NCBI GenBank assembly: GCA_018819105.1
Contig: JAHJQV010000043.1
Location: forward strand, 1 to 64,000
Direction of reading: 5' to 3'
DNA length: 64,000 nt
Origin: Gammaproteobacteria bacterium
GTDB lineage: Bacteria > Pseudomonadota > Gammaproteobacteria > Xanthomonadales > Wenzhouxiangellaceae
The notes under the pieces are model-generated. The model saw only the letters and a list, made by a program, of their open reading frames with translations. It had not been told where the DNA came from and did not search any database. Position numbers and translations under genes: made by a program. This document shows, piece after piece, positions 1 to 64,000 of the stretch. Position 1 is the first letter of the stretch; every line of letters starts with the position of its first letter.

Positions 1-780
1 CATGAACTAGAAGATGAACAGATTGCCGCAACCCTCCCCCGTGCACTGGGGAGGGAGTGTCCGAGGCGCTGTTGTGCAGTTATGCTGGCTGTCGCTGCAG
101 CCTGGTAGCAAACGGACGCAACAGACTCTTCCAGGCATCGTGAACTGCAAGACTATCCACATATCGTTGCCCTGTTTATCGAGCAGAGCGGCGTGGATGA
201 TGACCGCACCCCGCCGCGATATGCTGAAGCGGTCAGCAGCACCTGGCGCGATGCCTGGAGCGATTGAGCGCCCCCACCCCAACCCTCCCCCGCGCACGGG
301 GGAGGGAGAGTGGCATGAACTAGAAGATGAACAGATTGCCGCAACCCTCCTCCGTGCACTGGGGAGTGAGTGTCCGAGGCGCTGTTGTGCAGTTTTGCTG
401 GCTGTCGCTGCCGCCTGGTAGCAAACGGACGCAACAGGCTCTACCAGGCATGTGAACTGCAAGACTTAACACAGATCGTTGCCCTGTTTATCGAGCAGAG
501 CGGCGTGGATGATGACCGCACATCGCCGCGTTATGTCGAAGCGGTCAGCAGCAGCTGGCGCGATGCCTGGATCGATTGACTGCCCCCACCTCAACCCTCC
601 CCCGCGCACGGGGGAGGGACAATGGCATGAACTAGAAGATGAACAGATTGCCGCAACCCTCCCCCGTGCACTGGGGAGGGAGTGTCCGAGGCGCTGTTGT
701 GCAGTTATGCTGGCTGTCGCTGCAGCCTGGTAGCAAACGGACGCAACAGACTCTACCAGGCATGTGAACTGCAAGACGAT
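1..780. repeat. 312-bp tandem repeat array, about 2.5 copies
   Basis: Units begin with CATGAACTAGAAGATG at 1, 314 and 626, giving periods of 313 and 312 bp; the third copy breaks off near 775. Each full unit holds a GC-rich palindrome (32-55, 345-368, 657-680), a stretch of apparent coding sequence ending in TGA (about 130-267 and 440-579), and a second palindrome (283-306, 595-618). The peptide VALFIEQSGVDDDRT and the ending WRDAW are in frame in copies 1 and 2. Short ORFs on either strand here are by-products of the repeat; no complete gene is supported. Confidence 0.9.
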
Positions 781-807
781 ACACAGCCTGTCGCGGGCAA
801 GGAACAG

Positions 808-846
808 CCCCCTCCCCCGTAAGCGGGGGAGGTTTGGGGTGGGGGA
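808..846. repeat. GC-rich palindromic repeat downstream of tkt
   Basis: CCCCTCCCCCGTAAGCGGGGGAGG forms a strong hairpin followed by TTTGGGGTGGGGG. It lies between the tandem array and the 3' end of the leftward transketolase gene. It is a variant of the palindromes at 8588, 8810, 11514 and 11899. It could end tkt transcription, but there is no clear U tract. Confidence 0.7.
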
Positions 847-923
847 TTAATACTATAGAAATTAATTCAGTGATTCGGCCAAGTGAAGCCAGTCATGGCA
901 AGCCGCAGAGTGTGGCAACCCGA

Positions 924-2966
924 TCAATCACCGAGGCATTCACGCACAGCAGCAGCCACTCTCTCGCCAGTGAGGCCATACTCGCGGAATAGCTCATCGG
1001 CCGGGGCCGAGGCACCAAAGCGGTCGACGCCGACCACGCGACCATGGCTGCCCACCCAGCGGTACCAGCCATCGCTGACGCCGGCTTCCACCGCCACCCG
1101 TGCGCTGATCGCAGCCGGCAGCACCGCTTCCTGATAGGCGGCATCCTGGGCGGCAAACACCTGGGCATTGGGCATGGACACCACACGCACGGCGACACCG
1201 GCGGTGGCGAGTTGCGCGGCTGCAGACATGGCCAGCTGTACTTCTGAACCGGTGGCGATGATCAGCGCCTGTGCCTGGCTGTCAGGCTCGTGCAGGACAT
1301 AAGCGCCGCGTGCGATGGCCGAGAGCTGCTCGGCATCGCGCTGCTGTGGCGGCAGGTTCTGCCGCGTCAGCACCAGTGCGCTGGGACGCTGGGCGTGTTC
1401 GATCGCAGCAATCCACGCCTGCAGTGTTTCCACCGCATCGCAAGGACGCCACACCGACAGTCCCGGGATCAGCCGCAGGCTGGCCACGTGCTCCACCGGC
1501 TGATGTGTGGGGCCATCCTCGCCCAGGCCGATGGAATCGTGCGTGTAGACATGAATCACCTGCGCCGGCAGCAGTGCCGACATGCGCACGGCGTTGCGCG
1601 CGTAATCTGAGAACACAAGAAATGTGGCCACATAGGGCAACACGCCGCCATGCAGCGCCAGGCCATTGCCGATGGCGGTCATGCCGAACTCGCGCACGCC
1701 ATAGTAGACATAATTGCCGCCGGCGGCGTCGACATTGACGTCCACGCTGCCGGACCAGATGGTGTTGTTGGAGCCGGCCAGATCGGCCGAGCCGCCGACC
1801 AGTTCCGGCAATAGCGGTGCCAGCGTTTCCAGCGCCATCTGCGAAGCCTTGCGCGTGGCCACCTTGGCCATGTCGTTCTGCGCCTGCTGCAAGGCGTCAC
1901 GGCAGTGCTGCTGCCAGTTCTTTGGCAGGGTGCCGTGCATGCGTCTGTGCAGTTCCTCGGCGGCATCGGGATAGCGCTGCTGGTAGTCGGCCCAGCGCTG
2001 CTGCCACTGCTCCTGCTGCAGCTGCCCGCGGGCTTTGGCATCCCATCCCTGATAAACCTCGGCAGGGATCTCGAACGGTGCATATGGCCAGTCCAGCTGC
2101 TGCCGCGCGGCGGCGATTTCCTCATCGCCCAGCGGTGCGCCGTGGGTGGCTTCGGTGCCCTGCTTGTTGGGCGCGCCGTAGCCGATGATGGTCTGGCAGC
2201 ACAGCAGGCTGGGGCGATCGGTCACCGCTTGTGCCTGTTCGATGGCCTGGCTGATCTGTTCCGGATCATGGCCATCGACCTGGTCAATCACATGCCAGCC
2301 ATAGGCGCGGAAGCGTTCCGGCGTGTTGTCGGTAAACCAGCCCTCGACCTCACCATCAATGGAAATGTTGTTGTCGTCATACAGGCAGATCAGCTTGCCC
2401 AAGCCCAATGTGCCGGCCAGCGAACAGACCTCGTGCGAGATGCCCTCCATCAGGCAGCCGTCGCCGAGAAAAACATAGGTGTGGTGATCAAACAGCGAGA
2501 TGTCGTCACGGTTGAAGCGCGCCGCCAGCAGCTTCTCGGCCAGCGCCATGCCGACACCGTTGGCCAGCCCCTGACCCAGTGGGCCGGTGGTGGTCTCCAC
2601 GCCCGGGGTCTCGCCGTATTCGGGATGGCCGGCGGTGCGCGAATGCAACTGGCGGAAGGCCTGCAGATCGGCAATGCCCAGATCGTAACCGCTCAGATGC
2701 AGCAGCGAATAATGCAGCATCGAGCCGTGACCGTTGGAAAGCACAAATCGGTCGCGATCCCACCACTGCGGATCGGCCGGATTGTGGCGCAGAAAATCGT
2801 TCCACAGCACCTCGGCAATGTCGGCCATGCCCATCGGCATGCCCGGATGACCGCTGTTGGCGCGTTGCACCGCGTCCATGCTCAGGGCACGAATGGCATT
2901 GGCCAGTGTCTTGCGGTCCGGGCCTTTGGGCGACTGGGATTGCAGATTGGGTGTGCTGTCGGTCAT
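924..2966 (-). CDS. tkt: Transketolase
   Basis: Cytoplasmic thiamine-diphosphate enzyme that moves two-carbon ketol units between sugar phosphates in the non-oxidative pentose phosphate pathway. The 680-residue product is the usual family length plus a short N-terminal extension. Seen: the substrate-pocket region [12 protein letters not shown] near residue 40, the ThDP/metal motif [10 protein letters not shown] followed by [10 protein letters not shown], and the pyrimidine-domain motif [13 protein letters not shown] with the catalytic Glu. The ATG at 2966 follows AAGGA at a good distance. It is monocistronic, and the first gene after a repeat array on its 3' side. No usual neighbours such as gap or pgk are in view. 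Confidence 0.98.
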
Positions 2967-3572
2967 CGATGGGTCCTTGTTTACTCAGAATGCTATAGTG
3001 TTACCGGCGGGTTACAGCAGTATTGTCACCGATGCCACCAGCATGGGCAAGCGCAGCGGCAGTGGTGGCAATCTTTGGCGTGTGGTACAGGGCGTTGACG
3101 GTGGCTGCTTTGGCTAAATCATCTGACTGCACAGATGCAGGCTTGAAATCCATGCTGCAGCCAGATTTCGAGTGCGCCACAGATTGCACGGACGAGAGGA
3201 CAGGTAGTGGTTGCAAGCATATGCCCAGGTCAATGAACTGTCAGCAGATAAAATCGGGATAATGCGCAAAGCGTATGAATTTTCCTGCAAATGAAATCAA
3301 TGCCAGGGACAGTGTAGGAGCCTGCTTGCAGGCGAATCAATACCAATGTGTACAATGGTTAAGCTGGATATTAAAACTGATATTGGTTAATGTAATTATT
3401 CAATTATATCTTCAGTACAGATCGTGTCAGGTTTTTTAAGTAAAATAATTCAGATATATGAATATCATTTCTTAATTTGCAAAAGCGCTGGCATATTGTG
3501 GAGATGTAAAAAATCTTTGCTTGCCTTGTATGGCTTAATTCAAGCAACAACAAAATAGTGAGGAGCAGAATC
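2967..3572. other. Intergenic region with an AT-rich block
   Basis: There is no convincing gene in these 606 bp; short ORFs at 3001-3216 (minus) and 3023-3262 (plus) overlap each other and look like no family I know. The stretch from about 3340 to 3560 is far more AT-rich than the surroundings. One REP-like sequence is at 3313-3336. The promoter for the gene at 3573 must lie here, but no clear -35/-10 pair was found. Confidence 0.6.
3313..3336. repeat. TGTAGGAG-type REP-like repeat
   Basis: TGTAGGAG then CCTGCTTGCAGG then CGAA; the centre is a self-complementary stem. The identical 24-bp sequence recurs at 57365-57388, and a divergent inverted copy is at 57286-57308. The form resembles the REP sequences of Pseudomonas, which begin with GTAGGAGC. 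Confidence 0.75.
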
Positions 3573-3890
3573 ATGGGTCGTTTTGTCATCGTCGCATACA
3601 CGCCTAAGCCCGGTAAAGAGCAGCAGCTTCTGGCTGTGGTGAAAAAACATTTGCAGGTACTTCGATCCGAGCAGCTGGTGACGGATCATCCCGCCAGCGT
3701 TATGCGAGCGGCTGACGGCAGCATCGTCGAGGTTTTCGAATGGCGTTCAGCTCAGGCAATTGAGCAGGCGCACAACAATCCCGCTGTGCAGGCGCTTTGG
3801 GAAGAGTTCGGTGCGGCCTGTGACTACACGCCTCTTTGCAGTCTGGCAGAGACGCAGCAGATGTTTGCTGAATTTGAATCCGTGGATTGA
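3573..3890 (+). CDS. ABM-like dimeric alpha/beta-barrel protein
   Basis: A 105-residue protein beginning MGRFVIVAYTPKPGKEQQLLAV, a beta strand then a helix with the PGKE turn typical of antibiotic-biosynthesis-monooxygenase (ABM)/EthD-like ferredoxin folds. The second half, with EVFEWRSAQAIEQAHNNPAVQALW, matches the F/EVWxSxEAxxxAHxxPxVxxxW pattern of that superfamily. Members are small cytoplasmic dimers that act as monooxygenases, heme-degrading enzymes or have no known reaction, so the substrate is unknown. The ATG at 3573 has GAGGAG upstream; an in-frame GTG at 3558 is less likely. It sits alone behind an AT-rich region. Confidence 0.75.
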   Translation: MGRFVIVAYTPKPGKEQQLLAVVKKHLQVLRSEQLVTDHPASVMRAADGSIVEVFEWRSAQAIEQAHNNPAVQALWEEFGAACDYTPLCSLAETQQMFAEFESVD

Positions 3891-4054
3891 TGATTTTGTT
3901 GCAATCTGCAGCGGTACGGCTGTCCGGGAAACACTACAAGACCACCATACAACATATTGTTTGCCCAGAGCACCGTCGCGGCAGCCAACCATGGCAATCA
4001 GGCAAGAATGCTGTAGGATAAAGGCCATGCAGTATCTGTATTCCAGCATTACCT

Positions 4055-5374
4055 GTGGATAAAGTTCACTTTGAACGCCTGCTTGCGCAGGCGCAGTCGT
4101 TCTTTGAGCTCTCGCTGGCGTATCTGAGTTCGGCGGAGGTGCTGATCCAGCTTGCTATCATCGTGGTGGCGGTGGTGCCGGCCTGGCTGTTGTCGCGCGT
4201 GGTCGAGAAGAAGCTTGAGGGCGCGGTGCGGCGCATTCACGGCATGCCCGGTCTGCTGCGCGTGATTGTGGCGTTTCTGCGCCGGCTGCAGTGGCTGTTC
4301 ATGGCGCTGTTTCTGGGCATTGCCTACATCGCGATCCGTGTTGCCGGCTGGCCGGAGAGCAGCAAGCTGATTCATGGCGCGATGCTGCTGGCCGCCGCCT
4401 GGCTGGTCATTTCGGCAGTTTCGCGCATCATTCGCAGCAAAACCCTGGCGAAACTGTTTGCCGCGTTTGTCTGGGTGCTGGTGGCGGCGACGCTGCTGGG
4501 TGTCAGTGACGACATTCGTGCCATGCTCGAAAGCGCCATCATCCCGGTGGTGGACATCTCGCTGTGGCAGATTGTGACCTCGCTGATTGCGGTCGGGATA
4601 CTGCTGTGGGTGTCGATGAAGCTGGGCACTTTCCTGGACAATCGCATCCAGACGGTGGAGGATTTCACCCCCTCGCTGCGTGTATTGCTGGGCAAGATCA
4701 CGCGCATCTCGCTGATGATCTTCGCCGTGCTGCTGGGCATGCAGCTGCTCAACATCAACCTGACCGCGCTCACCGTGCTGTCCGGCGCGATCGGTGTTGG
4801 CATTGGTTTTGGTCTGCAGAAGGTGGTGTCAAACTTCATTTCCGGCATCATCATCCTGCTGGACCAGTCGATCAAGCCCGGCGACACCATCACGCTGGAC
4901 GACACCTTCGGCTGGGTGCGCGAACTGCGGGCGCGGTTTGTTTCGGTGATCACCCGTGATGGCCGCGAGTACCTGATTCCGAACGAGGATTTCATTACCA
5001 CCCAGGTGGTGAACTGGTCGTTCTCCAACAAACACGTGCGGCTTGATGTGCCGTTCGGGGTGTCCTACGACTCGGATCCGCACGAGGTCATACGCCTGGC
5101 GAAAGCCGCCGCCACCGCCGTGGATCGGGTCGATTCCACCTACCAGCCGCCGGTGTGCTGGATGACCGAGTTTGGTGACAGCTCGATCAACTTCCTGCTG
5201 CGTTTCTGGATTGATGATCCACAGCGTGGCTTGACCAACATTCGCGGCACCGTGCTGTTGGCGCTCTGGGATACGTTCAAGGAACAAGGCATCAACATCC
5301 CGTTCCCGCATCGCGAGGTGATCATGCGCACCCCGGTGACGGTGCAGCAGGACAAGGGCGACGAGGCTGAATGA
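4055..5374 (+). CDS. MscS-family mechanosensitive ion channel
   Basis: Inner-membrane channel that opens under membrane tension to release solutes. The 439-residue protein has about six hydrophobic segments between residues 20 and 250, then a glycine-rich pore helix (GAIGVGIGFGLQKVVSNFISG), then the MscS beta domain (about 268-335, LDQSIKPGDTITLDD, YLIPNEDFIT) and a cytoplasmic C-terminal domain. This is longer than E. coli MscS (286 aa) because of extra N-terminal helices. The start is a GTG with no clear ribosome site. A 12-codon ORF at 4027-4062, with its own AGGA, overlaps the start and could be a coupled leader. The stop overlaps the antiporter start (ATGA), so the two are probably one transcript for ion and osmotic balance. 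Confidence 0.93.
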   Translation: MDKVHFERLLAQAQSFFELSLAYLSSAEVLIQLAIIVVAVVPAWLLSRVVEKKLEGAVRRIHGMPGLLRVIVAFLRRLQWLFMALFLGIAYIAIRVAGWPESSKLIHGAMLLAAAWLVISAVSRIIRSKTLAKLFAAFVWVLVAATLLGVSDDIRAMLESAIIPVVDISLWQIVTSLIAVGILLWVSMKLGTFLDNRIQTVEDFTPSLRVLLGKITRISLMIFAVLLGMQLLNINLTALTVLSGAIGVGIGFGLQKVVSNFISGIIILLDQSIKPGDTITLDDTFGWVRELRARFVSVITRDGREYLIPNEDFITTQVVNWSFSNKHVRLDVPFGVSYDSDPHEVIRLAKAAATAVDRVDSTYQPPVCWMTEFGDSSINFLLRFWIDDPQRGLTNIRGTVLLALWDTFKEQGINIPFPHREVIMRTPVTVQQDKGDEAE

Positions 5375-6591
5375 GCCACTGGACCGGAGCGCTGATTGCC
5401 CTGCTGTTCCTGGTTTTTGCTCTGGGCAGTCGCAAGATATCTCATTCGGTGCTGACTGGACCGATGCTGTTTGCCGCTTTTGGCATATTGATCGGCCCGC
5501 AGCTGCTGGGCTGGATAGAACTCGAAATCTCCAATCACGTGATTCACACCATCGCCGAGGTTACGCTGGTGGTCGTGCTGTTCACCGACGCGGCGAGTAC
5601 TGACTTCAAGGCGTTTCGTGCGTCGGGCAAGCTGCCACTTCGCATGCTGCTGATTGGTATGCCGCTGGCAGTCGGTTTAGGCACAGTTGCCGCGCTGGCA
5701 CTTTTTCCGGGCTGGTTGCTGTGGGAAGCGGCGCTATTGGCGGCAATACTGACACCCACCGATGCCGCGTTGGGCCAGTCGGTCATCGAAAACGAATCCG
5801 TACCCGACCGTATTGGCACGGCGATTGGCAGCGAAAGCGGACTCAATGACGGGCTGGCGCTGCCGCTGGTGATCCTGTTTGCCGCACTTGCGAGCGGCGG
5901 GACGGGTGACGGAGCAGCCTACTGGACGAAGTTTATCGGCAGCCAGATCCTGCTTGGACCGCTGGCCGGGATTGTGACTGGCTTCGCCGGTGGCCGGTTG
6001 GTGTCGCTGGCCGACGAGCGCAACTGGATGAGCGAATGGGCCGAAGGCATCGCCGCCATGGCGATCGCGCTGGGAGCTTACATGCTGGCCGAGGCGATGG
6101 GCGGTAACGGATTCCTGGCTGTGTTCTCCGGCGGGCTGGCATTCGGCAAGGGCTTGCGCCGCAGGTGTCTTTTTCTGCATCAGTTCGAACAGACCGAGGC
6201 ACACATGCTGGTGCTGATCACCTTCACGCTGGTCGGTGCAATGCTGCTGCCGGCGGCGATGCAGCACTTCACCTGGCCCTGCCTGCTGTTTGCCATCTTT
6301 GCGCTAACCATCATGCGCATGCTGCCGATCGCGATCAGCCTCATCGGGCTGAAGCTCGGGCTGCACACGATTGCGTTTCTCGGCTGGTTCGGCCCACGCG
6401 GGCTGGCGTCGGTGCTGATTCTCCTCATCGTGATGCAAAGTACCGATCTGGTGCGTGAATCCGAACTGCTGGCCGCAGTGGCCTTGACGGTGACACTGAG
6501 CATTATTCTGCATGGCGTTACCGCCGCTCCCTGGGCGCGGATTTACGGTAGGCGTGCCGACAACAACACAACCAAACCGGCCAAGCCGTGA
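5371..6591 (+). CDS. CPA1-family cation:proton antiporter
   Basis: Inner-membrane exchanger of Na+ (or K+) for H+. The 406 residues are almost wholly hydrophobic with about 12 membrane segments. Seen: TPTDAALG near residue 130 and SESGLNDG near 154, the paired Asp-bearing motifs that define the NhaP/CPA1 ion path, and WFGPRGLAS near 340. It lacks the long cytoplasmic C-terminal domain of many NhaP proteins. It starts within the stop of the mscS gene, indicating translational coupling and a shared role in ion homeostasis. Ion preference cannot be told from sequence. Confidence 0.93.
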   Translation: MSHWTGALIALLFLVFALGSRKISHSVLTGPMLFAAFGILIGPQLLGWIELEISNHVIHTIAEVTLVVVLFTDAASTDFKAFRASGKLPLRMLLIGMPLAVGLGTVAALALFPGWLLWEAALLAAILTPTDAALGQSVIENESVPDRIGTAIGSESGLNDGLALPLVILFAALASGGTGDGAAYWTKFIGSQILLGPLAGIVTGFAGGRLVSLADERNWMSEWAEGIAAMAIALGAYMLAEAMGGNGFLAVFSGGLAFGKGLRRRCLFLHQFEQTEAHMLVLITFTLVGAMLLPAAMQHFTWPCLLFAIFALTIMRMLPIAISLIGLKLGLHTIAFLGWFGPRGLASVLILLIVMQSTDLVRESELLAAVALTVTLSIILHGVTAAPWARIYGRRADNNTTKPAKP

Positions 6592-6685
6592 ACCTGTTCC
6601 CGCGCGCATTCAATTGCCAGGATCACACTTGCTACAGGCCGTTCCAGAGTATCAGTATCGACACAACAACAATCTCCAGATAAAA

Positions 6686-6710
6686 CGATGCCGGCATCAG
6701 GCCGGCATCG
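6686..6710 (-). terminator. Rho-independent terminator of the 6740-8314 gene
   Basis: A perfect 10-bp stem, CGATGCCGGC and its complement, with a 5-nt loop. Read on the minus strand it is followed by TTTTAT. It lies 30 bp past the stop of the leftward gene. On the plus strand there is no T tract, so any effect on the antiporter transcript would be weaker. Confidence 0.85.
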
Positions 6711-6739
6711 CATCCTCGAACGCTTGGATCTGCGGCCGG

Positions 6740-8314
6740 TTACCGGACGCACTCGAGCGAACTCAGTCCGGTCAGACGACCGATTTCCATGGTTCGTGGC
6801 ATGTTATCGATCTGCGAGCGGACAATGCCGTTGTCGCAGTCGAAGAATTCGATTTCCATGCGACCGACGAATTCGCGGTCGATGACCACTGGAGCATCGG
6901 CATTGAACATCCCGCCGTTGGTGACAACCAGGTTGTCGAAGATCATCTTCAGGCCTTCGCGTCGGCCCACGCCGCCGACCCAGATCTGTTGCCCGGATGC
7001 ATCATAGGTCAGCCAGTAGGCGATGACACGACCATCACGTATGACCTGGGTGACGATGCCTTCACCGCTGGGCACCTTGTTGAACCAGTGGCCGCTGAAG
7101 GTGCCGTTGATCACCAAGGGTGCGGGCGTGAGGGCGACGGGTGCGTGACTGCGCTGCAGCCCGACTAGACGGGCACCCGTTTCTGCTTCAGCGTCGGGCA
7201 CCAGGGAGACGAGCGCGCTGCAGCCCAGCGCATCATCGCCGCAGGTGGTCAGCTCTTCGTCATCGAAGGACGGGAAGAAGATCGGCGAGGCGGCATCACC
7301 AATGACCACCGATGTGCTCGGCGAGAACGGTGCGATGGACAGACCCTCGCCGGGCTCGTCACCGAGCTGATCACCGGCGACGTTGACGCTGGCCAGGAAG
7401 AAGAAGGCCGCGAAGCTGTCGATCGGATCGGTGATCAGGTCCTGCACATTGCGAATTGGCTGGGGTTCGACGCCGAGGATTTCGACCTGAGCGAAGACCA
7501 CTTCATCCCCCGTGGGCACGCCGAGGGCGCCCGACACGGGCGGACTGGCCGAATAGATCCGGCCGTCGCCGTCCAGGTCGCGACCGCTGATCGTGCCGCG
7601 AATCGATGCCCCGCCGTCGAATCCGTCCTGCTCGAAGGTGTAGCGCAGCAGTTCATGGGTGACGATCGGCGCGGCCGAGGTGGTCGAGAAGAGAAGCTCG
7701 AAGTTCGGGAACGGGTCAACCGGATCCAACGTCGCGATCCCGGCGCAAATGTTGTCGTCCACCAAACCGCAGGTGGTCAATGGCGTGTTGAAAAAATCGT
7801 TGCCGAAGGCTGGCGAAAAGAGCTCGCCGACGATGTAGGACGTGCTCGGCGCCAGCGGCGCGAACGCCAGCCCTTCGTCGGGATCGTCTCCGATCGTTCC
7901 GCCGTCTATGTTGTAGGCAAAGCCCCAGAAGAAATTAGAGGGATCGTTGATGTCGGCCACGGAGGCGTCGAAGACATTGGTCACGGTCTGGCCCAGGACG
8001 CCCTCGATGCGGACGCTGGCATAGGTGACTTCCTCACCACCACCTTCGATGCCGAGGAAGTCGGCCAGCGGTGAAGCCACGGAGTAGAGCCGACCGTCAC
8101 CATTGAGGTCTTCGCCGACAATCAGACCGGTGACGGTGCCGCCGCCCGGAAAGGTCTGCGAAAACTGGATGCTGACCTGCTCGGCCAGCGCGTTGCCGAC
8201 CAGTAGCAAACTGCTGGCCAGGATGGTTGCCTTGAGCAAGCCCAGCGCTGAACGCCTGGACTCAGGTGAGCGCTGCTTACTCTGGCAATTGTGATTGTCT
8301 CGAGTGCTGTTCAT
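6740..8314 (-). CDS. Secreted protein with duplicated domain and C-terminal WxxYDxxGxQ domain
   Basis: I do not recognise a named family. The 524-residue protein has a signal peptide (residues 21-44, ending ALA). Two homologous domains follow, about 47-197 and 223-372. Both carry a D-L-(N/D)-GDGR-(L/I)-YS loop that looks metal-binding, an EGL(A/S)-AP-(A/S)PSTS segment and a TTCG followed by a second Cys, suggesting a disulfide. The third domain (about 400-524) has GTFSGHWFNKVPSGEG and YWLTYDASGQQIWVGG, a pattern I know from many exported proteins of Lysobacterales with no known activity. The ATG at 8314 has a strong GGGGAGGAAA site. It stands alone with its own terminator. Role unknown; extracellular or periplasmic. 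Confidence 0.8.
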   Translation of the reverse strand: MNSTRDNHNCQSKQRSPESRRSALGLLKATILASSLLLVGNALAEQVSIQFSQTFPGGGTVTGLIVGEDLNGDGRLYSVASPLADFLGIEGGGEEVTYASVRIEGVLGQTVTNVFDASVADINDPSNFFWGFAYNIDGGTIGDDPDEGLAFAPLAPSTSYIVGELFSPAFGNDFFNTPLTTCGLVDDNICAGIATLDPVDPFPNFELLFSTTSAAPIVTHELLRYTFEQDGFDGGASIRGTISGRDLDGDGRIYSASPPVSGALGVPTGDEVVFAQVEILGVEPQPIRNVQDLITDPIDSFAAFFFLASVNVAGDQLGDEPGEGLSIAPFSPSTSVVIGDAASPIFFPSFDDEELTTCGDDALGCSALVSLVPDAEAETGARLVGLQRSHAPVALTPAPLVINGTFSGHWFNKVPSGEGIVTQVIRDGRVIAYWLTYDASGQQIWVGGVGRREGLKMIFDNLVVTNGGMFNADAPVVIDREFVGRMEIEFFDCDNGIVRSQIDNMPRTMEIGRLTGLSSLECVR

Positions 8315-9026
8315 TTTACTTTCCTCCCCGACCGTGGCCGGTTTGCAATAACATGAGTGGTGTCCGGACCCTTTCCGAACCGTGTCAGACGGTATGGCTG
8401 TCTGAGCACGTCATCGATATTGCATGGCAAGGAAACCAATGTCCTGTGCAAACACTAAAGAAAAGCTAAATACTTCTAAAAAAAATAGATATATTCAATA
8501 ATATATGGTGCATCGCAGCAAGTGGCTGTGGCAGCTGAATCAGCTTTCAGATTCAGGTGCACAGCCAGATGCTGGCAAGGAACAGCTCCTTCCCCCGCGA
8601 GCGGGGGAAGGTTGGGATGGGGGGTGGCAAAGGATTGTTCAGTGGCAGCATGCTGGCTGATGTGCCCCCACCCCGGCCCTCCCCCGTGCACGGGGGAGGG
8701 GGTTTCAGCCTGAAAGCTGTTGCCTGAAATGCGCTGCGTTGCTTGCCTTGGCTATGGTGATTCAGTCTGCAGATTCAGGTTCATAGCCAGAAGTTGGTAA
8801 GGAACAGCCCCTTCCCCCGCGAGCGGGGGAAGGTTGGGATGGGGGTGGCAAAAGTTGGCTGGGTGGCAGCATGCTGGCTGATGCGTATCCATCCCTGGCC
8901 TGCAAGTGTACGTAACAGGGCTCAGCTGATAAGTTGAAATTGAATCGGCACCAGGCAGAATTCTTGTTCCGAAACGTTCACTAAGCAATTTTCAAAATGC
9001 AAGTTCGGGTCGGTGTCTCCAAGTTG
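8315..9026. repeat. Repeat island between two genes, two composite palindromic elements
   Basis: No gene is supported in these 712 bp. 8460-8510 is strongly AT-rich. A full composite element spans about 8560-8703: palindrome CCTTCCCCCGCGAGCGGGGGAAGG at 8588-8611, a core holding GGCAGCATGCTGGC, then palindrome CCCTCCCCCGTGCACGGG plus GGAGGG at 8677-8700. A second copy at about 8785-8890 keeps the left palindrome (8810-8833) and core but has lost the right palindrome. The unit leader ATTCAGxxTxCAGATTCAGGT is repeated before both. Confidence 0.85.
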
Positions 9027-10730
9027 TCATGACGCTGCAGCCGAGTTGTGCACATCGGCCACGGCGCGGCCGGATGGGTCGTTGGTTTGTTGCAGGCTGG
9101 CGTCCCAGGTCAGTGCTTCGGCTGTGCTGCAGGCCACCGAGGGGCCGGAAGGTACGGTTTCGGCGGCGGCGCGCAGCGGAAACAGGCGCTGGAAGATGTC
9201 GCGGTAGAAGTAGGCTTCACGGCTTTCCGGGGCGTGATAGGGGAAGCGCTCGCGGGCGGTCAGCATCTGTTGTTCGGAGACCTGCTGGCTGGCATGGCTT
9301 TTCAGTGTGTCGATCCAGCCGTAACCGACGCCATCGGAAAACTGCTCTTTTTGCCGCCAGGCGATGTCGTGTGGCAGCAGGTCGGCGAAGGCTGCTCGCA
9401 GCAGCTGTTTTTCGATGCGTTGCTTGCCGTCGGGGCCGGGGCGGGCCATTTTCAGTGCCGGGTCCAGCGCCATCGCCACATCGATAAACTCGCGATCCAG
9501 AAACGGCACTCTGGCTTCCACGCCCCAGGCGGCCATGGCCTTGTTGGCACGCAGGCAGTCATACAGGTGCAAGCGGTCGAGCTTGCGCACGGTTTCGATG
9601 TGGAACTGCTCGGCATCCGGAGCCTTGTGAAAATACAGGTAACCACCGAAGATTTCGTCGGCACCTTCGCCGGACAGCACCATTTTTATACCCATGGCGC
9701 GAATCTTGCGCGCCATGAGAAACATCGGCGTGGCGGCACGGATGGTGGTGACGTCGTAGGTTTCCAGATGGTAGATGACCTCTTCCAGCGCATCCAGCCC
9801 TTCCTGAATGGTGTAGGTGAAACCATGATGCACGGTGCCGATGTGCTCGGCCGCGCGCTGTGCGGCCGCCAGATCGGGCGAGCCTTCCAGACCGATGGCA
9901 AAGGAGTGCAGCCGCGGCCACCAGGCTGCAGTCTGCTCGTTGTCTTCGATGCGCCGCTCGGCATGGCGCATGGCCAGCGCGGCGATGATCGAAGAATCCA
10001 GTCCGCCGGACAGCAGCACACCGTAGGGTACATCGCTCATCAGATGGCGTGTGACCGATTGTTCCAACGCCGTGCGCAATTGTTCTGCCGGGACAGGATC
10101 GGCCTGCACCGTGGCATAGTCGCGCCATGCCGGTTGATACCAGGGCTGCGGTGGCAGGCCCTGGGCGACATGATCCTGATGCCACAGGTGGCCGGGCGGG
10201 AACACCTTGACGCTGCTGCATACCTCCGTCAGCGCTTTCATCTCGGAAGCAAACATGAGCTGGCCATCGCTGTCGCGGCCGTAGTACAGCGGAGTGATGC
10301 CGATCGGATCGCGCGCAGCCAGCCAGCGGCCCGGTTGCTCGCTGCGATCAAACAGGACAAAGGCATACATGCCGGAGAGTTGCCGCACCAGTTCTGCGCC
10401 GTGTTGTCGATACAGCGGCAGGATCACTTCGCAGTCCGAAGCGGTGCGCCAGGCGTAGTCTGCTGGCATTGATTGACGCAGTGTCTGATGGTTGTAGATT
10501 TCGCCATTCACCGCCAGCAGTTGCTGTTCGTCGTCGCTGAGCAGCGGCTGGGCACCGTGTTCCACATCGACAATGGCGAGGCGCTCGTGCGCCATGATGA
10601 CATCGTCCCAGATGACGATGCCGCTCCAGTCCGGGCCGCGGTGTCGCTGACGGCGGGATTGCTGCAAGGCCAGCGGGCGCATGCTCTGGGTGTCGCGGGC
10701 CGGATACAGCAGGGCGAAAATCGAACACAT
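9027..10730 (-). CDS. asnB: Asparagine synthase (glutamine-hydrolysing)
   Basis: Cytoplasmic enzyme that makes asparagine from aspartate, glutamine and ATP. The 567-residue product starts MCSIFALL, putting the class-II glutaminase nucleophile at Cys2; this fixes the start at 10730 although the frame is open further upstream. The glutaminase half shows RHRGPDWSG and AVNGEIYNH. The synthetase half shows the PPi-loop LLSGGLDSS near residue 240 and VLSGEGADEIFGGY. Length matches E. coli AsnB (554) with a slightly longer C-terminus. It is monocistronic and divergent from the TerB-like gene. Confidence 0.96.
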   Translation of the reverse strand: MCSIFALLYPARDTQSMRPLALQQSRRQRHRGPDWSGIVIWDDVIMAHERLAIVDVEHGAQPLLSDDEQQLLAVNGEIYNHQTLRQSMPADYAWRTASDCEVILPLYRQHGAELVRQLSGMYAFVLFDRSEQPGRWLAARDPIGITPLYYGRDSDGQLMFASEMKALTEVCSSVKVFPPGHLWHQDHVAQGLPPQPWYQPAWRDYATVQADPVPAEQLRTALEQSVTRHLMSDVPYGVLLSGGLDSSIIAALAMRHAERRIEDNEQTAAWWPRLHSFAIGLEGSPDLAAAQRAAEHIGTVHHGFTYTIQEGLDALEEVIYHLETYDVTTIRAATPMFLMARKIRAMGIKMVLSGEGADEIFGGYLYFHKAPDAEQFHIETVRKLDRLHLYDCLRANKAMAAWGVEARVPFLDREFIDVAMALDPALKMARPGPDGKQRIEKQLLRAAFADLLPHDIAWRQKEQFSDGVGYGWIDTLKSHASQQVSEQQMLTARERFPYHAPESREAYFYRDIFQRLFPLRAAAETVPSGPSVACSTAEALTWDASLQQTNDPSGRAVADVHNSAAAS

Positions 10731-10813
10731 TGGAGTGACTCTGGGCTTTATGATGAAGACATTGATATAAAGCCATTCTGCCACAGATTGGTGAGCTGAA
10801 ACGATGTGAACGG

Positions 10814-11260
10814 ATGCTATCGACCATGCTGAAAAAAATCAGAAACTGGCTGCAGCCACCCCGGCCGGAAACCGGGTCACCGTCGACCGAGCTGGCCGCG
10901 GCGGTGCTGTTGCTGGACATCGCCGTTGCCGATGACAGCATCGATGCCGATGAGGTGGCCGGTATCCGTGATCTGCTGCGGGCCGAGTTTGCGCTGGAGC
11001 TGGGTGGTCTGGACCGTCTGATCGATGAGGCCACGCAATTGTTGCATGCCGCAGTGGACATGTATGAGTATGCTCGCGTGCTGTGCCAGCAACTGCCGGT
11101 GGCACAGCGTGCGCGACTGGTCGCTGGCATGTGGCAGATTGCCATGAGCGACAACAACCTGCATCGGCATGAGGAAGCACAGTTGCGCAAGCTGTCGGAT
11201 TTACTGGGCTTGAGTCACAGCGAGTTCATCCAGGCCAAACACCAGGTGGCGGAGCTGTGA
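10814..11260 (+). CDS. TerB-family protein
   Basis: A 148-residue all-helical protein of the TerB/tellurite-resistance-like type: LAAAVLLLDIAVADDSIDADEV near residues 29-50 and MWQIAMSDNNLHRHEEAQLRKLSDLLGLS near 105-133 are the two repeated helix-acidic-loop motifs of the family. Members bind metal through those acidic loops and are cytoplasmic; few have a tested role, and no other ter gene is near. The ATG at 10814 is used here; MLKK at 10826 is also possible. It shares an 83-bp divergent gap with asnB. Confidence 0.82.
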   Translation: MLSTMLKKIRNWLQPPRPETGSPSTELAAAVLLLDIAVADDSIDADEVAGIRDLLRAEFALELGGLDRLIDEATQLLHAAVDMYEYARVLCQQLPVAQRARLVAGMWQIAMSDNNLHRHEEAQLRKLSDLLGLSHSEFIQAKHQVAEL

Positions 11261-11947
11261 GTGGGTGCTTGGGTATTGCACTAGCCATGTGGCAATATTT
11301 TGGCTGATGCCCCCCACCCCGGCCCTCCCCCGTGCACGGGGGAGGGTGTGCAGCCTGCAGGGTTCTTGGTTGAATCATGCGCTACAGCCAGTTTTGGATG
11401 TGGGTGACTCAGGCTGTAATGCCTGTCTGAATTGAGGTGTCATCCAGCATTGTGTGAGGTGATTCAGCTTGCTGCTTCTGATACAGACAGACAGAAGCTG
11501 ACAAGGCACAGCCCCTTCCCCCGCGAGCGGGGGAAGGTTGGGACGTGGTGGCAAAGGGTTGTTCGGTGGCAGCATGCTGGCTGATGCGCCCCCACCCCGG
11601 CCCTCCCCCGTGCACGGGGGAGGGAGTTTCAGCCTGCAGGGTTCTTGTTTGAATCATGCGCTCGTGCACGGGGGAGGGTGCGCAGCCTGCAGGGTTCTTG
11701 TTTGAATCATGCGCTCGTGCACGGGGGAGGGGGTGCAGCCTGCAGGGTTCTTGGTTGAATCATGCGTTACAGCCAGCTCTGGATGTGTGTGACTCAGGCT
11801 GTAATGCCTGTCTGAATTGAGGTGTCATCCAGCATTGTGTGAGGTGATTCAGCTTGATGCATCTGATACAGACAGTCAGAAGCTGGCAAGGAACAGCGCC
11901 TTCCCCCGCGAGCGGGGGAAGGTTGGGATGGGGGTGTCAGTGCCTGC
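11261..11947. repeat. Repeat island with 193-bp direct repeats and composite palindromes
   Basis: No gene is supported. Right-type palindromes lie at 11323-11346 and 11601-11624, left-type at 11514-11537 and 11899-11922. The whole block 11351-11543 recurs at 11736-11928, an offset of 385 bp, with few differences. Between them, a 53-bp unit with the right half of the palindrome and GCAGCCTGCAGGGTTCTTG is present twice more (from 11651 and 11704). ORFs crossing the island only read through repeats. Confidence 0.88.
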
Positions 11948-12433
11948 TCAATCGCCAGTGTAGAACTGCTGACGGAACTCGAGAACCAGCGGGGTGGTGC
12001 TGCCGTCCGGCGTGACTTCGACATGAAAATCAAACGTTTCCTCGTCGCGCACGCGCAGCTGGCCGAGGTAGTAGATGGCGCCCTGTTCTTCCACCTCCTG
12101 CATGTCCAGTGTGCGCAGCTGACCGGTGAGGTTGCGGGCGGTGACGTTGACCACCGCATGCACCGGGCGGTTGGGCATGTCCATGACTTTCTCCAGCACG
12201 GTGATGTTGATCAGCCCGCGTGAGGTTGAGCGCTGGATGTTGTATTGCTGGGCCACCGCCGGGGTCAGCATGCTGGCGTTCATGGCGTTGTAGTGCACCA
12301 CATGATCGGCAAATTCCTGGGCACTTTGCGCATGGCTGCCGCTGGCTGCCAGCAGGCATAAGGTGGCGACGATGGCGAGCAGTTGCCTGGCGGGTGATTG
12401 TATGAACGAATGGCGTTGTGTTGGCATCTTCAT
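11948..12433 (-). CDS. DUF4426-family exported protein
   Basis: A 161-residue protein with a signal peptide (LLAIVATLCLLAASGSHAQ) and a single domain that fits DUF4426: FADHVVHYNAMNASMLTPAVAQQYNIQRS, then VNVTARNLTGQ and VEEQGAIYYLGQLRV. Function is unknown; the fold is expected to be periplasmic and beta-rich. The ATG at 12433 is preceded by a very strong AGGAGGT; the TTG at 12451 is rejected for that reason. In Pseudomonas a gene of this family also lies downstream of yggS-proC-yggT, but with metX and metW between; here it follows yggT directly by 30 bp. Confidence 0.85.
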   Translation of the reverse strand: MKMPTQRHSFIQSPARQLLAIVATLCLLAASGSHAQSAQEFADHVVHYNAMNASMLTPAVAQQYNIQRSTSRGLINITVLEKVMDMPNRPVHAVVNVTARNLTGQLRTLDMQEVEEQGAIYYLGQLRVRDEETFDFHVEVTPDGSTTPLVLEFRQQFYTGD

Positions 12434-12463
12434 CGCAAACCTCCTGAGCAAATCAGAGCTGGA

Positions 12464-13000
12464 CTACCATCCTATCAGAATCATCAGGAACTGGAGCAGC
12501 AAAATGGCCACCAGCGGACTGAAGTCCAGTCCCGCCAGCGTGGGTATACGGCGCCGCAGCGGGCGCAGCAGGGGTTCGGTCAGCTGATAGATCAGCGGGA
12601 TGATCGGATGCCTGGCCTGCTGGCCGATCCAGCTGATGACGACGCTGGCGATGATCAGTATCATCCAGGTCATCAGCAGCAGATGTAGCGATTTTAACAG
12701 CGCCCAATGCAGGCTGGTCAGCCAGCCGACACTGTCCGGCGACAGCCACAGGCGCAGGTTGATGGCAATCCACTGCAGCACCACCACCATGATGACGCTG
12801 GCCATATCGATGCGGCCAATCACCGGCAGCAATTTGCGCAGCGGTGCCAGTACCGGGTCGGTGAGGAGTACGATGATGCGGCTGACCTGATTGTGATAAT
12901 CCGCCCGTGACCATTGCAGCAGCGCGCGCAACACCACCAGCCCGGCATACAGGCTGATCAGGGTTTCGAACAGATGGGCAAAGGCCTGTTGAAATTGCAT
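12464..13000 (-). CDS. yggT: YggT-family integral membrane protein
   Basis: Inner-membrane protein of 178 residues with two copies of the YGGT domain: LVVLRALLQW...DPVLAPLRKLLPVIGRIDMASVI and VISWIGQQARHPIIPLIYQLTEPLLRPLRRRIPTLAGLDFSPLV. Each has two membrane helices joined by a P-L-(R/L)R-P-xxG-hinge. The family has been linked to osmotic shock tolerance and to membrane organisation, without a defined activity. It starts 3 bp after the proC stop, so the two are cotranscribed and likely coupled. Confidence 0.93.
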   Translation of the reverse strand: MQFQQAFAHLFETLISLYAGLVVLRALLQWSRADYHNQVSRIIVLLTDPVLAPLRKLLPVIGRIDMASVIMVVVLQWIAINLRLWLSPDSVGWLTSLHWALLKSLHLLLMTWMILIIASVVISWIGQQARHPIIPLIYQLTEPLLRPLRRRIPTLAGLDFSPLVAILLLQFLMILIGW

Positions 13001-13003
13001 GGT

Positions 13004-13870
13004 TTAGTGAGGGTTGTTGTCGACGGCCAGTTCTTCCGCACGGGCTGCGGCCGCAGCGGTGGCCGCAGCGATCAGTGCATGAAACCCGCGCTGTTCGAAC
13101 ACGCTGAGGGCGGCGGCGGTGGTGCCACCCGGTGAGCGCACGTTTTCCTGCAGTTGCCAGGGGCTCTCGGAGGATTGCCAGGCCAGCTGGCAGGCACCCC
13201 GTCCGGTGGCACGCACCAGCCGGTCGGCCAGTTCGGCAGGCAGACCAAGCTGCTGCGCGGCCTCCAGCAGGGCATGTTCCAGCGCAAAAAAGTACGCCGG
13301 TCCCGAACCGGAGATGGCCGTTACCGCAGCAAGCTGTGCTTCATCCTGCAGCAGTACCACCTCGCCGCAGCCGGCCAGCAGGCCTTGCGCCAGTTGAATC
13401 TGCTCATCGCTGGCATGTGCTCCGGCAGCCAGTGCAGTGATGCCCATGCCGATCAGCGCCGGGGTGTTGGGCATGGCGCGGACAATGGCCTGCCCGGGTG
13501 GGCAGGCCGCCGCCAGTTGCGCAATGCTGGTGCCGGCGGCCACCGAGATCAGCAACTCGTCGCCGCGCAACAGTGGTGCCAGAGCGGACAGCACAGCGCT
13601 CATCATCTGTGGTTTCACCGCAAGCAGGATGACCTCAGCAGCTTGTTCATCAGCATCGTCCTGCAGCGCCTCGATACTGGCCAGCACGCGGATGCCGGAT
13701 TCATTGCTGATCACTGCGCGCGTCGGCGCATGCGGTTCGATGGCGGTGATGGCATGCGGTGCTGCCTGTGCGCGGATGCCGCTGAGCATGGCCTGACCCA
13801 TGCGTCCAGCACCGATCAGTACAATGTTCAGTGCGGGTTGCTGTGCTGCGCTGGTGTCAGTGCTGGGCAT
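13004..13870 (-). CDS. proC: Pyrroline-5-carboxylate reductase
   Basis: Last step of proline synthesis, NAD(P)H reduction of pyrroline-5-carboxylate; cytoplasmic. The 288-residue protein has the N-terminal dinucleotide motif IVLIGAGRMGQAML, VILAVKPQ-type motif (VILLAVKPQMMSAVL), RAMPNTPALIGMGITAL, and the C-terminal family signature VRSPGGTTAAALSVFEQRGF. About 15 extra residues precede the Rossmann strand compared with E. coli ProC. It lies 45 bp after yggS and 3 bp before yggT in a leftward operon. Confidence 0.97.
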   Translation of the reverse strand: MPSTDTSAAQQPALNIVLIGAGRMGQAMLSGIRAQAAPHAITAIEPHAPTRAVISNESGIRVLASIEALQDDADEQAAEVILLAVKPQMMSAVLSALAPLLRGDELLISVAAGTSIAQLAAACPPGQAIVRAMPNTPALIGMGITALAAGAHASDEQIQLAQGLLAGCGEVVLLQDEAQLAAVTAISGSGPAYFFALEHALLEAAQQLGLPAELADRLVRATGRGACQLAWQSSESPWQLQENVRSPGGTTAAALSVFEQRGFHALIAAATAAAAARAEELAVDNNPH

Positions 13871-13915
13871 GATCTGTGGCTGGCGATGATGAGTAAATAC
13901 CAGTTGCTGATCATA

Positions 13916-14635
13916 TCAGGCTGAGCCGGCATTGCGTTGACCAAAGATCGCGCTGCCGATGCGCACCATGTTGCTGCCGCAGTCAATGGCCTGCTGCCAG
14001 TCGCCGCTCATGCCCATCGACAGGGTGTCCAGACCAATGTCTGCAGTCTGGTTCTCTCTCTGGCATTGGTTCTGGCAGTGGGCATAACAGCGCGCCAGGC
14101 GGTCGAAACTGGCCTGCTTCAGACCGGCATCGTCATGGTCGGCGGGAATGGCCATCAGACCACGCAGTCGCAGGGTCTGGTGGCGCAGCACCTGCAGGCA
14201 CAGATCGGCGGCCTGATCCGGCGTGCAACCGGCTTTTTGCGGCTCGGCATCGACATTGACCTGGATCAGCACGTTCAGTGGTGCCAGCTTGCCGGGGCGC
14301 TGGGCGGCGAGCCGCTCGATCAGCACGCTGCGATCCACGCTTTGCACCCAGTCAAAATGCTCGGCAATCGCACGCGTCTTGTTGCGCTGGATCTGACCGA
14401 TGAAATGCCACTGCAGATGCTCAAGGTGCTGCAGTTGCTGCATTTTTTCCAGTGCTTCGGGTACCTGGTTTTCGCCGAAATGCCGCTGACCCAACTGGTA
14501 GAGAGCGCTGATGGCTGCGGCCGGACGGGTTTTGCTTACCGCCACCAATGTGATCGGTTGCAGACGTTTCTGCAGCGTCGCACAGATGTGCCGGTAGGCT
14601 TGCTGATCGAGCAACGGTGCGACGTGGTCAGGCAT
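13916..14635 (-). CDS. yggS: YggS-family pyridoxal phosphate homeostasis protein
   Basis: Single-domain TIM-barrel protein that binds pyridoxal 5'-phosphate and buffers the vitamin B6 pool; cytoplasmic, no enzymatic activity known. Seen: ITLVAVSKTRPAAAISALYQLGQRHFGENQVPEAL with the PLP-binding Lys in AVSK, LQWHFIGQIQRNK, and LDTLSMGMSGDWQQAI with the phosphate-binding SMGMS. The ATG at 14635 (239 aa) is preferred because GAAGGAAG lies 8 bp upstream; the ATG at 14662 has no such site. First gene of the yggS-proC-yggT-DUF4426 run and divergent from pilT across a perfect inverted repeat. Confidence 0.94.
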   Translation of the reverse strand: MPDHVAPLLDQQAYRHICATLQKRLQPITLVAVSKTRPAAAISALYQLGQRHFGENQVPEALEKMQQLQHLEHLQWHFIGQIQRNKTRAIAEHFDWVQSVDRSVLIERLAAQRPGKLAPLNVLIQVNVDAEPQKAGCTPDQAADLCLQVLRHQTLRLRGLMAIPADHDDAGLKQASFDRLARCYAHCQNQCQRENQTADIGLDTLSMGMSGDWQQAIDCGSNMVRIGSAIFGQRNAGSA

Positions 14636-14673
14636 CTCAGAACTTCCTTCAATGTGCAGCATAAGCTGTTGGT

Positions 14674-14700
14674 TGACATGATAAATGCGCTATCATGTCA
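14674..14700. promoter_or_regulatory. Perfect inverted repeat between yggS and pilT, operator-like
   Basis: TGACATGATA, 7 bp, TATCATGTCA: 10-bp arms with no mismatch. It lies 38 bp upstream of yggS and 69 bp upstream of pilT. The right arm contains TATCAT, which with TTGGTT at 14669 and a 16-bp spacer could be the pilT promoter, placing the repeat over the -10. A transcription factor site for the divergent pair is a reasonable reading. Confidence 0.5.
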
Positions 14701-14768
14701 GGGCGTCCGGGGTAAAATGGCATGATCAATCCGGGCCATCCGCAGCAAATTTACAGGAGCAGTAGTAC

Positions 14769-15809
14769 ATGGATATCGCTGATCTGCTGGCGTTTACGGT
14801 CAGAAACAAGGCCTCCGACCTGCATCTTTCTGCCGGCGAACCGCCTATGGTCCGTGTGGATGGGGACATTCGCCGACTTGATCTTGAACCGCTGGATCGC
14901 AAGCAGGCCGCCGAACTGGTCTACAGCACGATGAACGACCATCAGCGCGCCAGCTTCGAGAACGATCTGAACATCGACTTCTCCTACGACATCCAGGGGC
15001 TGGCCAGATTCCGCGTCAATGCCTATCACCAGGATCGTGGCGTGGCCTGTGCGTTCCGTGTCATTCCAGAGCAGATCCTGACCCTGGATGAACTGCAGGC
15101 ACCGGCCATCTTTCGTGACATGATCAAAGTGCCGCGCGGGCTGTTTCTGGTCACCGGGCCGACCGGTTCCGGCAAATCCACCACCCTGGCTGCAATGGTC
15201 GACCACCTGAACAAGACCACTTCCGGTCACATCCTGACCATTGAGGACCCGATTGAGTTCGTGCATCAGAGCCGCAATTGCCTGGTCAATCAGCGCGAGG
15301 TACATCGCGATGCCACCAGCTTCAGTGATGCCCTGCGCGCCGCCTTGCGTGAGGATCCGGACATCATTCTGGTTGGTGAGCTGCGCGATCAGGAAACCAT
15401 CAGTCTGGCACTGACGGCGGCGGAGACCGGACACATCGTGTTCGCCACCGTGCACACCAGTTCGGCACCGAAGACCATCGACCGCATCATTGACGTGTTT
15501 CCGGCCGGGGAAAAGCCGATGGTGCGTTCCATGCTGTCGGAATCGCTGAAGGCGGTGGTGACGCAAACGCTGCTGCGTCGCAAACAGGGCGGCCGCGTGG
15601 CGGCACATGAGATCATGCTGGCCAATGCCGCGATTCGCAACCTGATCCGCGAGGACAAGGTGGCGCAGATGTATTCCATCATCCAGACCAGCAAGAACAT
15701 CGGCATGCAGACGCTGGACTCGGCACTGGAGGAACTGGTGCAACGTGGAGTCATCACGCGCGAGGAAGCTGCCGGCAAGGCACACGACAAGAGGTCATTT
15801 CAGGCATGA
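14769..15809 (+). CDS. pilT: Type IV pilus retraction ATPase PilT
   Basis: Hexameric cytoplasmic motor that depolymerises type IV pili and powers twitching motility and DNA uptake. The 346 residues show the N-terminal PAS-like domain, Walker A GPTGSGKST near residue 133, the Asp box TIEDPIEFVHQSRNCLVNQREV, Walker B DIILVGELRDQETISLALTAAETGH, the His box ATVHTSSAPKTIDRIIDVFP, and the C-terminal AIRNLIREDKVAQMYS that is needed for retraction. Length equals other PilT proteins. It overlaps pilU by 4 bp. Pilus structural genes are not in the window. Confidence 0.98.
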   Translation: MDIADLLAFTVRNKASDLHLSAGEPPMVRVDGDIRRLDLEPLDRKQAAELVYSTMNDHQRASFENDLNIDFSYDIQGLARFRVNAYHQDRGVACAFRVIPEQILTLDELQAPAIFRDMIKVPRGLFLVTGPTGSGKSTTLAAMVDHLNKTTSGHILTIEDPIEFVHQSRNCLVNQREVHRDATSFSDALRAALREDPDIILVGELRDQETISLALTAAETGHIVFATVHTSSAPKTIDRIIDVFPAGEKPMVRSMLSESLKAVVTQTLLRRKQGGRVAAHEIMLANAAIRNLIREDKVAQMYSIIQTSKNIGMQTLDSALEELVQRGVITREEAAGKAHDKRSFQA

Positions 15810-16948
15810 GCAACAGCATCGAACACCTGCGTACCTGGCTGCAGCTGTTGCACGACCGCAACGGCTCGGATCTGTTTGTCACCACCGGTGTGGCACCCAC
15901 GGTAAAGATCGAGGGTAAGTTCCACCCCATTCTGAACGCACCGTTGACCGAGGCGCAGACCCGCAAGCTGGTGCTGGATTCGATGACCGAACAGCAACTG
16001 AAGGAGTTCATGTCCACGCATGAATGCCAGTATGCGATCGCGCTGGATGAGGTCGCGCGCTTTCGCGTCAGCGCCTTTTACCAGCAGGGCGAGATCGGCA
16101 TGGTGTGTCGCCGCATCGAGACAAAAATTCCCACGGTTGAGGAGCTTGAGCTGCCACCGATCCTGCTGGAGCTGGCCGAAGCCAAGCGCGGCATCATCAT
16201 TCTGGTCGGTGCCACCGGTACCGGCAAGTCGACCACGCTGGCGGCCATGGTTGGTCACCGCAACAGAACCATGCCTGGTCACATCATCACCATCGAGGAT
16301 CCGATCGAGTTTGTGCACAAGCACGACAAGTGCATCATCACCCAGCGCGAAGTGGGCACCGACACCGATTCCTTTGAAGTGGCACTGCGCAATACCCTGC
16401 GCCAGGCTCCGGACGTGATTCTGATCGGCGAGATTCGTACCCGTGAGACCATGGAACATGCCATGACCTTTGCCGAAACCGGCCATCTGGTGTTTTCCAC
16501 GCTGCACGCCAACAATGCCAACCAGGCCATGGACCGCATCCTGCATTTCTTTCCGGAGTCGCAGCGCGAGCAGGTGTTTCTGGATCTTTCCTTCAATCTG
16601 CGCGCCATGATTGCGCAGCAACTGATCCCGGCAGCTGATCGCGAACGCCGCTACGCTGCGCTGGAAATCCTGCTCAATACGCCGCTGGTCAAGGAGAAAA
16701 TCCGCCAGGGTGAGGTGGCGGAACTGAAGAAGATCATGAAGGATTCCGAGCACCATGGCATGCTGACATTCGACCAGGCACTGCTGCGGCTGCATCTGGA
16801 CGGCAAGATCGATTACGAGCAGGCGCTGCGCCACGCCGACTCTGCCAACGAGGTGCGCCTGGCGGTGAAGCTGGCACAAGGGCACAGCATCAACAAGCTG
16901 GATGAGGAACTGCACAACATCAGCATCCTCGACAACCAGTCCAACTGA
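15806..16948 (+). CDS. pilU: Type IV pilus retraction ATPase paralogue PilU
   Basis: Accessory retraction motor that works with PilT. The 380-residue protein has Walker A VGATGTGKST near 138, TIEDPIEFVHKHDKCIITQREV, DVILIGEIRTRETMEHAMTFAETGH and STLHANNANQAMDRILHFFP. It differs from PilT by a longer C-terminus (residues 330-380, ending with a hydrophilic tail), as in other PilU proteins. Its ATG lies within the pilT stop codon (ATGA), so the two are coupled. A terminator follows at 17066. Confidence 0.97.
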   Translation: MSNSIEHLRTWLQLLHDRNGSDLFVTTGVAPTVKIEGKFHPILNAPLTEAQTRKLVLDSMTEQQLKEFMSTHECQYAIALDEVARFRVSAFYQQGEIGMVCRRIETKIPTVEELELPPILLELAEAKRGIIILVGATGTGKSTTLAAMVGHRNRTMPGHIITIEDPIEFVHKHDKCIITQREVGTDTDSFEVALRNTLRQAPDVILIGEIRTRETMEHAMTFAETGHLVFSTLHANNANQAMDRILHFFPESQREQVFLDLSFNLRAMIAQQLIPAADRERRYAALEILLNTPLVKEKIRQGEVAELKKIMKDSEHHGMLTFDQALLRLHLDGKIDYEQALRHADSANEVRLAVKLAQGHSINKLDEELHNISILDNQSN

Positions 16949-17252
16949 TACGCAGGCCGGCTGCAAGCTTAACCTTTCATTAACCAGGATTGTGCCAGTA
17001 TGATCCACAGGTGCATTAGCCTAGCACCTGCAACACTGCTGTGATTACGGTTAAACAGGGCAGTAAACGCTCAAGCAAGACTCAGCTCTGCTTGGGCGTT
17101 TTTATATCTGCCAGGTCAATTTTCCGCAGTGCGCCGAGACCAGACTCCTGCAGCAGGCAGGCCAGCCACACTTGCAGTATGATGGCATCTGCCGGCTGAC
17201 GGCACTGCATTCTGCACTGCATCCTATCCGGTAATGATTTCCGAGTGCTACC
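16949..17252. other. pilU-response regulator intergenic region, possible small RNA
   Basis: A TATGAT at 16999-17004 could be a -10, but the -35 (TTTCAT at 16975) is weak. Downstream come a hairpin with arms AGGTGC and GCACCT (17009-17029) and then the terminator at 17066-17105. That layout would give an RNA of about 95 nt. It could equally be only the pilU 3' end. No ORF here is convincing. Confidence 0.35.
17066..17105 (+). terminator. Rho-independent terminator after pilU
   Basis: The arms AACGCTCAAGCA and TGCTTGGGCGTT pair around a short loop and are followed by TTTTAT. Position, 118 bp past the pilU stop, suits termination of the pilT-pilU transcript or of a small RNA ending here. Confidence 0.85.
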
Positions 17253-17930
17253 ATGCGTATTCTGATTATTGAAGACAACCCGGACATCGCCGCCAACCTT
17301 GGTGATTTTCTGGAAGATCGCAAACACATTGTCGATTTTGCCGCAGACGGCAAGACCGGTCTGCAACTGGCGCTGACGCACGATTTCGAGGCCATCGTAC
17401 TGGATCTGTTCCTCCCTGGCATGGATGGTCTGCAGGTGTGCGAGGAGATCCGTGCGCAAGCTTCCCGGCACATCCCGATACTGATGCTGACCGCGCGTGA
17501 TCAACTGGAAGACAAACTGGAAGGCTTCCGCCGTGGTGCCGACGATTATCTGGTGAAGCCGTTTGAGCTGCAGGAAGTGGAAGCCCGTCTGGAAGTGATC
17601 ACCCGGCGCAGTGATCCCAGTCTGCAGACCCGCAAGCTGCAGATCGGCGACCTGCATTATGATCTGGACACCATGGTGGTGTCGCGTGCTGGCGTGAACA
17701 TTGATCTGAACCCGATCGGGCTGAAGATTCTGCGCTGTCTGATGCGGGCCTCGCCGCGGGTGGTCACACGGGCCGAGATCGAGGCTGATGTGTGGGGCGA
17801 TGAACTGCCTGACAGTGATTCACTGCGGGTGCACATTCACGGACTGCGCAGCAGCATCGACAAACCCTTCGAGCACCCCATGATCCAGACCCGGCATGGC
17901 ATTGGCTATCGCATTATCGCGCCCGACTGA
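17253..17930 (+). CDS. OmpR/PhoB-family response regulator
   Basis: DNA-binding output of a two-component system. Residues 1-120 form the receiver: acidic pair Glu7-Asp8, phosphoacceptor Asp51 in IVLDLFLPG, Thr in LMLTARD and Lys in YLVKPF. Residues 128-225 form the winged-helix effector (LNPIGLKILRCLMRASPRVVTRAEI...SLRVHIHGLRSSI...MIQTRHGIGYRI). Length (225) is standard. The partner kinase starts 42 bp downstream. Target genes are not evident from sequence. Confidence 0.95.
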   Translation: MRILIIEDNPDIAANLGDFLEDRKHIVDFAADGKTGLQLALTHDFEAIVLDLFLPGMDGLQVCEEIRAQASRHIPILMLTARDQLEDKLEGFRRGADDYLVKPFELQEVEARLEVITRRSDPSLQTRKLQIGDLHYDLDTMVVSRAGVNIDLNPIGLKILRCLMRASPRVVTRAEIEADVWGDELPDSDSLRVHIHGLRSSIDKPFEHPMIQTRHGIGYRIIAPD

Positions 17931-17972
17931 TTCTCCCGGTTGTATGCAGCCGGTGGCCCAGCAACCGCCACG

Positions 17973-19292
17973 ATGCCGAAACTGATCCGTCACCGTCTGC
18001 GCAGCCGCATCGTGTTTTCGATGCTGCTGTTCGGCACCCTGTTGAGCGCGCTGTTCGCGCTCAGTGCGCTGCTGTTGCAGGAGTATGTGACCGATCAGCT
18101 CATTTCCGACACCCTGCGTGAGGAAGTGGACCAATACCTGCGGCAGTTGCGGGTTGATCCGACCAGCGCCGAGCCGTTTTACAGCCGCATAGAAGGTTAT
18201 GTTACGCGTCCCGGCCAGGCTGACATTGTGCCGATTGAATTTCGTGATCTGCCCAGTGGTGTGCATGAAGTCAGCACTGCCCGCGGCGAGTTTCGTGCGG
18301 CGGTACGCAAGGCTGATGATTTCTGGGTGTTTCTGACCTACGACGTCACCTCCAACCAGCAGATCACGCGCCAGCTATGGATCGCCATGGTGGTGGTGGT
18401 GCTGGGCTTTTCCCTGCTGTCGTTGCTATTGGGGCAATGGTCGGCCGGTCGCGTCATGCGCCCGGTCAGTGATCTGGCCAATCGCGTGCGCGCAATGTCC
18501 GGCAGCAGCAAGCCTGAAGCACTGGCACCGCACTTTGCCAACGATGAAGTCGGTGAGCTGGCGCAGGCGCTGGATCACTACATCGAACAATTGCGTGACC
18601 GCGCCGAGCGCGATCAGGCCTTCAATGCCGATGTCTCGCATGAATTGCGCACACCGCTGGCGGTCATCATCGGTGCCACCGAGTTGCTGCAAAGCATGCC
18701 GGATCTGCCGGACAAGGCGCAGCCGCGACTGTTGCGCATCGCGCGGGCAGCCCGGCAGACGGTGGACATCACCACCGCCTTGCTTTATCTTGCCCGGGCC
18801 GAGCGTGGCGTGACCGATGAGAGCAACGCCCGCGATGTCACCGCCATCACCGCCGATGTGGTGGAGCAGTATCGTCCCCTGCTGGGCAGCAAGCCGTTGC
18901 GGATAGAAACCGAACTTGATATTGAGGTCAATGTGATCGCGCCGGAATCGGTGCTCGCGGTGACCATCGGCAATCTGTTGGGCAACGCCATTCGCTATAC
19001 GCCAGAAGGTGTCATCACGGTGTTGACCGCGCCAGGCCGGGTGGAAATCTGCGATCAGGGGCCTGGCATCGACGCCGACGACATGCCACATGTGTTTGAT
19101 CGCCACTATCGCGCCGCAGACCGGTCAGCAGCCAATGGCAAGACAGGTTCGATGGTATCCGCCAGCGGTTCCGGTCTGGGGCTGGCAATTGTCAAACGGC
19201 TGGCCAGCCTTTATGGTTGGGACATTGAACTGAAAAACCGTCCGCAAGGAGGATTGAGTGCAACCATCTGGTTTTATGGGCAATCGCCATAG
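17973..19292 (+). CDS. Sensor histidine kinase
   Basis: Membrane-bound partner of the preceding regulator. From the ATG at 17973 it has 439 residues: membrane helix about 10-37, periplasmic sensor about 38-125, second helix about 128-153, HAMP about 154-205, HisKA with His223 in VSHELRTPLAVI, and HATPase_c with N-box LLGNAIRY, DQGPGID and SGSGLGLAIVKRL. The small periplasmic domain has no recognisable ligand fold. An upstream TTG at 17940 would add 11 residues but is less likely. The signal is unknown. Confidence 0.93.
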   Translation: MPKLIRHRLRSRIVFSMLLFGTLLSALFALSALLLQEYVTDQLISDTLREEVDQYLRQLRVDPTSAEPFYSRIEGYVTRPGQADIVPIEFRDLPSGVHEVSTARGEFRAAVRKADDFWVFLTYDVTSNQQITRQLWIAMVVVVLGFSLLSLLLGQWSAGRVMRPVSDLANRVRAMSGSSKPEALAPHFANDEVGELAQALDHYIEQLRDRAERDQAFNADVSHELRTPLAVIIGATELLQSMPDLPDKAQPRLLRIARAARQTVDITTALLYLARAERGVTDESNARDVTAITADVVEQYRPLLGSKPLRIETELDIEVNVIAPESVLAVTIGNLLGNAIRYTPEGVITVLTAPGRVEICDQGPGIDADDMPHVFDRHYRAADRSAANGKTGSMVSASGSGLGLAIVKRLASLYGWDIELKNRPQGGLSATIWFYGQSP

Positions 19293-19343
19293 TTGGCTTG
19301 CTGGTGTATCTGGGCTTTCAGGGCCGTCGGCAGGGGCTGTCTC

Positions 19344-19709
19344 ATGGCACTGATACGTTGTCCGCAGTGTCGCCAGCGCATGTCCAGTCTGGCTCCGGCC
19401 TGTCCGCATTGTGGTTACAGTCGCGATGGCAGTCAGCCAGCTGTGGAGGAAGTCGCCGGACTGCGCCTGCAGCGTCTCAAGCTGTGGCGCTACCGCCTGC
19501 GTATGGCCAGTTATACCGCCATGGCCCTGATGCTTGCAGGGGTGATCGGCTGGTGGCTGGATTCTGGTCTGCTGGCAGCACCGGACAGCTTTGCCAAGAT
19601 CGCCATGGCCGTTGGCGTGGTGGCATACCTGAGCCTGCGCAGCGCCCTGTTCTGGTTGGCGCAGCAGATCAAGGCCACTAAAAAGCGACTGTTGGAAAAT
19701 TCACGCTGA
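19344..19709 (+). CDS. Small zinc-ribbon membrane protein
   Basis: A 121-residue protein with an N-terminal zinc ribbon (CPQC near residue 6 and CPHCG near 21), a basic linker (LQRLKLWRYRLRM) and two hydrophobic segments (about 57-77 and 88-105), ending in a basic tail. This is the layout of many small zinc-ribbon inner-membrane proteins of unknown role. The ATG at 19344 with AGGGG upstream is chosen; the frame is open back to the kinase stop. It is probably cotranscribed with the kinase 51 bp upstream and convergent with the next gene. Confidence 0.7.
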   Translation: MALIRCPQCRQRMSSLAPACPHCGYSRDGSQPAVEEVAGLRLQRLKLWRYRLRMASYTAMALMLAGVIGWWLDSGLLAAPDSFAKIAMAVGVVAYLSLRSALFWLAQQIKATKKRLLENSR

Positions 19710-19739
19710 AGCAGGTTGCCGACCGTTTGCGTCCGGTCG

Positions 19740-20270
19740 TTACTTGATGCGACGAACCCGCAGACGCTTGTTGATGCCGTCGATCTTCAGGTACCAGGCG
19801 CTGAGAAAGCCCGGTTCGATGGTGACCTGCTGATTTTCTCTGGGCCGCACGCCCAGCAGATCCTGTTCGGACTGTTTCCAGATCATGCCATTGGCCAGTT
19901 CGAATTCGGTGTCACCGCGCCAGCCGTCAAATTCACCGACGATGGTTGAGGTGATAGGCGTCTCTTCGCCCTTGTAATCGTTGAATCCCATGCGATCGGG
20001 CTGCATGCTGGCCGGCAGGTTGCTGTTGTTGCTCGCGGCAACTATGTCTTCGGCGTATTCCTCACCACCCAGCGAGTGTGCACGGATCCAGCTGTTCAGC
20101 AGTGCGAGCTCTTCCGCGCTCAGTTTTTCCAGACCGGCCTGCTGAAACTCGCGCATGGTCATGCGTTCCTCCAGCGATGAAAAGCCAGCATCCTGCGCAA
20201 AGCTGGATCCGGCCGTTGCAAGCAGGCTGAACAGGATGAAACACGGATAGTATGCAGAAAGTTTGTTCAT
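19740..20270 (-). CDS. Exported protein of unknown function with EERMT/REFQQAGL motif
   Basis: A 176-residue protein with signal peptide (MNKLSAYYPCFILFSLLATAGSSFA). Mature residues begin with SLEERMTMREFQQAGLEKLSAEELALLNSWI, a helical motif I associate with a family of exported Xanthomonadaceae proteins of unknown function. The C-terminal half (SIVGEFDGW-like STIVGEFDGWRGDTEFEL, then NGMIWKQSEQD and WYLKIDGINKRLRVRRIK) looks like a small beta-barrel or SH3-like fold. The start at 20270 is the first Met that gives a clean signal peptide. Convergent with the zinc-ribbon gene. Confidence 0.7.
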   Translation of the reverse strand: MNKLSAYYPCFILFSLLATAGSSFAQDAGFSSLEERMTMREFQQAGLEKLSAEELALLNSWIRAHSLGGEEYAEDIVAASNNSNLPASMQPDRMGFNDYKGEETPITSTIVGEFDGWRGDTEFELANGMIWKQSEQDLLGVRPRENQQVTIEPGFLSAWYLKIDGINKRLRVRRIK

Positions 20271-20715
20271 GATTGACCGCTGACTGGAAACGGATCGACA
20301 AGATAGCACAAGCATGCTCAGGTTGAAACAATTGCTGGCTGATGTCAGCCTGACTTGTTCACCAACGTCACGGCTGCGACGCCGTCAAGCCGGTATCTGC
20401 ATCGTTACACATAGTCGCGAAGTGCAGCACCTGGCAGTGCCTCGCTACGAGCGGGTGATGAACAGCAATACTAGCCCGCATTATTCACGAAACCGACTAC
20501 TGCGATGCCGCCAATACCCGCATCTGCGGCGTTTCGCTCGGTCACGAATCCTCAACGTACTGTCAAGTACGCCTGCGGTTCGTTCGGTCGTGAAACACCA
20601 CAGCTACAGGCACTGGCAGCATCTCGCGACGTCGACTCACGAATAATGCGGGCTAGAGCAGGCATGAGCAGGACGGAGCCATTGCATAGCTGTCACCGGC
20701 GCTGTGCGGAATGAC
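20271..20715. other. Intergenic region holding a long palindromic element
   Basis: No gene is supported. The middle (20471-20656) is the palindrome described separately. The flanks (20271-20470 and 20657-20715) show no clear promoter, although the 20270 gene must be driven from here. Confidence 0.6.
20471..20656. repeat. 186-bp imperfect palindrome with 16-bp perfect ends (MITE-like)
   Basis: The ends are CTAGCCCGCATTATTC and its exact reverse complement. The exact centre (20563/20564) is a hairpin, CGTACT-GTCA-AGTACG. The arms pair over most of their length: GATGCCGCCAATACC on the left corresponds to GATGCTGCCAGTGCC on the reverse complement of the right. No ORF or transposase is inside. 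A related element is at 25242-25371. Confidence 0.85.
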
Positions 20716-22239
20716 TTACAGATCCTGCTTGTAACGCACGTAGGGGATGCGTCCATAGATGCTGTTGAGGGCGTCCTCGCCGGTGAGTTCGGCGCTGCTA
20801 TTGCCGGTGCTGTCGAGCACATTGTTGGCACCGACGCTGAGTGCACCGCGCCAGGGTGTATGCCAGGTGAAGTGCAGATTGAAAGTGGTAAGATCGTCGC
20901 CCCTGGCGATGCCGGGCAGCAGCGGAGTCTGCTGGTAGACGCTTTCCAGACCGCTGCTGAAAGCACCATTGGTCCAGTTGATCTGCAGGCTGGCAGCATC
21001 CAGCGTCTCGTTACTGACAAAGCGGCCGCCGCGGTTGAAGGCGTTGACCGCAGACAGGTCCGTCAGTCCCAGGGTCTGCAGCATGCTGCCCTGATTGAGC
21101 ATGGCATTGCTGCCGACAGCAGCATCAAGAAACGGTGCGTCGAGTTCGAAATCGGTGATGCGCGACCAGCCGGCACTGATGTCAATGTTGTTGTTGCCAC
21201 TGAGCAGCTCAAGCTGCATGCCGAGCTGCATGCCTCTGATCTGCTGACTTGCGCCGGCCAGCAGATCACCCATGCTGGCATTGCCGAAGCTGGCAGCGGC
21301 CAGGTTGCCGGCACCGATGCTGTACTGTTGCCAGCCCGGCAGTGCCGTCTGGCTGGATCCGAAAATTCCGGCGCTGGTGCTGAGTCCCGGCAGTGGCTGC
21401 CAGTCCAGGCCGACCAGCATCTGCTGCTGGTTGATCTGGGTGAACCGACAGCCGCTGGCCGAATACGAGGAGCTGGTGAGGACGCTCTCCGCACACTGGA
21501 TGCTGGCCAGCGTGGTGCTGCCGGTGGCAGTGTTCCGACGCGGGTTGGCACCGAGCGCATAGGGCGTGCCGGCTGCATTGGCCGCATCACCCTGCAGACC
21601 CAGCTGCCAGCCCAGATTGAGTTGTGGTGTGAACGATTCTGCTTGTGGCATCTGCACAGCGCTGGCAGCGCTGCCCAGCAGGCTGCCGCCAAGCCCGGTG
21701 AAGCTGTCGGGGCGTGACGAACGCATGCGCAGGCCGGCAGGCTGGTCGGTGCTGTTGCCCAGCAGTGACCAGCTGTAGCTGGCGCGGTTGCCAATGCTGC
21801 CGCCGTTGCCAATGCGGTCGATGTTGCCGGGTTCGGGTAGCAGACGCAACACCAGCTGGCTGGACGACATCAGCCTGGAGGCGCCGCCTTTGTTCAGTCC
21901 GGCTGCCGGTAGCATGCCTGCGGCAAAGTTGCCGCTCTGGTTCTGCTCGTCAAGCAGCAGATCGATTTCGCTGGACTGGATGCTGATCGCCGGAATCCAG
22001 TCCAGCAGCACCGGGCCGGTGCGGGCCACGATATCGGTGCGGGCATCGCTGCTGGCGGTCTTGCTGTCTGCAGTCACCGGCAATGGCTGTTGGGCGGCCA
22101 CTGGAGTCAGCGCCAGAGCAATCAGCGCGGTCACACCGTACAGCACTGTGCGCAGCTGGCGATACCGGCCTGCTGTGGTCGAGTGCTGGCAGCTGCTGGC
22201 GATGCGGCTGGTTTTCTGGTGACGGTGCATGCTTGTCAT
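20716..22239 (-). CDS. Exported protein, probable outer-membrane beta-barrel
   Basis: A 507-residue protein (start at 22239, MTSMHRHQK). A signal peptide is at about residues 28-50 (LYGVTALIALALTPVAAQQ). The rest is rich in alternating polar/hydrophobic strands with Ser, Gly, Asn and Gln, such as LQLGMQLELLSGNNNIDISAG-like and SLQINWTNGAFSSGLE. The C-terminus, GALSVGANNVLDSTGN...SIYGRIPYVRYKQDL, resembles the terminal strands of TonB-dependent receptor barrels, but no plug or TonB box is seen. Two Cys are close together (CAESVL...SGCRF). I infer an outer-membrane barrel without known cargo. The start is uncertain because no ribosome site is clear. Confidence 0.65.
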   Translation of the reverse strand: MTSMHRHQKTSRIASSCQHSTTAGRYRQLRTVLYGVTALIALALTPVAAQQPLPVTADSKTASSDARTDIVARTGPVLLDWIPAISIQSSEIDLLLDEQNQSGNFAAGMLPAAGLNKGGASRLMSSSQLVLRLLPEPGNIDRIGNGGSIGNRASYSWSLLGNSTDQPAGLRMRSSRPDSFTGLGGSLLGSAASAVQMPQAESFTPQLNLGWQLGLQGDAANAAGTPYALGANPRRNTATGSTTLASIQCAESVLTSSSYSASGCRFTQINQQQMLVGLDWQPLPGLSTSAGIFGSSQTALPGWQQYSIGAGNLAAASFGNASMGDLLAGASQQIRGMQLGMQLELLSGNNNIDISAGWSRITDFELDAPFLDAAVGSNAMLNQGSMLQTLGLTDLSAVNAFNRGGRFVSNETLDAASLQINWTNGAFSSGLESVYQQTPLLPGIARGDDLTTFNLHFTWHTPWRGALSVGANNVLDSTGNSSAELTGEDALNSIYGRIPYVRYKQDL

Positions 22240-22453
22240 GGTGTTGCTGTCTGAGTCAACTGCAATGTTGCTTTTTCTGTTCAGATATGACCGGGTTTCC
22301 GGGAAAAAGTTACATCTTCGTAAAGTAGCCATATCATGCCACATTGTGAACAGGATGGCCATGATTTATAACTGTTTTTAACAATCGTTTGTCCTGTGTT
22401 TTGACAAGCCATGCTGCAGTTGCGATGGACGCTGTATGGGCTATCTGCCGCTT

Positions 22454-22483
22454 TTGTGCCACTGGTGGCGAAATGCGTATAAT
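22454..22483 (+). promoter_or_regulatory. Sigma-70-type promoter of the redoxin gene
   Basis: TTGTGC at 22454 and a perfect TATAAT at 22478, spacer 18 bp. The start point would be near 22490, so the long frame open upstream cannot be translated from this transcript; the start at 22518 follows. Confidence 0.6.
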
Positions 22484-22517
22484 GTGGCGCTGGCCATGCC
22501 AAGCCCGGAGAGTCGAT

Positions 22518-23075
22518 TTGGTCCTGAAATACACCCCTGAGCCTGAGCGCGGCGCCACCGCGCCTGATTTTGCACTGCCTGACACCAGCGGTCGGATCTG
22601 GACCCGCGACGAAGCTGTGGGTGAGCAGGGGCTGCTGGTGATGTTCATCTGCAATCACTGCCCTTATGTGCAGGCGATACGCAGCAAACTGGTGCGCGAT
22701 GCTCACGCTGCGCTGAATCTGGGCTTCGGAGTGGTGGCGATCAGTGCCAACGATGTGGCCAGCTATCCCCAGGACGCACCCGACAAGATGCATGAACTGG
22801 CGCAGCAGGATGGCTTCCGGTTTCCCTATCTGTACGATGAATCACAAGCCACAGCGCGTGCATACGGTGCCGTCTGCACGCCCGATTTCTTTCTTTACAA
22901 CAAGGATCTGGCCCTGCAATACCGTGGCCGACTGGATGCCAGCGGCATCAATGATGGCGCTACCGAACTGCCGCGTGAGTTGTATCAGGCCATGCAGGAG
23001 GTTGTTGCCAGTGGCGTGGGGCCGGCGCAGCAATACCCTTCCATGGGCTGTTCCATCAAATGGAAACAGCCCTGA
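22518..23075 (+). CDS. Thioredoxin-fold redoxin family protein
   Basis: A 185-residue cytoplasmic protein of the AhpC/TSA-Redoxin superfamily. It has GATAPDFALPDTSG near residue 12, then LLVMFICNHCPYVQAI near 44-60 with a CxxC motif in the CNHCPYVQ form of one redoxin subfamily, and a cis-Pro site in AVCTPDFFLYN near 116. Exact substrate unknown; a thiol reductase or peroxidase role is likely. A TTG start at 22518, seven bases after GGAG, is used since a promoter with TATAAT at 22478 lies over the upstream frame. Confidence 0.82.
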   Translation: MVLKYTPEPERGATAPDFALPDTSGRIWTRDEAVGEQGLLVMFICNHCPYVQAIRSKLVRDAHAALNLGFGVVAISANDVASYPQDAPDKMHELAQQDGFRFPYLYDESQATARAYGAVCTPDFFLYNKDLALQYRGRLDASGINDGATELPRELYQAMQEVVASGVGPAQQYPSMGCSIKWKQP

Positions 23076-23093
23076 TTCCGGACCGCGACGCAC

Positions 23094-23121
23094 TTGACCT
23101 TGGCTCGCAATGGGGTATGGT
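23094..23121 (+). promoter_or_regulatory. Probable promoter of the universal stress protein gene
   Basis: TTGACC at 23094 and TATGGT at 23116, spacer 16 bp. Start near 23128, 50 nt before the ATG. The gene lies 102 bp past the redoxin stop, so it need not depend on read-through. Confidence 0.5.
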
Positions 23122-23177
23122 GTGCGCTGCGATGACAGTTTTGCGACTGTCAGAAATCCGATTCTGAGGAAACTGCC

Positions 23178-23609
23178 ATGTCACGAACCATTCTTGTCGG
23201 GCTGGATGACAGCAACAACAGCCAGCGGGCAATCGAGTTTGCCAAACAGTTTGTCGATGACGACACGGTGATCGCACTGGTGTTCGTGATTGAGTGGTCG
23301 CGCTTCAGCTTCAGCACGGTGGAAGAAAATGCTCAGCGACACAAGCGCCGCGAGGAAGAACTGCAACGGGCTCACGAGATGGTGCTCAAGCCTGCGGCCG
23401 AGCATTTGCAGCAGGAGAACATTGCTGTGGAGTGCTATGCCCGTCACGGTCATGTCGCCGAGGTAATGAACAGGCTGGCGGTGAAACTGGACGCCGACAT
23501 GATAGTCGTTGGCAAGCGCGGCAACTCCGCACTGGCCCGCAAGCTGTTTGGCAGCACCACGGCCAGTCTGGTGCAGGTGGCTGAAAAACCTGTGGTGGTG
23601 GTGCCCTGA
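23178..23609 (+). CDS. Universal stress protein, UspA family
   Basis: Cytoplasmic 143-residue single-domain protein. Seen: ILVGLDDSNNSQRAIEFA at the N-terminus with the first nucleotide-contacting Asp, VECYARHGHVAEVM in the middle and DMIVVGKRGNSALARKLFGSTTASLVQVAEKPVVVVP at the end. The GKRGNxxLxxxxxGSTxxxxV form of the ATP-binding G-(2x)-G-(9x)-G-S/T motif suggests ATP binding (MJ0577-like). Such proteins are made under starvation or stress and adjust survival. The ATG has GAGGAAA upstream. The AGCS transporter follows 84 bp downstream. Confidence 0.93.
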   Translation: MSRTILVGLDDSNNSQRAIEFAKQFVDDDTVIALVFVIEWSRFSFSTVEENAQRHKRREEELQRAHEMVLKPAAEHLQQENIAVECYARHGHVAEVMNRLAVKLDADMIVVGKRGNSALARKLFGSTTASLVQVAEKPVVVVP

Positions 23610-23693
23610 TGCGCCAGCGGGTTCTGCTCATCCATGCTCACGAATCCCATCTGCATAGACCGCAGCCTGCTTGAGCTGCCGAGACCCAAGATC

Positions 23694-25208
23694 ATGAATA
23701 AATTGTCTTTACTGCTGTTTTTCTGGTTGCCGATGCCGTTGCTGGCGCAGAACGAAGTCGGCATCGATGAGCGCATCAACCAGGCCGTGCAGCCAATGAC
23801 CGACTTCATCACCTCGGTGGTGTTTGCAGCGATTCCAATCGCTGGCGTGGACATTCCGTTTGTGCTCATCTGGCTGATTGCTGCCGCCACCTTCTTCACC
23901 TTCTACTTCCGTTTTGTCAACCTGCGCTCGATGCGGCATTCGTTCCAGCTCATCCGCGGCGATTACGACGACCCCAACGCAGTTGGTGAAGTGACCCACT
24001 TTCAGGCGCTGTCCACCGCCTTGTCCGGCACCGTCGGACTGGGCAATATCGCCGGCGTGGCCATTGCCGTGTCGCTGGGCGGGCCGGGGGCAACCTTCTG
24101 GATGATCCTGGCCGGTTTGCTGGGCATGTCGTCAAAGTTTGTCGAGTGCACCCTGGGCGTCAAGTACCGGCAGGAGAACGCAGACGGCAGTGTTTCCGGC
24201 GGGCCGATGTATTATCTGTCACGCGGACTGGCCGAGCGCAGTCCCAATCTCAAGGGGCTGGGCAAGCTGCTGGCGGTGATGTTTTCGGTGTTTTGCATCG
24301 GTGGCTCGTTCGGTGGCGGCAACATGTTCCAGTCCAACCAGTCCTTCGAGCAACTGGTCGCGGTCACCGGTGGTGACGCGTCCAGGCTGGCAGACAAGGG
24401 CTGGCTGTACGGCCTGGTCATCGCCACCGTGGTTGGCATGGTGATCATCGGTGGCATCAAGAGCATTGCCCGGGTGACGGCCAAGATCGTGCCATTCATG
24501 GGCATTCTCTACATCGTTACCGGGCTGGTGGTCATTTTCATGAACTTCACTCAAGTGCCGGTCGCATTCAATCAGATCATTACCGGTGCGTTCAGTCCGG
24601 AAGGCATTGCCGGTGGATTCATGGGCGTGTTGTTTCAGGGCTTCAAGCGTGCGGCCTTTTCCAACGAGGCCGGCATTGGCTCGGCAGCGATTGCGCATTC
24701 TGCCGTGCGCACCAACGAGCCAGTCACCGAAGGTCTGGTGGCCTTGTATGAGCCGTTTATCGATACCGTGATCGTGTGCACCATCACGGCGCTGGTGATC
24801 ATCATTACCGGCACCTATGACCCCAGCGGCACCGCCAACGGTGTCGCGTTGACATCAACGGCGTTCGGTAAACAGATCAGCTGGTTCCCGTATGTGCTGA
24901 CACTGGCCGTGGTGCTGTTTGCCCTGTCCACCATGCTGTCGTGGTCCTATTACGGGCTCAAATCCTGGACCTATCTGTTTGGTGATACCAAGGTCACCGA
25001 TACCACCTACAAGCTGCTGTTTCTGGTGTTTGTGGTCATTGGTGCCTCCATGCAGCTGGGATCGGTGGTGGATTTCTCCGACGCCATGATCTTTGCCATG
25101 GCATTTCCGAACATCCTCGGGCTGTATTTCCTCATGCCGGTGGTGCGCAGGGAGTTTCTCGCCTACTGGGAGCGCTACAAGGCAGGCACCTTGCCCAAAT
25201 ACGACTGA
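23694..25208 (+). CDS. AGCS-family sodium:amino acid symporter
   Basis: Inner-membrane importer of alanine or glycine with Na+. From the ATG at 23694 it has 504 residues and about 11 membrane segments. Seen: [33 protein letters not shown] near 100-135, the family signature, then [20 protein letters not shown], and [20 protein letters not shown] near 320. An N-terminal signal-like segment ([16 protein letters not shown]) precedes a short periplasmic stretch, as in several long AGCS members. Substrate (Ala, Gly) is inferred from the family only. Confidence 0.94.
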
Positions 25209-25241
25209 ACAGCGACAGGGGCTAGGCTCAGAGCCGCTCTC

Positions 25242-25371
25242 AGCCCGGATTAGTCATGACCCAAACGTCACGAGACGGTTCCAGGTGACATAGCCTTGTC
25301 GTTTCGCGACCGAGCGAAACGACACTACACTAGGGCCGACGCAGTAGCCTGGGGCATGAATAATCCGGGCT
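25242..25371. repeat. 130-bp palindromic element between agcS and pdxH
   Basis: The left end AGCCCGGATTAGTCATG pairs with the right end CATGAATAATCCGGGCT (one mismatch). Near the centre is a perfect 10-bp stem, GTCGTTTCGC / GCGAAACGAC with loop GACCGA (25298-25323). The right end touches the stop codon of pdxH. The ends match the 20471-20656 element (AGCCCG-C/G-ATTATTCA). As it sits between convergent genes it may end both transcripts. Confidence 0.82.
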
Positions 25372-25970
25372 CAGGGGTATAACAGCCTGCTTTGCCACGT
25401 GCCGCTGTCTGCATCCAGTTCCCAGCGGCTGCGGTCATGCAGCCTGAATTCGCGCCCCTGCCAGAATTCGATCATGTCCGGCTGAATGCAGAAACCGGAC
25501 CAGTGCTGCGGACGTGGCACCTCCACGCCGGCGAATTTTTCCGTGTAATGCTGCAGCGCCTGTTCCAGCTCTGCCCGGCTGCCCAGCGTGCTGGACTGCT
25601 GCGAGGCCCAGGCACCCAACTGACTGATGCGCGGACGGGTGGCGAAATAGGCATCGGCGTCGGCATCACTGACCGCCGTCACGACACCTTCCAGCAGGAT
25701 CTGCTGCTGCAGCTCACGCCACAGAATGCAGGCTGCGATGCGCGGATTCTGTTGCAGTTGCCGACCCTTGTTGCTGTTCAGGTTGGTGTAGAACACCACC
25801 CCCTGTTCGTCAATGTGCTTGATCAGCACGGTGCGAGCCGACAGCCGGCCATCGCTGCCGCAGCTGGCGACGGTCATGGTGTTGGGCTCGGGCAGCTCGT
25901 GGTCGATGGCATTTTGCAGTGCGGTTTGCAGCTGATCGAGCAGATTCGTCGGCAGGGTTGGCATGTTCAT
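25371..25970 (-). CDS. pdxH: Pyridoxamine 5'-phosphate oxidase
   Basis: FMN enzyme that makes pyridoxal 5'-phosphate; cytoplasmic. The 199-residue product (typical 215-220) shows TMTVASCGSDGRLSARTVLIKHIDEQGVVFYTNLNSNKGRQL with the FMN-binding RTVLIK and the NSxKGxQL motif, then QILLEGVVTAVSD, RPRISQLGAWASQQS and a C-terminal HDRSRWELD...QSRLLYP ending with the family LxP. It lacks the usual N-terminal arm before the FMN fold. The ATG at 25970 lies in the stop of the SDR gene (ATGA), so the open frame further upstream is not used. The right end of a palindrome overlaps its stop. Confidence 0.95.
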   Translation of the reverse strand: MNMPTLPTNLLDQLQTALQNAIDHELPEPNTMTVASCGSDGRLSARTVLIKHIDEQGVVFYTNLNSNKGRQLQQNPRIAACILWRELQQQILLEGVVTAVSDADADAYFATRPRISQLGAWASQQSSTLGSRAELEQALQHYTEKFAGVEVPRPQHWSGFCIQPDMIEFWQGREFRLHDRSRWELDADSGTWQSRLLYP

Positions 25971-26854
25971 GACTCCATGGCAGCGGTATTGGCCGGTTCG
26001 GCAAAGCCTTCTCTGAAACTGGGGTAGACGGGCACAAAGCCAAGGCTGTGCGCCAGCGCATTGCTGATGCGTTTGCCACACTGGCCATCACGCTGGCCAG
26101 TGCGCGGGCTGGCATCAGGCGGTGGCTCGGGCTGTGTCAGGCCACGCTGTGCGGCCAGCCATTGCAGCACTTCCAGCAGACGGCTGGGTTCATTGTCGAC
26201 GCCGTTGATATGGGCCGGCATGCGCGACTGCGCCAGCAGCAGCAGAATCAGCCTGGCCGCATCCTGCAGATGTATGCGATTGCTCCAGCACAGCAGGGCG
26301 GCAGGATCGGCCAGTGGCTGGTCCAGCCACTGCAGGTAGCGTCTTGGCAGATCCACATACAGCCCGGCCAGGCGTACGCAGCAGCGCAGGCCGGTCGTTG
26401 CCGCCGGCCACGCCAGGGCATGCTGCTCAGCCTGCAGCAGGATCTGGCCATTGAAGGCCTGTGGCCGGGTGGTCGACAGCTCGTCCACATGACTGCCATC
26501 GTCCTGGCCATACACCGCTGTGCTGGAGACAAAAATCAGCCTGCCATTGGCACGCAGAGCGCCACAGCTGAGCAGGTTCTGCAGCCCGTAAAGATAAGTC
26601 TGGCGATAAGCCGCTGCGCTGCGCTGATCCGGAGCCGGACAATAGATCAACGCGTCAAACGGGTTTTGTCCCAGCGCCAGCAGGTCAGCACTGCGACCCA
26701 GATCAGCGACCACGTGCGTGGCCCCGGCAAGCTCTGTTGCAGAGCGGTTCAGGGTGCTGATGTGGTAGCCACAACCGGCTGCAGCGCTGGCCTTGACCAG
26801 TGCCGCGCCGAGCCGGCCAGAACCGGCAATCAGCAGGCGTGGTGAGTCGGTCAT
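25967..26854 (-). CDS. YeeZ-like NAD(P)-binding SDR family protein
   Basis: A 295-residue Rossmann protein: RLLIAGSGRLGAALVKASAAAG at the N-terminus (GxGxLG), DALIYCPAPDQ, RLIFVSSTAVYGQDDG near residue 120 and a C-terminal substrate domain with IHLQDAARLI. The usual catalytic YxxxK of extended SDRs is not found (the region reads QAFNGQILLQAE), as in the YeeZ group. The reaction is unknown. It lies between xrtH (49 bp upstream) and pdxH (4-bp overlap), in one leftward operon. The ATG at 26854 gives the clean Rossmann start. Confidence 0.85.
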   Translation of the reverse strand: MTDSPRLLIAGSGRLGAALVKASAAAGCGYHISTLNRSATELAGATHVVADLGRSADLLALGQNPFDALIYCPAPDQRSAAAYRQTYLYGLQNLLSCGALRANGRLIFVSSTAVYGQDDGSHVDELSTTRPQAFNGQILLQAEQHALAWPAATTGLRCCVRLAGLYVDLPRRYLQWLDQPLADPAALLCWSNRIHLQDAARLILLLLAQSRMPAHINGVDNEPSRLLEVLQWLAAQRGLTQPEPPPDASPRTGQRDGQCGKRISNALAHSLGFVPVYPSFREGFAEPANTAAMES

Positions 26855-26903
26855 GGGGCCATGCCTGGCAGTATGGATATCTGACCGGGTTTCAGGTCGG
26901 GTT

Positions 26904-27443
26904 TCAGGCCGCAGCCACCGCAGCGTCTGTGTCGCCACCGCCGTCACCATTGTCATCGCCAGCCTGGCTGCGCGGCAGCATGCGCAACCAGATCAGCCAC
27001 ACCACCAGTGCATCCAGTATGATCAGCGCCTGCCACAGGTAGAGGTGAAACCACTCAAACCAGGTCATGTCCCACTGGCCCAGATAAAACAGGCTGATGA
27101 TGCGCACCAGATTCAGCAGCTGGATGGCGACGAAACCGATGGCGAAGCCGATCAGCTTGTGTTTGATCGGTGCCGGGAACGCGAACATGGCGGCAAACAG
27201 AATGATCAGCGCTTCAACGCCATTGCAACCAGGCTGGATTTCCACCGCAAAGCCATTGCTCATGCTGCGCAGGACCTTGCCCTGGGCCAGCACGTCCGAA
27301 TCGAATGACTGCACCAGAAAGGCGCTGACCTTGGCGATGCCGGCGGTAAACGGGGTAATCACATGGGTTTGCACCGGTCCCAGCATTTCCAGCGCGAACA
27401 GGCCAACCAGCAGCACAACAAACAGGATGAAAAATCTAAACAT
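26904..27443 (-). CDS. xrtH: Exosortase H (XrtH), stand-alone
   Basis: Inner-membrane cysteine transpeptidase/protease that removes the C-terminal sorting tail of exported proteins. The 179-residue protein has about five membrane helices. The predicted catalytic triad is in order: Cys73 in IQPGCNGVEAL, Arg114 in LNLVRIISLFYLG, His133 in EWFHLYLWQA. Its small size and these motifs fit XrtH, whose known substrates end with an IPTLxxWG-CTERM tail. After the last helix comes an acidic, Gly/Ala-rich cytoplasmic tail (DDNGDGGGDTDAAVAAA). The start at 27443 is the Met before the first helix. No protein in this window ends in such a sorting tail. First gene of the xrtH-SDR-pdxH group, divergent from aroK. 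Confidence 0.85.
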   Translation of the reverse strand: MFRFFILFVVLLVGLFALEMLGPVQTHVITPFTAGIAKVSAFLVQSFDSDVLAQGKVLRSMSNGFAVEIQPGCNGVEALIILFAAMFAFPAPIKHKLIGFAIGFVAIQLLNLVRIISLFYLGQWDMTWFEWFHLYLWQALIILDALVVWLIWLRMLPRSQAGDDNGDGGGDTDAAVAAA

Positions 27444-27579
27444 GGGGCGGTATTTCCGTAAGCAAGCGGCTATGTTACAACATACTGATAGACCAGCGCC
27501 TGCTGTGACCGCAGCAGGGGCCGCTTGTTCTGAACAAATGCCGGCAATCAGGCATAATGCGTTCTGGTCAATTGATGCA

Positions 27580-28158
27580 GTGAACCGCTTGAAACAGCCT
27601 CTTCTTGCCAATCAGAACCTGATCCTTATCGGGCCGATGGGCAGCGGCAAGAGCACCATCGGAAAACGTCTTGCGGCCCGCCTGGGTAAACAGTTTTTCG
27701 ATTGTGATCAGCAACTTGAGCAGCATCTGAACGTGGACATCGGCACCATATTCGACATTGAGGGCGAGCAGGGCTTTCGCCAGCGTGAGCATGACATGCT
27801 GACCACACTGTGCGCCATGTCCAACGTGGTCATCGCCACCGGCGGTGGCTGCGTGCTGCGCGAAGACAATCGCCGTCTGCTGCAGTCCGCAGGCCTGGTG
27901 ATCTATCTGCGCATCACACTGGAACGGCAATTGCATCGGCTCAGCCGCGACAAGACGCGACCTTTGCTGCAGGCACCGGATCGATGGCAGCGATTGCAGA
28001 AAATGGCCACAGAGCGAGAGCCGCTGTACGCCGCCATTGCGGACATGGAAGTGGATTCCGGTGATTGCAGCGTGGCGAAAATGGCCGCCAGGGTGCATCG
28101 CCTGTTGCAGCAGCAACAGGCTGGCAGCGCCGTCGCCCCGGTTGTCCAGCATGACTGA
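27580..28158 (+). CDS. aroK: Shikimate kinase
   Basis: Phosphorylates shikimate in the chorismate pathway; cytoplasmic. The 192-residue product has Walker A IGPMGSGKSTIGKRLA near residue 18, FFDCDQQLE and IFDIEGEQGFRQRE for shikimate binding, the VIATGGGCVLRE loop and the lid Arg in LSRDKTRPLL. A GTG start at 27580 is chosen since the frame upstream runs antisense to xrtH; an ATG in the right place is absent. It overlaps aroB by 8 bp. The classic aroK-aroB pair, with hemE coupled downstream. Confidence 0.95.
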   Translation: MNRLKQPLLANQNLILIGPMGSGKSTIGKRLAARLGKQFFDCDQQLEQHLNVDIGTIFDIEGEQGFRQREHDMLTTLCAMSNVVIATGGGCVLREDNRRLLQSAGLVIYLRITLERQLHRLSRDKTRPLLQAPDRWQRLQKMATEREPLYAAIADMEVDSGDCSVAKMAARVHRLLQQQQAGSAVAPVVQHD

Positions 28159-29347
28159 GCACATCCAGGTCAGCGGCAAGGGATTTGCCTATCAGGTCAC
28201 CATCGGCCCCGGCCTGCTGCAACAGCCGCAGCAGTTTGCCGGGCTGCAGGCTGCCGACGGTGTGCTCATTGTCAGCAACGATGTGGTGGCTGAACTGTAT
28301 CTGGCCACACTGCAGCAGTCCTTGCAGACGGCTGGCATCGATTGCCATGCCTGCATAGTGCCGGATGGTGAGCAGCACAAGACGATTGCCACCTGGCAAA
28401 GCATTGTCGATCATCTGGTGCGTATGCAGGCGAACAGAAAAACCGTGGTCATGGCACTGGGTGGCGGGGTGGTCGGCGACATGGCCGGCTTTGCCGCCGC
28501 CAGCTACATGCGCGGTATCCGTGTGGTGCAGCTGCCCACCACCCTGCTGGCGCAGGTCGATGCTGCCATAGGCGGCAAGACCGGCGTCAACCTGCCCAGC
28601 GGCAAGAACCTGGTCGGTGCCTTTCATCAACCCAGCATGGTGGTCATGGACAGCGATACCCTGCACACGCTGCCCGAGCGCGAGTACCGCGCCGGTCTGG
28701 CCGAGGTGGTCAAGTATGCGATGATCATGGATGCCGGATTCTTTGCCTGGCTGGAGCAGCATGCCGATGCCCTGCTGCAGCGTCATGCGCAATCACTGAC
28801 CGCGATGATCGGCACCTGCGTGCGGCACAAGGCGGAGGTGGTGGCCGCCGATACCCTGGAGCAGGGCCGGCGGGCGCTGCTCAACTACGGGCATACCTTC
28901 GCCCATGCGCTGGAATCACAGACCGCCTACACCCACTGGCTGCACGGAGAGGCCGTGGCCATCGGCATGCACCTGGCGGCCAGTTTCAGTCACCAGGCCG
29001 GCGACATCAATGCCGAGGTGGTCAATCGTCAGCTGCAACTGCTGCTGCGCTTCGGCTTTGATCTGTCGCTGCCCGCAGGACTGCAGGCAGAGGCATTGGC
29101 CAACGCCATGCTGCTGGACAAGAAAGCCGATCAGCGCGGCATCACGCTGGTGTTGCCGCGCGCCATTGGTGCGGCGGTGATATCGCCCGACCACGATTGC
29201 GCCAGCCTGGTAAAGCATTTTCAGTATCATCTGCAGGCTGCGCCCAGGCAAGGTGCGGATGTCAATGCTGAGTGTAGCCAGCCCGATCCATCCCACGCAC
29301 CCCCTCAACACTCAAGCAATCAGGAAGACGAAAATCATGACCATTGA
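28151..29347 (+). CDS. aroB: 3-dehydroquinate synthase
   Basis: NAD- and zinc-dependent enzyme of the shikimate pathway; cytoplasmic. The 398 residues show GGGVVGDMAGFAAASYMRGI near residue 103, LAQVDAAIGGKTGVNLPSGKNLVGAFHQP, the metal-binding Glu in GLAEVVKY, NYGHTFAHALE and HGEAVAIGM. The fold ends near residue 360; a hydrophilic tail of about 35 residues follows (DPSHAPPQHSSNQEDENHDH at its end), which overlaps the hemE start. Most AroB proteins stop before such a tail. Confidence 0.97.
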   Translation: MTEHIQVSGKGFAYQVTIGPGLLQQPQQFAGLQAADGVLIVSNDVVAELYLATLQQSLQTAGIDCHACIVPDGEQHKTIATWQSIVDHLVRMQANRKTVVMALGGGVVGDMAGFAAASYMRGIRVVQLPTTLLAQVDAAIGGKTGVNLPSGKNLVGAFHQPSMVVMDSDTLHTLPEREYRAGLAEVVKYAMIMDAGFFAWLEQHADALLQRHAQSLTAMIGTCVRHKAEVVAADTLEQGRRALLNYGHTFAHALESQTAYTHWLHGEAVAIGMHLAASFSHQAGDINAEVVNRQLQLLLRFGFDLSLPAGLQAEALANAMLLDKKADQRGITLVLPRAIGAAVISPDHDCASLVKHFQYHLQAAPRQGADVNAECSQPDPSHAPPQHSSNQEDENHDH

Positions 29348-30404
29348 AAACCAGAGATTTCTCCAGGCACTGCGCTGTGAGCCGGTCGACCGGCCACCCA
29401 TCTGGCTGATGCGTCAGGCCGGACGCTATCTGCCGGAATATCTGCAGACCCGGGCGGAAGCCGGCAGCTTCATGAATCTGTGTCGCAATGCCGATCTGGC
29501 CAGTGAGGTGGCCATGCAGCCACTGCGCCGGTACCCGCTGGATGCGTCGATTCTGTTTTCCGACATTCTCACCATTCCCGACGCCATGGGGCTGGAACTG
29601 GAGTTTGTCGCCGGGGAAGGCCCGGTGTTCAACAAGCCGATTCGCGATGATGCCGACATTCATGCGCTGCCGGTGGAGGGCGTCATGCCAAAGCTGCAGT
29701 ACGTTTTCGATGTGGTGCGTGCCATGCGCGAAAAAATCGGCAACAAACTGCCCATCATCGGTTTCAGCGGCAGCCCGTGGACGCTGGCCTGTTACATGCT
29801 GGAAGGTCAGGGCACGCGCGACTTCGCCACCGCCAGGCGCTGGCTCTGGCAGCGTCCTGAAATGGTGCAGCTGTTGCTCGACCGGCTTAGTCATCAGGTC
29901 GCCGACTATCTCGCGGAGCAGGCCCATGCCGGGGTGGATGTGTTGATGCTGTTCGACACCTGGGGCGGCCTGCTGGATGAGCCGAATTATCGCGATTTTT
30001 CACTGCGTTCAATGCACCGGGTCATGCAGGATCTGCGCGATCGTCATGCCGTGCAGTTGCCGGTGATGCTGTTCAGCAAGGGCTGTCACAGCCAGGTCGA
30101 AGACATGATTGCATCAGGCTGCGATGGCATTGGTCTGGATTGGCGCGCCAACATCGACACCGTCATGCAGCAGGTCGCCGGACGTGTGGCGGTGCAGGGG
30201 AATCTGGATCCCACCTCGCTGCTGGCCGATGAGGACATGATTGCGCCGGTCATCCGGGCCCGCTTCAGCAAGGTGGTGAACAAGCCCGGCTACATCTTTA
30301 ACCTGGGACATGGCTTGTTGCCGCAGACCAATCCGGACAGTGTCACCACCGCCATCGAAACCGTGCACGCACTGGCTGCCGAGGCGTGTACGGCTGGCCA
30401 CTGA
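29337..30404 (+). CDS. hemE: Uroporphyrinogen decarboxylase
   Basis: Converts uroporphyrinogen III to coproporphyrinogen III in heme synthesis; cytoplasmic. The 355-residue protein has the two signature regions PPIWLMRQAGRYLPEY near residue 20 and GFSGSPWTLACYMLEG near 142, plus the catalytic Asp in FSDILTIPDAMG and a C-terminal HGLLPQTNPD. AGGAAG lies before the ATG at 29337, which is inside the aroB frame (11-bp overlap). The gene is convergent with the propeller kinase, whose stop is 7 bp away. Confidence 0.98.
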   Translation: MTIENQRFLQALRCEPVDRPPIWLMRQAGRYLPEYLQTRAEAGSFMNLCRNADLASEVAMQPLRRYPLDASILFSDILTIPDAMGLELEFVAGEGPVFNKPIRDDADIHALPVEGVMPKLQYVFDVVRAMREKIGNKLPIIGFSGSPWTLACYMLEGQGTRDFATARRWLWQRPEMVQLLLDRLSHQVADYLAEQAHAGVDVLMLFDTWGGLLDEPNYRDFSLRSMHRVMQDLRDRHAVQLPVMLFSKGCHSQVEDMIASGCDGIGLDWRANIDTVMQQVAGRVAVQGNLDPTSLLADEDMIAPVIRARFSKVVNKPGYIFNLGHGLLPQTNPDSVTTAIETVHALAAEACTAGH

Positions 30405-30410
30405 TACTGG

Positions 30411-33400
30411 TCACTGACCCGGGCTGGGTTCAGACGCTGTCCGCTGATCCACGCGGCGCATGCTTTGCTGGCTGAGCAGCCAGGCCAGCAGTTGCTGCCA
30501 CTGCCCGGGCAGCACAAATGTGGTCACAGCGCTGCGTTGCACCGCTGACGTGTCCTGATTGCTGCGCAGCAGTGCGCAAGGCAGCGGACTGGCTTTGGCC
30601 AGCTGCAGCGATGTGGTCAGCAGCAGTGCATCTGCGGCATGGACGTGCGCGGCTTCTGCCAGGCTGGCCACCACCTGCACCCGGACAATGCCCTGCAACA
30701 GCGCGGCAAGGCTGTCGCTGGCTCTGCCGCAGGCGATGTATGCGACCGTGTCCGGCACTGTCGGCAAGGGATCAATGCCTTGCAGCACGGCGGGCACGGG
30801 CAATGGCAGACTGGCGCGAAACACGCTGCCCTGACCGGGTGTCGACACCACCGACAGCTGACCTCCCAGTGACTGGCACAGGTGATGGCTGATGGCCAGA
30901 CCCAGCCCGGAGCCACCGTAGCGTTGCCAGGTCATCTCGCCGACCTGTGCAAAACGCTGGAACAATCGCTGCTGATCTTCCCGGCGAATGCCAATGCCGC
31001 TGTCATGCACCTCAAACAGCACCTGCTGCGGCGGCTGATCTGCGTGTGGATCCATGCGCATGCTGACCACGATGCCGCCGGTTTCGGTGAACTTGATGGC
31101 ATTGCTGACCAGGTTGGTGAGAATCTGCATGCAGCGATCCTGATCGCCGATACGCCAGCTGAGCAGATCCGGTGCCAGCAGGCAGATCAGATAAATGTTC
31201 TTGGCGTCGACCTTGGCCTGGAACAGATCCTCGAGGTTCTGACACAACTGCTGCAAATTGAACAGGTCCTGGCGCAGCTCAATTTTTTTCGCCTCGATTT
31301 TGGAGATGTCCAGCACGTCGTCCAATACGACCAGCAGTTGCTCACTGGAGTGGTTGACCCGTTTCAGCATGAACGCGCGCTGGGCATCGTCGCTTTGCTG
31401 TTCCAGCAGGTGCAGCATGCCCATCAGGCCATGCAGGGGGGTGCGGATTTCGTGACTGACCATGGCGATGAACTCGCTCTTGGCCTCGTTGGCACGACGA
31501 TTGGTTTCTGCCAGCTGCGTCACCTGCTGCAGCAACTCGCAGTTGTTGACCGCACTGCCGGCCATGCTGCTGGCCAGCTGGAGGAAGCCCAGCTGTTCCT
31601 GATCCGGTGCCTGCAGTGGCCACAGCACGGCCAGGGCGTGGAATGGCTGCTGGCTGCCCAGCGGCATCAGCCAGGCGCTGGCATGTTCGCTGTCCTCAGC
31701 GAGCTTGGCGTCGCTGAGCGGCTGGATGTCTGCCTGTTGCTGCAACCGCAGGTAGAGTTTGCCGGCATCAAGGTAGGTGACCGGCCGCTGCTCGGGGAAA
31801 ACGTGCCAGCGCTGAGCGTCGGCCTGAAAATTGACCTGCATGCTGCGCAACGGCATGCGTGCATGGATGCTGGCGAACATCGCCTGCGCGATCTGTTCCG
31901 GCTGCAGGCTGCGATTAAGCTGTGTGGCCAGTTCGGACTGCTGACGGGCGAAGCGCTGCCGCTCGCCGGCGAGTGCCAGCGACTGCTGCTGTCGCCGGTA
32001 CTGCCGTCGTCTGTGCCAGGCCAGGGTCAACAGCATCAGCGCCGCCACACTGTAGCCACTGATGGCGGCAGCGGACAGCCAGGGCGGCCGTTGGATGCGC
32101 CAGTGCAGGCGATCATTCACTGGGCCCCATGCCTGTTGTCCCAGCCGCGCACGCACCTGAAACCGGTATTCCCCGTATGGCAGGTTGCTGTAAATGGCCT
32201 GTGGTGTTTCGCCACTGCTGATCCAGTCATGATCCCAGCCGAGCAGACGATACTGAAACTGCAACAGTTCACGGTGGGTGAACAGCACCGTCTGGAAATT
32301 GATGAACAGCGTGTTCTCGTCATGCGGCAAGGTCAGCGGGTCTGCGGCCAGGTCACTTGCCGCTGCGTTCTGCTGCAGCGCCGGTGTGATCGCCAATGGT
32401 CCTTTGTTGCTGCGCAGCTGTTGCAGTCTGACCGCAGGCACCGGCAGATTGTCGTTCAAGGCGTCAGGCTGCAGCAAAGCCACGCCATCGGTGCCGGCGA
32501 TCGCCAGGCGACCATCGTACAGTTTGACCAGAGTATGCTCTCCCAGCTCCATGTCGGGCAGGCCATCAGAATGGGTGATTTGGCGCATGGCATACGAGTC
32601 ATTGTTGCGATCCAGCTGCAACCTGAGCATGCTGCGGGAACTGCTCAGCCACAGCGTTTGCGGATCTTCCAGCAGCAGGTTGTGGATGCCGGTCTGGCCC
32701 AGTTCTGCTGGCAGAGCCCAGCTGTGCAGCAGCTGCAGCGATGCATGGCTGTCTGTAATGCTATCCAGCGCATACTCCTGCAAGCGATTGCCCAGCACCA
32801 GCAGCAGGCGCTGCCCGTCCACCAGCATGGTCTGGATGATTTGCTGCTCGGCATCCAGCAGTGGCTGCATGCAGTGACATGCGGCACCATATTGCAACAG
32901 GTTTTTGCGTGTGGCGATAAGAAAATCCCCATCATCAATTACAGCATGGGCGACGATGGACTGATCGCTGTCATTGGTCGTATAGGGTGCCAGATCGAAC
33001 TCATGCCAGCGTGCCTGCCGGGGGTCAAAATACATCAGGAAACGTGAATCCCAGCGCGCCCACAGACGCCGGTCGGTGGCAAACAGACCGCTGATGATGC
33101 GATTGCTGAAGGTCTCATTCAGCCCGGCCTCGCTGGCGCTGATGCGTGTTCCCTCATCATCGCGATAGCTGACGATGTAACTGTTCATGCCCAGCCAGAG
33201 GCGCTGCTCATCATCCAGCAGCATGGCGTTGATGCGATGTGCCCGCTGATCGTCTCTGGTTAATTCGCGCAAGGCCGTCGGCGTGGTGTAGTTGTTGCCA
33301 TGCAGATCATGGCGAATCACACCATGGCTGTAAGTGCCGATCCAGAGCTGTTTGTCATCGGCCAGCAGGCTGCGCACACGATCATCCGGCAGACTGGTTG

Positions 33401-34577
33401 CTGCCAGTGGATTATGGCGCAGCAGGCTGAAGGCCTCCCAGCCTTTGGGTCGATAAGTGATGCCACCCTCCATCGAGACCAGCCACAATCCATCGTGCCG
33501 ATCAATGTGGCTGAAATAGACCTGGTCGCTGCCAATGCTGTCAGCCAGGGCGGCGGAGTGGCGAAAATGCTGCCAATCGATGAGCGCGTCGTGAGCCTCA
33601 TTCACGCGTACCCGGTGCAGGCCGGTGCGGCTGCCCAGCCAGAAATGACCATCTCTGTCCCGGCTCATCGATATCATTACAGTCGCTGTCTGGCCGAGGT
33701 GCTCGCTCACGAGAATGTCCGCATGCAGCCGTGCATTGCGTCGGTCAACGACAAAAAGTCGAGTGCTGCTCAATGCATAAATGAATTGCTCATCATGCAC
33801 AATGGCCGAGATATAGCTGGGCATGGCGGTGACCGCCTGCTGCGGCAGCCCCGGAGGCTGCAGGCTGATCTGTACAAAGCGCTCAGCGTCGGCAGCTTTG
33901 CGCCATAGTCCGCGTCCCACCGCAGTGACCCACACGGTCTGTTGATCATCGACGTGAGTGAACAGAATGCTTGACTTCTCGACGCTTTCCGCGCTGTCCT
34001 CCTCAGCCGGCGTTGCCAAGGGAAAATGGGTGAAGCTTTTTGTCCGTTCGTCATAACGGTACAGGCCGGCATCGGAGAAGCCCAGCCAGAGCTGATCCGG
34101 ACCGGCTGGTGCGATGCTCCAGATGGTCGCTGCCGGCATGGCTGGTGTGTTTTCCGGTGTCAGCAGTTCCAGCATTTGCATGTTTTCATCCAGCACTGCA
34201 AGTCCGGCGGATTCCAGCGCTGCATAGACTTTGCCGTGCCGGCTGAACAGGTATTGCACCGAAGCCCCCGGCAGCCAGCGGGCCCGACCGGAGTGGGTGT
34301 TGGCGCTGGTACCCGCCGCAACGCCGCCGCGATCCAGCAGTACCGATTCGAACTGACGGCCGTCAAACCGTGAGATACCGGCATCACTGCCAAACCACAT
34401 GTGGCCGGACTCGGACTGGGTCACGGCGTAGATGATTTCCGATGGCAGGCCATCGGCCATGCCGTAGTTGATGAAGCGCTGATCCTGACCGGCGGTGTGG
34501 GCAAACCCTGCCGTCACAACCAGCAGCAGCATGATGCTGGTGACAATGCGGATGCCTGGCGCTGAGGTGAATGCCAT
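30411..34577 (-). CDS. Propeller-type sensor histidine kinase with degenerate receiver
   Basis: A 1388-residue one-component-like sensor kinase. Order: signal peptide (10-30); periplasmic two-component-regulator beta-propeller repeats (about 35-730, e.g. SGHMWFGSDAGISRFDG, GHFWLGSRTGLHRV, LWIGTYSHGVIRHD); Y_Y_Y domain (about 745-830, FQYRLLGWDHDWISSG and GEYRFQVRARL); one membrane helix (about 833-853); a basic coiled coil and GAF-like region (860-1015); HisKA with His1042 in VSHEIRTPLHGLM; HATPase_c with N-box LTNLVSNAIKF near 1157 and GGSGLGLAIS near 1223; then a receiver-like tail (1265-1388) with no phosphoacceptor. No response regulator gene is adjacent. Such propeller kinases commonly sense polysaccharides or nutrients; the ligand here is unknown. 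Confidence 0.92.
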   Translation of the reverse strand: MAFTSAPGIRIVTSIMLLLVVTAGFAHTAGQDQRFINYGMADGLPSEIIYAVTQSESGHMWFGSDAGISRFDGRQFESVLLDRGGVAAGTSANTHSGRARWLPGASVQYLFSRHGKVYAALESAGLAVLDENMQMLELLTPENTPAMPAATIWSIAPAGPDQLWLGFSDAGLYRYDERTKSFTHFPLATPAEEDSAESVEKSSILFTHVDDQQTVWVTAVGRGLWRKAADAERFVQISLQPPGLPQQAVTAMPSYISAIVHDEQFIYALSSTRLFVVDRRNARLHADILVSEHLGQTATVMISMSRDRDGHFWLGSRTGLHRVRVNEAHDALIDWQHFRHSAALADSIGSDQVYFSHIDRHDGLWLVSMEGGITYRPKGWEAFSLLRHNPLAATSLPDDRVRSLLADDKQLWIGTYSHGVIRHDLHGNNYTTPTALRELTRDDQRAHRINAMLLDDEQRLWLGMNSYIVSYRDDEGTRISASEAGLNETFSNRIISGLFATDRRLWARWDSRFLMYFDPRQARWHEFDLAPYTTNDSDQSIVAHAVIDDGDFLIATRKNLLQYGAACHCMQPLLDAEQQIIQTMLVDGQRLLLVLGNRLQEYALDSITDSHASLQLLHSWALPAELGQTGIHNLLLEDPQTLWLSSSRSMLRLQLDRNNDSYAMRQITHSDGLPDMELGEHTLVKLYDGRLAIAGTDGVALLQPDALNDNLPVPAVRLQQLRSNKGPLAITPALQQNAAASDLAADPLTLPHDENTLFINFQTVLFTHRELLQFQYRLLGWDHDWISSGETPQAIYSNLPYGEYRFQVRARLGQQAWGPVNDRLHWRIQRPPWLSAAAISGYSVAALMLLTLAWHRRRQYRRQQQSLALAGERQRFARQQSELATQLNRSLQPEQIAQAMFASIHARMPLRSMQVNFQADAQRWHVFPEQRPVTYLDAGKLYLRLQQQADIQPLSDAKLAEDSEHASAWLMPLGSQQPFHALAVLWPLQAPDQEQLGFLQLASSMAGSAVNNCELLQQVTQLAETNRRANEAKSEFIAMVSHEIRTPLHGLMGMLHLLEQQSDDAQRAFMLKRVNHSSEQLLVVLDDVLDISKIEAKKIELRQDLFNLQQLCQNLEDLFQAKVDAKNIYLICLLAPDLLSWRIGDQDRCMQILTNLVSNAIKFTETGGIVVSMRMDPHADQPPQQVLFEVHDSGIGIRREDQQRLFQRFAQVGEMTWQRYGGSGLGLAISHHLCQSLGGQLSVVSTPGQGSVFRASLPLPVPAVLQGIDPLPTVPDTVAYIACGRASDSLAALLQGIVRVQVVASLAEAAHVHAADALLLTTSLQLAKASPLPCALLRSNQDTSAVQRSAVTTFVLPGQWQQLLAWLLSQQSMRRVDQRTASEPSPGQ

Positions 34578-34923
34578 CGCTGAATGGTTTCTTATTGACC
34601 CTGTTACGTCACATCATAGTCCAGCACTGACGCACAGGCAAATGAAACCAAGCCGCCGGTGGTGCCGAAATCCATGCACAATCAAGACGCCGAGAGCGGT
34701 TCGACGTCCATACACACCACAGCGACAGTCATAACACCATGCGGGTAAGCAGAATCCAACCTCCATCTCCACGAGCTTTGCCATGACTGGTTCATGCGGC
34801 TATTATGTGCGGGGTATGCAAGCATCGTTTTCTGGTCTGTATGCCATACTGGCTGCAGCCCAGCGTAACGACGCACGCTGCCACGGTGAGAAGTTCACTA
34901 ATCAGAGGCCGATATCTCAAACC
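34578..34923. other. Divergent intergenic region between kinase and sigma factor
   Basis: These 346 bp hold the promoter listed at 34778-34806. The frame of the sigma-factor gene is open from 34783 but that part would lie partly in the promoter and is not taken as coding. No other gene, repeat or hairpin stood out. Confidence 0.6.
34778..34806 (+). promoter_or_regulatory. Sigma-70-type promoter of the ECF sigma/anti-sigma operon
   Basis: TTGCCA at 34778 and TATTAT at 34801 with a 17-bp spacer. Start near 34813 gives a leader of about 110 nt. The elements are those of the housekeeping sigma, not the GAAC/TC pattern of ECF auto-regulation. Confidence 0.6.
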
Positions 34924-35466
34924 ATGACAGACTCCAGCCTATTGCAACGGATGGCCAACGGTGATCCGGGCGCAGATCGAGAGTGTTACGACCAGTATCG
35001 AAAACTGGTCTGGTCCATCGTGTGCAGATTCTGCAACGTGCCTGCGGAGCGGGAAGACGCCATGCAGGAAATCTTTGTCGAGATCTGGCGCAGTGCCAAA
35101 CGTTTCGATCCGGACATCGCCAAGGAAACCACATTTGTCGGCATGATTGCCCGCCGCCGCATGATCGACCGGCTGCGCCGGAACAAACGTCAACCCGCCA
35201 CAGATTCCATTGATGACATGGTGGAACTGGATGCGCCAGGTGCCTATGGCGGAGAGGATGAGGCCGAACTGGAAGTGGTGGGGCGGTTTCTCAATGAATT
35301 GAGCAAGGATCAGCAGCGCGCCATCCGTATGTCGGTGGTGCATGGTTATTCGCATGGGGAAATTGCCGCCCGCACCGGTATGCCAATAGGTACCGTGAAA
35401 ACGCACATACGGCGCGGCCTGATTCTGCTGCGCGAGCGCCTGCAGGCCGGGGAGGTGATGGCATGA
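34924..35466 (+). CDS. ECF-type RNA polymerase sigma factor
   Basis: Directs RNA polymerase to a small stress regulon. The 180-residue protein has sigma-2 (YDQYRKLVWSIVCRF...EDAMQEIFVEIWRSAKRFDP, then TTFVGMIARRRMIDRLRRNKR) and sigma-4 (LNELSKDQQRAIRMSVVHGYSHGEIAARTGMPIGTVKTHIRRGLILLRERL). The linker is acidic (DSIDDMVELDAPGAYGGEDEAE). The start at 34924 matches where sigma-2 begins; upstream frame overlaps the promoter. It shares ATGA with the anti-sigma gene. Form is that of SigK-like ECF factors paired with RskA. Confidence 0.95.
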   Translation: MTDSSLLQRMANGDPGADRECYDQYRKLVWSIVCRFCNVPAEREDAMQEIFVEIWRSAKRFDPDIAKETTFVGMIARRRMIDRLRRNKRQPATDSIDDMVELDAPGAYGGEDEAELEVVGRFLNELSKDQQRAIRMSVVHGYSHGEIAARTGMPIGTVKTHIRRGLILLRERLQAGEVMA

Positions 35467-36305
35467 ACGACAAACACATGATGCCTGAGCGCATGCAGAA
35501 ACTGCTCGCCGACCAGGCCGTGCAGGGACTCAGCAGCAGTGAAAAACTGGAACTGCAAACCATGCTGCAATCGGTCGATGTCGAGTCAGCCGACCGCTTT
35601 GCCGAAGACCTGGAGCTGGCGGCGGCAACCCTGGATCGCTGCCTGTCTGCACCGGCAGATGATGAATTGCCGGATCAGCTGCAGGACAAGGTGCTGGCGG
35701 CCATGGCCGATGCCAGAAAACTGGATCAGCTGTCAGCAAGCCAGGCGCATGCCGATGCCAGCGTGCACGCGCTGCCGGTGACCCCGCCGCCAACTGCCGG
35801 CAAAGGCTCCGGATCAGTGCTTGGCTGGTATGCCGCAGCAGCCAGCTTCGCGCTGGCGCTGGTATTCGGCTGGCAACTGCTGCAGCTACCGACACCGGAA
35901 CAGTCCACCCCCGATGCGGCCAGTCAGCGTCAGGCGCTGCTGGCACAAGACAGCACCATGGTGATTCCATGGCAGCCACCCGATGACCAGCGCTTTGCCG
36001 GGGTCAGTGGTGACGTGGTGTGGAACAACGCCACCCAGAGCGGTTACATGCGGCTGGTCAACATGCCGGTGAACGACCCTGCTGCCAGCCAGTACCAGCT
36101 GTGGATCGTTGATCCGCAGCGCGACGAACATCCGGTGGATGGCGGCGTGTTCAATGTCAACGCCAGCGGCGAGGTGATTGTGCCGATCAACAGCAAGTTG
36201 CCGATCATCCAGCCGGCGGCTTTTGCCATCACCGAAGAGCAGCCTGGTGGCGTCGTGGTGTCGGCGGGTCCGCTGCTGGTGGTCGCTGCGGCTGAACAGG
36301 CGTAG
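35463..36305 (+). CDS. RskA-type membrane anti-sigma factor
   Basis: A 280-residue regulator that would hold the ECF sigma at the membrane until released by proteolysis. Residues 1-110 are the helical cytoplasmic part (LLADQAVQGLSSSEKLELQTML) with no zinc-binding HxxxCxxC motif. One membrane helix lies at about 117-141 (VLGWYAAAASFALALVFGWQLL). The periplasmic rest (145-280) fits the RskA domain: GDVVWNNATQSGYMRLVNMP, SQYQLWIVDPQRDEHPVDGGVFNV, AITEEQPGGV. It overlaps the sigma gene by 4 bp. The signal is unknown. Confidence 0.92.
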   Translation: MNDKHMMPERMQKLLADQAVQGLSSSEKLELQTMLQSVDVESADRFAEDLELAAATLDRCLSAPADDELPDQLQDKVLAAMADARKLDQLSASQAHADASVHALPVTPPPTAGKGSGSVLGWYAAAASFALALVFGWQLLQLPTPEQSTPDAASQRQALLAQDSTMVIPWQPPDDQRFAGVSGDVVWNNATQSGYMRLVNMPVNDPAASQYQLWIVDPQRDEHPVDGGVFNVNASGEVIVPINSKLPIIQPAAFAITEEQPGGVVVSAGPLLVVAAAEQA

Positions 36306-36355
36306 GATCGGACGTCTGCTCCAGCGACAGCGTGCTGCTGCCGACAGCATCCGGC

Positions 36356-37351
36356 TCAATCTGCTTGCGTCGACTTGCTGGCGCTGATGGCGACACCGAT
36401 GATGTCGCCATTGCGCTTGTGCACCATTTCCACCTCGCCAGCGTGCATCCCATGAGCGGCCAGCCGCGCCAGTATGGTGTTCACTTTGTCGTTGTCCAGC
36501 GCGCTGGAGACCAGCGCCTGCATGCGGCCGAGAAACACTTCCATCTCGACCCGCACCTCGGCCACTTTCTGTAACACCAGTTCCGGCGTGTGCTGCTCGC
36601 GGTGCTGATAGATGTAGGCCAGGTTCTGCAGCACCATGTCCAGGAATTCAGAAGCCGGGGTGGCAGCACGCAGCCGTTGCACGCAAGCCTGCAGAGCTGC
36701 GTTGAGGGCCTGCCGCTGCGGGGTCGAGGCGGTGCGCTGATGCGATTGCTCGATGAACCGGCCAGCTTCAATCTGGCGCTGCAGCAAGGCTGCCAGCAGC
36801 AGATCCGGCTGCGCCTGTTCCAGCACAAAGCGCGCATGTTCGATCTCGCTGCAGGTATTGCGGTAAATGGTGCTGTCGCGGTGATGACAGACCCAGCGCA
36901 GGCAACCGCCGCGGGCCAGCACCCGCACCGCTTCAGCGATGCTGGCACCGGTCTCGGCGTATTCGGCACCATACTGGCTCACCACGGCATCAAACATGCC
37001 GGCGGCAAACGGCATCCGCTCGATGTTGGTGTGGCCATAAAAGCGAATCCGCTTCTGTTCGCTGAGCGCCGCCGGCAACTGCCGCCATGGTTCGATGGCC
37101 GCATAATCCACACCCACCAGGCGCAGACGGCTGCCATTGCCACTGGCCAGGGCGAGGTGCACCAGAGCACCGTTGCCGGTTGCCAGATCCAGCACCCGGG
37201 CGCACTCCGGCAGCTGCTCGAACCAGCGACGCCACTGTTCGCCAAGCTGGTCACCATAGCTGCCGCCCGCATCGGCCATGCAGGCGGCGATGCGCCCGTC
37301 GGACCAGTAGCGCGACCATTTGTCGCTGTCGCTCTGCGCTGATTTCTGCAT
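36356..37351 (-). CDS. SAM-dependent class I methyltransferase
   Basis: A 331-residue cytoplasmic protein. Motif I is RVLDLATGNGALVHLALA near residue 53, followed by LVGVDYAAIEPWR, an MPFAAGMFDAVVSQYGAEYAE motif near residue 120 and EAVRVLARGGCLRWVCHH for the post-motif strand. The C-terminal third is helical. Substrate unknown: the fold fits methyltransferases acting on quinones or small molecules, without a decisive feature. The start at 37351 is a guess; an ATG at 37438 is also open and neither has a clear ribosome site. Convergent with the anti-sigma gene. Confidence 0.85.
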   Translation of the reverse strand: MQKSAQSDSDKWSRYWSDGRIAACMADAGGSYGDQLGEQWRRWFEQLPECARVLDLATGNGALVHLALASGNGSRLRLVGVDYAAIEPWRQLPAALSEQKRIRFYGHTNIERMPFAAGMFDAVVSQYGAEYAETGASIAEAVRVLARGGCLRWVCHHRDSTIYRNTCSEIEHARFVLEQAQPDLLLAALLQRQIEAGRFIEQSHQRTASTPQRQALNAALQACVQRLRAATPASEFLDMVLQNLAYIYQHREQHTPELVLQKVAEVRVEMEVFLGRMQALVSSALDNDKVNTILARLAAHGMHAGEVEMVHKRNGDIIGVAISASKSTQAD

Positions 37352-37556
37352 GCGTGGATAAATCGCTTGTGGTTGACTAAAATAGCAGGCTGTTGAGCCG
37401 TGCGACGGTTCATTTCTTTCATGTGCTGTGGCTTGCATGAGCAAATCATTGCGGCCACCGCATCTGATCCCAATAGTTTGACATACCAATCAGTGCGGTG
37501 GCAGACCGGGTGCGCATGCTGTGCGTACCATTGCCGCCCAACCAGCGGAGTGCAGC

Positions 37557-38672
37557 ATGCGTATCGGAGTGCCCAAGGAAATCAAGAACCATGAATACCG
37601 TGTCGGTCTGGTGCCGGCTGCGGTGCTGGAGCTGACCAAGCGCGGACACGAGGTGTTCATCGAGCACAACGCTGGTGCCGGCATCAACCTGTTCGATGCC
37701 GACTACGAGCAGGCCGGCGCGACCATTCTGGACAACGCCGACGCCGTGTTTGATCGCGCTGACATGATCGTCAAGGTCAAGGAGCCGCAGTCCGGTGAAC
37801 GCCAGATGCTGCGCCGCGGGCAGCTGCTGTTCACCTATCTGCACCTGGCACCGGATCCGGAGCAGACCCGTGACCTGGTTAATTCAGGGGCTTCCTGCAT
37901 TGCCTATGAAACGGTCACCGATGCCCGTGGACGACTGCCGCTGCTGGCGCCGATGTCGGAGGTGGCCGGTCGTCTGTCGATCCAGGCCGGCGCACATTGT
38001 CTGGAAAAATCCGCCGGTGGCAGCGGCGTGCTGCTCGGCGGTGTGCCGGGTGTGCCGCCCGCCAAGGTGGTTGTCATCGGTGGTGGCGTGGTGGGTTACA
38101 ACGCCACCCGCATGGCGGTCGGTCTGGGGGCCCGCGTGGTGGTGCTGGACCGCAACCTGGATGTGCTGCGGCATCTGGATGAGCTGTTCGGCAGCCAGGT
38201 TGAAACCGTGCACTCCAATGCCGAGAGCATCCAGCAGCACACCGCCAACGCCGATCTGGTCATCGGTGGCGTGCTGATTCCCGGTGCGGCAGCGCCCAAA
38301 CTGGTCACCCGTGAGCATTTGCGGCAGATGAATCCCGGTTCGGTGGTGGTGGATGTGGCAATTGATCAGGGCGGTTGTTTTGAGACCTCGCATGCGACCA
38401 CCCATGACAGCCCGACCTTCATCGAGGAGGATGTGGTGCATTACTGTGTCGCCAACATGCCCGGCGCGGTGGCGCGCACATCCACCTTTGCGCTCAACCA
38501 TGCCACGCTGCCGTTCACCTTGCGGCTGGCCGACCATGGCCTGCAGGCGCTGCTGGCCGATGAACACCTGCGCCGAGGCCTGAACGTGCATCAGGGGCTG
38601 GTTACCTGCGCCGAAGTGGCGCAGGATCTGGGCTATGACTATGTCCGTGCAGAGCAGGCGCTGGCAGGCTGA
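37557..38672 (+). CDS. ald: Alanine dehydrogenase
   Basis: NAD-dependent interconversion of alanine with pyruvate and ammonia; cytoplasmic hexamer. The 371-residue protein starts MRIGVPKEIKNHEYRVGL. It has the pyruvate-binding Lys and His (MIVKVKEPQ, TYLHLAPD), the Rossmann motif VVIGGGVVGYNATRMAVGLGARVVVLD near residue 175, and VVDVAIDQGGCFETSHATTH, CVANMPGAVARTST. GGAG lies 8 bp before the ATG, so the upstream Met at 37521 is not used. It is followed by aguA 45 bp downstream. Confidence 0.97.
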   Translation: MRIGVPKEIKNHEYRVGLVPAAVLELTKRGHEVFIEHNAGAGINLFDADYEQAGATILDNADAVFDRADMIVKVKEPQSGERQMLRRGQLLFTYLHLAPDPEQTRDLVNSGASCIAYETVTDARGRLPLLAPMSEVAGRLSIQAGAHCLEKSAGGSGVLLGGVPGVPPAKVVVIGGGVVGYNATRMAVGLGARVVVLDRNLDVLRHLDELFGSQVETVHSNAESIQQHTANADLVIGGVLIPGAAAPKLVTREHLRQMNPGSVVVDVAIDQGGCFETSHATTHDSPTFIEEDVVHYCVANMPGAVARTSTFALNHATLPFTLRLADHGLQALLADEHLRRGLNVHQGLVTCAEVAQDLGYDYVRAEQALAG

Positions 38673-38717
38673 GGTGCTGCTGCGGGCGTCTGCGCGCAGC
38701 ACACCGGCAGGCCTGGC

Positions 38718-39764
38718 TTGACCGCCATCGCCGAGCCCTGCCTGTGGATGCCGCCGGAATGGCATCCGCACCAGCGCACACTGATGGCCTGGCCGCAAGC
38801 CCACAGCTGGGGTGAGGGCTGGCAGCGGGCGGAAACAGCCTTTGCCACCGTCGCCAATGCGCTGAGCGAATTCGAACCGGTGCTGATGCTGGTGCCGGCG
38901 GCGCGCGAGGCAGTGTGCCGGCAACTGCTGGGTGGCGACGTGCAGCTGCTGTCGCTGGCCTACGACGATGCCTGGGCGCGTGACAGCGGCCCCACTTTCG
39001 TGTTTGATGCGCACGCCAGACAGCATGCCCTGAGCTGGAATTTCAACGGCTGGGGCGATCGCTTCCGGCCCTGGCAGCAGGATCGTGAACTGGCCGCACA
39101 ACTGGCCGCACAGCTGGATGTGCCACTGCTGCGCAGCGATCTGGTGCTGGAAGGCGGTGCCGTGCACGTCGATGGCGCCGGCGCGCTGCTGGTCACGGCG
39201 CAGTCATTGTTTGATCAGCGTCGCAACCCCGGGCGGGATCACGACGAGCTGTTGCGAGCACTGCAGCGGCTGACCGGCGCGGACCGGATCATTCTGCTAC
39301 CGGCAGGTCTGAGTTGTGATCACACCCATGGTCATGTCGATGAGCTGGCCTGTTTTGCAGCAGCGGGCCGGGTGCTGCTGCACATGCCGGACACGGCGGA
39401 CGCGGACGCCGGAATCTGCCGTCAGGCCGACCGGCTGCTGCAGGCGCAGGAGATGGACATCGTACACTTGCCGGCACCGCAACCGCGCCAGCTGTCAGAT
39501 GGTGAACGTCTGACCCTGTCGTATGTCAATTTTTATGTCGCCAACGATGTCGTGCTGGTGCCGGCATTTGACCAGCCCGCAGTCGATGCCGATGCGGCGG
39601 CCATCATCGCCGAACAGTTTCCGGGGCGCCGGGTGGTGAGCTGTCCGGCGTTGCCCATTGCCGCCGGTGGTGGTGGCATTCATTGCATTACCCAGCAGCA
39701 GCCAGCGGCGATTGCCGACGACCGCATGCCAGCTGCTAACCGGGCAGGAGATACTGGAGCATGA
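38718..39764 (+). CDS. aguA: Agmatine deiminase
   Basis: Converts agmatine to N-carbamoylputrescine, first step of putrescine synthesis by this route; cytoplasmic. The 348 residues have WMPPEWHPHQRTLMAWP near 10, the DDAWARDSGPTFVF segment near 88, THGHVDELACF near 205 and GGGGIHCITQQQPA near 317 with nucleophile Cys323. The TTG start at 38718 is used because family members have about ten residues before the MPxEW motif; GTG or ATG alternatives are inside that motif. It overlaps aguB by 4 bp. Confidence 0.95.
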   Translation: MTAIAEPCLWMPPEWHPHQRTLMAWPQAHSWGEGWQRAETAFATVANALSEFEPVLMLVPAAREAVCRQLLGGDVQLLSLAYDDAWARDSGPTFVFDAHARQHALSWNFNGWGDRFRPWQQDRELAAQLAAQLDVPLLRSDLVLEGGAVHVDGAGALLVTAQSLFDQRRNPGRDHDELLRALQRLTGADRIILLPAGLSCDHTHGHVDELACFAAAGRVLLHMPDTADADAGICRQADRLLQAQEMDIVHLPAPQPRQLSDGERLTLSYVNFYVANDVVLVPAFDQPAVDADAAAIIAEQFPGRRVVSCPALPIAAGGGGIHCITQQQPAAIADDRMPAANRAGDTGA

Positions 39765-40618
39765 CGAATATCACTGTAGCCGCCGTGCAGATGCGCTGCG
39801 GCAAAGACAGCAGCGACAACCTGCGGCGCGCGGTGGCCGGTGTGCGCGAGGCGGCCTCCTTGGGTGCGCAGGTGGTGCTGTTGCCGGAACTGTTTGCCAG
39901 TGAATATTTCTGCAAGCGGCAGGATCCGCGCTATTTCGAGCTGGCGGCACCACTTAAGGATCATCCCCTGCTGCAGGTGCTGGGTCCGCTTGCAGCCGAG
40001 CTTGAGCTGGTGCTGCCGGTGAGCCTGTTCGAGCGCGACGACCAGTGTTTCTACAATTCGGTGGCGGTGGTCGACGCGGACGGCAGCGTGCTTGGCAGTT
40101 ATCGTAAGGCGCACATACCCGATGGCCCGGGCTATCAGGAAAAATACTACTTCACGCCAGGTCGGCAGGCGTTTCCGGTCTGGCAGACACGCTATCTGAA
40201 ACTGGGCGTGGCCATCTGCTGGGATCAGTGGTTTCCTGAAGTAGCGCGCATAATGGCACTGCAGGGGGCGGAACTGCTCTGCTATCCAACCGCGATCGGC
40301 TCTGAGCCGGAAGAGCCGGAGATTGATTCCAGGCCGCACTGGCAGACCGTCATGTGCGGCCATGCCGGGGCCAACATGACGCCGCTGATGGCCGCCAACC
40401 GCATCGGCAACGAGACCGATGCTGGCATCAGCATTGATTTTTACGGTCATTCGTTCATTGCCGACTGGCAGGGACAGATTATCACTGCCGCCGCCGCCGC
40501 TGCAGAAACCGTGTTGACAGCGCAGCTGGATCTGGCCGCCATGCGCGAGCTGCGCGCCGGCTGGGGGCTGTTTCGTGACCGCCGTCCTGATCTTTATGAC
40601 AGAATATTACAGCATTGA
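39761..40618 (+). CDS. aguB: N-carbamoylputrescine amidase
   Basis: Nitrilase-fold enzyme that hydrolyses N-carbamoylputrescine to putrescine, ammonia and CO2; second step after AguA. The 285-residue protein has the catalytic triad Glu43 (LLPELFASEYF), Lys116 (YRKAHIPDG) and Cys153 (VAICWDQWFPE). The ending YDRILQH is as in other AguB proteins. The ATG lies in the aguA stop (ATGA). With aguA it gives arginine decarboxylase-dependent putrescine; the decarboxylase gene is not in the window. Confidence 0.97.
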   Translation: MTNITVAAVQMRCGKDSSDNLRRAVAGVREAASLGAQVVLLPELFASEYFCKRQDPRYFELAAPLKDHPLLQVLGPLAAELELVLPVSLFERDDQCFYNSVAVVDADGSVLGSYRKAHIPDGPGYQEKYYFTPGRQAFPVWQTRYLKLGVAICWDQWFPEVARIMALQGAELLCYPTAIGSEPEEPEIDSRPHWQTVMCGHAGANMTPLMAANRIGNETDAGISIDFYGHSFIADWQGQIITAAAAAAETVLTAQLDLAAMRELRAGWGLFRDRRPDLYDRILQH

Positions 40619-40676
40619 CGGCCGCGTCGATGACGCCCCGGATCGCTGCAGCGCAGGCTTCGTAGCACACCATTAA

Positions 40677-41801
<1,125 letters not shown>

Positions 41802-41851
41802 TGCCGCTCAGCACCCTGGCGTTGCGCGCTTGCTGAGCAAGCGGTACCGGC

Positions 41852-42688
41852 GTGTCTGCGGTCGATAAAACCCAGCATCAGCAAGCGCATCAACGCGATA
41901 CCCTGCGCTTGCTGATGTACGGCATTCTGGCCGTGTTTCTGATGGCACTGGATCACCGTGGTCACTATCTGAACTTTACCCGCAACGTGGCCATGCAGGT
42001 GATACTGCCGCTGTATGAGGTGGTTGAATGGCCGCAGCAACAGTGGCAGCGACTCAGCGCTTATCTGGGTGCCAGCTCTGCGCAACTGCAGCAGATTGCC
42101 GATCTGCGGCAGGCCAATCAGAGCCTGCGCGCAAAAATGCTACGGCATGAAGCATTGCAGCAGGAAAACGAGCGCCTGCGCACGCTGCTGGCGGCGGTGG
42201 AAAGCACCAGCCTGCAGGTGAAACTGGCCGACATCGTCGCCATCGATCTGGACCCCTACAGCCACCGCATGGTGATCAATCTGGGCTCCTCGGCAGGCGT
42301 GCGTGCGGGCATGACGGTGGTGGATGAGTCCGGCCTGCTGGGGCAGATCAGCGAGGTCTCGCCGCTGGCCGCCAGCGTCACCCTGATCAGCGATGCCAAT
42401 CACGCCATTCCGCTGCGCAATCTGCGCAATGGACTGCGCATGATCGGTTATGGTCAGGGCAACCATCAGCGGCTGCTGATCCGGGATCTGCCGCTGGGTG
42501 CCGATCTCATGCCCGGCGATCTGCTGGTGACCTCCGGTCTCGGCGGTCGTTTTCCGGCCGGTCTGCTGGTCGCAGAGGTGATCGAGCTGCCGGCCCGGAC
42601 ACCGGCCGATGACGGTCATTTCGGCATTTATCATGCGCGCCCGCTGGCGGCACTGGCAGAGGCCAGTCAGGTGCTGGTGGTGCAGTAG
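41852..42688 (+). CDS. mreC: Rod-shape-determining protein MreC
   Basis: Periplasmic scaffold that links MreB to PBP2. The 278-residue protein has one membrane helix near 20-38, a coiled coil about 75-115 (LQQIADLRQANQSLRAKMLRHEALQQENERLRTLL), then the two beta-barrel lobes (VVDESGLLGQISEVSPLAASVTLISD, MPGDLLVTSGLGGRFPAGLLVAEV). GTG at 41852 is used; the gap from mreB is 50 bp. Length is shorter than E. coli MreC (367) because the C-terminal tail is missing. Confidence 0.96.
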   Translation: MSAVDKTQHQQAHQRDTLRLLMYGILAVFLMALDHRGHYLNFTRNVAMQVILPLYEVVEWPQQQWQRLSAYLGASSAQLQQIADLRQANQSLRAKMLRHEALQQENERLRTLLAAVESTSLQVKLADIVAIDLDPYSHRMVINLGSSAGVRAGMTVVDESGLLGQISEVSPLAASVTLISDANHAIPLRNLRNGLRMIGYGQGNHQRLLIRDLPLGADLMPGDLLVTSGLGGRFPAGLLVAEVIELPARTPADDGHFGIYHARPLAALAEASQVLVVQ

Positions 42689-42690
42689 TC

Positions 42691-43185
42691 ATGGTCATGA
42701 CGCAACCACTTGCCAGCAGTCGCCTGTTGCTGGTTTTCAGCATGCTGATCGCCTCTGTGCTGATGATCGTGCCCTGGCCCCCAGCCTGGCTGAAGCCTTA
42801 CTGGGTGGCCTTGCTGCTGATCTACTGGTTGCTGGAATCCGGCCATTTGCGCCGGCTGGGCATGGTGTTCGTGATCGGCCTGCTGGTGGACCTGCTCACC
42901 GGCACACTGTTTGGGCAGCATGCACTGAGTCTGCTGATCATGGCCTATCTGCTGTCGTTGTTTCGCCATCGCATCCAGTTTTTTTCGGCACCGCAACAAA
43001 CCCTGGTGGTGTTCATGCTGCTGGTGAATGACCGCGTGCTGCAGCTATGGGTATTGTCGTTGAGTGGCATGCTGCCAGGCTGGGAATACTGGCTGCAGCC
43101 GCTGGTGAGTGCTGCGGTCTGGCCGTGGCTGTTTCTGCTCATGGACCGGCTGCGCAGTCACCTGCGTCAGCGCGGCAGGAACTGA
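42691..43185 (+). CDS. mreD: Rod-shape-determining protein MreD
   Basis: Inner-membrane partner of MreC. The 164 residues form about five membrane helices (LLLVFSMLIASVLMIVPW, WVALLLIYWLLES, MVFVIGLLVDLLTGTLFG with the family GxxxDxxxGxxxG, SLLIMAYLLSLF and more). The ATG is 2 bp after the mreC stop; an ATG two codons later is also possible. PBP2 starts 4 bp beyond its stop. Confidence 0.95.
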   Translation: MVMTQPLASSRLLLVFSMLIASVLMIVPWPPAWLKPYWVALLLIYWLLESGHLRRLGMVFVIGLLVDLLTGTLFGQHALSLLIMAYLLSLFRHRIQFFSAPQQTLVVFMLLVNDRVLQLWVLSLSGMLPGWEYWLQPLVSAAVWPWLFLLMDRLRSHLRQRGRN

Positions 43186-43189
43186 GATC

Positions 43190-45112
43190 ATGGCCGGACG
43201 CCGCAAAGCGCGATTTCAGGAGCGCATGCTCGATCCATCCGGTCGCAGCAGCAGGCCGGCACTGGTGCAGGACCATGAGTTGCGCGCGCGCCTGCTCAGG
43301 CGCAGCCTGCTCGCGGCCATCGTGGTGCTGATGACCATGCTCGCGCTGGCGGGGCGCTACTGGTATCTGCAGGTGCCGAAGTACCAGCAATATGTGTCAC
43401 GCTCCAACGACAACCGCTTGCGGCTGCATGCGCTGCCCCCCAGCCGCGGGCTGATCTATGACCGCCAGGGCGTGGTGCTGGCCGACAACCGGCCTGCCTA
43501 TCGGCTGGAAATCGTGCCCGAACGCATCGACCGCAGCATGGATGAACTGCTGCAGGAACTGGCGCAGCGGGTGCGTCTGAATGAGGCCACGCTGAAAACC
43601 TTCCGGCAGCGTCTGCGGGCGCAGCCGGCATTCACCCCGGTGGTGCTGCGCTATGACCTCAACGAACAGGAGGTGGCGCGGTTGGCGGTGGAGCGGTTTC
43701 GCTTGCCCGGTGTGGAAATCACCCCCTATCTGACCCGCTACTATCCGTTTGCCAGCCTGTTCACGCATGTGCTGGGTTATGTCGGACGCATTTCGGCCGC
43801 CGACCAAGCGACACTGGATCGGCAGAACTACCGCGCCACCAACTACATCGGCAAATCCGGGGTGGAAGCATATTATGAGCCGCAGCTGCATGGCCGTAGC
43901 GGCTTCCAGCAGGTCGAAACCAATGCCGCCGGCCGTGTCGTGCGGGTGATCCGGCAACAGGATGCGATCAGCGGTGACAACCTGCATCTGAGTCTGGATC
44001 TGCAGCTGCAGCGCAGTGCCGCGCTGGCCCTGGGGGATCGCGCCGGGGCCGTGGTGGCGATGCTGCCGGCCAGCGGTGAGCTGCTGGTGCTGTACAGCGC
44101 GCCGTCCTACGATCCGAATCTGTTCATCAACGGCATCAGCAGCAACGATTACCAGGCGCTGCTGAGCAATCCGCTGCGGCCCCTGTTCAACCGCGCCCTG
44201 CAGGGCGGCTATGAACCAGGCTCCACCCTGAAGCCGTTCATCGCGCTGACTGCACTGGCGCTGCAGGCTGTGGATGCCGATGAAGTGTTCGTGTCCACCG
44301 GCGAGTACCGGCTGCCGAACAGCGAACGCAGCTACCGTGACTGGAAACGTGGCGGACATGGTCGCGTGGTGTTGCGTGATGGCATTGTGCAGTCGGTGAA
44401 CACGATTTTTTATGAGCTGGCACGCCGGCTGGGTATCGACAACCTGCATGACGGGCTCAGTCAGTTCGGCTTTGGTGCGCCGGTGGGCGTCGACCTGCAT
44501 GGCGAGATCAGCGGCGTGCTGCCATCGCGGGCGTGGAAACAGGCGCGCCTTGGCGAAGTCTGGTTCCCCGGCGAAACGGTGATCTCCGGCATCGGCCAGG
44601 GCTACAATGTGGTGACACCGTTGCAGCTGGTGCACGCCACCGCCATGCTTGCAGCGCGCGCCCCGGTGCCGACACCACAATTGCGACCGGCCAGCGCGCA
44701 GCCGCCCACGCCCGCAGAGCCGGCCTCGCCGGCTGCGCTGCTGCTGAACGGTCAGCCGGTGCAGCCACAACACTGGCAACTGGTTGAGCAGGCCATGGTG
44801 GATGTGGTGCATTCCAGTACCGGCACCGCCCGTGCTGTGGCCAGCGACCAGTTCATCATGGCCGGCAAATCCGGAACCGCGCAGGTCTACAGTCGCGTGC
44901 AGGGCGCGGAGTTGCTGGAAACCGATCAACGCGAACTGCAGGACCATGCGCTGTTTATCGCCTACGCCCCAGCTGGCCAAAGCCGTGGGGACCGGGCATT
45001 GGCCAGACCTGCCATTGCTGTTGCGGTGGTGGTGGAACACGGCGGCGGCGGTTCCACGGCGGCCGCGCCGGTGGCCCGAGCGGTGATTGAGAACTGGCTG
45101 CAGCGACCATGA
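43190..45112 (+). CDS. mrdA: Peptidoglycan D,D-transpeptidase MrdA (PBP2)
   Basis: Cross-links septum-independent, elongation-phase peptidoglycan; bound to the inner membrane. The 640-residue protein has a basic cytoplasmic N-terminus, a helix near residues 38-60, the pedestal (about 60-250; PPSRGLIYDRQGVVLADNRPAY) and the transpeptidase with catalytic Ser345 in SxxK (PGSTLKPF), SxN (QSVNTIF) and KSGTAQV. The ATG at 43190 follows mreD directly, although the frame is open further up. It overlaps rodA by 4 bp, the pairing needed for RodA-PBP2 activity. Confidence 0.97.
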   Translation: MAGRRKARFQERMLDPSGRSSRPALVQDHELRARLLRRSLLAAIVVLMTMLALAGRYWYLQVPKYQQYVSRSNDNRLRLHALPPSRGLIYDRQGVVLADNRPAYRLEIVPERIDRSMDELLQELAQRVRLNEATLKTFRQRLRAQPAFTPVVLRYDLNEQEVARLAVERFRLPGVEITPYLTRYYPFASLFTHVLGYVGRISAADQATLDRQNYRATNYIGKSGVEAYYEPQLHGRSGFQQVETNAAGRVVRVIRQQDAISGDNLHLSLDLQLQRSAALALGDRAGAVVAMLPASGELLVLYSAPSYDPNLFINGISSNDYQALLSNPLRPLFNRALQGGYEPGSTLKPFIALTALALQAVDADEVFVSTGEYRLPNSERSYRDWKRGGHGRVVLRDGIVQSVNTIFYELARRLGIDNLHDGLSQFGFGAPVGVDLHGEISGVLPSRAWKQARLGEVWFPGETVISGIGQGYNVVTPLQLVHATAMLAARAPVPTPQLRPASAQPPTPAEPASPAALLLNGQPVQPQHWQLVEQAMVDVVHSSTGTARAVASDQFIMAGKSGTAQVYSRVQGAELLETDQRELQDHALFIAYAPAGQSRGDRALARPAIAVAVVVEHGGGGSTAAAPVARAVIENWLQRP

Positions 45113-46230
45113 TGAGCCGTGCGCTGGAGCAGTCCCGGGGTGGCCGTTTACCGCAGCGCTGGTGGGCACAGTTCAGGGTCGATGGCTGGTTGCTGGCCGG
45201 GGTGTTGTTGCTCATGGCGGCCGGATTGCTGGCCATTTACAGTGCTTCCGAGCAAAATCTGGCACTGCTGTACCGGCAGCTGATTCGCTACGGCATTGCC
45301 CTGCTGGTGATGCTGACGCTGAGCCAGCTGCATCCGCGTTATCTGCGCATCTGGTCACCATGGTTTTATGCCGGCATGCTGCTGCTGCTGGGCTTGGTGC
45401 TGGTGGTGGGCAGCGGCACCGGTGCCAGCCGCTGGCTGGACCTTGGTGTGCTGCGTTTTCAGCCGGCTGAATCCAGCAAGCTGGCGGTGCCGATGATGCT
45501 GGCCTGGACGCTGTCGCGGTTGCAGCTGCCGCCAGGACTGTTCAGCGTGCTGCCGGCTTTGCTGCTGCTGTTGCTGCCCTGCGCACTGATTGCCGTGCAG
45601 CCCGATCTGGGCACCGCGATCATGATTGCTGGCAGCGGTCTGCTGGTGCTGTTTTTCAGTGGCATAGCCTGGCGCTACATGCTTGCCGCTGCGCTGACCG
45701 GTGTGGCGGCAGTGCCGGTGGTGTGGTCGCTGCTGCATGAATATCAGCGCAACCGGGTGCGCACCTTTCTGGACCCGGAAAGCGACCCGCTGGGGCAGGG
45801 CTGGAACATCATCCAGTCGATGACGGCGGTGGGCTCCGGCGGCTGGCATGGCAAGGGCTGGCTACAGGGCACGCAATCGCATCTGGAGTTCCTGCCGGAA
45901 CCGCACACCGATTTCATCATGGCGGTGATCGCCGAGGAGTTTGGCTGGTTCGGGGTGGCGCTGATGCTGCTGCTGTATGCTGGCATTACCCTGCGCGGTC
46001 TGTATCTGGCGGCGCAGGGTCGGGACAGCTTCGCGCGCATGCTTGGCAGTGCCCTGATCATGACCTTCTTTTTCTATGTCGTGGTCAACACCGCCATGGT
46101 CTCCGGGTTGCTGCCGGTGGTCGGCGTGCCGCTGCCGATGGTCAGTTATGGCGGCAGTTCGGCGGTGACGCTGGCGGCCGGCTTTGGTATATTGCTAAGT
46201 CTTTACAAACACAGGAAAATCTGGTCATGA
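45109..46230 (+). CDS. rodA: Peptidoglycan glycosyltransferase RodA
   Basis: SEDS-family polymerase that builds glycan strands with PBP2. The 373 residues contain about ten membrane helices, with AESSKLAVPMMLAW near 120, QPDLGTAIMI near 163, and the catalytic-loop region QGWNIIQSMTAVGSGGWHGKGWLQGTQ near 225, FLPEPHTDFIMAVIAEEFG, and the C-terminal GVPLPMVSYGGSSAVT. It overlaps mrdA and mltB by ATGA junctions on both sides, so expression is tightly coupled. Confidence 0.98.
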   Translation: MMSRALEQSRGGRLPQRWWAQFRVDGWLLAGVLLLMAAGLLAIYSASEQNLALLYRQLIRYGIALLVMLTLSQLHPRYLRIWSPWFYAGMLLLLGLVLVVGSGTGASRWLDLGVLRFQPAESSKLAVPMMLAWTLSRLQLPPGLFSVLPALLLLLLPCALIAVQPDLGTAIMIAGSGLLVLFFSGIAWRYMLAAALTGVAAVPVVWSLLHEYQRNRVRTFLDPESDPLGQGWNIIQSMTAVGSGGWHGKGWLQGTQSHLEFLPEPHTDFIMAVIAEEFGWFGVALMLLLYAGITLRGLYLAAQGRDSFARMLGSALIMTFFFYVVVNTAMVSGLLPVVGVPLPMVSYGGSSAVTLAAGFGILLSLYKHRKIWS

Positions 46231-47267
46231 CAAGAATGTTGCACCGGTTGCGCCGAGGGTCTGTTGGTGGTTTGCTGCTGATCATCTGCTTGGGTTGCGC
46301 CAGCAGCTTGCTGGCGGCTGAGGAACAGCATCCAGGTGCTGATGCCTTTGTTGCCCGCATGGTGGAAGAATACGGACTGGACGCCGACAAGGTGCGGGCA
46401 ACGCTGGCAGCGGCAGAATACAAGCAGAGCATCATCGATGCCATCACCCGGCCAGCCGAGGGCAAGCCGTGGCATGAATACCGCAAGATTTTTCTCACCC
46501 GCACCCGCGTTGTCGACGGTGTCAGATACTGGCAACAACACGCCGAACTGATCGATCAGGTGGCCGCCCGCTATGGCATCGCGCCGGAAGTGATTCTGGC
46601 CATCATCGGCGTGGAAACCAGTTATGGCCGTAACACTGGCAGCTATCGGGTGCTGGATGCCCTGGTTACATTGGGCTTTTATTATCCCCGGCGAGCCGAA
46701 TTTTTCAGTTCCGAGTTGGGCCATCTGTTCGCGCTCAGTGATCAGGAGCAGTTAAGCATCATGGAGCTGACCGGTTCCTATGCCGGTGCCATGGGACTGG
46801 GGCAGTTCATGCCGTCCAGCTACCAGGCCTACGCAGTGGATTTTGACGCCGATGGCGTGCGCGATCTATGGGGCTCGCTGCCGGATGCCATCGGCAGTGT
46901 GGCCAATTACCTGCACAAGCATGGTTGGGAATCGGGTGCGGCGATCAGCATTCCGGTCAGCATCGATGCCGCTGGCGAATTGCCGCAGGATCTGCTGGCG
47001 AGCGGCAATTACAAACCCAGCCGCAGTATCGCCGAGTGGCGCGAGCACGGCATTGACATCAGCGCCGGCATGGACGATGAACGGCTCGCCAGCCTGATCG
47101 AGCTGGATGGAGAGGATGGCAAGCAGCACTGGCTGGGGTTGCAGAATTTCTATGTCATCACCCGCTATAACCGCAGCCCCCTGTATGCCATGGCAGTGAC
47201 CCAGCTCAGTCAGTCCTTGCGGGCTGCCTACAGCGAACAGATGGCACAGCAGGTGGCGCAGCCTTGA
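46227..47267 (+). CDS. mltB: Lytic murein transglycosylase B
   Basis: Cleaves the glycan backbone between MurNAc and GlcNAc with anhydro-ring formation; periplasmic side. The 346 residues have a signal segment (GGLLLIICLGCASSLLAAEE), HEYRKIFLTRTRVVDGVRYW, the catalytic Glu130 in IIGVETSYGRNTGSYRVLDAL, and SYAGAMGLGQFMPSSYQAYAVDFDADG, which together define the slt35/MltB group. The lipobox is not canonical (CLGC), so lipid anchoring is doubtful. It is inserted between rodA and rlpA with 4-bp overlaps, as in related operons. Confidence 0.96.
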   Translation: MTRMLHRLRRGSVGGLLLIICLGCASSLLAAEEQHPGADAFVARMVEEYGLDADKVRATLAAAEYKQSIIDAITRPAEGKPWHEYRKIFLTRTRVVDGVRYWQQHAELIDQVAARYGIAPEVILAIIGVETSYGRNTGSYRVLDALVTLGFYYPRRAEFFSSELGHLFALSDQEQLSIMELTGSYAGAMGLGQFMPSSYQAYAVDFDADGVRDLWGSLPDAIGSVANYLHKHGWESGAAISIPVSIDAAGELPQDLLASGNYKPSRSIAEWREHGIDISAGMDDERLASLIELDGEDGKQHWLGLQNFYVITRYNRSPLYAMAVTQLSQSLRAAYSEQMAQQVAQP

Positions 47268-48049
47268 ACACAGCTGGCTGGCGAGCCTTGCTGCTGCTGC
47301 TGCTGCTGCTGGGCGGTTGCGCCGGGCCGGATACCCGCGATGCCGGCAGCGATGGTCCGCCATCTTCGGATCGAGGCCGCATCGGCAGCCAGCCGACCCC
47401 GCGGCAGGAGCCACTAAGCCGCTACGGCAACCATTCACCCTACACGGTGCTGGGCAAAACCTATCGTGTGTTGCCCAGCAGCAATGGCTATGACCAGCGC
47501 GGCAATGCCTCCTGGTACGGGCGCAAGTTTCACGGCCGCAAGACATCCAGTGGCGAGGTGTATGACATGTATCAGTTCACCGCCGCCCACCGTGAACTGC
47601 CGCTGCCAAGTTATGTCGAGGTGACCAATCTGCGCAACGGCAGGCAGGTCACCGTGCGCGTGAACGATCGCGGGCCGTTCCACGATGAGCGCATCATCGA
47701 CTTGTCCTATGCGGCGGCAAAACAGCTGGACATGCTGGGCAGCGGCACCGCCCCGGTGCGCGTGCGTGCGCTGACCTCGCCGCAGGGCACGACCACGCTG
47801 GCCGCGGCTGGCGGGTTCCGACCCTGGCTGCAGATCGGTGCCTGGAAAGACCGTGACCGCGCCCGTGAAATCCATCTGCTGTTGCGTCGCAGCGGTCTGA
47901 GCAGCATGGTGAGCCGCTTCGAGTCGGCCCGCGAGGTGTTCTGGCGCGTGCGCAGCGGACCCTATCGCAATGACGACGAACAGGCACAGGCCATCCGCCG
48001 CATCCAACAGTTGGGTCTGGGCCGGCCCCAGCCCATTACGCTGCCATGA
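47264..48049 (+). CDS. rlpA: Septal ring lytic transglycosylase-like lipoprotein RlpA
   Basis: Outer-membrane lipoprotein acting on denuded glycan strands. The TTG start at 47264 overlaps the mltB stop and leads straight to a lipoprotein signal with Cys19 (LLGGC). The double-psi barrel spans about 80-165 (GNASWYGRKFHGRKTSSGEVYDMYQFTAAHRELP and VRVNDRGPFHDERIIDLSYAAA, with the catalytic His/Asp). The SPOR domain is at about 182-258 (WLQIGAWKDRDRA...VRSGPYRNDDEQAQ). The signal core is coded by a run of seven CTG codons (47291-47311). Confidence 0.95.
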   Translation: MNTAGWRALLLLLLLLGGCAGPDTRDAGSDGPPSSDRGRIGSQPTPRQEPLSRYGNHSPYTVLGKTYRVLPSSNGYDQRGNASWYGRKFHGRKTSSGEVYDMYQFTAAHRELPLPSYVEVTNLRNGRQVTVRVNDRGPFHDERIIDLSYAAAKQLDMLGSGTAPVRVRALTSPQGTTTLAAAGGFRPWLQIGAWKDRDRAREIHLLLRRSGLSSMVSRFESAREVFWRVRSGPYRNDDEQAQAIRRIQQLGLGRPQPITLP

Positions 48050-48134
48050 ACAAGCGTTGGCGAATGCGGTCTTTGTCTGCATGCGCTGACGGCCGCTTGC
48101 TTTTTTGGCCATATAGTTAAATCTTTGGAAAAAC

Positions 48135-49325
48135 ATGAAACCGAGCCTACGCTTTTCTGCCCTGATCCTGTTCGGCTGGCTGTTGTGTGACAGCCTGTCC
48201 GCACAAACCGCCAGCCGCATCAAGCCGCCGTTGCCGGATCCGCCCAGGCTCAGTGCCAGCAGCTATCTGCTGCAGGATTTCAACAGCGCAACGGTGCTGG
48301 TGCAACACAATGCCGATGCCCGTGTGGAGCCGGCCAGCATCACCAAGGTGATGACCGCCTACGTGGTCTTTCATGAGCTGCAGGCGGGCAAGCTGGCGCT
48401 GGATGATCTGGTCACGGTGAGCGAGAAGGCCTGGCGCAAGGGTGGCTCGAAGATGTTCATTGAGGTCGGCGACAAAGTGCTGGTGGAGGACCTGCTGCGC
48501 GGCATGATCGTGCAGTCCGGCAACGATGCCAGCATCGCCCTGGCCGAGGCCGTGGCCGGCTCGGAAGCGGCGTTTGCCAGTGTCATGAACGGCTATGCTG
48601 CGCAACTGGGCATGCAGGACAGTCATTTCGTCAACGCCACCGGCTGGCCGCATGAGGACCATTACACCACGGCGGCAGATCTGGCCCGACTGGCGCGGGC
48701 GATGATTCAGGAGTTTCCCGATTTTTACGGCTATTTTGCCGAGCGTGAGTTCAGCTATGGTGGCATCGAGCAGCCCAATCGCAATCGGCTGCTGCTGCTT
48801 GGGCCCGGTGTGGATGGGCTCAAGACCGGTCACACCGAAGCCGCCGGTTACTGCCTGTTGGCTTCGGCCGAGCAGGATGGCATGCGGCTGATCTCGGTGG
48901 TCATGGGCACCGAGTCCGAACAGCAGCGCAATGACCAGAGTCTGGAACTGCTGGTCTATGGCCAGCGCTTTTTCACCAGCATGCTGGTGCAGCAGGGGCA
49001 GGAGCCAATCGGCCAGCTACGCATCTGGAAGGGCGCACAGGACACCGTTGCCGTGCAGGTGTCCGCAGACATTCACGTCGCCGTGCCGCGCAGCCAGGTC
49101 GACGACGTGCGCACCGTGGTGCGGGTGCAGCAACCGCTGCTGGCGCCGTTGGCAGCCGGTGACGAAGTTGGCCGTCTGCAGGTTTTACTGGCCGATAGTG
49201 TGATTGCCGAATATCCGCTGCAGGCAGCAGACGATGTGGCACCGGCCGGACTGATGACGCGCTGGTGGCACGGCATGCGCTTGTGGATGGGGGCCGGCGA
49301 TGCAGCGACCGGGGCGGATGATTGA
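48135..49325 (+). CDS. dacC: D-alanyl-D-alanine carboxypeptidase, PBP5/6 type
   Basis: Trims the fifth D-Ala from peptidoglycan stem peptides; periplasmic, held to the inner membrane by its C-terminal helix. The 396-residue protein has a signal peptide (LILFGWLLCDSLSA), the S11-peptidase motifs Ser68 in EPASITKVMTA, SGN in VQSGNDASIAL, and KTG in DGLKTGHTEAAGYC. A PBP5-type C-terminal domain (about 270-365) and an amphipathic tail (GLMTRWWHGMRLWMG) follow. The symbol could be dacA or dacC; the two cannot be told apart here. Its TGA overlaps the ybeD ATG. Confidence 0.94.
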   Translation: MKPSLRFSALILFGWLLCDSLSAQTASRIKPPLPDPPRLSASSYLLQDFNSATVLVQHNADARVEPASITKVMTAYVVFHELQAGKLALDDLVTVSEKAWRKGGSKMFIEVGDKVLVEDLLRGMIVQSGNDASIALAEAVAGSEAAFASVMNGYAAQLGMQDSHFVNATGWPHEDHYTTAADLARLARAMIQEFPDFYGYFAEREFSYGGIEQPNRNRLLLLGPGVDGLKTGHTEAAGYCLLASAEQDGMRLISVVMGTESEQQRNDQSLELLVYGQRFFTSMLVQQGQEPIGQLRIWKGAQDTVAVQVSADIHVAVPRSQVDDVRTVVRVQQPLLAPLAAGDEVGRLQVLLADSVIAEYPLQAADDVAPAGLMTRWWHGMRLWMGAGDAATGADD

Positions 49326-49639
49326 TGACTGGATCAGGCAACAGCGGTGATGCCGATGTGCAGCGCAACGGCGGAACCTCCGGCAGCAGCGCGCTGGAGT
49401 TTCCATGCCGTTTCCCGGTCAAAGCGATGGGGCTGAATGCGGACGACTTCAGCCAGCATGTGCTGCAATTGCTGGACGCCCACAGTGAGCACATAGAGCA
49501 TGATCAGCTGCAGCAGCAGACCAGCCGCAGCGGACGTTACCTGTCGGTGACGCTGGTGGTGCAGGCGCAGTCGCAGGCGCAGCTGGACAGCATTTACCGC
49601 ATTCTCAGTGCGGATGCCAGAGTGCTGGTCGCCCTGTGA
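49325..49639 (+). CDS. ybeD: YbeD-family (DUF493) protein
   Basis: A 104-residue protein with the ferredoxin-like YbeD fold: [30 protein letters not shown], then [38 protein letters not shown]. Family members may have a regulatory role linked with lipoate or cell-wall genes, without a known mechanism. The ATG at 49325 shares one base with the preceding stop (TGATG). Between dac and lipB as in E. coli. Confidence 0.94.
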
Positions 49640-50364
49640 TCACGCCGTTGCCAGCCACGCATGCAGGCATGGTGCAGTTTACCGACCTGAGCGCCCGGCA
49701 CGGACTGATTGACTACGCGCCGTTGTGGCACACCATGCGCGCCTACACCGACCAGCGCAACGCCGACAGCCCCGACCATGTGCTGTTGCTGCAGCACCGG
49801 CCGGTGTTCACGCTGGGTCAGGCGGGCAAGCCCGAGCATGTGCTGCTGCCGGGTGATATTCCGGTGCTGCAGTGTGATCGCGGCGGCCAGGTGACCTACC
49901 ACGGCCCCGGTCAGCTGGTGCTGTATCCGCTGCTGGATCTGCAGCGGCTGGGGCTGGGCGTGCGCGCGCTGGTCACGGCGCTGGAGCAGGTCGTGCTGGA
50001 CACTCTGGCCGGGTTTCAGGTCAGCGCCGAGCGACGCGATGGCATGCCTGGCGTCTACGTCGATGGGCGCAAGATCGCTGCGCTGGGCCTGCGCATACGG
50101 CGCGGCTGCAGCTATCACGGGCTGGCTTTCAATGTGGACATGGATCTGGAACCGTTTGCGCGCATCAATCCCTGTGGCTACCGCGATCTTGAGGTCACCG
50201 ATCTGCGCCGCTGTCGTGGCGAACGCGGTGTCGACATCACTGCTGTGCAGCAGCTGCTGCTGGATCGTCTGCAGGCCACACTCGGCTTGACGCTGGCGAC
50301 TGAATCCACAGATTGTGCGGCGGATAATGTTTTCAGTGACTGTGTTATCGACTATAGTAGTTGA
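49636..50364 (+). CDS. lipB: Octanoyltransferase LipB
   Basis: Transfers octanoyl from acyl carrier protein to lipoyl domains; cytoplasmic. The 242 residues show [21 protein letters not shown], the [21 protein letters not shown] signature near 92, [26 protein letters not shown] with catalytic Lys, and [13 protein letters not shown] with the acyl-bearing Cys180. The GTG start overlaps the ybeD stop. The last 20 or so residues are coded by more AT-rich DNA and are longer than most LipB proteins. lipA, the usual next gene, is absent. Confidence 0.97.
50330..50358 (+). promoter_or_regulatory. Possible promoter of prc inside the lipB 3' end
   Basis: TTTTCA at 50330 and TATAGT at 50353 with a 17-bp spacer, in the AT-rich tail of lipB. 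The start point would be near 50365, giving a 120-nt leader for prc. The -35 is weak. Confidence 0.35.
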
Positions 50365-50487
50365 CAGCGTGTCATCCAGCGGCACGCCAACGGCGAATTT
50401 TTTCTGCAACTTCAATGCCATGGCAATGTCCCAGCAGAACGAGCAGGATCGGGCAGACGAAACATCCCCAGCTTTAACGGTGCAACA

Positions 50488-52860
50488 ATGATGAAACCAG
50501 ACATGGACAGCGCGGTCTCGTGGGCAAGCCCAGCCAACCCTCTCACAGTGAGCGCCAGGCGGCGCGCACCAAGGCCGGCTGCACGGCTGACCATCGCGCT
50601 GTTGCTGCTGTGCTCGGGCCTGCTGGCCACGCTGATGCTGCCAGCCAGCGTCACCAGCAGCGTCGACCCGGCACCGGGTCTGCTCACCCCAACCGAGCAG
50701 CAGCGGCAGATCAGCGGTTTGACCCGTCGTCACATCGGTCGCCATCACTATCAGCCGGCCAGCATTGACGATGAGCTGTCGGCGCAGATGTACACCCAGT
50801 ATCTGGATGCGCTGGATCCATCCAGAGCCTATCTGCTACAGTCCGACATCGACTACTTCAACCGTTATCGCAGCACGCTGGATGATCACCTGCGTCGCGA
50901 TGACGCCGGCCCGGCCTTCGAGATTTTCAACGTCTATCGCAAGCGGGTTGCTGAGCGCACCGCTGCCGCACTGCGTTTTCTGCATGAAGGCTTCGATTTC
51001 ACCGTGGCCGAGCAGTTGCAGATCGATCGCAGCGACAGCCCGTGGGCTGGCAGCGAACCGGAACTGGATGAATACTGGCGCAAGCGGGTCAAAAACGACT
51101 GGCTGCGCCTGAAGTTGACCGACAAGGCGGACGAAGACATCCGCGAGACGCTGACCGAGCGCTATAACGATCTGCACAAGCGCATTGCCGAACTGGACAG
51201 CCAGGATGTGTTCCAGCTGTACATGAACTCCTACCTGTCCTCGGTGGAGCCGCACACCTCTTATCTGTCGCCGCGCGCCTCGGAAAATTTTGAAATCGCC
51301 ATGAGCCTGTCGTTTGAAGGCATTGGTGCCCTGCTCGGCACGGAAGGCGAATACACCATCATCCGCGAGATCATTCCCGGCGGTCCGGCCGACATGGACA
51401 ACCGCCTGCAGCCGGGCGATCGCATCGTTGCGGTAAGCCAGGGCACCGAGGGCGACAGTCAGGACGTGGTCGGCTGGCGCATCGACGATGTGGTGGATCT
51501 TATTCGTGGTCCCAAGGACAGCGTGGTCACGCTCAACGTCTTGCCTTCAGCCAGCGGCCTGCAGGGGCCGGCGGTGGACATCGCTCTGACCCGCAACGAG
51601 ATCCAGCTGGAAGAACAGGCGGCCAAGAGCTCGATTCTGGAAGTGCCGGATGTGGATGCCGAGGGCAAGCTCACGCAACTGCGCATAGGCGTCATTGATC
51701 TGCCCACTTTCTATCTGGATTTTGAAGCCTACAGCCAGAACCGCCCAGACTACCGCAGCAGCACGCGCGATGTGCGCAAGCTGGTGAACCAGCTCAAGCG
51801 TGAAAAAATCGATGGCCTGATCATTGATCTGCGCGACAACGGCGGCGGCTCGCTGGCCGAAGCCACCACACTGACCGGTCTGTTCATCGACAAAGGTCCG
51901 GTGGTGCAGGTCAAGGACAACCGCGACCGCGTGTCGGTGCATGAGGATCTTGAGCCGGGTGTGGTCTGGTCCGGCCCGATGGCGGTGCTGGTGAACCGCT
52001 ACAGCGCCTCGGCCTCGGAAATCTTTGCCGCCGCATTGCAGGATTACGGCCGTGCCCTGATCGTCGGTGAACCGACCTATGGCAAAGGCACGGTGCAGAA
52101 CCTGATTGATCTGGACAATGTCAGCGGTCAGAACCAGCGCATGTATGGCCAGATCAAGCTCACCATGCACCAGTTTTTCCGCATTGACGGCGGTTCCACC
52201 CAGAACCGTGGCGTCATTCCCGACATCCAGTTCCCGACCAGCGACGATCCGGATGAGTATGGCGAGAGCGCGCTGGACAATGCGCTGCCCTGGACGCAGA
52301 TCAAACCGGCTGATTTTCGCAGCAATGAAGCCTATCAGCAGTTGCTGCCCAAGCTGGTCACCCAGCATCAGCAGCGCATGCAGTCCGATACCGAATTCGG
52401 CTTTCTCCGCGACGACATTGCCGAGTACCAGAAGCACAAGGACGATCAGTTCATCTCGCTGCTGGAATCCGAGCGCCGTGCGGAAATGGAGCAGGCCGAA
52501 GCCAAACGCGAACAGCGCAAGGCAAAACGCAAATCCAGCGTGGCCGAAATTCGCCATATTCCATTCGGCAACATGACCGCCGCTGAGCAGCCGGCCGCCG
52601 AACCCGTCGCCGACAGCAGCGATGACGCTGATGGTGAAGACAGCGACGACAATCAGTCGCAGGTGGATGTCTATCTGGATGAGGCTTCGCGCATTGTCGC
52701 CGATGTCAGCCTGCTCAAGCAGCAGGGCCGTGTGCTCGCCGATCGTGCGCGGGTGGTTGATCTGCTGACGGCGGCCGAAGATTCGTCCAGCGCGGCCGAG
52801 GACGCCTTGATCTCGGCGCTGGAAGCCAAGCCCGCCAGCGGCCTGCAACCGGAAGGATGA
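50488..52860 (+). CDS. prc: Carboxy-terminal processing protease Prc (Tsp)
   Basis: Periplasmic S41 protease that removes ssrA-tagged and other substrates and trims cell-wall enzymes. The 790-residue protein has an N-terminal signal-anchor (about 32-56), an N-terminal helical domain with TQYLDALDPSRAYLLQSDI, a PDZ domain (about 270-370, EYTIIREIIPGGPADMDNRLQPGDRIVAV) and the catalytic core with GLIIDLRDNGGGSL, NRYSASASEIFAAALQDYG (Ser) and GEPTYGKGTVQNL (Lys). The C-terminal 150 residues are acidic (DSSDDADGEDSDDN) and longer than in E. coli Prc. The start is MM at 50488/50491 with no clear ribosome site. Confidence 0.96.
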   Translation: MMKPDMDSAVSWASPANPLTVSARRRAPRPAARLTIALLLLCSGLLATLMLPASVTSSVDPAPGLLTPTEQQRQISGLTRRHIGRHHYQPASIDDELSAQMYTQYLDALDPSRAYLLQSDIDYFNRYRSTLDDHLRRDDAGPAFEIFNVYRKRVAERTAAALRFLHEGFDFTVAEQLQIDRSDSPWAGSEPELDEYWRKRVKNDWLRLKLTDKADEDIRETLTERYNDLHKRIAELDSQDVFQLYMNSYLSSVEPHTSYLSPRASENFEIAMSLSFEGIGALLGTEGEYTIIREIIPGGPADMDNRLQPGDRIVAVSQGTEGDSQDVVGWRIDDVVDLIRGPKDSVVTLNVLPSASGLQGPAVDIALTRNEIQLEEQAAKSSILEVPDVDAEGKLTQLRIGVIDLPTFYLDFEAYSQNRPDYRSSTRDVRKLVNQLKREKIDGLIIDLRDNGGGSLAEATTLTGLFIDKGPVVQVKDNRDRVSVHEDLEPGVVWSGPMAVLVNRYSASASEIFAAALQDYGRALIVGEPTYGKGTVQNLIDLDNVSGQNQRMYGQIKLTMHQFFRIDGGSTQNRGVIPDIQFPTSDDPDEYGESALDNALPWTQIKPADFRSNEAYQQLLPKLVTQHQQRMQSDTEFGFLRDDIAEYQKHKDDQFISLLESERRAEMEQAEAKREQRKAKRKSSVAEIRHIPFGNMTAAEQPAAEPVADSSDDADGEDSDDNQSQVDVYLDEASRIVADVSLLKQQGRVLADRARVVDLLTAAEDSSSAAEDALISALEAKPASGLQPEG

Positions 52861-52954
52861 TGCCTGGGCTGCGGCCCACTGTGTACCACTTTCCTGTGCT
52901 CCGGCCGCAGAGCACGCCAGGTCTGTTCACCGCACGCAGGCCCCTGTAACCAAT

Positions 52955-55204
52955 GTGACCACAGTGCCTGCCCGCGTGGTGGAGGCGGCGGTATGCTGCC
53001 CGCTGCGCCAGACCTTTGAATACGCCGGCAGCGAGCAGTCGCCGCTAGGTCCCGGCGACCTCATCTGGGTACCTTTTGGACCGCGTAAATTGTGCGCCGT
53101 GCTGCTGGCACTGCATGCCAGCAGCGAGCACCAGCTCAAACCCATTGACAGCACGCTGCCGGCCCTGCGCCTGGATGCGCAGTTGCTGCAGCTGTTGCAA
53201 TGGTGCTGGCGCTATTACCAGCATCCTCCCGGCGACATCCTGCAGGCGGCCTTGCCAACGGTCTTGCGTCAGCACAGCGCTGCTCTGCGCCTGCTTGCCG
53301 CGCAACAGATCCAGCAATATGCGCTGTCCGTTGCCGGTCGTGAGCAAAGCGCCGCGTCGTTTGCGGGCAAGCCGGCACAGCTGGCCTTGTGGCAGTTGCT
53401 GCAGCAAGCCCCCAGAACCCGTGATCAGCTGCAGCAGGCGCTGCCCGGCTGGCGGCGCAGCTGGCGCGTGTTGCAGGCGGCAGGCCTGGTGGAGCAGATC
53501 ATGCTGGCCAGTGACACGGCACCTGTCGCAGCCACATTCCCGCCAGCAGCATGGCAGCCAAACAGTGAACAGCAGCAGGCATTGCAGGCGATCTGCGGCG
53601 ACCGTGAAGGTGAGCGCCGCAGCTACCGCTGTGTGCTGCTGGATGGCGTCACCGGCAGCGGCAAGACACTGGTCTACATCGAGGCCATGCGACGTCTGCT
53701 GCAGCAGGGTGGTCAGGCCTTGTTATTGGTGCCGGAAATCGGACTGGTGCAGCAGTTGCGTGAGCAGCTGCAGCAGCACCTGGGCACTGCGGTCGCGGTG
53801 TTTCACTCCGGTCGCAGTGATCAGCAGCGCGCGCGCTGCTGGCTGCAGGTCAAGCAGGGGCGGGTACAGATCGTCGTGGGCACGCGCTCCAGTGTGTTTC
53901 TGCCGTTTGCTGATCTGCGCCTGATTGTGGTGGATGAAGAGCATGACCATGCCTACAAGCAGTTCGAGGGGTTTCCCTACCATGCCCGCGATGTGGCCAT
54001 CAAACGCGCCTTTGAGCTGGACATTCCTGTGGTGCTGGGCAGCGCCACGGCAGCGCTGGAAACGCTGTTCAATGTGGACAGAAAGCGCTTTGAGCGGGTG
54101 CGTCTGCAACAGCGTTTCGGCAATGTCGCAGAGCCTGAGTGGCGACTGCTGGATCTGCGTGAGCAGCCAGACAAGTCAGACGGTGACGGTTTGCTGCACC
54201 AGCAGGCGGTGCAGGCGGTGCGGTCGGCACTTGCACAACAACAACAGGTGCTGGTGTTTCTCAACCGCCGTGGTTACGCGCCATTGCTGCAGTGCCCGGC
54301 CTGCGGCTGGTCGGCCGATTGCGCCCACTGCGCAGTAGAGGATCGGCACATGCACATGAACTGGCATCGCGGGCAACGCAAGCTGGTCTGTCATCACTGT
54401 GGCCAGGAGCAGCCGCAACCCAGACACTGCCCGGCCTGTGGCGAGCCGGACATCAGCGCCATCGGTGCCGGTACGGAAAAACTGGAAGAATTGCTGCAAC
54501 GGCAGTTTGCCCCGTATTCGGTACACCGCATCGACAGCGACAACATGGCCAGACGCGACGCCATGCAGACATTGCGCGAGTTGGTGCTGGGTGGCGAGCC
54601 ATGCATTCTGGCCGGCACCCAGATGATCAGCAAGGGGCACCATTTCCCCGGCATCAGCCTGGTGGTGGTACAGGATGCCGACCAGGCCCTGTTCAGCGCC
54701 GATTACCGTGCCACCGAGAAGCTCGCCCAGCAGCTGGTTCAGGTCGCCGGCCGTTGCGGGCGGGGCCGGCAGCGCGGGCGCATTCTGTTGCAGACGCACC
54801 AGCCGGAACATCCGCTGCTTAAGTCATTGATCAGCGAGGGTTATCACGCCGTGGCCGCAGATCTGCTCAGCCAGCGGCAGGCCATGCAGTTGCCGCCGTG
54901 GCAGCATCAGGCCGTGATCAGAGTGGATGCGCCGGACCTGCGTGCCGTGCAGGCTTTCATGCAACAGGCCTGTGCCTGCGCGCGCAGGCTGCAACCGGTG
55001 CTGCAGCGTCAGGTGCAGTTGCTGGGTCCTATCCCCGCCCTGCTGGAGCGCAAGGCAGGCCGCTACCGGCATCAACTGTGGCTGCAATGTGAACAGCGCG
55101 GGCTGCTGCACAGCAGCCTGTCGCAGTTGCTGGCCGCGCTGGATCAGATCAGGAAGCCGCGCAATCTGCGCTGGCGCCCGGATGTGGATCCGCTGGAGAT
55201 GTAG
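52955..55204 (+). CDS. priA: Primosomal replication protein N' (PriA helicase)
   Basis: Restarts stalled replication forks by loading the replisome; cytoplasmic. The 749 residues have the N-terminal DNA-binding domain, the SF2 helicase core with GVTGSGKTLVYIEAM near 232 and VVDEEHDHAYKQ near 325, a zinc domain with eight Cys (CPACGWSADCAHC near 447, CHHCGQEQPQPRHCPACG near 480) and GTQMISKGHHFPGISLVVV. A GTG start at 52955, no ribosome site seen. Its stop is 6 bp from the convergent lipoprotein gene. Confidence 0.97.
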   Translation: MTTVPARVVEAAVCCPLRQTFEYAGSEQSPLGPGDLIWVPFGPRKLCAVLLALHASSEHQLKPIDSTLPALRLDAQLLQLLQWCWRYYQHPPGDILQAALPTVLRQHSAALRLLAAQQIQQYALSVAGREQSAASFAGKPAQLALWQLLQQAPRTRDQLQQALPGWRRSWRVLQAAGLVEQIMLASDTAPVAATFPPAAWQPNSEQQQALQAICGDREGERRSYRCVLLDGVTGSGKTLVYIEAMRRLLQQGGQALLLVPEIGLVQQLREQLQQHLGTAVAVFHSGRSDQQRARCWLQVKQGRVQIVVGTRSSVFLPFADLRLIVVDEEHDHAYKQFEGFPYHARDVAIKRAFELDIPVVLGSATAALETLFNVDRKRFERVRLQQRFGNVAEPEWRLLDLREQPDKSDGDGLLHQQAVQAVRSALAQQQQVLVFLNRRGYAPLLQCPACGWSADCAHCAVEDRHMHMNWHRGQRKLVCHHCGQEQPQPRHCPACGEPDISAIGAGTEKLEELLQRQFAPYSVHRIDSDNMARRDAMQTLRELVLGGEPCILAGTQMISKGHHFPGISLVVVQDADQALFSADYRATEKLAQQLVQVAGRCGRGRQRGRILLQTHQPEHPLLKSLISEGYHAVAADLLSQRQAMQLPPWQHQAVIRVDAPDLRAVQAFMQQACACARRLQPVLQRQVQLLGPIPALLERKAGRYRHQLWLQCEQRGLLHSSLSQLLAALDQIRKPRNLRWRPDVDPLEM

Positions 55205-55210
55205 CGCAGA

Positions 55211-55486
55211 TCAGTTGCCGTCGTCCAGCCGGTCGTCCTCTTCCAGCAGCTGCTCCATGGCGCGCATGCGATTGAGCTCGGCGCGCGGCATGTTTACCCA
55301 GACCGTGTCGATGCCGCGTTTGCGGTTGCTGGTCGTCACGGCACTGACATAGGTGGCATTGGGATCACTGCTGGCATTGATCTGGCCGACGTTGTCAGCG
55401 GGGTTGCGCACAGGCGCAGACTGACAGGCTGACAACAGCAGAGCCAGCAGCGAGAGGGTGATGATGTGGCGTGTATTTGTTTTCAT
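55211..55486 (-). CDS. Small lipoprotein of unknown function
   Basis: A 91-residue protein with a lipoprotein signal (LSLLALLLSACQS; Cys21). The mature part is hydrophilic: NPADNVGQINASSDPNATYVSAV, then TVWVNMPRAELNRMRAMEQLLEEDDRLDDGN with an acidic helical end. No family recognised. GAGGTG precedes the ATG, and a strong promoter lies 30-60 bp upstream. Convergent with priA. Anchored in an envelope membrane. Confidence 0.78.
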   Translation of the reverse strand: MKTNTRHIITLSLLALLLSACQSAPVRNPADNVGQINASSDPNATYVSAVTTSNRKRGIDTVWVNMPRAELNRMRAMEQLLEEDDRLDDGN

Positions 55487-55517
55487 GGTTTTAGCACCTC
55501 GTGTTAGTACGACTATA

Positions 55518-55546
55518 ATCGTACACTTGAATCAATGGCTTGTCAA
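55518..55546 (-). promoter_or_regulatory. Strong promoter of the small lipoprotein with overlapping palindrome
   Basis: On the minus strand TTGACA at 55546-55541 and TACGAT at 55523-55518, spacer 17 bp. The transcript would start near 55511, 25 nt before the ATG. The 6-bp arms GTACGA and TCGTAC (55508-55525) flank CTATAA and lie over the -10, as an operator might. Confidence 0.7.
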
Positions 55547-55757
55547 AACATTTTTAATGATGATTATCCGCTTGGATGCAGGCCTTTACAACTCCATCAC
55601 ATCGGCGTTGTTAACATGCCCGAAAAACCTGGCAGGCAAGAGAACCAGCAGCCGAGCCATCCTGATCAGCACCAGCAGTGATGGTCTGCCATTAATGATC
55701 TGATCGCGGCAATCATGGAGAGCCGTTACAAGGCTGCAATCAACCAAGGAAACAAGC

Positions 55758-57116
55758 ATGAATTTCAGCATTAGCATGAAACTGGGTCTGCTCATCGGCC
55801 TGCTGGCCGTAGGCTCGGATCACAGCCATGCCGGCAGCATCGTGCCGGCCGATTTTGCCCTGGAGCAGATCATCACCGGTGGCCAGTTGAGTGGCGCACC
55901 ACTGGCGGCAAGGCATGCCGGCGATGGCAGTGGCCGGCTGTTCATTGTCGAGCAGTCCGGTGCCATCCGCATCTGGGATGGCAGCACGGTACTGGCCACG
56001 CCATTTATCAATCTCGGCGGTGGTGGCGGTCTCAACATCACCTCCGGTGGCGGTGAGCGCGGCCTGCTGGGGCTGGATTTTCATCCTGATTTCGCCAGCA
56101 ATGGCCTGTTCTACGTCAACTACACCGCCGCCAATGCCTCACCGTTCACCACCGGCACCACGGTGGTTGCCGAGTTTCAGGTCAGCGCTGGCAATGCAAA
56201 CGTGGCCGACGCCACCAGTCAGCGTGTGCTGCTTACCGTGACGCAGGATTTTGCCAACCACAACGGTGGTGACATCCATTTCGGCCCCGACGGTTATCTC
56301 TACATCGGCATGGGCGACGGTGGCAGTGGCAACGACCCCTGCAACCGCTCGCAGACGCTGGATCCCGCCAGTCTGGTGCCGCCGGGTGCCTGTGGCAGCG
56401 GCGCGTCCCTGAACGACAGTCTCGCCCTGCTGGGAAAAATGCTACGCATCGATGTTGACAACACCACACCGCCGGGCAGCAATCAGCTGTGCGCGGCGGA
56501 CCCGGATGGCTCGGCGGAATACGCCATCCCGAACGACAACCCGTTTCTCGGTAGCGATCCCGACAACGCCTGCGACGAGGTCTGGTCCTATGGTCTGCGC
56601 AATCCGTTCCGCTTCAGTTTTGATCGCCAGACCGGCGACATGCTGATTGGTGACGTGGGTCAGAATGTCTGGGAAGAAGTCGATTTCGAACCGTTTGACA
56701 CCATGGGCGGCCTCAACTACGGCTGGGATCCTTGTGAAGGCAACAACGCCACCGGCACCACCAACCCCTGTACCTTCCCGAGTGAGCTGGCCATTCTGGA
56801 ATACCAGCATACCGGTGGTCGCTGTTCCATCGAAGGCGGTTATCGTTATCGCGGGCCGGTCAGCTCGCTGCAGGGGCTGTACAGTTATGGCGATTTCTGC
56901 ACCGGCGAAATCTGGCTGGCCGAGGAAGTCAGCCCGGGCGTCTGGCAATCCGAAATTGCCACCAACACCGGCGTCAACTTCGGCTTTGGTCTGGTTGCTT
57001 TCGGCGAAGACGAGCAGGGCAATGTCTATGCCATCGACCAGACCCAGGGCATCTGGCGCTTTACGGCACCACTGCAGGAAGTGTTTTTTGTCGATGGTTT
57101 TGAGGACCTGCAGTAA
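55758..57116 (+). CDS. Secreted PQQ-dependent sugar dehydrogenase family protein
   Basis: A 452-residue exported six-bladed propeller of the glucose/sorbosone dehydrogenase (GSDH) family. Signal peptide at 1-27. Mature protein: ITGGQLSGAPLAARHAGDGSGRLFIVEQSGAIRIWDG, GERGLLGLDFHPDFASNGLFYVNYT, HNGGDIHFGPDGYLYIGMGDGGSGNDPCNRSQ, EVWSYGLRNPFRFSFDRQTGDMLIGDVGQNVWEEVD. The HxGGxIxFGPDGxLY and RNPFRF motifs are those around the PQQ and calcium sites. The C-terminus, VFFVDGFEDLQ, matches a short ending of unknown role that many exported Lysobacterales proteins carry. True substrate unknown. AAGGAAA precedes the ATG. Confidence 0.9.
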   Translation: MNFSISMKLGLLIGLLAVGSDHSHAGSIVPADFALEQIITGGQLSGAPLAARHAGDGSGRLFIVEQSGAIRIWDGSTVLATPFINLGGGGGLNITSGGGERGLLGLDFHPDFASNGLFYVNYTAANASPFTTGTTVVAEFQVSAGNANVADATSQRVLLTVTQDFANHNGGDIHFGPDGYLYIGMGDGGSGNDPCNRSQTLDPASLVPPGACGSGASLNDSLALLGKMLRIDVDNTTPPGSNQLCAADPDGSAEYAIPNDNPFLGSDPDNACDEVWSYGLRNPFRFSFDRQTGDMLIGDVGQNVWEEVDFEPFDTMGGLNYGWDPCEGNNATGTTNPCTFPSELAILEYQHTGGRCSIEGGYRYRGPVSSLQGLYSYGDFCTGEIWLAEEVSPGVWQSEIATNTGVNFGFGLVAFGEDEQGNVYAIDQTQGIWRFTAPLQEVFFVDGFEDLQ

Positions 57117-57125
57117 GGCAATGCC

Positions 57126-57262
57126 GAGCAGTACCAGGCTTTGCCCGTTGGCGTGACAAAGTCCAGGAGTGCCAGCTAACCCGCTAGCAGAACAAAGCTC
57201 TTGAGCGCCAATGCCCAGTTGGCAGAACATAGGTCATGAGCGCCAGCGTCCCCGCTGGCATT
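57126..57262. repeat. Degenerate tandem repeat, about 36 bp, with inverted-repeat units
   Basis: Units begin GAGTGCCAGC at 57167, GAGCGCCAAT at 57203 and GAGCGCCAGC at 57238, with an older-looking unit from 57126. Each carries a short hairpin (GCCAGC ... GCTGGC or close variants) followed by a variable tail. Confidence 0.7.
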
Positions 57263-57285
57263 TCATTGTCAGAAGACATCAATGC

Positions 57286-57388
57286 TTCGCTTGCCAGCAA
57301 GCTCCTACCGGCTTACGGCTGTTCAGAGGTGTGTGTGTAACTGTAATCAACCATCGGCGGGAACTGTAGGAGCCTGCTTGCAGGCGAA
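57286..57388. repeat. Inverted pair of TGTAGGAG REP-like sequences
   Basis: The right copy, 57365-57388, is identical to that at 3313. The left copy (57286-57308) is on the other strand: reverse complement GTAGGAGCTTGCTGGCAAGCG. Opposite copies about 60 bp apart resemble REP pairs (BIMEs). Confidence 0.72.
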
Positions 57389-57475
57389 CCGTCATTGGTG
57401 ACATGCACCTCTGATACCGTTAACCGCCTGACGCGCCCGGATCATGACGACCGCAGTCATGCCGCCCGCAAACGC

Positions 57476-58051
57476 TTATCGCGCCTTGATGATCATGGCA
57501 TCAAAACCATTGGCCAGCAGCTGGTTGCGCACCGCATTGGCAGCGCGGGCATCGTCGACCGGGCCAACACGCACGCGGTGCCAGGTGTCGCCGTCGACGT
57601 TCACCTTGATGATATCCGGCTGCATGCCCAGCAGCAGCAGCCGCGCTTTCAGTGCATCGGCATCGGCTGCCGAACGCAGCGAGGCCACCTGCAGAATATA
57701 GCGGGTGTTCTCCTGCGACGTGCTGTTCTGCTGTGCCTGCCGATCGGCCTGGCGCAGTACTTCGCTTTGCGGAACGACGATGTCCTGTTCCGGCAGGATG
57801 CGGAAGAAATCGTAATCGCCGCTTTCGCTGCTGCGATCTGTTGCCGGCCGGTTGCCGCTGATCGCCGCTTCCTCCAGCATTTCGCGTTCGCTGCGATCCA
57901 CTGCCTGCTGCAGGTTGCGCGGCATGCTGATCAGGCCGGACTGCAGTGCCAGCGTCATCAGCAGCAGGCCACTGAGCAGGCCGGAGAAAAACCACATCCA
58001 GCTGGAGCCCGCGCCCTGGCGGTTCTTTTTTACCTGGCGGCGTGCGGCCAT
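57476..58051 (-). CDS. SPOR-domain protein, FtsN-like
   Basis: A 191-residue bitopic inner-membrane protein that would bind denuded septal peptidoglycan. Basic N-terminus (MAARRQVKKNRQGAG), membrane helix 16-38 (SWMWFFSGLLSGLLLMTLALQ), a periplasmic linker with DYDFFRILPEQDIVVP near residue 90, a motif seen in FtsN-like proteins, and a SPOR domain at about 122-191 (YILQVASLRSAADADALKARLLLLG...WHRVRVGPVDDARAANAVRNQLLANGF). The ATG at 58051 is 4 bp past the argS stop. The adjacent argS and SPOR pair is common in gammaproteobacteria. Confidence 0.9.
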   Translation of the reverse strand: MAARRQVKKNRQGAGSSWMWFFSGLLSGLLLMTLALQSGLISMPRNLQQAVDRSEREMLEEAAISGNRPATDRSSESGDYDFFRILPEQDIVVPQSEVLRQADRQAQQNSTSQENTRYILQVASLRSAADADALKARLLLLGMQPDIIKVNVDGDTWHRVRVGPVDDARAANAVRNQLLANGFDAMIIKAR

Positions 58052-58055
58052 GAGC

Positions 58056-59837
58056 TTACATCTGCTCCGGCGCGCTGCAGCCCATGATGCGCAGGGCATT
58101 GCGCAGCACCTGGGCGGTGGCGGTGAGCAGCGCCATGCGGGCGTTGCGCAGGTTTTCATCGTCCACCAGAATGCGCTCGGCGTTGTAGTAGCTGTGCAGC
58201 TTGCGCGCCAGTTCATGGGTGAAGTGGGCGAGGATGTGCGGGCTGCGTTTTTCCGCCGCCGACTGGATGATTTCCGGATACTCCAGCAGTCCGCGAATCA
58301 GCTGCTGCTCGTAATCGTTGGTGAGTAGCTTGATCGAGGCAATGCCGATGGCCTGGTTGTAGCGCACCCCTTCGGCTTCCAGTTTACGGAACAGGCTGGC
58401 GATGCGTGCATGCGCGTACTGAATGTAATAGATCGGGTTGTCCAGATCGTTTTCCTTGGCCAGCTCCAGATCAAAATCCATGTGCTGGTTGTGCGAGCGC
58501 ATGATGTAGTAATAGCGCGCCACATCGTTGCCCACCTCTTCGCGCAGCTGGCGCAGTTCGGTGAATTCGCCGCTGCGGGTGCTCATCGACAGCCGCTCGC
58601 CACCCCGGAACAGGTTGGCAAACTGCACCAGCAGAATCTCGATGTCGTCGGGGTCGTGACCCAGCCCCTGCGCCACCGCCTTCAGCCGTGGAATGTAACC
58701 GTGATGATCGGCACCAAATGAGTAGATCGCCGGCTTGAAACCGCGCTTGAGTTTGCTTTCCAGGTAGGCGATGTCGGAGGCGAAATAGGTCTTGCGGCCA
58801 TTGTCGCGGATCACCACGCGATCCTGGGTGTCACCAAACTCCGTGGCGCGAAACCACTGCGCGCCATCCTGCTCATAAATGTGTCCGGCATCGCGCAGGC
58901 GCTGGATGGCGTCGTCGATGGCACCGCTCTGGTCCAGTTTGTGTTCTTCAAACCACTCGTCAAACTCGACCCCGAACTCGGCCAGATCGGTGCGGATGTT
59001 GTCCAGCATGGCCTGCAAGGCCGACTTGAACACGATGCGGAAGCCGTCCTCGCCCAGCAGTGCGCGGGCGCGCCTGATCAGCGCGTCGATGTGCTTTTCC
59101 TTGTCGCCGCTGCTGCCGTCTTCGCTGGCATCGGCTGGCAGCTGGTCGCTGACCTCGAAGCGGTTGTGGCGCAGGTGGTCGCCGTGCTCGTTGCGGATCA
59201 GTCGGGCAATGTCGTAGACATAATCGCCGCGATAGCCGCTGACCGGAAAACTGACCTGCTCGCCGCACAGCTCCAGATAACGCAGCCAGACGCTGACCGC
59301 AAGAATGTCCATCTGTCGGCCATGATCATTGACGTAGTACTCGCGATGCACATCGTAACCGGCAGCATCCAGCAGCGCCGATAGGGTGGCGCCATAGGCC
59401 GCACCGCGCCCGTGCCCCACATGCAGTGGGCCGGTGGGGTTGGCGGAGACGAACTCGACACAGATGCGCTGGCGCTGTTCCGGCTGCTTGTGGCCGTAGC
59501 GATCACCGGCCTCCAGCACGTCCACCACCAGCTTGAACAGGCAATTGTCGGCCAGCTTGACGTTGATGAAACCGGGGCTGTCGGCACGGATTTCTGCAAT
59601 GTGGCGTGAACGCGAGGTGTGCTCGACCAGCATTTCGGCCAGCTGCATCGGTGGCATGCCGGCGATTTTCGCCAGCTTCAGAGCAATGTTTGAGGCATAA
59701 TCGCCCTTGGCCGGATCGGGACAATTGGTGATCTCGATGTCGGCAGCCGGATGATCGGTGACTTTGCCGGGCAAATAGTCCTTTTTGACCAGCTGATGCA
59801 AAGCCTGGCCGAGCAGTTCTTGAATGACTTCTTTCAC
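58056..59837 (-). CDS. argS: Arginyl-tRNA synthetase
   Basis: Charges tRNA-Arg; cytoplasmic. The 593-residue class I enzyme has the ArgRS N-terminal additional domain (1-110), the HIGH-type motif FVSANPTGPLHVGHGRGAAYG near 127, YFASDIAYLESKLKRG, the KMSK counterpart MSTRSGEFTELRQL near 415, and the DALR anticodon-binding domain ending in a Met (CSAPEQM). GTG start at 59837. Length (593) is slightly above E. coli (577). The promoter was not identified in the AT-rich gap upstream. Confidence 0.97.
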   Translation of the reverse strand: MKEVIQELLGQALHQLVKKDYLPGKVTDHPAADIEITNCPDPAKGDYASNIALKLAKIAGMPPMQLAEMLVEHTSRSRHIAEIRADSPGFINVKLADNCLFKLVVDVLEAGDRYGHKQPEQRQRICVEFVSANPTGPLHVGHGRGAAYGATLSALLDAAGYDVHREYYVNDHGRQMDILAVSVWLRYLELCGEQVSFPVSGYRGDYVYDIARLIRNEHGDHLRHNRFEVSDQLPADASEDGSSGDKEKHIDALIRRARALLGEDGFRIVFKSALQAMLDNIRTDLAEFGVEFDEWFEEHKLDQSGAIDDAIQRLRDAGHIYEQDGAQWFRATEFGDTQDRVVIRDNGRKTYFASDIAYLESKLKRGFKPAIYSFGADHHGYIPRLKAVAQGLGHDPDDIEILLVQFANLFRGGERLSMSTRSGEFTELRQLREEVGNDVARYYYIMRSHNQHMDFDLELAKENDLDNPIYYIQYAHARIASLFRKLEAEGVRYNQAIGIASIKLLTNDYEQQLIRGLLEYPEIIQSAAEKRSPHILAHFTHELARKLHSYYNAERILVDDENLRNARMALLTATAQVLRNALRIMGCSAPEQM

Positions 59838-60191
59838 GTTATGCAGGTGCTACCATGAGCATGGTATGACAATAGAAGCGGTTATTGTAACGGGCTTGCG
59901 CCGGGCACAGAAGCTTGACACCGGCAACGGCATGAAAATCATCCACAAATTGCTGTGGATAAATCTGTTGAAAAGTTGTGAGAGATGGTCGCCAGCGTTG
60001 CAGTCATCACGTTTATGACAGATTGGTTAAAAACTGATCGCTTGCTATAGCGATATAAATCAATGGCTTATGTCTGCAATCTTGATCGGATTCTGATGAT
60101 AGTCGATTAAACGTCTGTTTTTTTGTCGCCCGCAGGGTTTGTGCATAACTGTCACAGCCGGCACCGGCAATGGCGGACAGGAGGAAACCAA
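59838..60191. other. AT-rich divergent intergenic region with two DnaA-box-like sites
   Basis: Holds no gene. TCATCCACA (59939-59947) and the perfect box TGTGGATAA (59954-59962, inverted) lie 6 bp apart. The part 60000-60125 is AT-rich with small inverted repeats (ATCGC ... GCGAT near 60037) and a T7 run at 60117. No dnaA, gidA or dnaN is adjacent. Promoters for both flanking genes should be here. Confidence 0.5.
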
Positions 60192-60737
60192 ATGAGCCAA
60201 GTGCGCGCTTACCGCGAATGGTGGCCACAGATCGGTGCAAGGGCCTGGATCGATCCGGCAGCGGTGGTCATCGGCCGCGTGCAGCTGGGTGACGATGTGT
60301 CTATCTGGCCGGGCGCAGTGCTGCGTGGTGATGTCGAGGCGATCACGGTCGGCGCCGGCAGCAACATCCAGGACAATGCCGTGCTGCATGTCACCCACGA
60401 CGGCCCGTTCACGCCCGGCGGCTTTCCCTGTATTGTCGGTGCCAACGTCACCGTGGGCCACAGCGCTGTGTTGCATGCCTGCAGCATTGGCGACAGCACG
60501 CTGATCGGCATGGGCGCGATTGTGCTCGATGGTGCCAGGATTGCCGATCATGCCATGATCGGTGCCGGTGCTCTGGTCAGCCCCGGCACCGAGGTGGGGG
60601 CAGGGCAGTTGTGGCTGGGTTCGCCGGCGCGCTACAAGCGCGATCTGTCCGCGCGCGAGCTGGACATGCTGGATTACTCGGCACGCAATTACATCCGCCT
60701 GAAAGATGAATACCTGCAGCAGGCAGATCACGCATGA
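60192..60737 (+). CDS. Gamma carbonic anhydrase family protein (YrdA/CaiE-like)
   Basis: A 181-residue left-handed beta-helix of hexapeptide repeats (WIDPAAVVIGRVQLGDDVSIWPGAVLRGDVEAITVGAGSNIQDNAVLHV). The three zinc His are in place: one in DNAVLHVTHDG and two in VTVGHSAVLHACSIGD. Trimeric, cytoplasmic; members are carbonic anhydrases or of unknown activity. GGAGGAAA before the ATG is a very strong site. The TRAP permease gene overlaps its stop by 4 bp, which is unusual for this family. Confidence 0.93.
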   Translation: MSQVRAYREWWPQIGARAWIDPAAVVIGRVQLGDDVSIWPGAVLRGDVEAITVGAGSNIQDNAVLHVTHDGPFTPGGFPCIVGANVTVGHSAVLHACSIGDSTLIGMGAIVLDGARIADHAMIGAGALVSPGTEVGAGQLWLGSPARYKRDLSARELDMLDYSARNYIRLKDEYLQQADHA

Positions 60738-62137
60738 TGGAGGCACTGCCCTCGCTGTTGCTGTTCGCCGGTCTGCTGCTGGCGCTGATGGCCGGTTACC
60801 CGGTGGCGTTCACGCTGGCCGGGGTGTCGCTGCTGGCGGCCGGCATCGGCATCCTCACCGGCACATTCGATGCGGCGTTTCTCAACGCACTGCCGAACCG
60901 GCTGTATGGTCTGATGATCAATCAGACGCTGGTGGCGGTGCCGGCGTTTGTGTTCATGGGCAGCATGCTGGAGCGCTCCGGACTGGCCGAGGAACTGCTG
61001 CTGAGCATGGAAGCGCTGCTGGGCAACACCCGCAACGGCCTGAGCCTGGCGGTGATCGTCGTCGGTGCCTTGCTCGCCGCCAGCACCGGCATTGTCGGTG
61101 CCACCGTGGTCACCATGGGCATGCTGGCGCTGCCCAGCATGCTGCAGCGTGGCTACTCGCCGCGGCTGGCAGCCGGCAGTATCTGTGCCGCCGGCACACT
61201 GGGGCAGATCATACCGCCGTCGATTGCACTGGTGCTGCTGGGCGACGTGCTGGCCAATGCCTACCAGCAGGCGCAGATCTCATCCGGAGTGTTTAACACG
61301 CAAACGGTGTCGGTGGGCGATCTGTTTGCCGGCGCGCTGATTCCCGGACTGCTGCTGGTGCTGCTGTACATCGTCTATGCCGTGCTGCTGGCACCCAGGG
61401 TCAGCGGGGCCGGCGGGCAGACTGAGCCGCAGGACAATGCAGGCGATGAGGCACAAGGAAGCAGGCCGCAGCAGCCAGGACTTGGATCGCTGCTGCTGAC
61501 GCTGCTGGCCCCGCTGCTGCTGATTGTCCTGGTGCTGGGTTCCATCTTCATGGGCGTGGCCTCGCCCACCGAAGCCGCCGCTGTCGGTGCCGTCGGTGCC
61601 ACCGCACTGGCCGCAATCAAACGCCGCCTGAGCAAAACCGTCTGGCGCGAGGTGGTTTATCGCAGTGCCCAGATCACCAGCATGGTGTTCATGATCCTGA
61701 TCGCTGCATCGCTGTTTGCACTGGTGTTTCGCGGTTTCGGTGGCGACCGCGTGGTCACCGAGCTGCTGGGCAATCTGCCCGGTGGCGTGTTCACCGCCAT
61801 GCTGGTGGTCATGCTGGTGATCTTCGTGCTGGGCTTCATGCTCGACTTCATCGAGATCACCTATGTGGTGGTGCCCATCGTCGCCCCGGTGCTGCTGGCC
61901 ATGGGCGTGTCGCCGATCTGGCTTGGCATCATGATCGCCGTCAACCTGCAGACCTCGTTCCTCACCCCGCCATTCGGGTTCGCCCTGTTCTACCTGCGCG
62001 GTGTGGCCTCGCAACAGCTCAGCACCAGCGACCTGTATCGCGGCGTGCTGCCATTCATCGTGCTGCAGCTGCTGGTGCTAGGCCTGCTCGCGGTGTTTCC
62101 TGCCCTGGCCACCTGGCTGCCGCAACAGCTTGGTTGA
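60734..62137 (+). CDS. dctM: TRAP transporter large permease (DctM)
   Basis: The 12-helix membrane subunit of a tripartite ATP-independent periplasmic transporter, moving a carboxylate or related solute with Na+ or H+. The 467-residue protein shows GLLLALMAGYPVAFTLAGVSLL, GLMINQTLVAVPAFVFMGSMLERSGLAEELL, the family signature SICAAGTLGQIIPPSIALVLLGDVL and a second matching half (LNLQTSFLTPPFGFALFYLRGVA). A polar insert at 229-250 (VSGAGGQTEPQDNAGDEAQG) is not typical. No dctP or dctQ is next to it. Coupled to the gamma-CA gene by ATGA. Confidence 0.92.
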   Translation: MMEALPSLLLFAGLLLALMAGYPVAFTLAGVSLLAAGIGILTGTFDAAFLNALPNRLYGLMINQTLVAVPAFVFMGSMLERSGLAEELLLSMEALLGNTRNGLSLAVIVVGALLAASTGIVGATVVTMGMLALPSMLQRGYSPRLAAGSICAAGTLGQIIPPSIALVLLGDVLANAYQQAQISSGVFNTQTVSVGDLFAGALIPGLLLVLLYIVYAVLLAPRVSGAGGQTEPQDNAGDEAQGSRPQQPGLGSLLLTLLAPLLLIVLVLGSIFMGVASPTEAAAVGAVGATALAAIKRRLSKTVWREVVYRSAQITSMVFMILIAASLFALVFRGFGGDRVVTELLGNLPGGVFTAMLVVMLVIFVLGFMLDFIEITYVVVPIVAPVLLAMGVSPIWLGIMIAVNLQTSFLTPPFGFALFYLRGVASQQLSTSDLYRGVLPFIVLQLLVLGLLAVFPALATWLPQQLG

Positions 62138-62179
62138 GGCATGGCAGGACAATAAATGCAGTGCATCAGGCATTACGAT

Positions 62180-62309
62180 AGACCATCAGTTTGGCAATTT
62201 TATGCAGGACGGATAAGCGCGTCGCATCCGGCTGTACGAGAGACCATCAGTTTGGCAATTTCATGTAGGACGGATAAGCGCAGCGCATCCGGCAATGCTT
62301 AGAATCTGA
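62180..62309. repeat. Two direct 61-bp repeats with CGGATAAG...CATCCG stems
   Basis: GACCATCAGTTTGGCAATTT starts units at 62181 and 62242, a 61-bp period. Each ends in (G/T)AGGACGGATAAGCGC..GCGCATCCGGC-like sequence, near-palindromic and close to the REP/BIME sequences of enterobacteria. The gap of 263 bp after the TRAP gene holds nothing else. Confidence 0.8.
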
Positions 62310-62400
62310 ACAGCTTCTGTGTGCTGTCCAACCACACAAATCAGCATCATCGGCAAGCTTGGCCTATCCTGTTCAAAACAGGCAAAATGAGAGACATCAA

Positions 62401-62784
62401 ATGCTGCAACCATCCCAGTTCACCCCTAATCAGGCGTGGCTACTGTTCAAGCTGAACCAGGTACCGATTTCAACAGGAGCAGACGGTGAGTTTGACGTCA
62501 TAGCGCTGATGGACGCAGCCAGTCTGTTCATTCTGGGTTCCGAGTTCGTGCCGGCCGGAACGCTGGACACCGCCGTCGCCGAATTGAGAAACCTGATGGA
62601 ATCGGCATACGCCCAACACAAAGCCTGGCCAAAAAAGCTGTATGCGCCGCAAACTATGCCCGTTGCCAAACTGGCAGCCGAACTGAAAGCCTGGGGCATG
62701 GCTGCCGTCGTTGTAAAAGAAGCCGAGTTGAAAACATTCACAAGAGAAGCGCAGCGAGGATTCAACGCCCACTTTGGCGGTTGA
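62401..62784 (+). CDS. Hypothetical protein
   Basis: A 127-residue protein, no family recognised. It begins MLQPSQFTPNQAWLLFKLNQVPISTGADGEFDVIALMDAASLFILGSE and ends with WPKKLYAPQTMPVAKLAAELKAWGMAAVVVKEAELKTFTREAQRGFNAHFGG. The pattern suggests a small alpha/beta fold; no signal or membrane segment. ATG at 62401 has GAGAG upstream. It stands alone between a repeat and the dehydrogenase pair. Confidence 0.7.
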   Translation: MLQPSQFTPNQAWLLFKLNQVPISTGADGEFDVIALMDAASLFILGSEFVPAGTLDTAVAELRNLMESAYAQHKAWPKKLYAPQTMPVAKLAAELKAWGMAAVVVKEAELKTFTREAQRGFNAHFGG

Positions 62785-62921
62785 GCAGAGAGCCGATGGC
62801 TAAGCCTGATGGAACCTGACCCCAGCATGCAGCAACAGATGCCGCGAAAGCTATGGCAAATGTCTGAAAATGATGTAGGATAATTGCTATGGATGAGGGT
62901 GTCCCGAGCTACTTCAAGTAT

Positions 62922-62949
62922 TTGACTTACCATCCGAACTCAATAGAGT
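62922..62949 (+). promoter_or_regulatory. Probable promoter of the dehydrogenase pair
   Basis: TTGACT at 62922 and TAGAGT at 62944, spacer 16 bp. Start near 62956; AGGGGG then lies just before the ATG at 62979. Confidence 0.45.
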
Positions 62950-62978
62950 TGGTACTCTGAGACGATAGGGGGCTTTTC

Positions 62979-63470
62979 ATGACGGATACGCCGTATTGGG
63001 ACGAGAAAGTGCCGACTAGTCTGTTGGGGCCAGCCGACACTCCCCCCAATGAGAAGCAGGTCGAACTCCTCTGGCAGATGTTCGTTGGCATCACCGAACA
63101 TTGGCAACTCGATTTCGCAATCGATCTGCTTAGAAGCAGATGGCTCGACATGCTTCAGGCGCGGCGCAGTGGCGATCCGGATTACACCGAGGAATATATC
63201 AACGCTGCCAAAGTGTTCGAAGCGCTCTTAGATGCGCTTGGTTCGAGCGGAGCCATAGAGACGATCTATGGCAAGACGATAGTCACCAAAGAGAGCGAGG
63301 CTACGACGCGACTGCGGCACGCGAAATACTTTGTCGCCAATGATTTCATCCGCTGCTTTACCGCCTGCGGCGGCTTCAGAGCGCTCGTGCCCGGTCGAAA
63401 CTATACGGGCTTTCTTGGAGGTTCTCGCTTTCGCGAATGGGCTCCCGTCCGAACGAGGGCCAGGCAATGA
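62979..63470 (+). CDS. Probable small subunit of a membrane-type dehydrogenase (gluconate 2-dehydrogenase subunit 3-like)
   Basis: A 163-residue protein: WDEKVPTSLLGPADTPPNEKQVELLWQMFVGITEHWQLDFAIDLL, then DPDYTEEYINAAKVFEALLDALGSSGAIETIYG and a conserved-looking CFTACGGFRALVPGRNYTGFLGG ending. Its place, overlapping by 4 bp the start of a GMC oxidoreductase, is that of the small subunit (gluconate-2-dehydrogenase subunit 3 type) of such dehydrogenases. No Tat or Sec signal is visible, unlike many such subunits. Function follows from the neighbour only. Codon use differs from the genes to the left. Confidence 0.55.
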   Translation: MTDTPYWDEKVPTSLLGPADTPPNEKQVELLWQMFVGITEHWQLDFAIDLLRSRWLDMLQARRSGDPDYTEEYINAAKVFEALLDALGSSGAIETIYGKTIVTKESEATTRLRHAKYFVANDFIRCFTACGGFRALVPGRNYTGFLGGSRFREWAPVRTRARQ

Positions 63471-64000
63471 CGCAGGAATACGAACATATCCTCGTTGGAA
63501 GCGGGATCGCGGCGACCCTAATTGTCGATCGCTTGCTTGCAGAGAACCCGCTCGCCTCGATTCTCATCCTCGAGGCCGGTGGTCGAATACCTTCGCGCGA
63601 TCGGCGAAGCTGGTGGAACCTCGTCCTCGATCGGCACACGCCCTATGAGTGGACCTACGATAATGAGAAAGGCGAAGACCGGGAAAGCTTCTCGATCGGG
63701 AACACGCCATGGGGGTTTAAGGGTTCGCGGGTGCGAGCCTATGGCGGATCGACCATGCATTGGGGCGGATGGTCCCTCCGCTACAAGGAAGAGGATTTCC
63801 AATGCCGCACCAACACGGGGCGCGGCGCGGATTGGCCCTTTCAATACGACACGCTTGAGCCATGGTACGCGCTCGCCGAACAGGAACTGGGCGTAGGAGG
63901 ATCAAACAAGAACCAAGACGGTCCCTGGCGCAGCGGTGAATTCCCACTACCCGAATACCCGTGGTCAGCCAATGAAACCGAGCTGGCGGAAAAGGCCTTC
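63467..64000 (+). CDS. GMC-family FAD oxidoreductase, N-terminal part (cut by window end)
   Basis: The first 178 codons of a flavoprotein, open to the last base. It begins MTQEYEHILVGSGIAATLIVDRLLA, the FAD-binding GSGIAA (third Gly of GxGxxG replaced by Ala), then ILEAGGRIPSRDRR, and the GMC signature-like AYGGSTMHWGGWSLRYKEEDF near residue 97, followed by DWPFQYDTLEPWYALAEQELGV. These mark the GMC / gluconate-, sorbitol- or choline-type dehydrogenases. The ATG lies in the preceding stop codon (ATGA). Substrate cannot be told from the N-terminus. Confidence 0.92.
   Translation, partial: MTQEYEHILVGSGIAATLIVDRLLAENPLASILILEAGGRIPSRDRRSWWNLVLDRHTPYEWTYDNEKGEDRESFSIGNTPWGFKGSRVRAYGGSTMHWGGWSLRYKEEDFQCRTNTGRGADWPFQYDTLEPWYALAEQELGVGGSNKNQDGPWRSGEFPLPEYPWSANETELAEKAF

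Follow-up and report, generated by a model that had tools for sequence, protein, structure and literature searches.

A 186-bp palindromic MITE with IS1380-type ends belongs to a widespread family whose hairpin is favored on one strand

The DNA analyzed here, referred to hereafter as the window, is a stretch of 64,000 nucleotides (positions 1 to 64,000 of contig JAHJQV010000043.1, assembly GCA_018819105.1) from a gammaproteobacterium of the Wenzhouxiangellaceae. A 186-bp palindrome lies between two reading frames that are both on the minus strand, and a shorter relative lies further along the window. The features are as follows.

20471..20656, minus (the hairpin-favored strand): full-length element (MITE); covariance model R1 scores 187.6 bits on minus and 69.5 on plus
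20471..20474, no strand: left target-site repeat CTAG, from identity of the flanking 4-mers
20653..20656, no strand: right target-site repeat CTAG, from identity of the flanking 4-mers
20475..20486, plus: left terminal inverted repeat CCCGCATTATTC; same ends in more than ten phyla and on an IS1380-family insertion sequence (IS)
20641..20652, minus: right terminal inverted repeat; same ends in more than ten phyla
20623..20631, minus: conserved base motif of the hairpin-strand 5' arm, CGTCGCGAG; near-invariant across phyla
20497..20505, minus: conserved base motif of the hairpin-strand 3' arm, TCGCAGTAG; near-invariant across phyla
20549..20578, minus: conserved apical hairpin CCGCAGGCGTACT(TGAC)AGTACGTTGAGGA, from fold, motif conservation and covariation
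25244..25369, plus: second family member of 126 bp, apical part deleted; model R1 75.6 bits
25239..25243, no strand: left 5-bp target repeat CTCAG of the second member, a flanking repeat
25370..25374, no strand: right 5-bp target repeat CTCAG of the second member, a flanking repeat
20346..20468, minus: possible badly decayed third member adjoining the 186-bp element; model R1 27.5 bits, E 1e-4 (a rough E-value)

A preliminary description had placed a self-complementary element at 20471-20656, and these limits proved exact. The ends are perfectly paired over 16 bp, as had been described (20471-20486 is fully complementary to 20641-20656), and 58 of 93 pairs in the end-to-end register are Watson-Crick, whereas 5,000 shuffles averaged 23 and never exceeded 38. 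Every other 186-bp stretch of the window has at most 45 such pairs, making this its strongest palindrome of that length. The inner part of the left terminal inverted repeat (20487-20490) has diverged in this copy. The 6-bp apical stem (CGUACU/AGUACG on the minus strand) is present and sits within about one base of the center.

The two strands differ in how well they fold. As RNA, the whole element reaches -112.4 kcal/mol on the minus strand (74 pairs, 12 of them G-U) and -81.3 kcal/mol on the plus strand (68 pairs, 4 of them G-U). The gap persists without the perfect ends, with positions 20490-20637 folding to -80.6 kcal/mol (z -7.7) and -54.6 kcal/mol (z -3.4) on the minus and plus strands, respectively. 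Nearly all differences between the arms at about 20500-20530 had been said to become G-U pairs in a minus-strand RNA. This is true of 20504-20535, where seven of eight differences are minus-strand G-U, none is plus-strand G-U and one is neither, but it fails at 20500-20503, where two mismatches are neutral and one favors the plus strand. Over the whole fixed register of the window copy, wobbles of the minus type number 12 and those of the plus type 5. When folded with DNA parameters, G-T pairs likewise favor the minus strand (-54.6 vs -43.2), so RNA is not established as the folded form; the energy gap between strands is 31 kcal/mol with RNA parameters and 11 kcal/mol with DNA parameters.

The element is repeated within its own genome, a 68-contig draft that is 98.7% complete. 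About 40 copies at 76-100% identity were found by BLAST, 43 were obtained after re-extraction from loci, and a covariance model from the family gave 96 matches with both strands counted, corresponding to about 60 places. The copies lie in unrelated contexts, mostly with CTAG on both flanks. Many are located at contig ends, as is usual for recent repeats in a draft assembly. The general features of a MITE are all present: terminal inverted repeats, the lack of a transposase gene, many near-identical copies and a target-site duplication (4-bp CTAG, or 5-bp CTCAG around the second member). Left and right flanking 4-mers were identical in 57 of 102 elements, and many of those with unequal flanks look like C-to-T or G-to-A decay of the outer base. 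The fold of the second member retains no strand preference.

Other arrangements were seen in the same genome. Members ending in CCCGG (L061:1169-1353 and L067:1430-1614; numbers with L are our locus numbers) occur beside the 186-bp CCCGC subfamily, so at least two waves of the family have probably passed through. A subfamily of about 208 bp (L025, L032, L041 and L043) has an insert of 24 bp containing the palindrome CCGGATCAAGTCCGG, which looks like a separate small repeat. Another repeat, with the end GTTACAGTATTTCCGGCGGGGTACAC, is nested with family elements and splits one copy (seen at C35:1382-1843, L069, and in the flanks of L005, L017, L028 and L030).

Relatives were sought more widely. 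Matches were present in 20 of 61 genomes searched, the element's own included, all of them from the same bacterial family in that sample, and a covariance-model search of the class matched 18 of 229 genomes. The 20-bp end TAGCCCGSATTATTCATGAA was found at no fewer than 116 loci among 85,000 species genomes, and the matches listed include Nitrospira, Planctomycetota, Myxococcota, Acidobacteriota, Armatimonadota, Zetaproteobacteria, Krumholzibacteriia and others; by their shared ends, relatives of the element occur in more than ten phyla. At least about 60 of the loci listed have the partner end 66-376 bp away, yielding palindromic elements without a transposase gene. The window element had no match in plasmid and phage collections, a Nitrospira element had none in plasmids, and the element ends appeared on one viral contig among 2.9 million. 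A 47-base query matched nothing beyond short exact ends, which were in plasmids of Persicobacter. These plasmids (L224-L226) carry more distantly related Bacteroidota elements of 222 bp, with TAGCCCGGATTATTCATG and TAACCCGAATTATTCACC as their ends. Literature searches on the end sequence and on Nitrospira MITEs returned nothing relevant.

Several variants accompany these relatives. A second core class, with TCGCCGCGATGATTGCGCAG on the hairpin strand, occurs in Mariprofundaceae, Sedimenticola, Wenzhouxiangella and Dokdonella (L177, L126, L160, L185, L188, L196, L218, L134 and L346) and has ends of the same type and the same strand preference. Among cultured hosts, Wenzhouxiangella sp. XN79A and Dokdonella immobilis have copies of the class labeled B. 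Minimal palindromes of about 28-32 bp, TAGCCCGGATTATTCATGAATAGTCCGGGCTA, resemble end-to-end remnants from which the whole core has been deleted (L109:3084, L138:2044, L176:26, L178:4802, L184:20-39 and L193). In Nitrospira, an IS110-family element with a 411-aa transposase is inserted within a member of the MITE family (L217:831-2183). IS110 elements favor palindromic targets, so MITEs of this family may be among their landing sites.

The ends of the MITE are shared with an autonomous transposon. At L257 two family-type ends face each other over 1,661 bp and enclose one gene of 445 aa, whose product matches the IS1380-family transposases (NF033539, 344 bits; PF13701, 424 bits). The terminal repeats of this IS are identical or near-identical to those of the MITE and its flanks are CTAG. 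A second IS1380, L315, from the bacterial family of the window, shares the ends in part: it is bounded by CCCACCTTATTCATC and CCCGCCTTATTCATC, close to the MITE ends found there (CCCGCCTTATTCACC). The MITE differs from these IS in having no transposase gene and only one tenth of the length. Because a 1.66-kb IS with the same ends encodes such an enzyme, IS1380-family transposases probably mobilize the MITEs. Duplications of 5 bp in the family (CTTAG, CTGAG, ATGAT and TTGGA in relatives, CTCAG at the window's second member) and the 4-bp CTAG fit one enzyme family that uses 4-5 bp, which we take to be the length of target repeat that IS1380 elements generate. A literature search for IS1380 with a CTAG target found nothing. 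No IS1380 transposase matched at E<=0.001 in the window's own draft assembly, so the mobilizing enzyme there is deduced from elements elsewhere, and the partner is missing, lost or unassembled. An IS630/Tc1-type origin with TA duplication was favored initially since the outer bases sometimes differ; it was dropped in light of the 5-bp duplications and the IS1380 partner, and the one IS630-like transposase of the genome has different ends.

About 25 elements start exactly at the TAG stop codon of the adjoining reading frame, inside CTAG (among them L002, L011, L016, L122, L124, L145, L147, L170, L185, L200, L209 and L260). By rough gene calls, the sense strand is the weaker-folding one in 19 of these and the hairpin strand in 6.

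Within the ends lies a core that is almost entirely hairpin. The elements carry asymmetric motifs, CGTCGCGAG (or CGTAGCGAG) by one end and CTACTGCGA (or CTGCTGCAA) by the other, and the motifs at the base and apex are near-invariant across phyla. In the cross-phylum alignment 92.2% of the cells of the consensus hairpin are paired, compared to 31-40% when partners are slid by one to three columns. Covariation was strong, with a score of 0.496 against at most 0.105 when slid; both sides have changed in 28 of 47 pairs. At columns 30/173, 39/163 and 86/107, G-C, G-U and A-U alternate and A-C almost never appears, the pattern expected if G-U is a tolerated intermediate on the hairpin strand. In a second set, from other genera, the terminal repeats fall into six or more dissimilar types (TAGCCCGCATTTCTCACC, TAATCCTAAAAACCTCAGTTG and AGAGCCTGTGAAAGCATC among them), yet the core motifs, including the base motif CGTCGCGAG, stay. 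The core was absent from the autonomous IS1380 loci searched. Being constant over differing ends and absent from those IS1380 loci, it belongs to the miniature elements and not to the transposon ends.

To compare strands across the family, the hairpin strand was assigned by sequence motifs alone, independently of the fold. The motif-set strand had the better fold in 41 of 44 orientable elements and, after clustering at 70% identity, in 19 of 22 clusters (p=0.0009). With 38 nt cut from each end it was still better in 18 of 22 clusters (p=0.004), so the motifs themselves do not cause the preference. At 60% identity the count was 7 of 10 (p=0.34), where the sign test is short of power. In the second set, for which 17 other genomes of the class each contributed their best match, the motif strand was better in all 16 orientable elements (p=3e-5, a generous value since a few of them are closely related, two being 95% identical) and in 15 of 16 when the core alone was folded; these matches came from a structure model, though their orientation was set by sequence motif. 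G-U and C-A were compared by fold and by column pairs, since counts from pairwise arm alignment were noisy, and the paired columns were picked by a rule that treats the two mismatches alike. The cross-phylum alignment of 22 elements contained 72 G-U and 34 C-A cells, with column pairs at 26:8 (p=0.003), and the bacterial-family alignment of 12 elements contained 60 and 9, with column pairs at 23:6 (p=0.002). Judged from these sequences, the preference of the hairpin for one strand is real and not a quirk of one copy.

Copies that have settled in the genome behave differently from the family consensus. Among the 43 own-genome copies there are 142 distinct copy-specific substitutions. Copy-specific transitions at Watson-Crick pairs produced G-U 22 times and C-A 19 times, and substitutions per site were 0.76 at paired and 0.79 at unpaired positions; thus no purifying selection for the hairpin was seen in these 43 resident copies. 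The excess of G-U over C-A that had been anticipated across copies therefore holds for the family consensus but not for recent own-genome mutations, and the earlier claim of selection for an RNA hairpin on one strand survives as a hairpin favored on one strand family-wide, while new mutations in residents are unbiased and a DNA fold favors the same strand. The G-U bias is an ancestral trait of the mobile lineage, with no visible upkeep once copies are in place.

The hairpin strand was also not the preferential sense strand of neighboring genes: by rough gene calls, upstream genes were in the same orientation in 35 cases and opposite in 41, and downstream genes in 29 and 48, respectively. Cis-regulation of neighboring genes was rejected because this test gave no sense excess. 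From the unbiased recent changes and the lack of a sense preference, selection seems to bear on the mobile lineage but not on resident copies. The same two results argue against a standing role in neighboring mRNAs; they favor one played during movement of a copy or at the first test of a new insertion.

These results bear on whether the hairpin works in cis as RNA, a read-through transcript in one orientation folding into a long double-stranded hairpin and being processed by RNase III or RNase E, so that the cost of insertion is lowered or neighboring mRNAs are tuned. The minus-strand RNA fold is very stable, the energy gap between strands is greatest with RNA parameters, and with both flanking frames on the minus strand a read-through transcript in the window would carry the hairpin. 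There is precedent in NEMIS, whose transcripts are cut by RNase III, and in ERIC, which acts by orientation on mRNA stability (PMC10969869, PMC2229807). The orientation counts and the unconstrained resident copies speak against it, as does the interval itself, in which no promoter-like site was found, and we regard such a role as possible but somewhat doubtful. A small RNA encoded by the element, with a trans target such as the transposase or its mRNA, would make the element a mobile RNA gene. The near-invariant motifs at base and apex, and a core retained with different terminal repeats, are what such a gene might show; but the interior is nearly all hairpin with no promoter-like site, no Rfam family matched (none around the element up to E=1, and none at gathering scores for four related loci), and a trans-acting RNA alone would not force every mobile lineage to retain its own hairpin. 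We consider it improbable.

Orientation with respect to replication was addressed by GC skew, one of several tests made. In 31 of the 43 own-genome copies the hairpin strand is the strand of negative skew, which is locally G-poor (p=0.005; a few of the windows overlap between copies), and across phyla this orientation was not significant. It hints at a link to replication, and places the hairpin strand mostly off the lagging-strand template, opposite to a simple model of folding on that template. Strand-specific mutation as the source of the bias was rejected, the sign inferred from the skew orientation being the opposite. The asymmetry could nevertheless be without function, an old palindrome having decayed to escape cleavage, its bias either inherited from a shared ancestor or produced by strand-biased mutation. 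The elements are related by descent, so the shared G-U pairs are not all independent, and the own-genome copies do decay without bias. Yet across the family pairs change and stay paired, G-C, G-U and A-U alternating with A-C rare; classes distinct in sequence show the bias again, as does every orientable element of the other genera; and C-to-T damage on an exposed strand should, from the skew orientation, give C-A and not G-U. We consider an origin without function unlikely.

Comparison with known systems shows both kinship and differences. Integron attC sites are imperfect palindromes of which one single strand is favored for folding. The family shares this one-strand preference but differs in its DDE-transposon ends and target duplication, and no attC core sites were seen by eye. 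Four E. coli ERIC loci (L327-L330) also folded better on one strand (-49 to -53 vs -38 to -44, with 3 G-U vs 0-1), so a one-strand preference may be general. Like the window family, ERIC, NEMIS/Correia, YPAL and RUP (about 100-200 bp) are short, repeated and mostly intergenic, with terminal inverted repeats and a long stem-loop transcript, but they have 5'-TA-3' termini and, as far as described, are restricted to groups of genera (PMC2229807, PMC10969869). The present family has IS1380-type ends, repeats of 4-5 bp, a range of many phyla and conserved base and apex motifs; a duplication of 4-5 bp accounts for its 5-bp repeats and identical CTAG flanks better than do the TA ends and TA duplication of ERIC, NEMIS and RUP. 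The CGTC- and GTAG-tagged REPs are likewise palindromic, intergenic and often next to stop codons, and CGTC (or CGTA) opens the MITE base motif; no transposase is known for CGTC-REPs (PMC3733652). REPs are, however, 20-40 bp long with an unpaired terminal tag and, in the CGTC type, a stem of 8-9 bp (PMC3733652), whereas in the window family the tag-like motif is internal and the element, about 180 bp long, has terminal repeats and duplicates its target. MITEs whose transcripts form long stem-loops were thus already well known in bacteria, and what is new here is the IS1380-type ends, the conserved one-strand core and the many-phyla range.

The family, its ends and target repeats, the covariation and the one-strand preference across phyla are what the alignments and folds support directly. 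Since the long-term lineage keeps the hairpin and resident mutations ignore it, we infer a cis role for the hairpin at the point where a copy moves or survives its insertion. The reading we favor, tentatively and at a little short of an even chance, is that IS1380-family transposases supplied in trans move the element, a non-autonomous MITE, and that its folded hairpin strand acts in cis at mobilization. These enzymes would work on CC(C/T)... ends and make duplications of 4-5 bp (CTAG or CTNAG). The favored strand would fold while single-stranded during replication, which would bring both ends into pairing and expose the base and apex motifs; copies able to fold would become the founders of new ones. 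Perfect palindromes suffer cleavage by SbcCD and slippage deletion. G-U (G-T) pairs would keep one strand foldable and leave the duplex an imperfect palindrome, which should escape cleavage and deletion. We lean toward single-stranded DNA or another cis step because it best explains constraint on the lineage without constraint on residents. A transcript-level effect at insertion, in which a folded read-through RNA lowers its cost, is nearly as likely. Some results weigh against mobilization of a folded strand by IS1380 enzymes: ERIC, which belongs to another transposon type, has a similar strand preference that an IS1380-specific mechanism does not predict; the strand gap is larger with RNA than with DNA parameters; no IS1380 transposase was found in the own assembly; and the skew direction is opposite to the lagging-template model.

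Explanations for long-hairpin bacterial MITEs range from mRNA regulation to passive palindromes. The present family answers part of this question quantitatively, in that a one-strand hairpin is held by the mobile lineage, not visibly by residents, and independently of the terminal repeats. This suggests that the folded single strand matters to the spread of the element and not to the adjoining gene. Should ERIC and NEMIS prove to follow the rule, it would be a general property of such elements. A bolder and rather speculative proposal is that the hairpin core, separable from the ends, moves between transposon end types across phyla and that its folded strand, RNA or DNA, is needed for efficient mobilization. 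If true, the folded strand would be a cis nucleic-acid cofactor of a DDE transposon and the one-strand rule would be common to bacterial MITEs, ERIC included.
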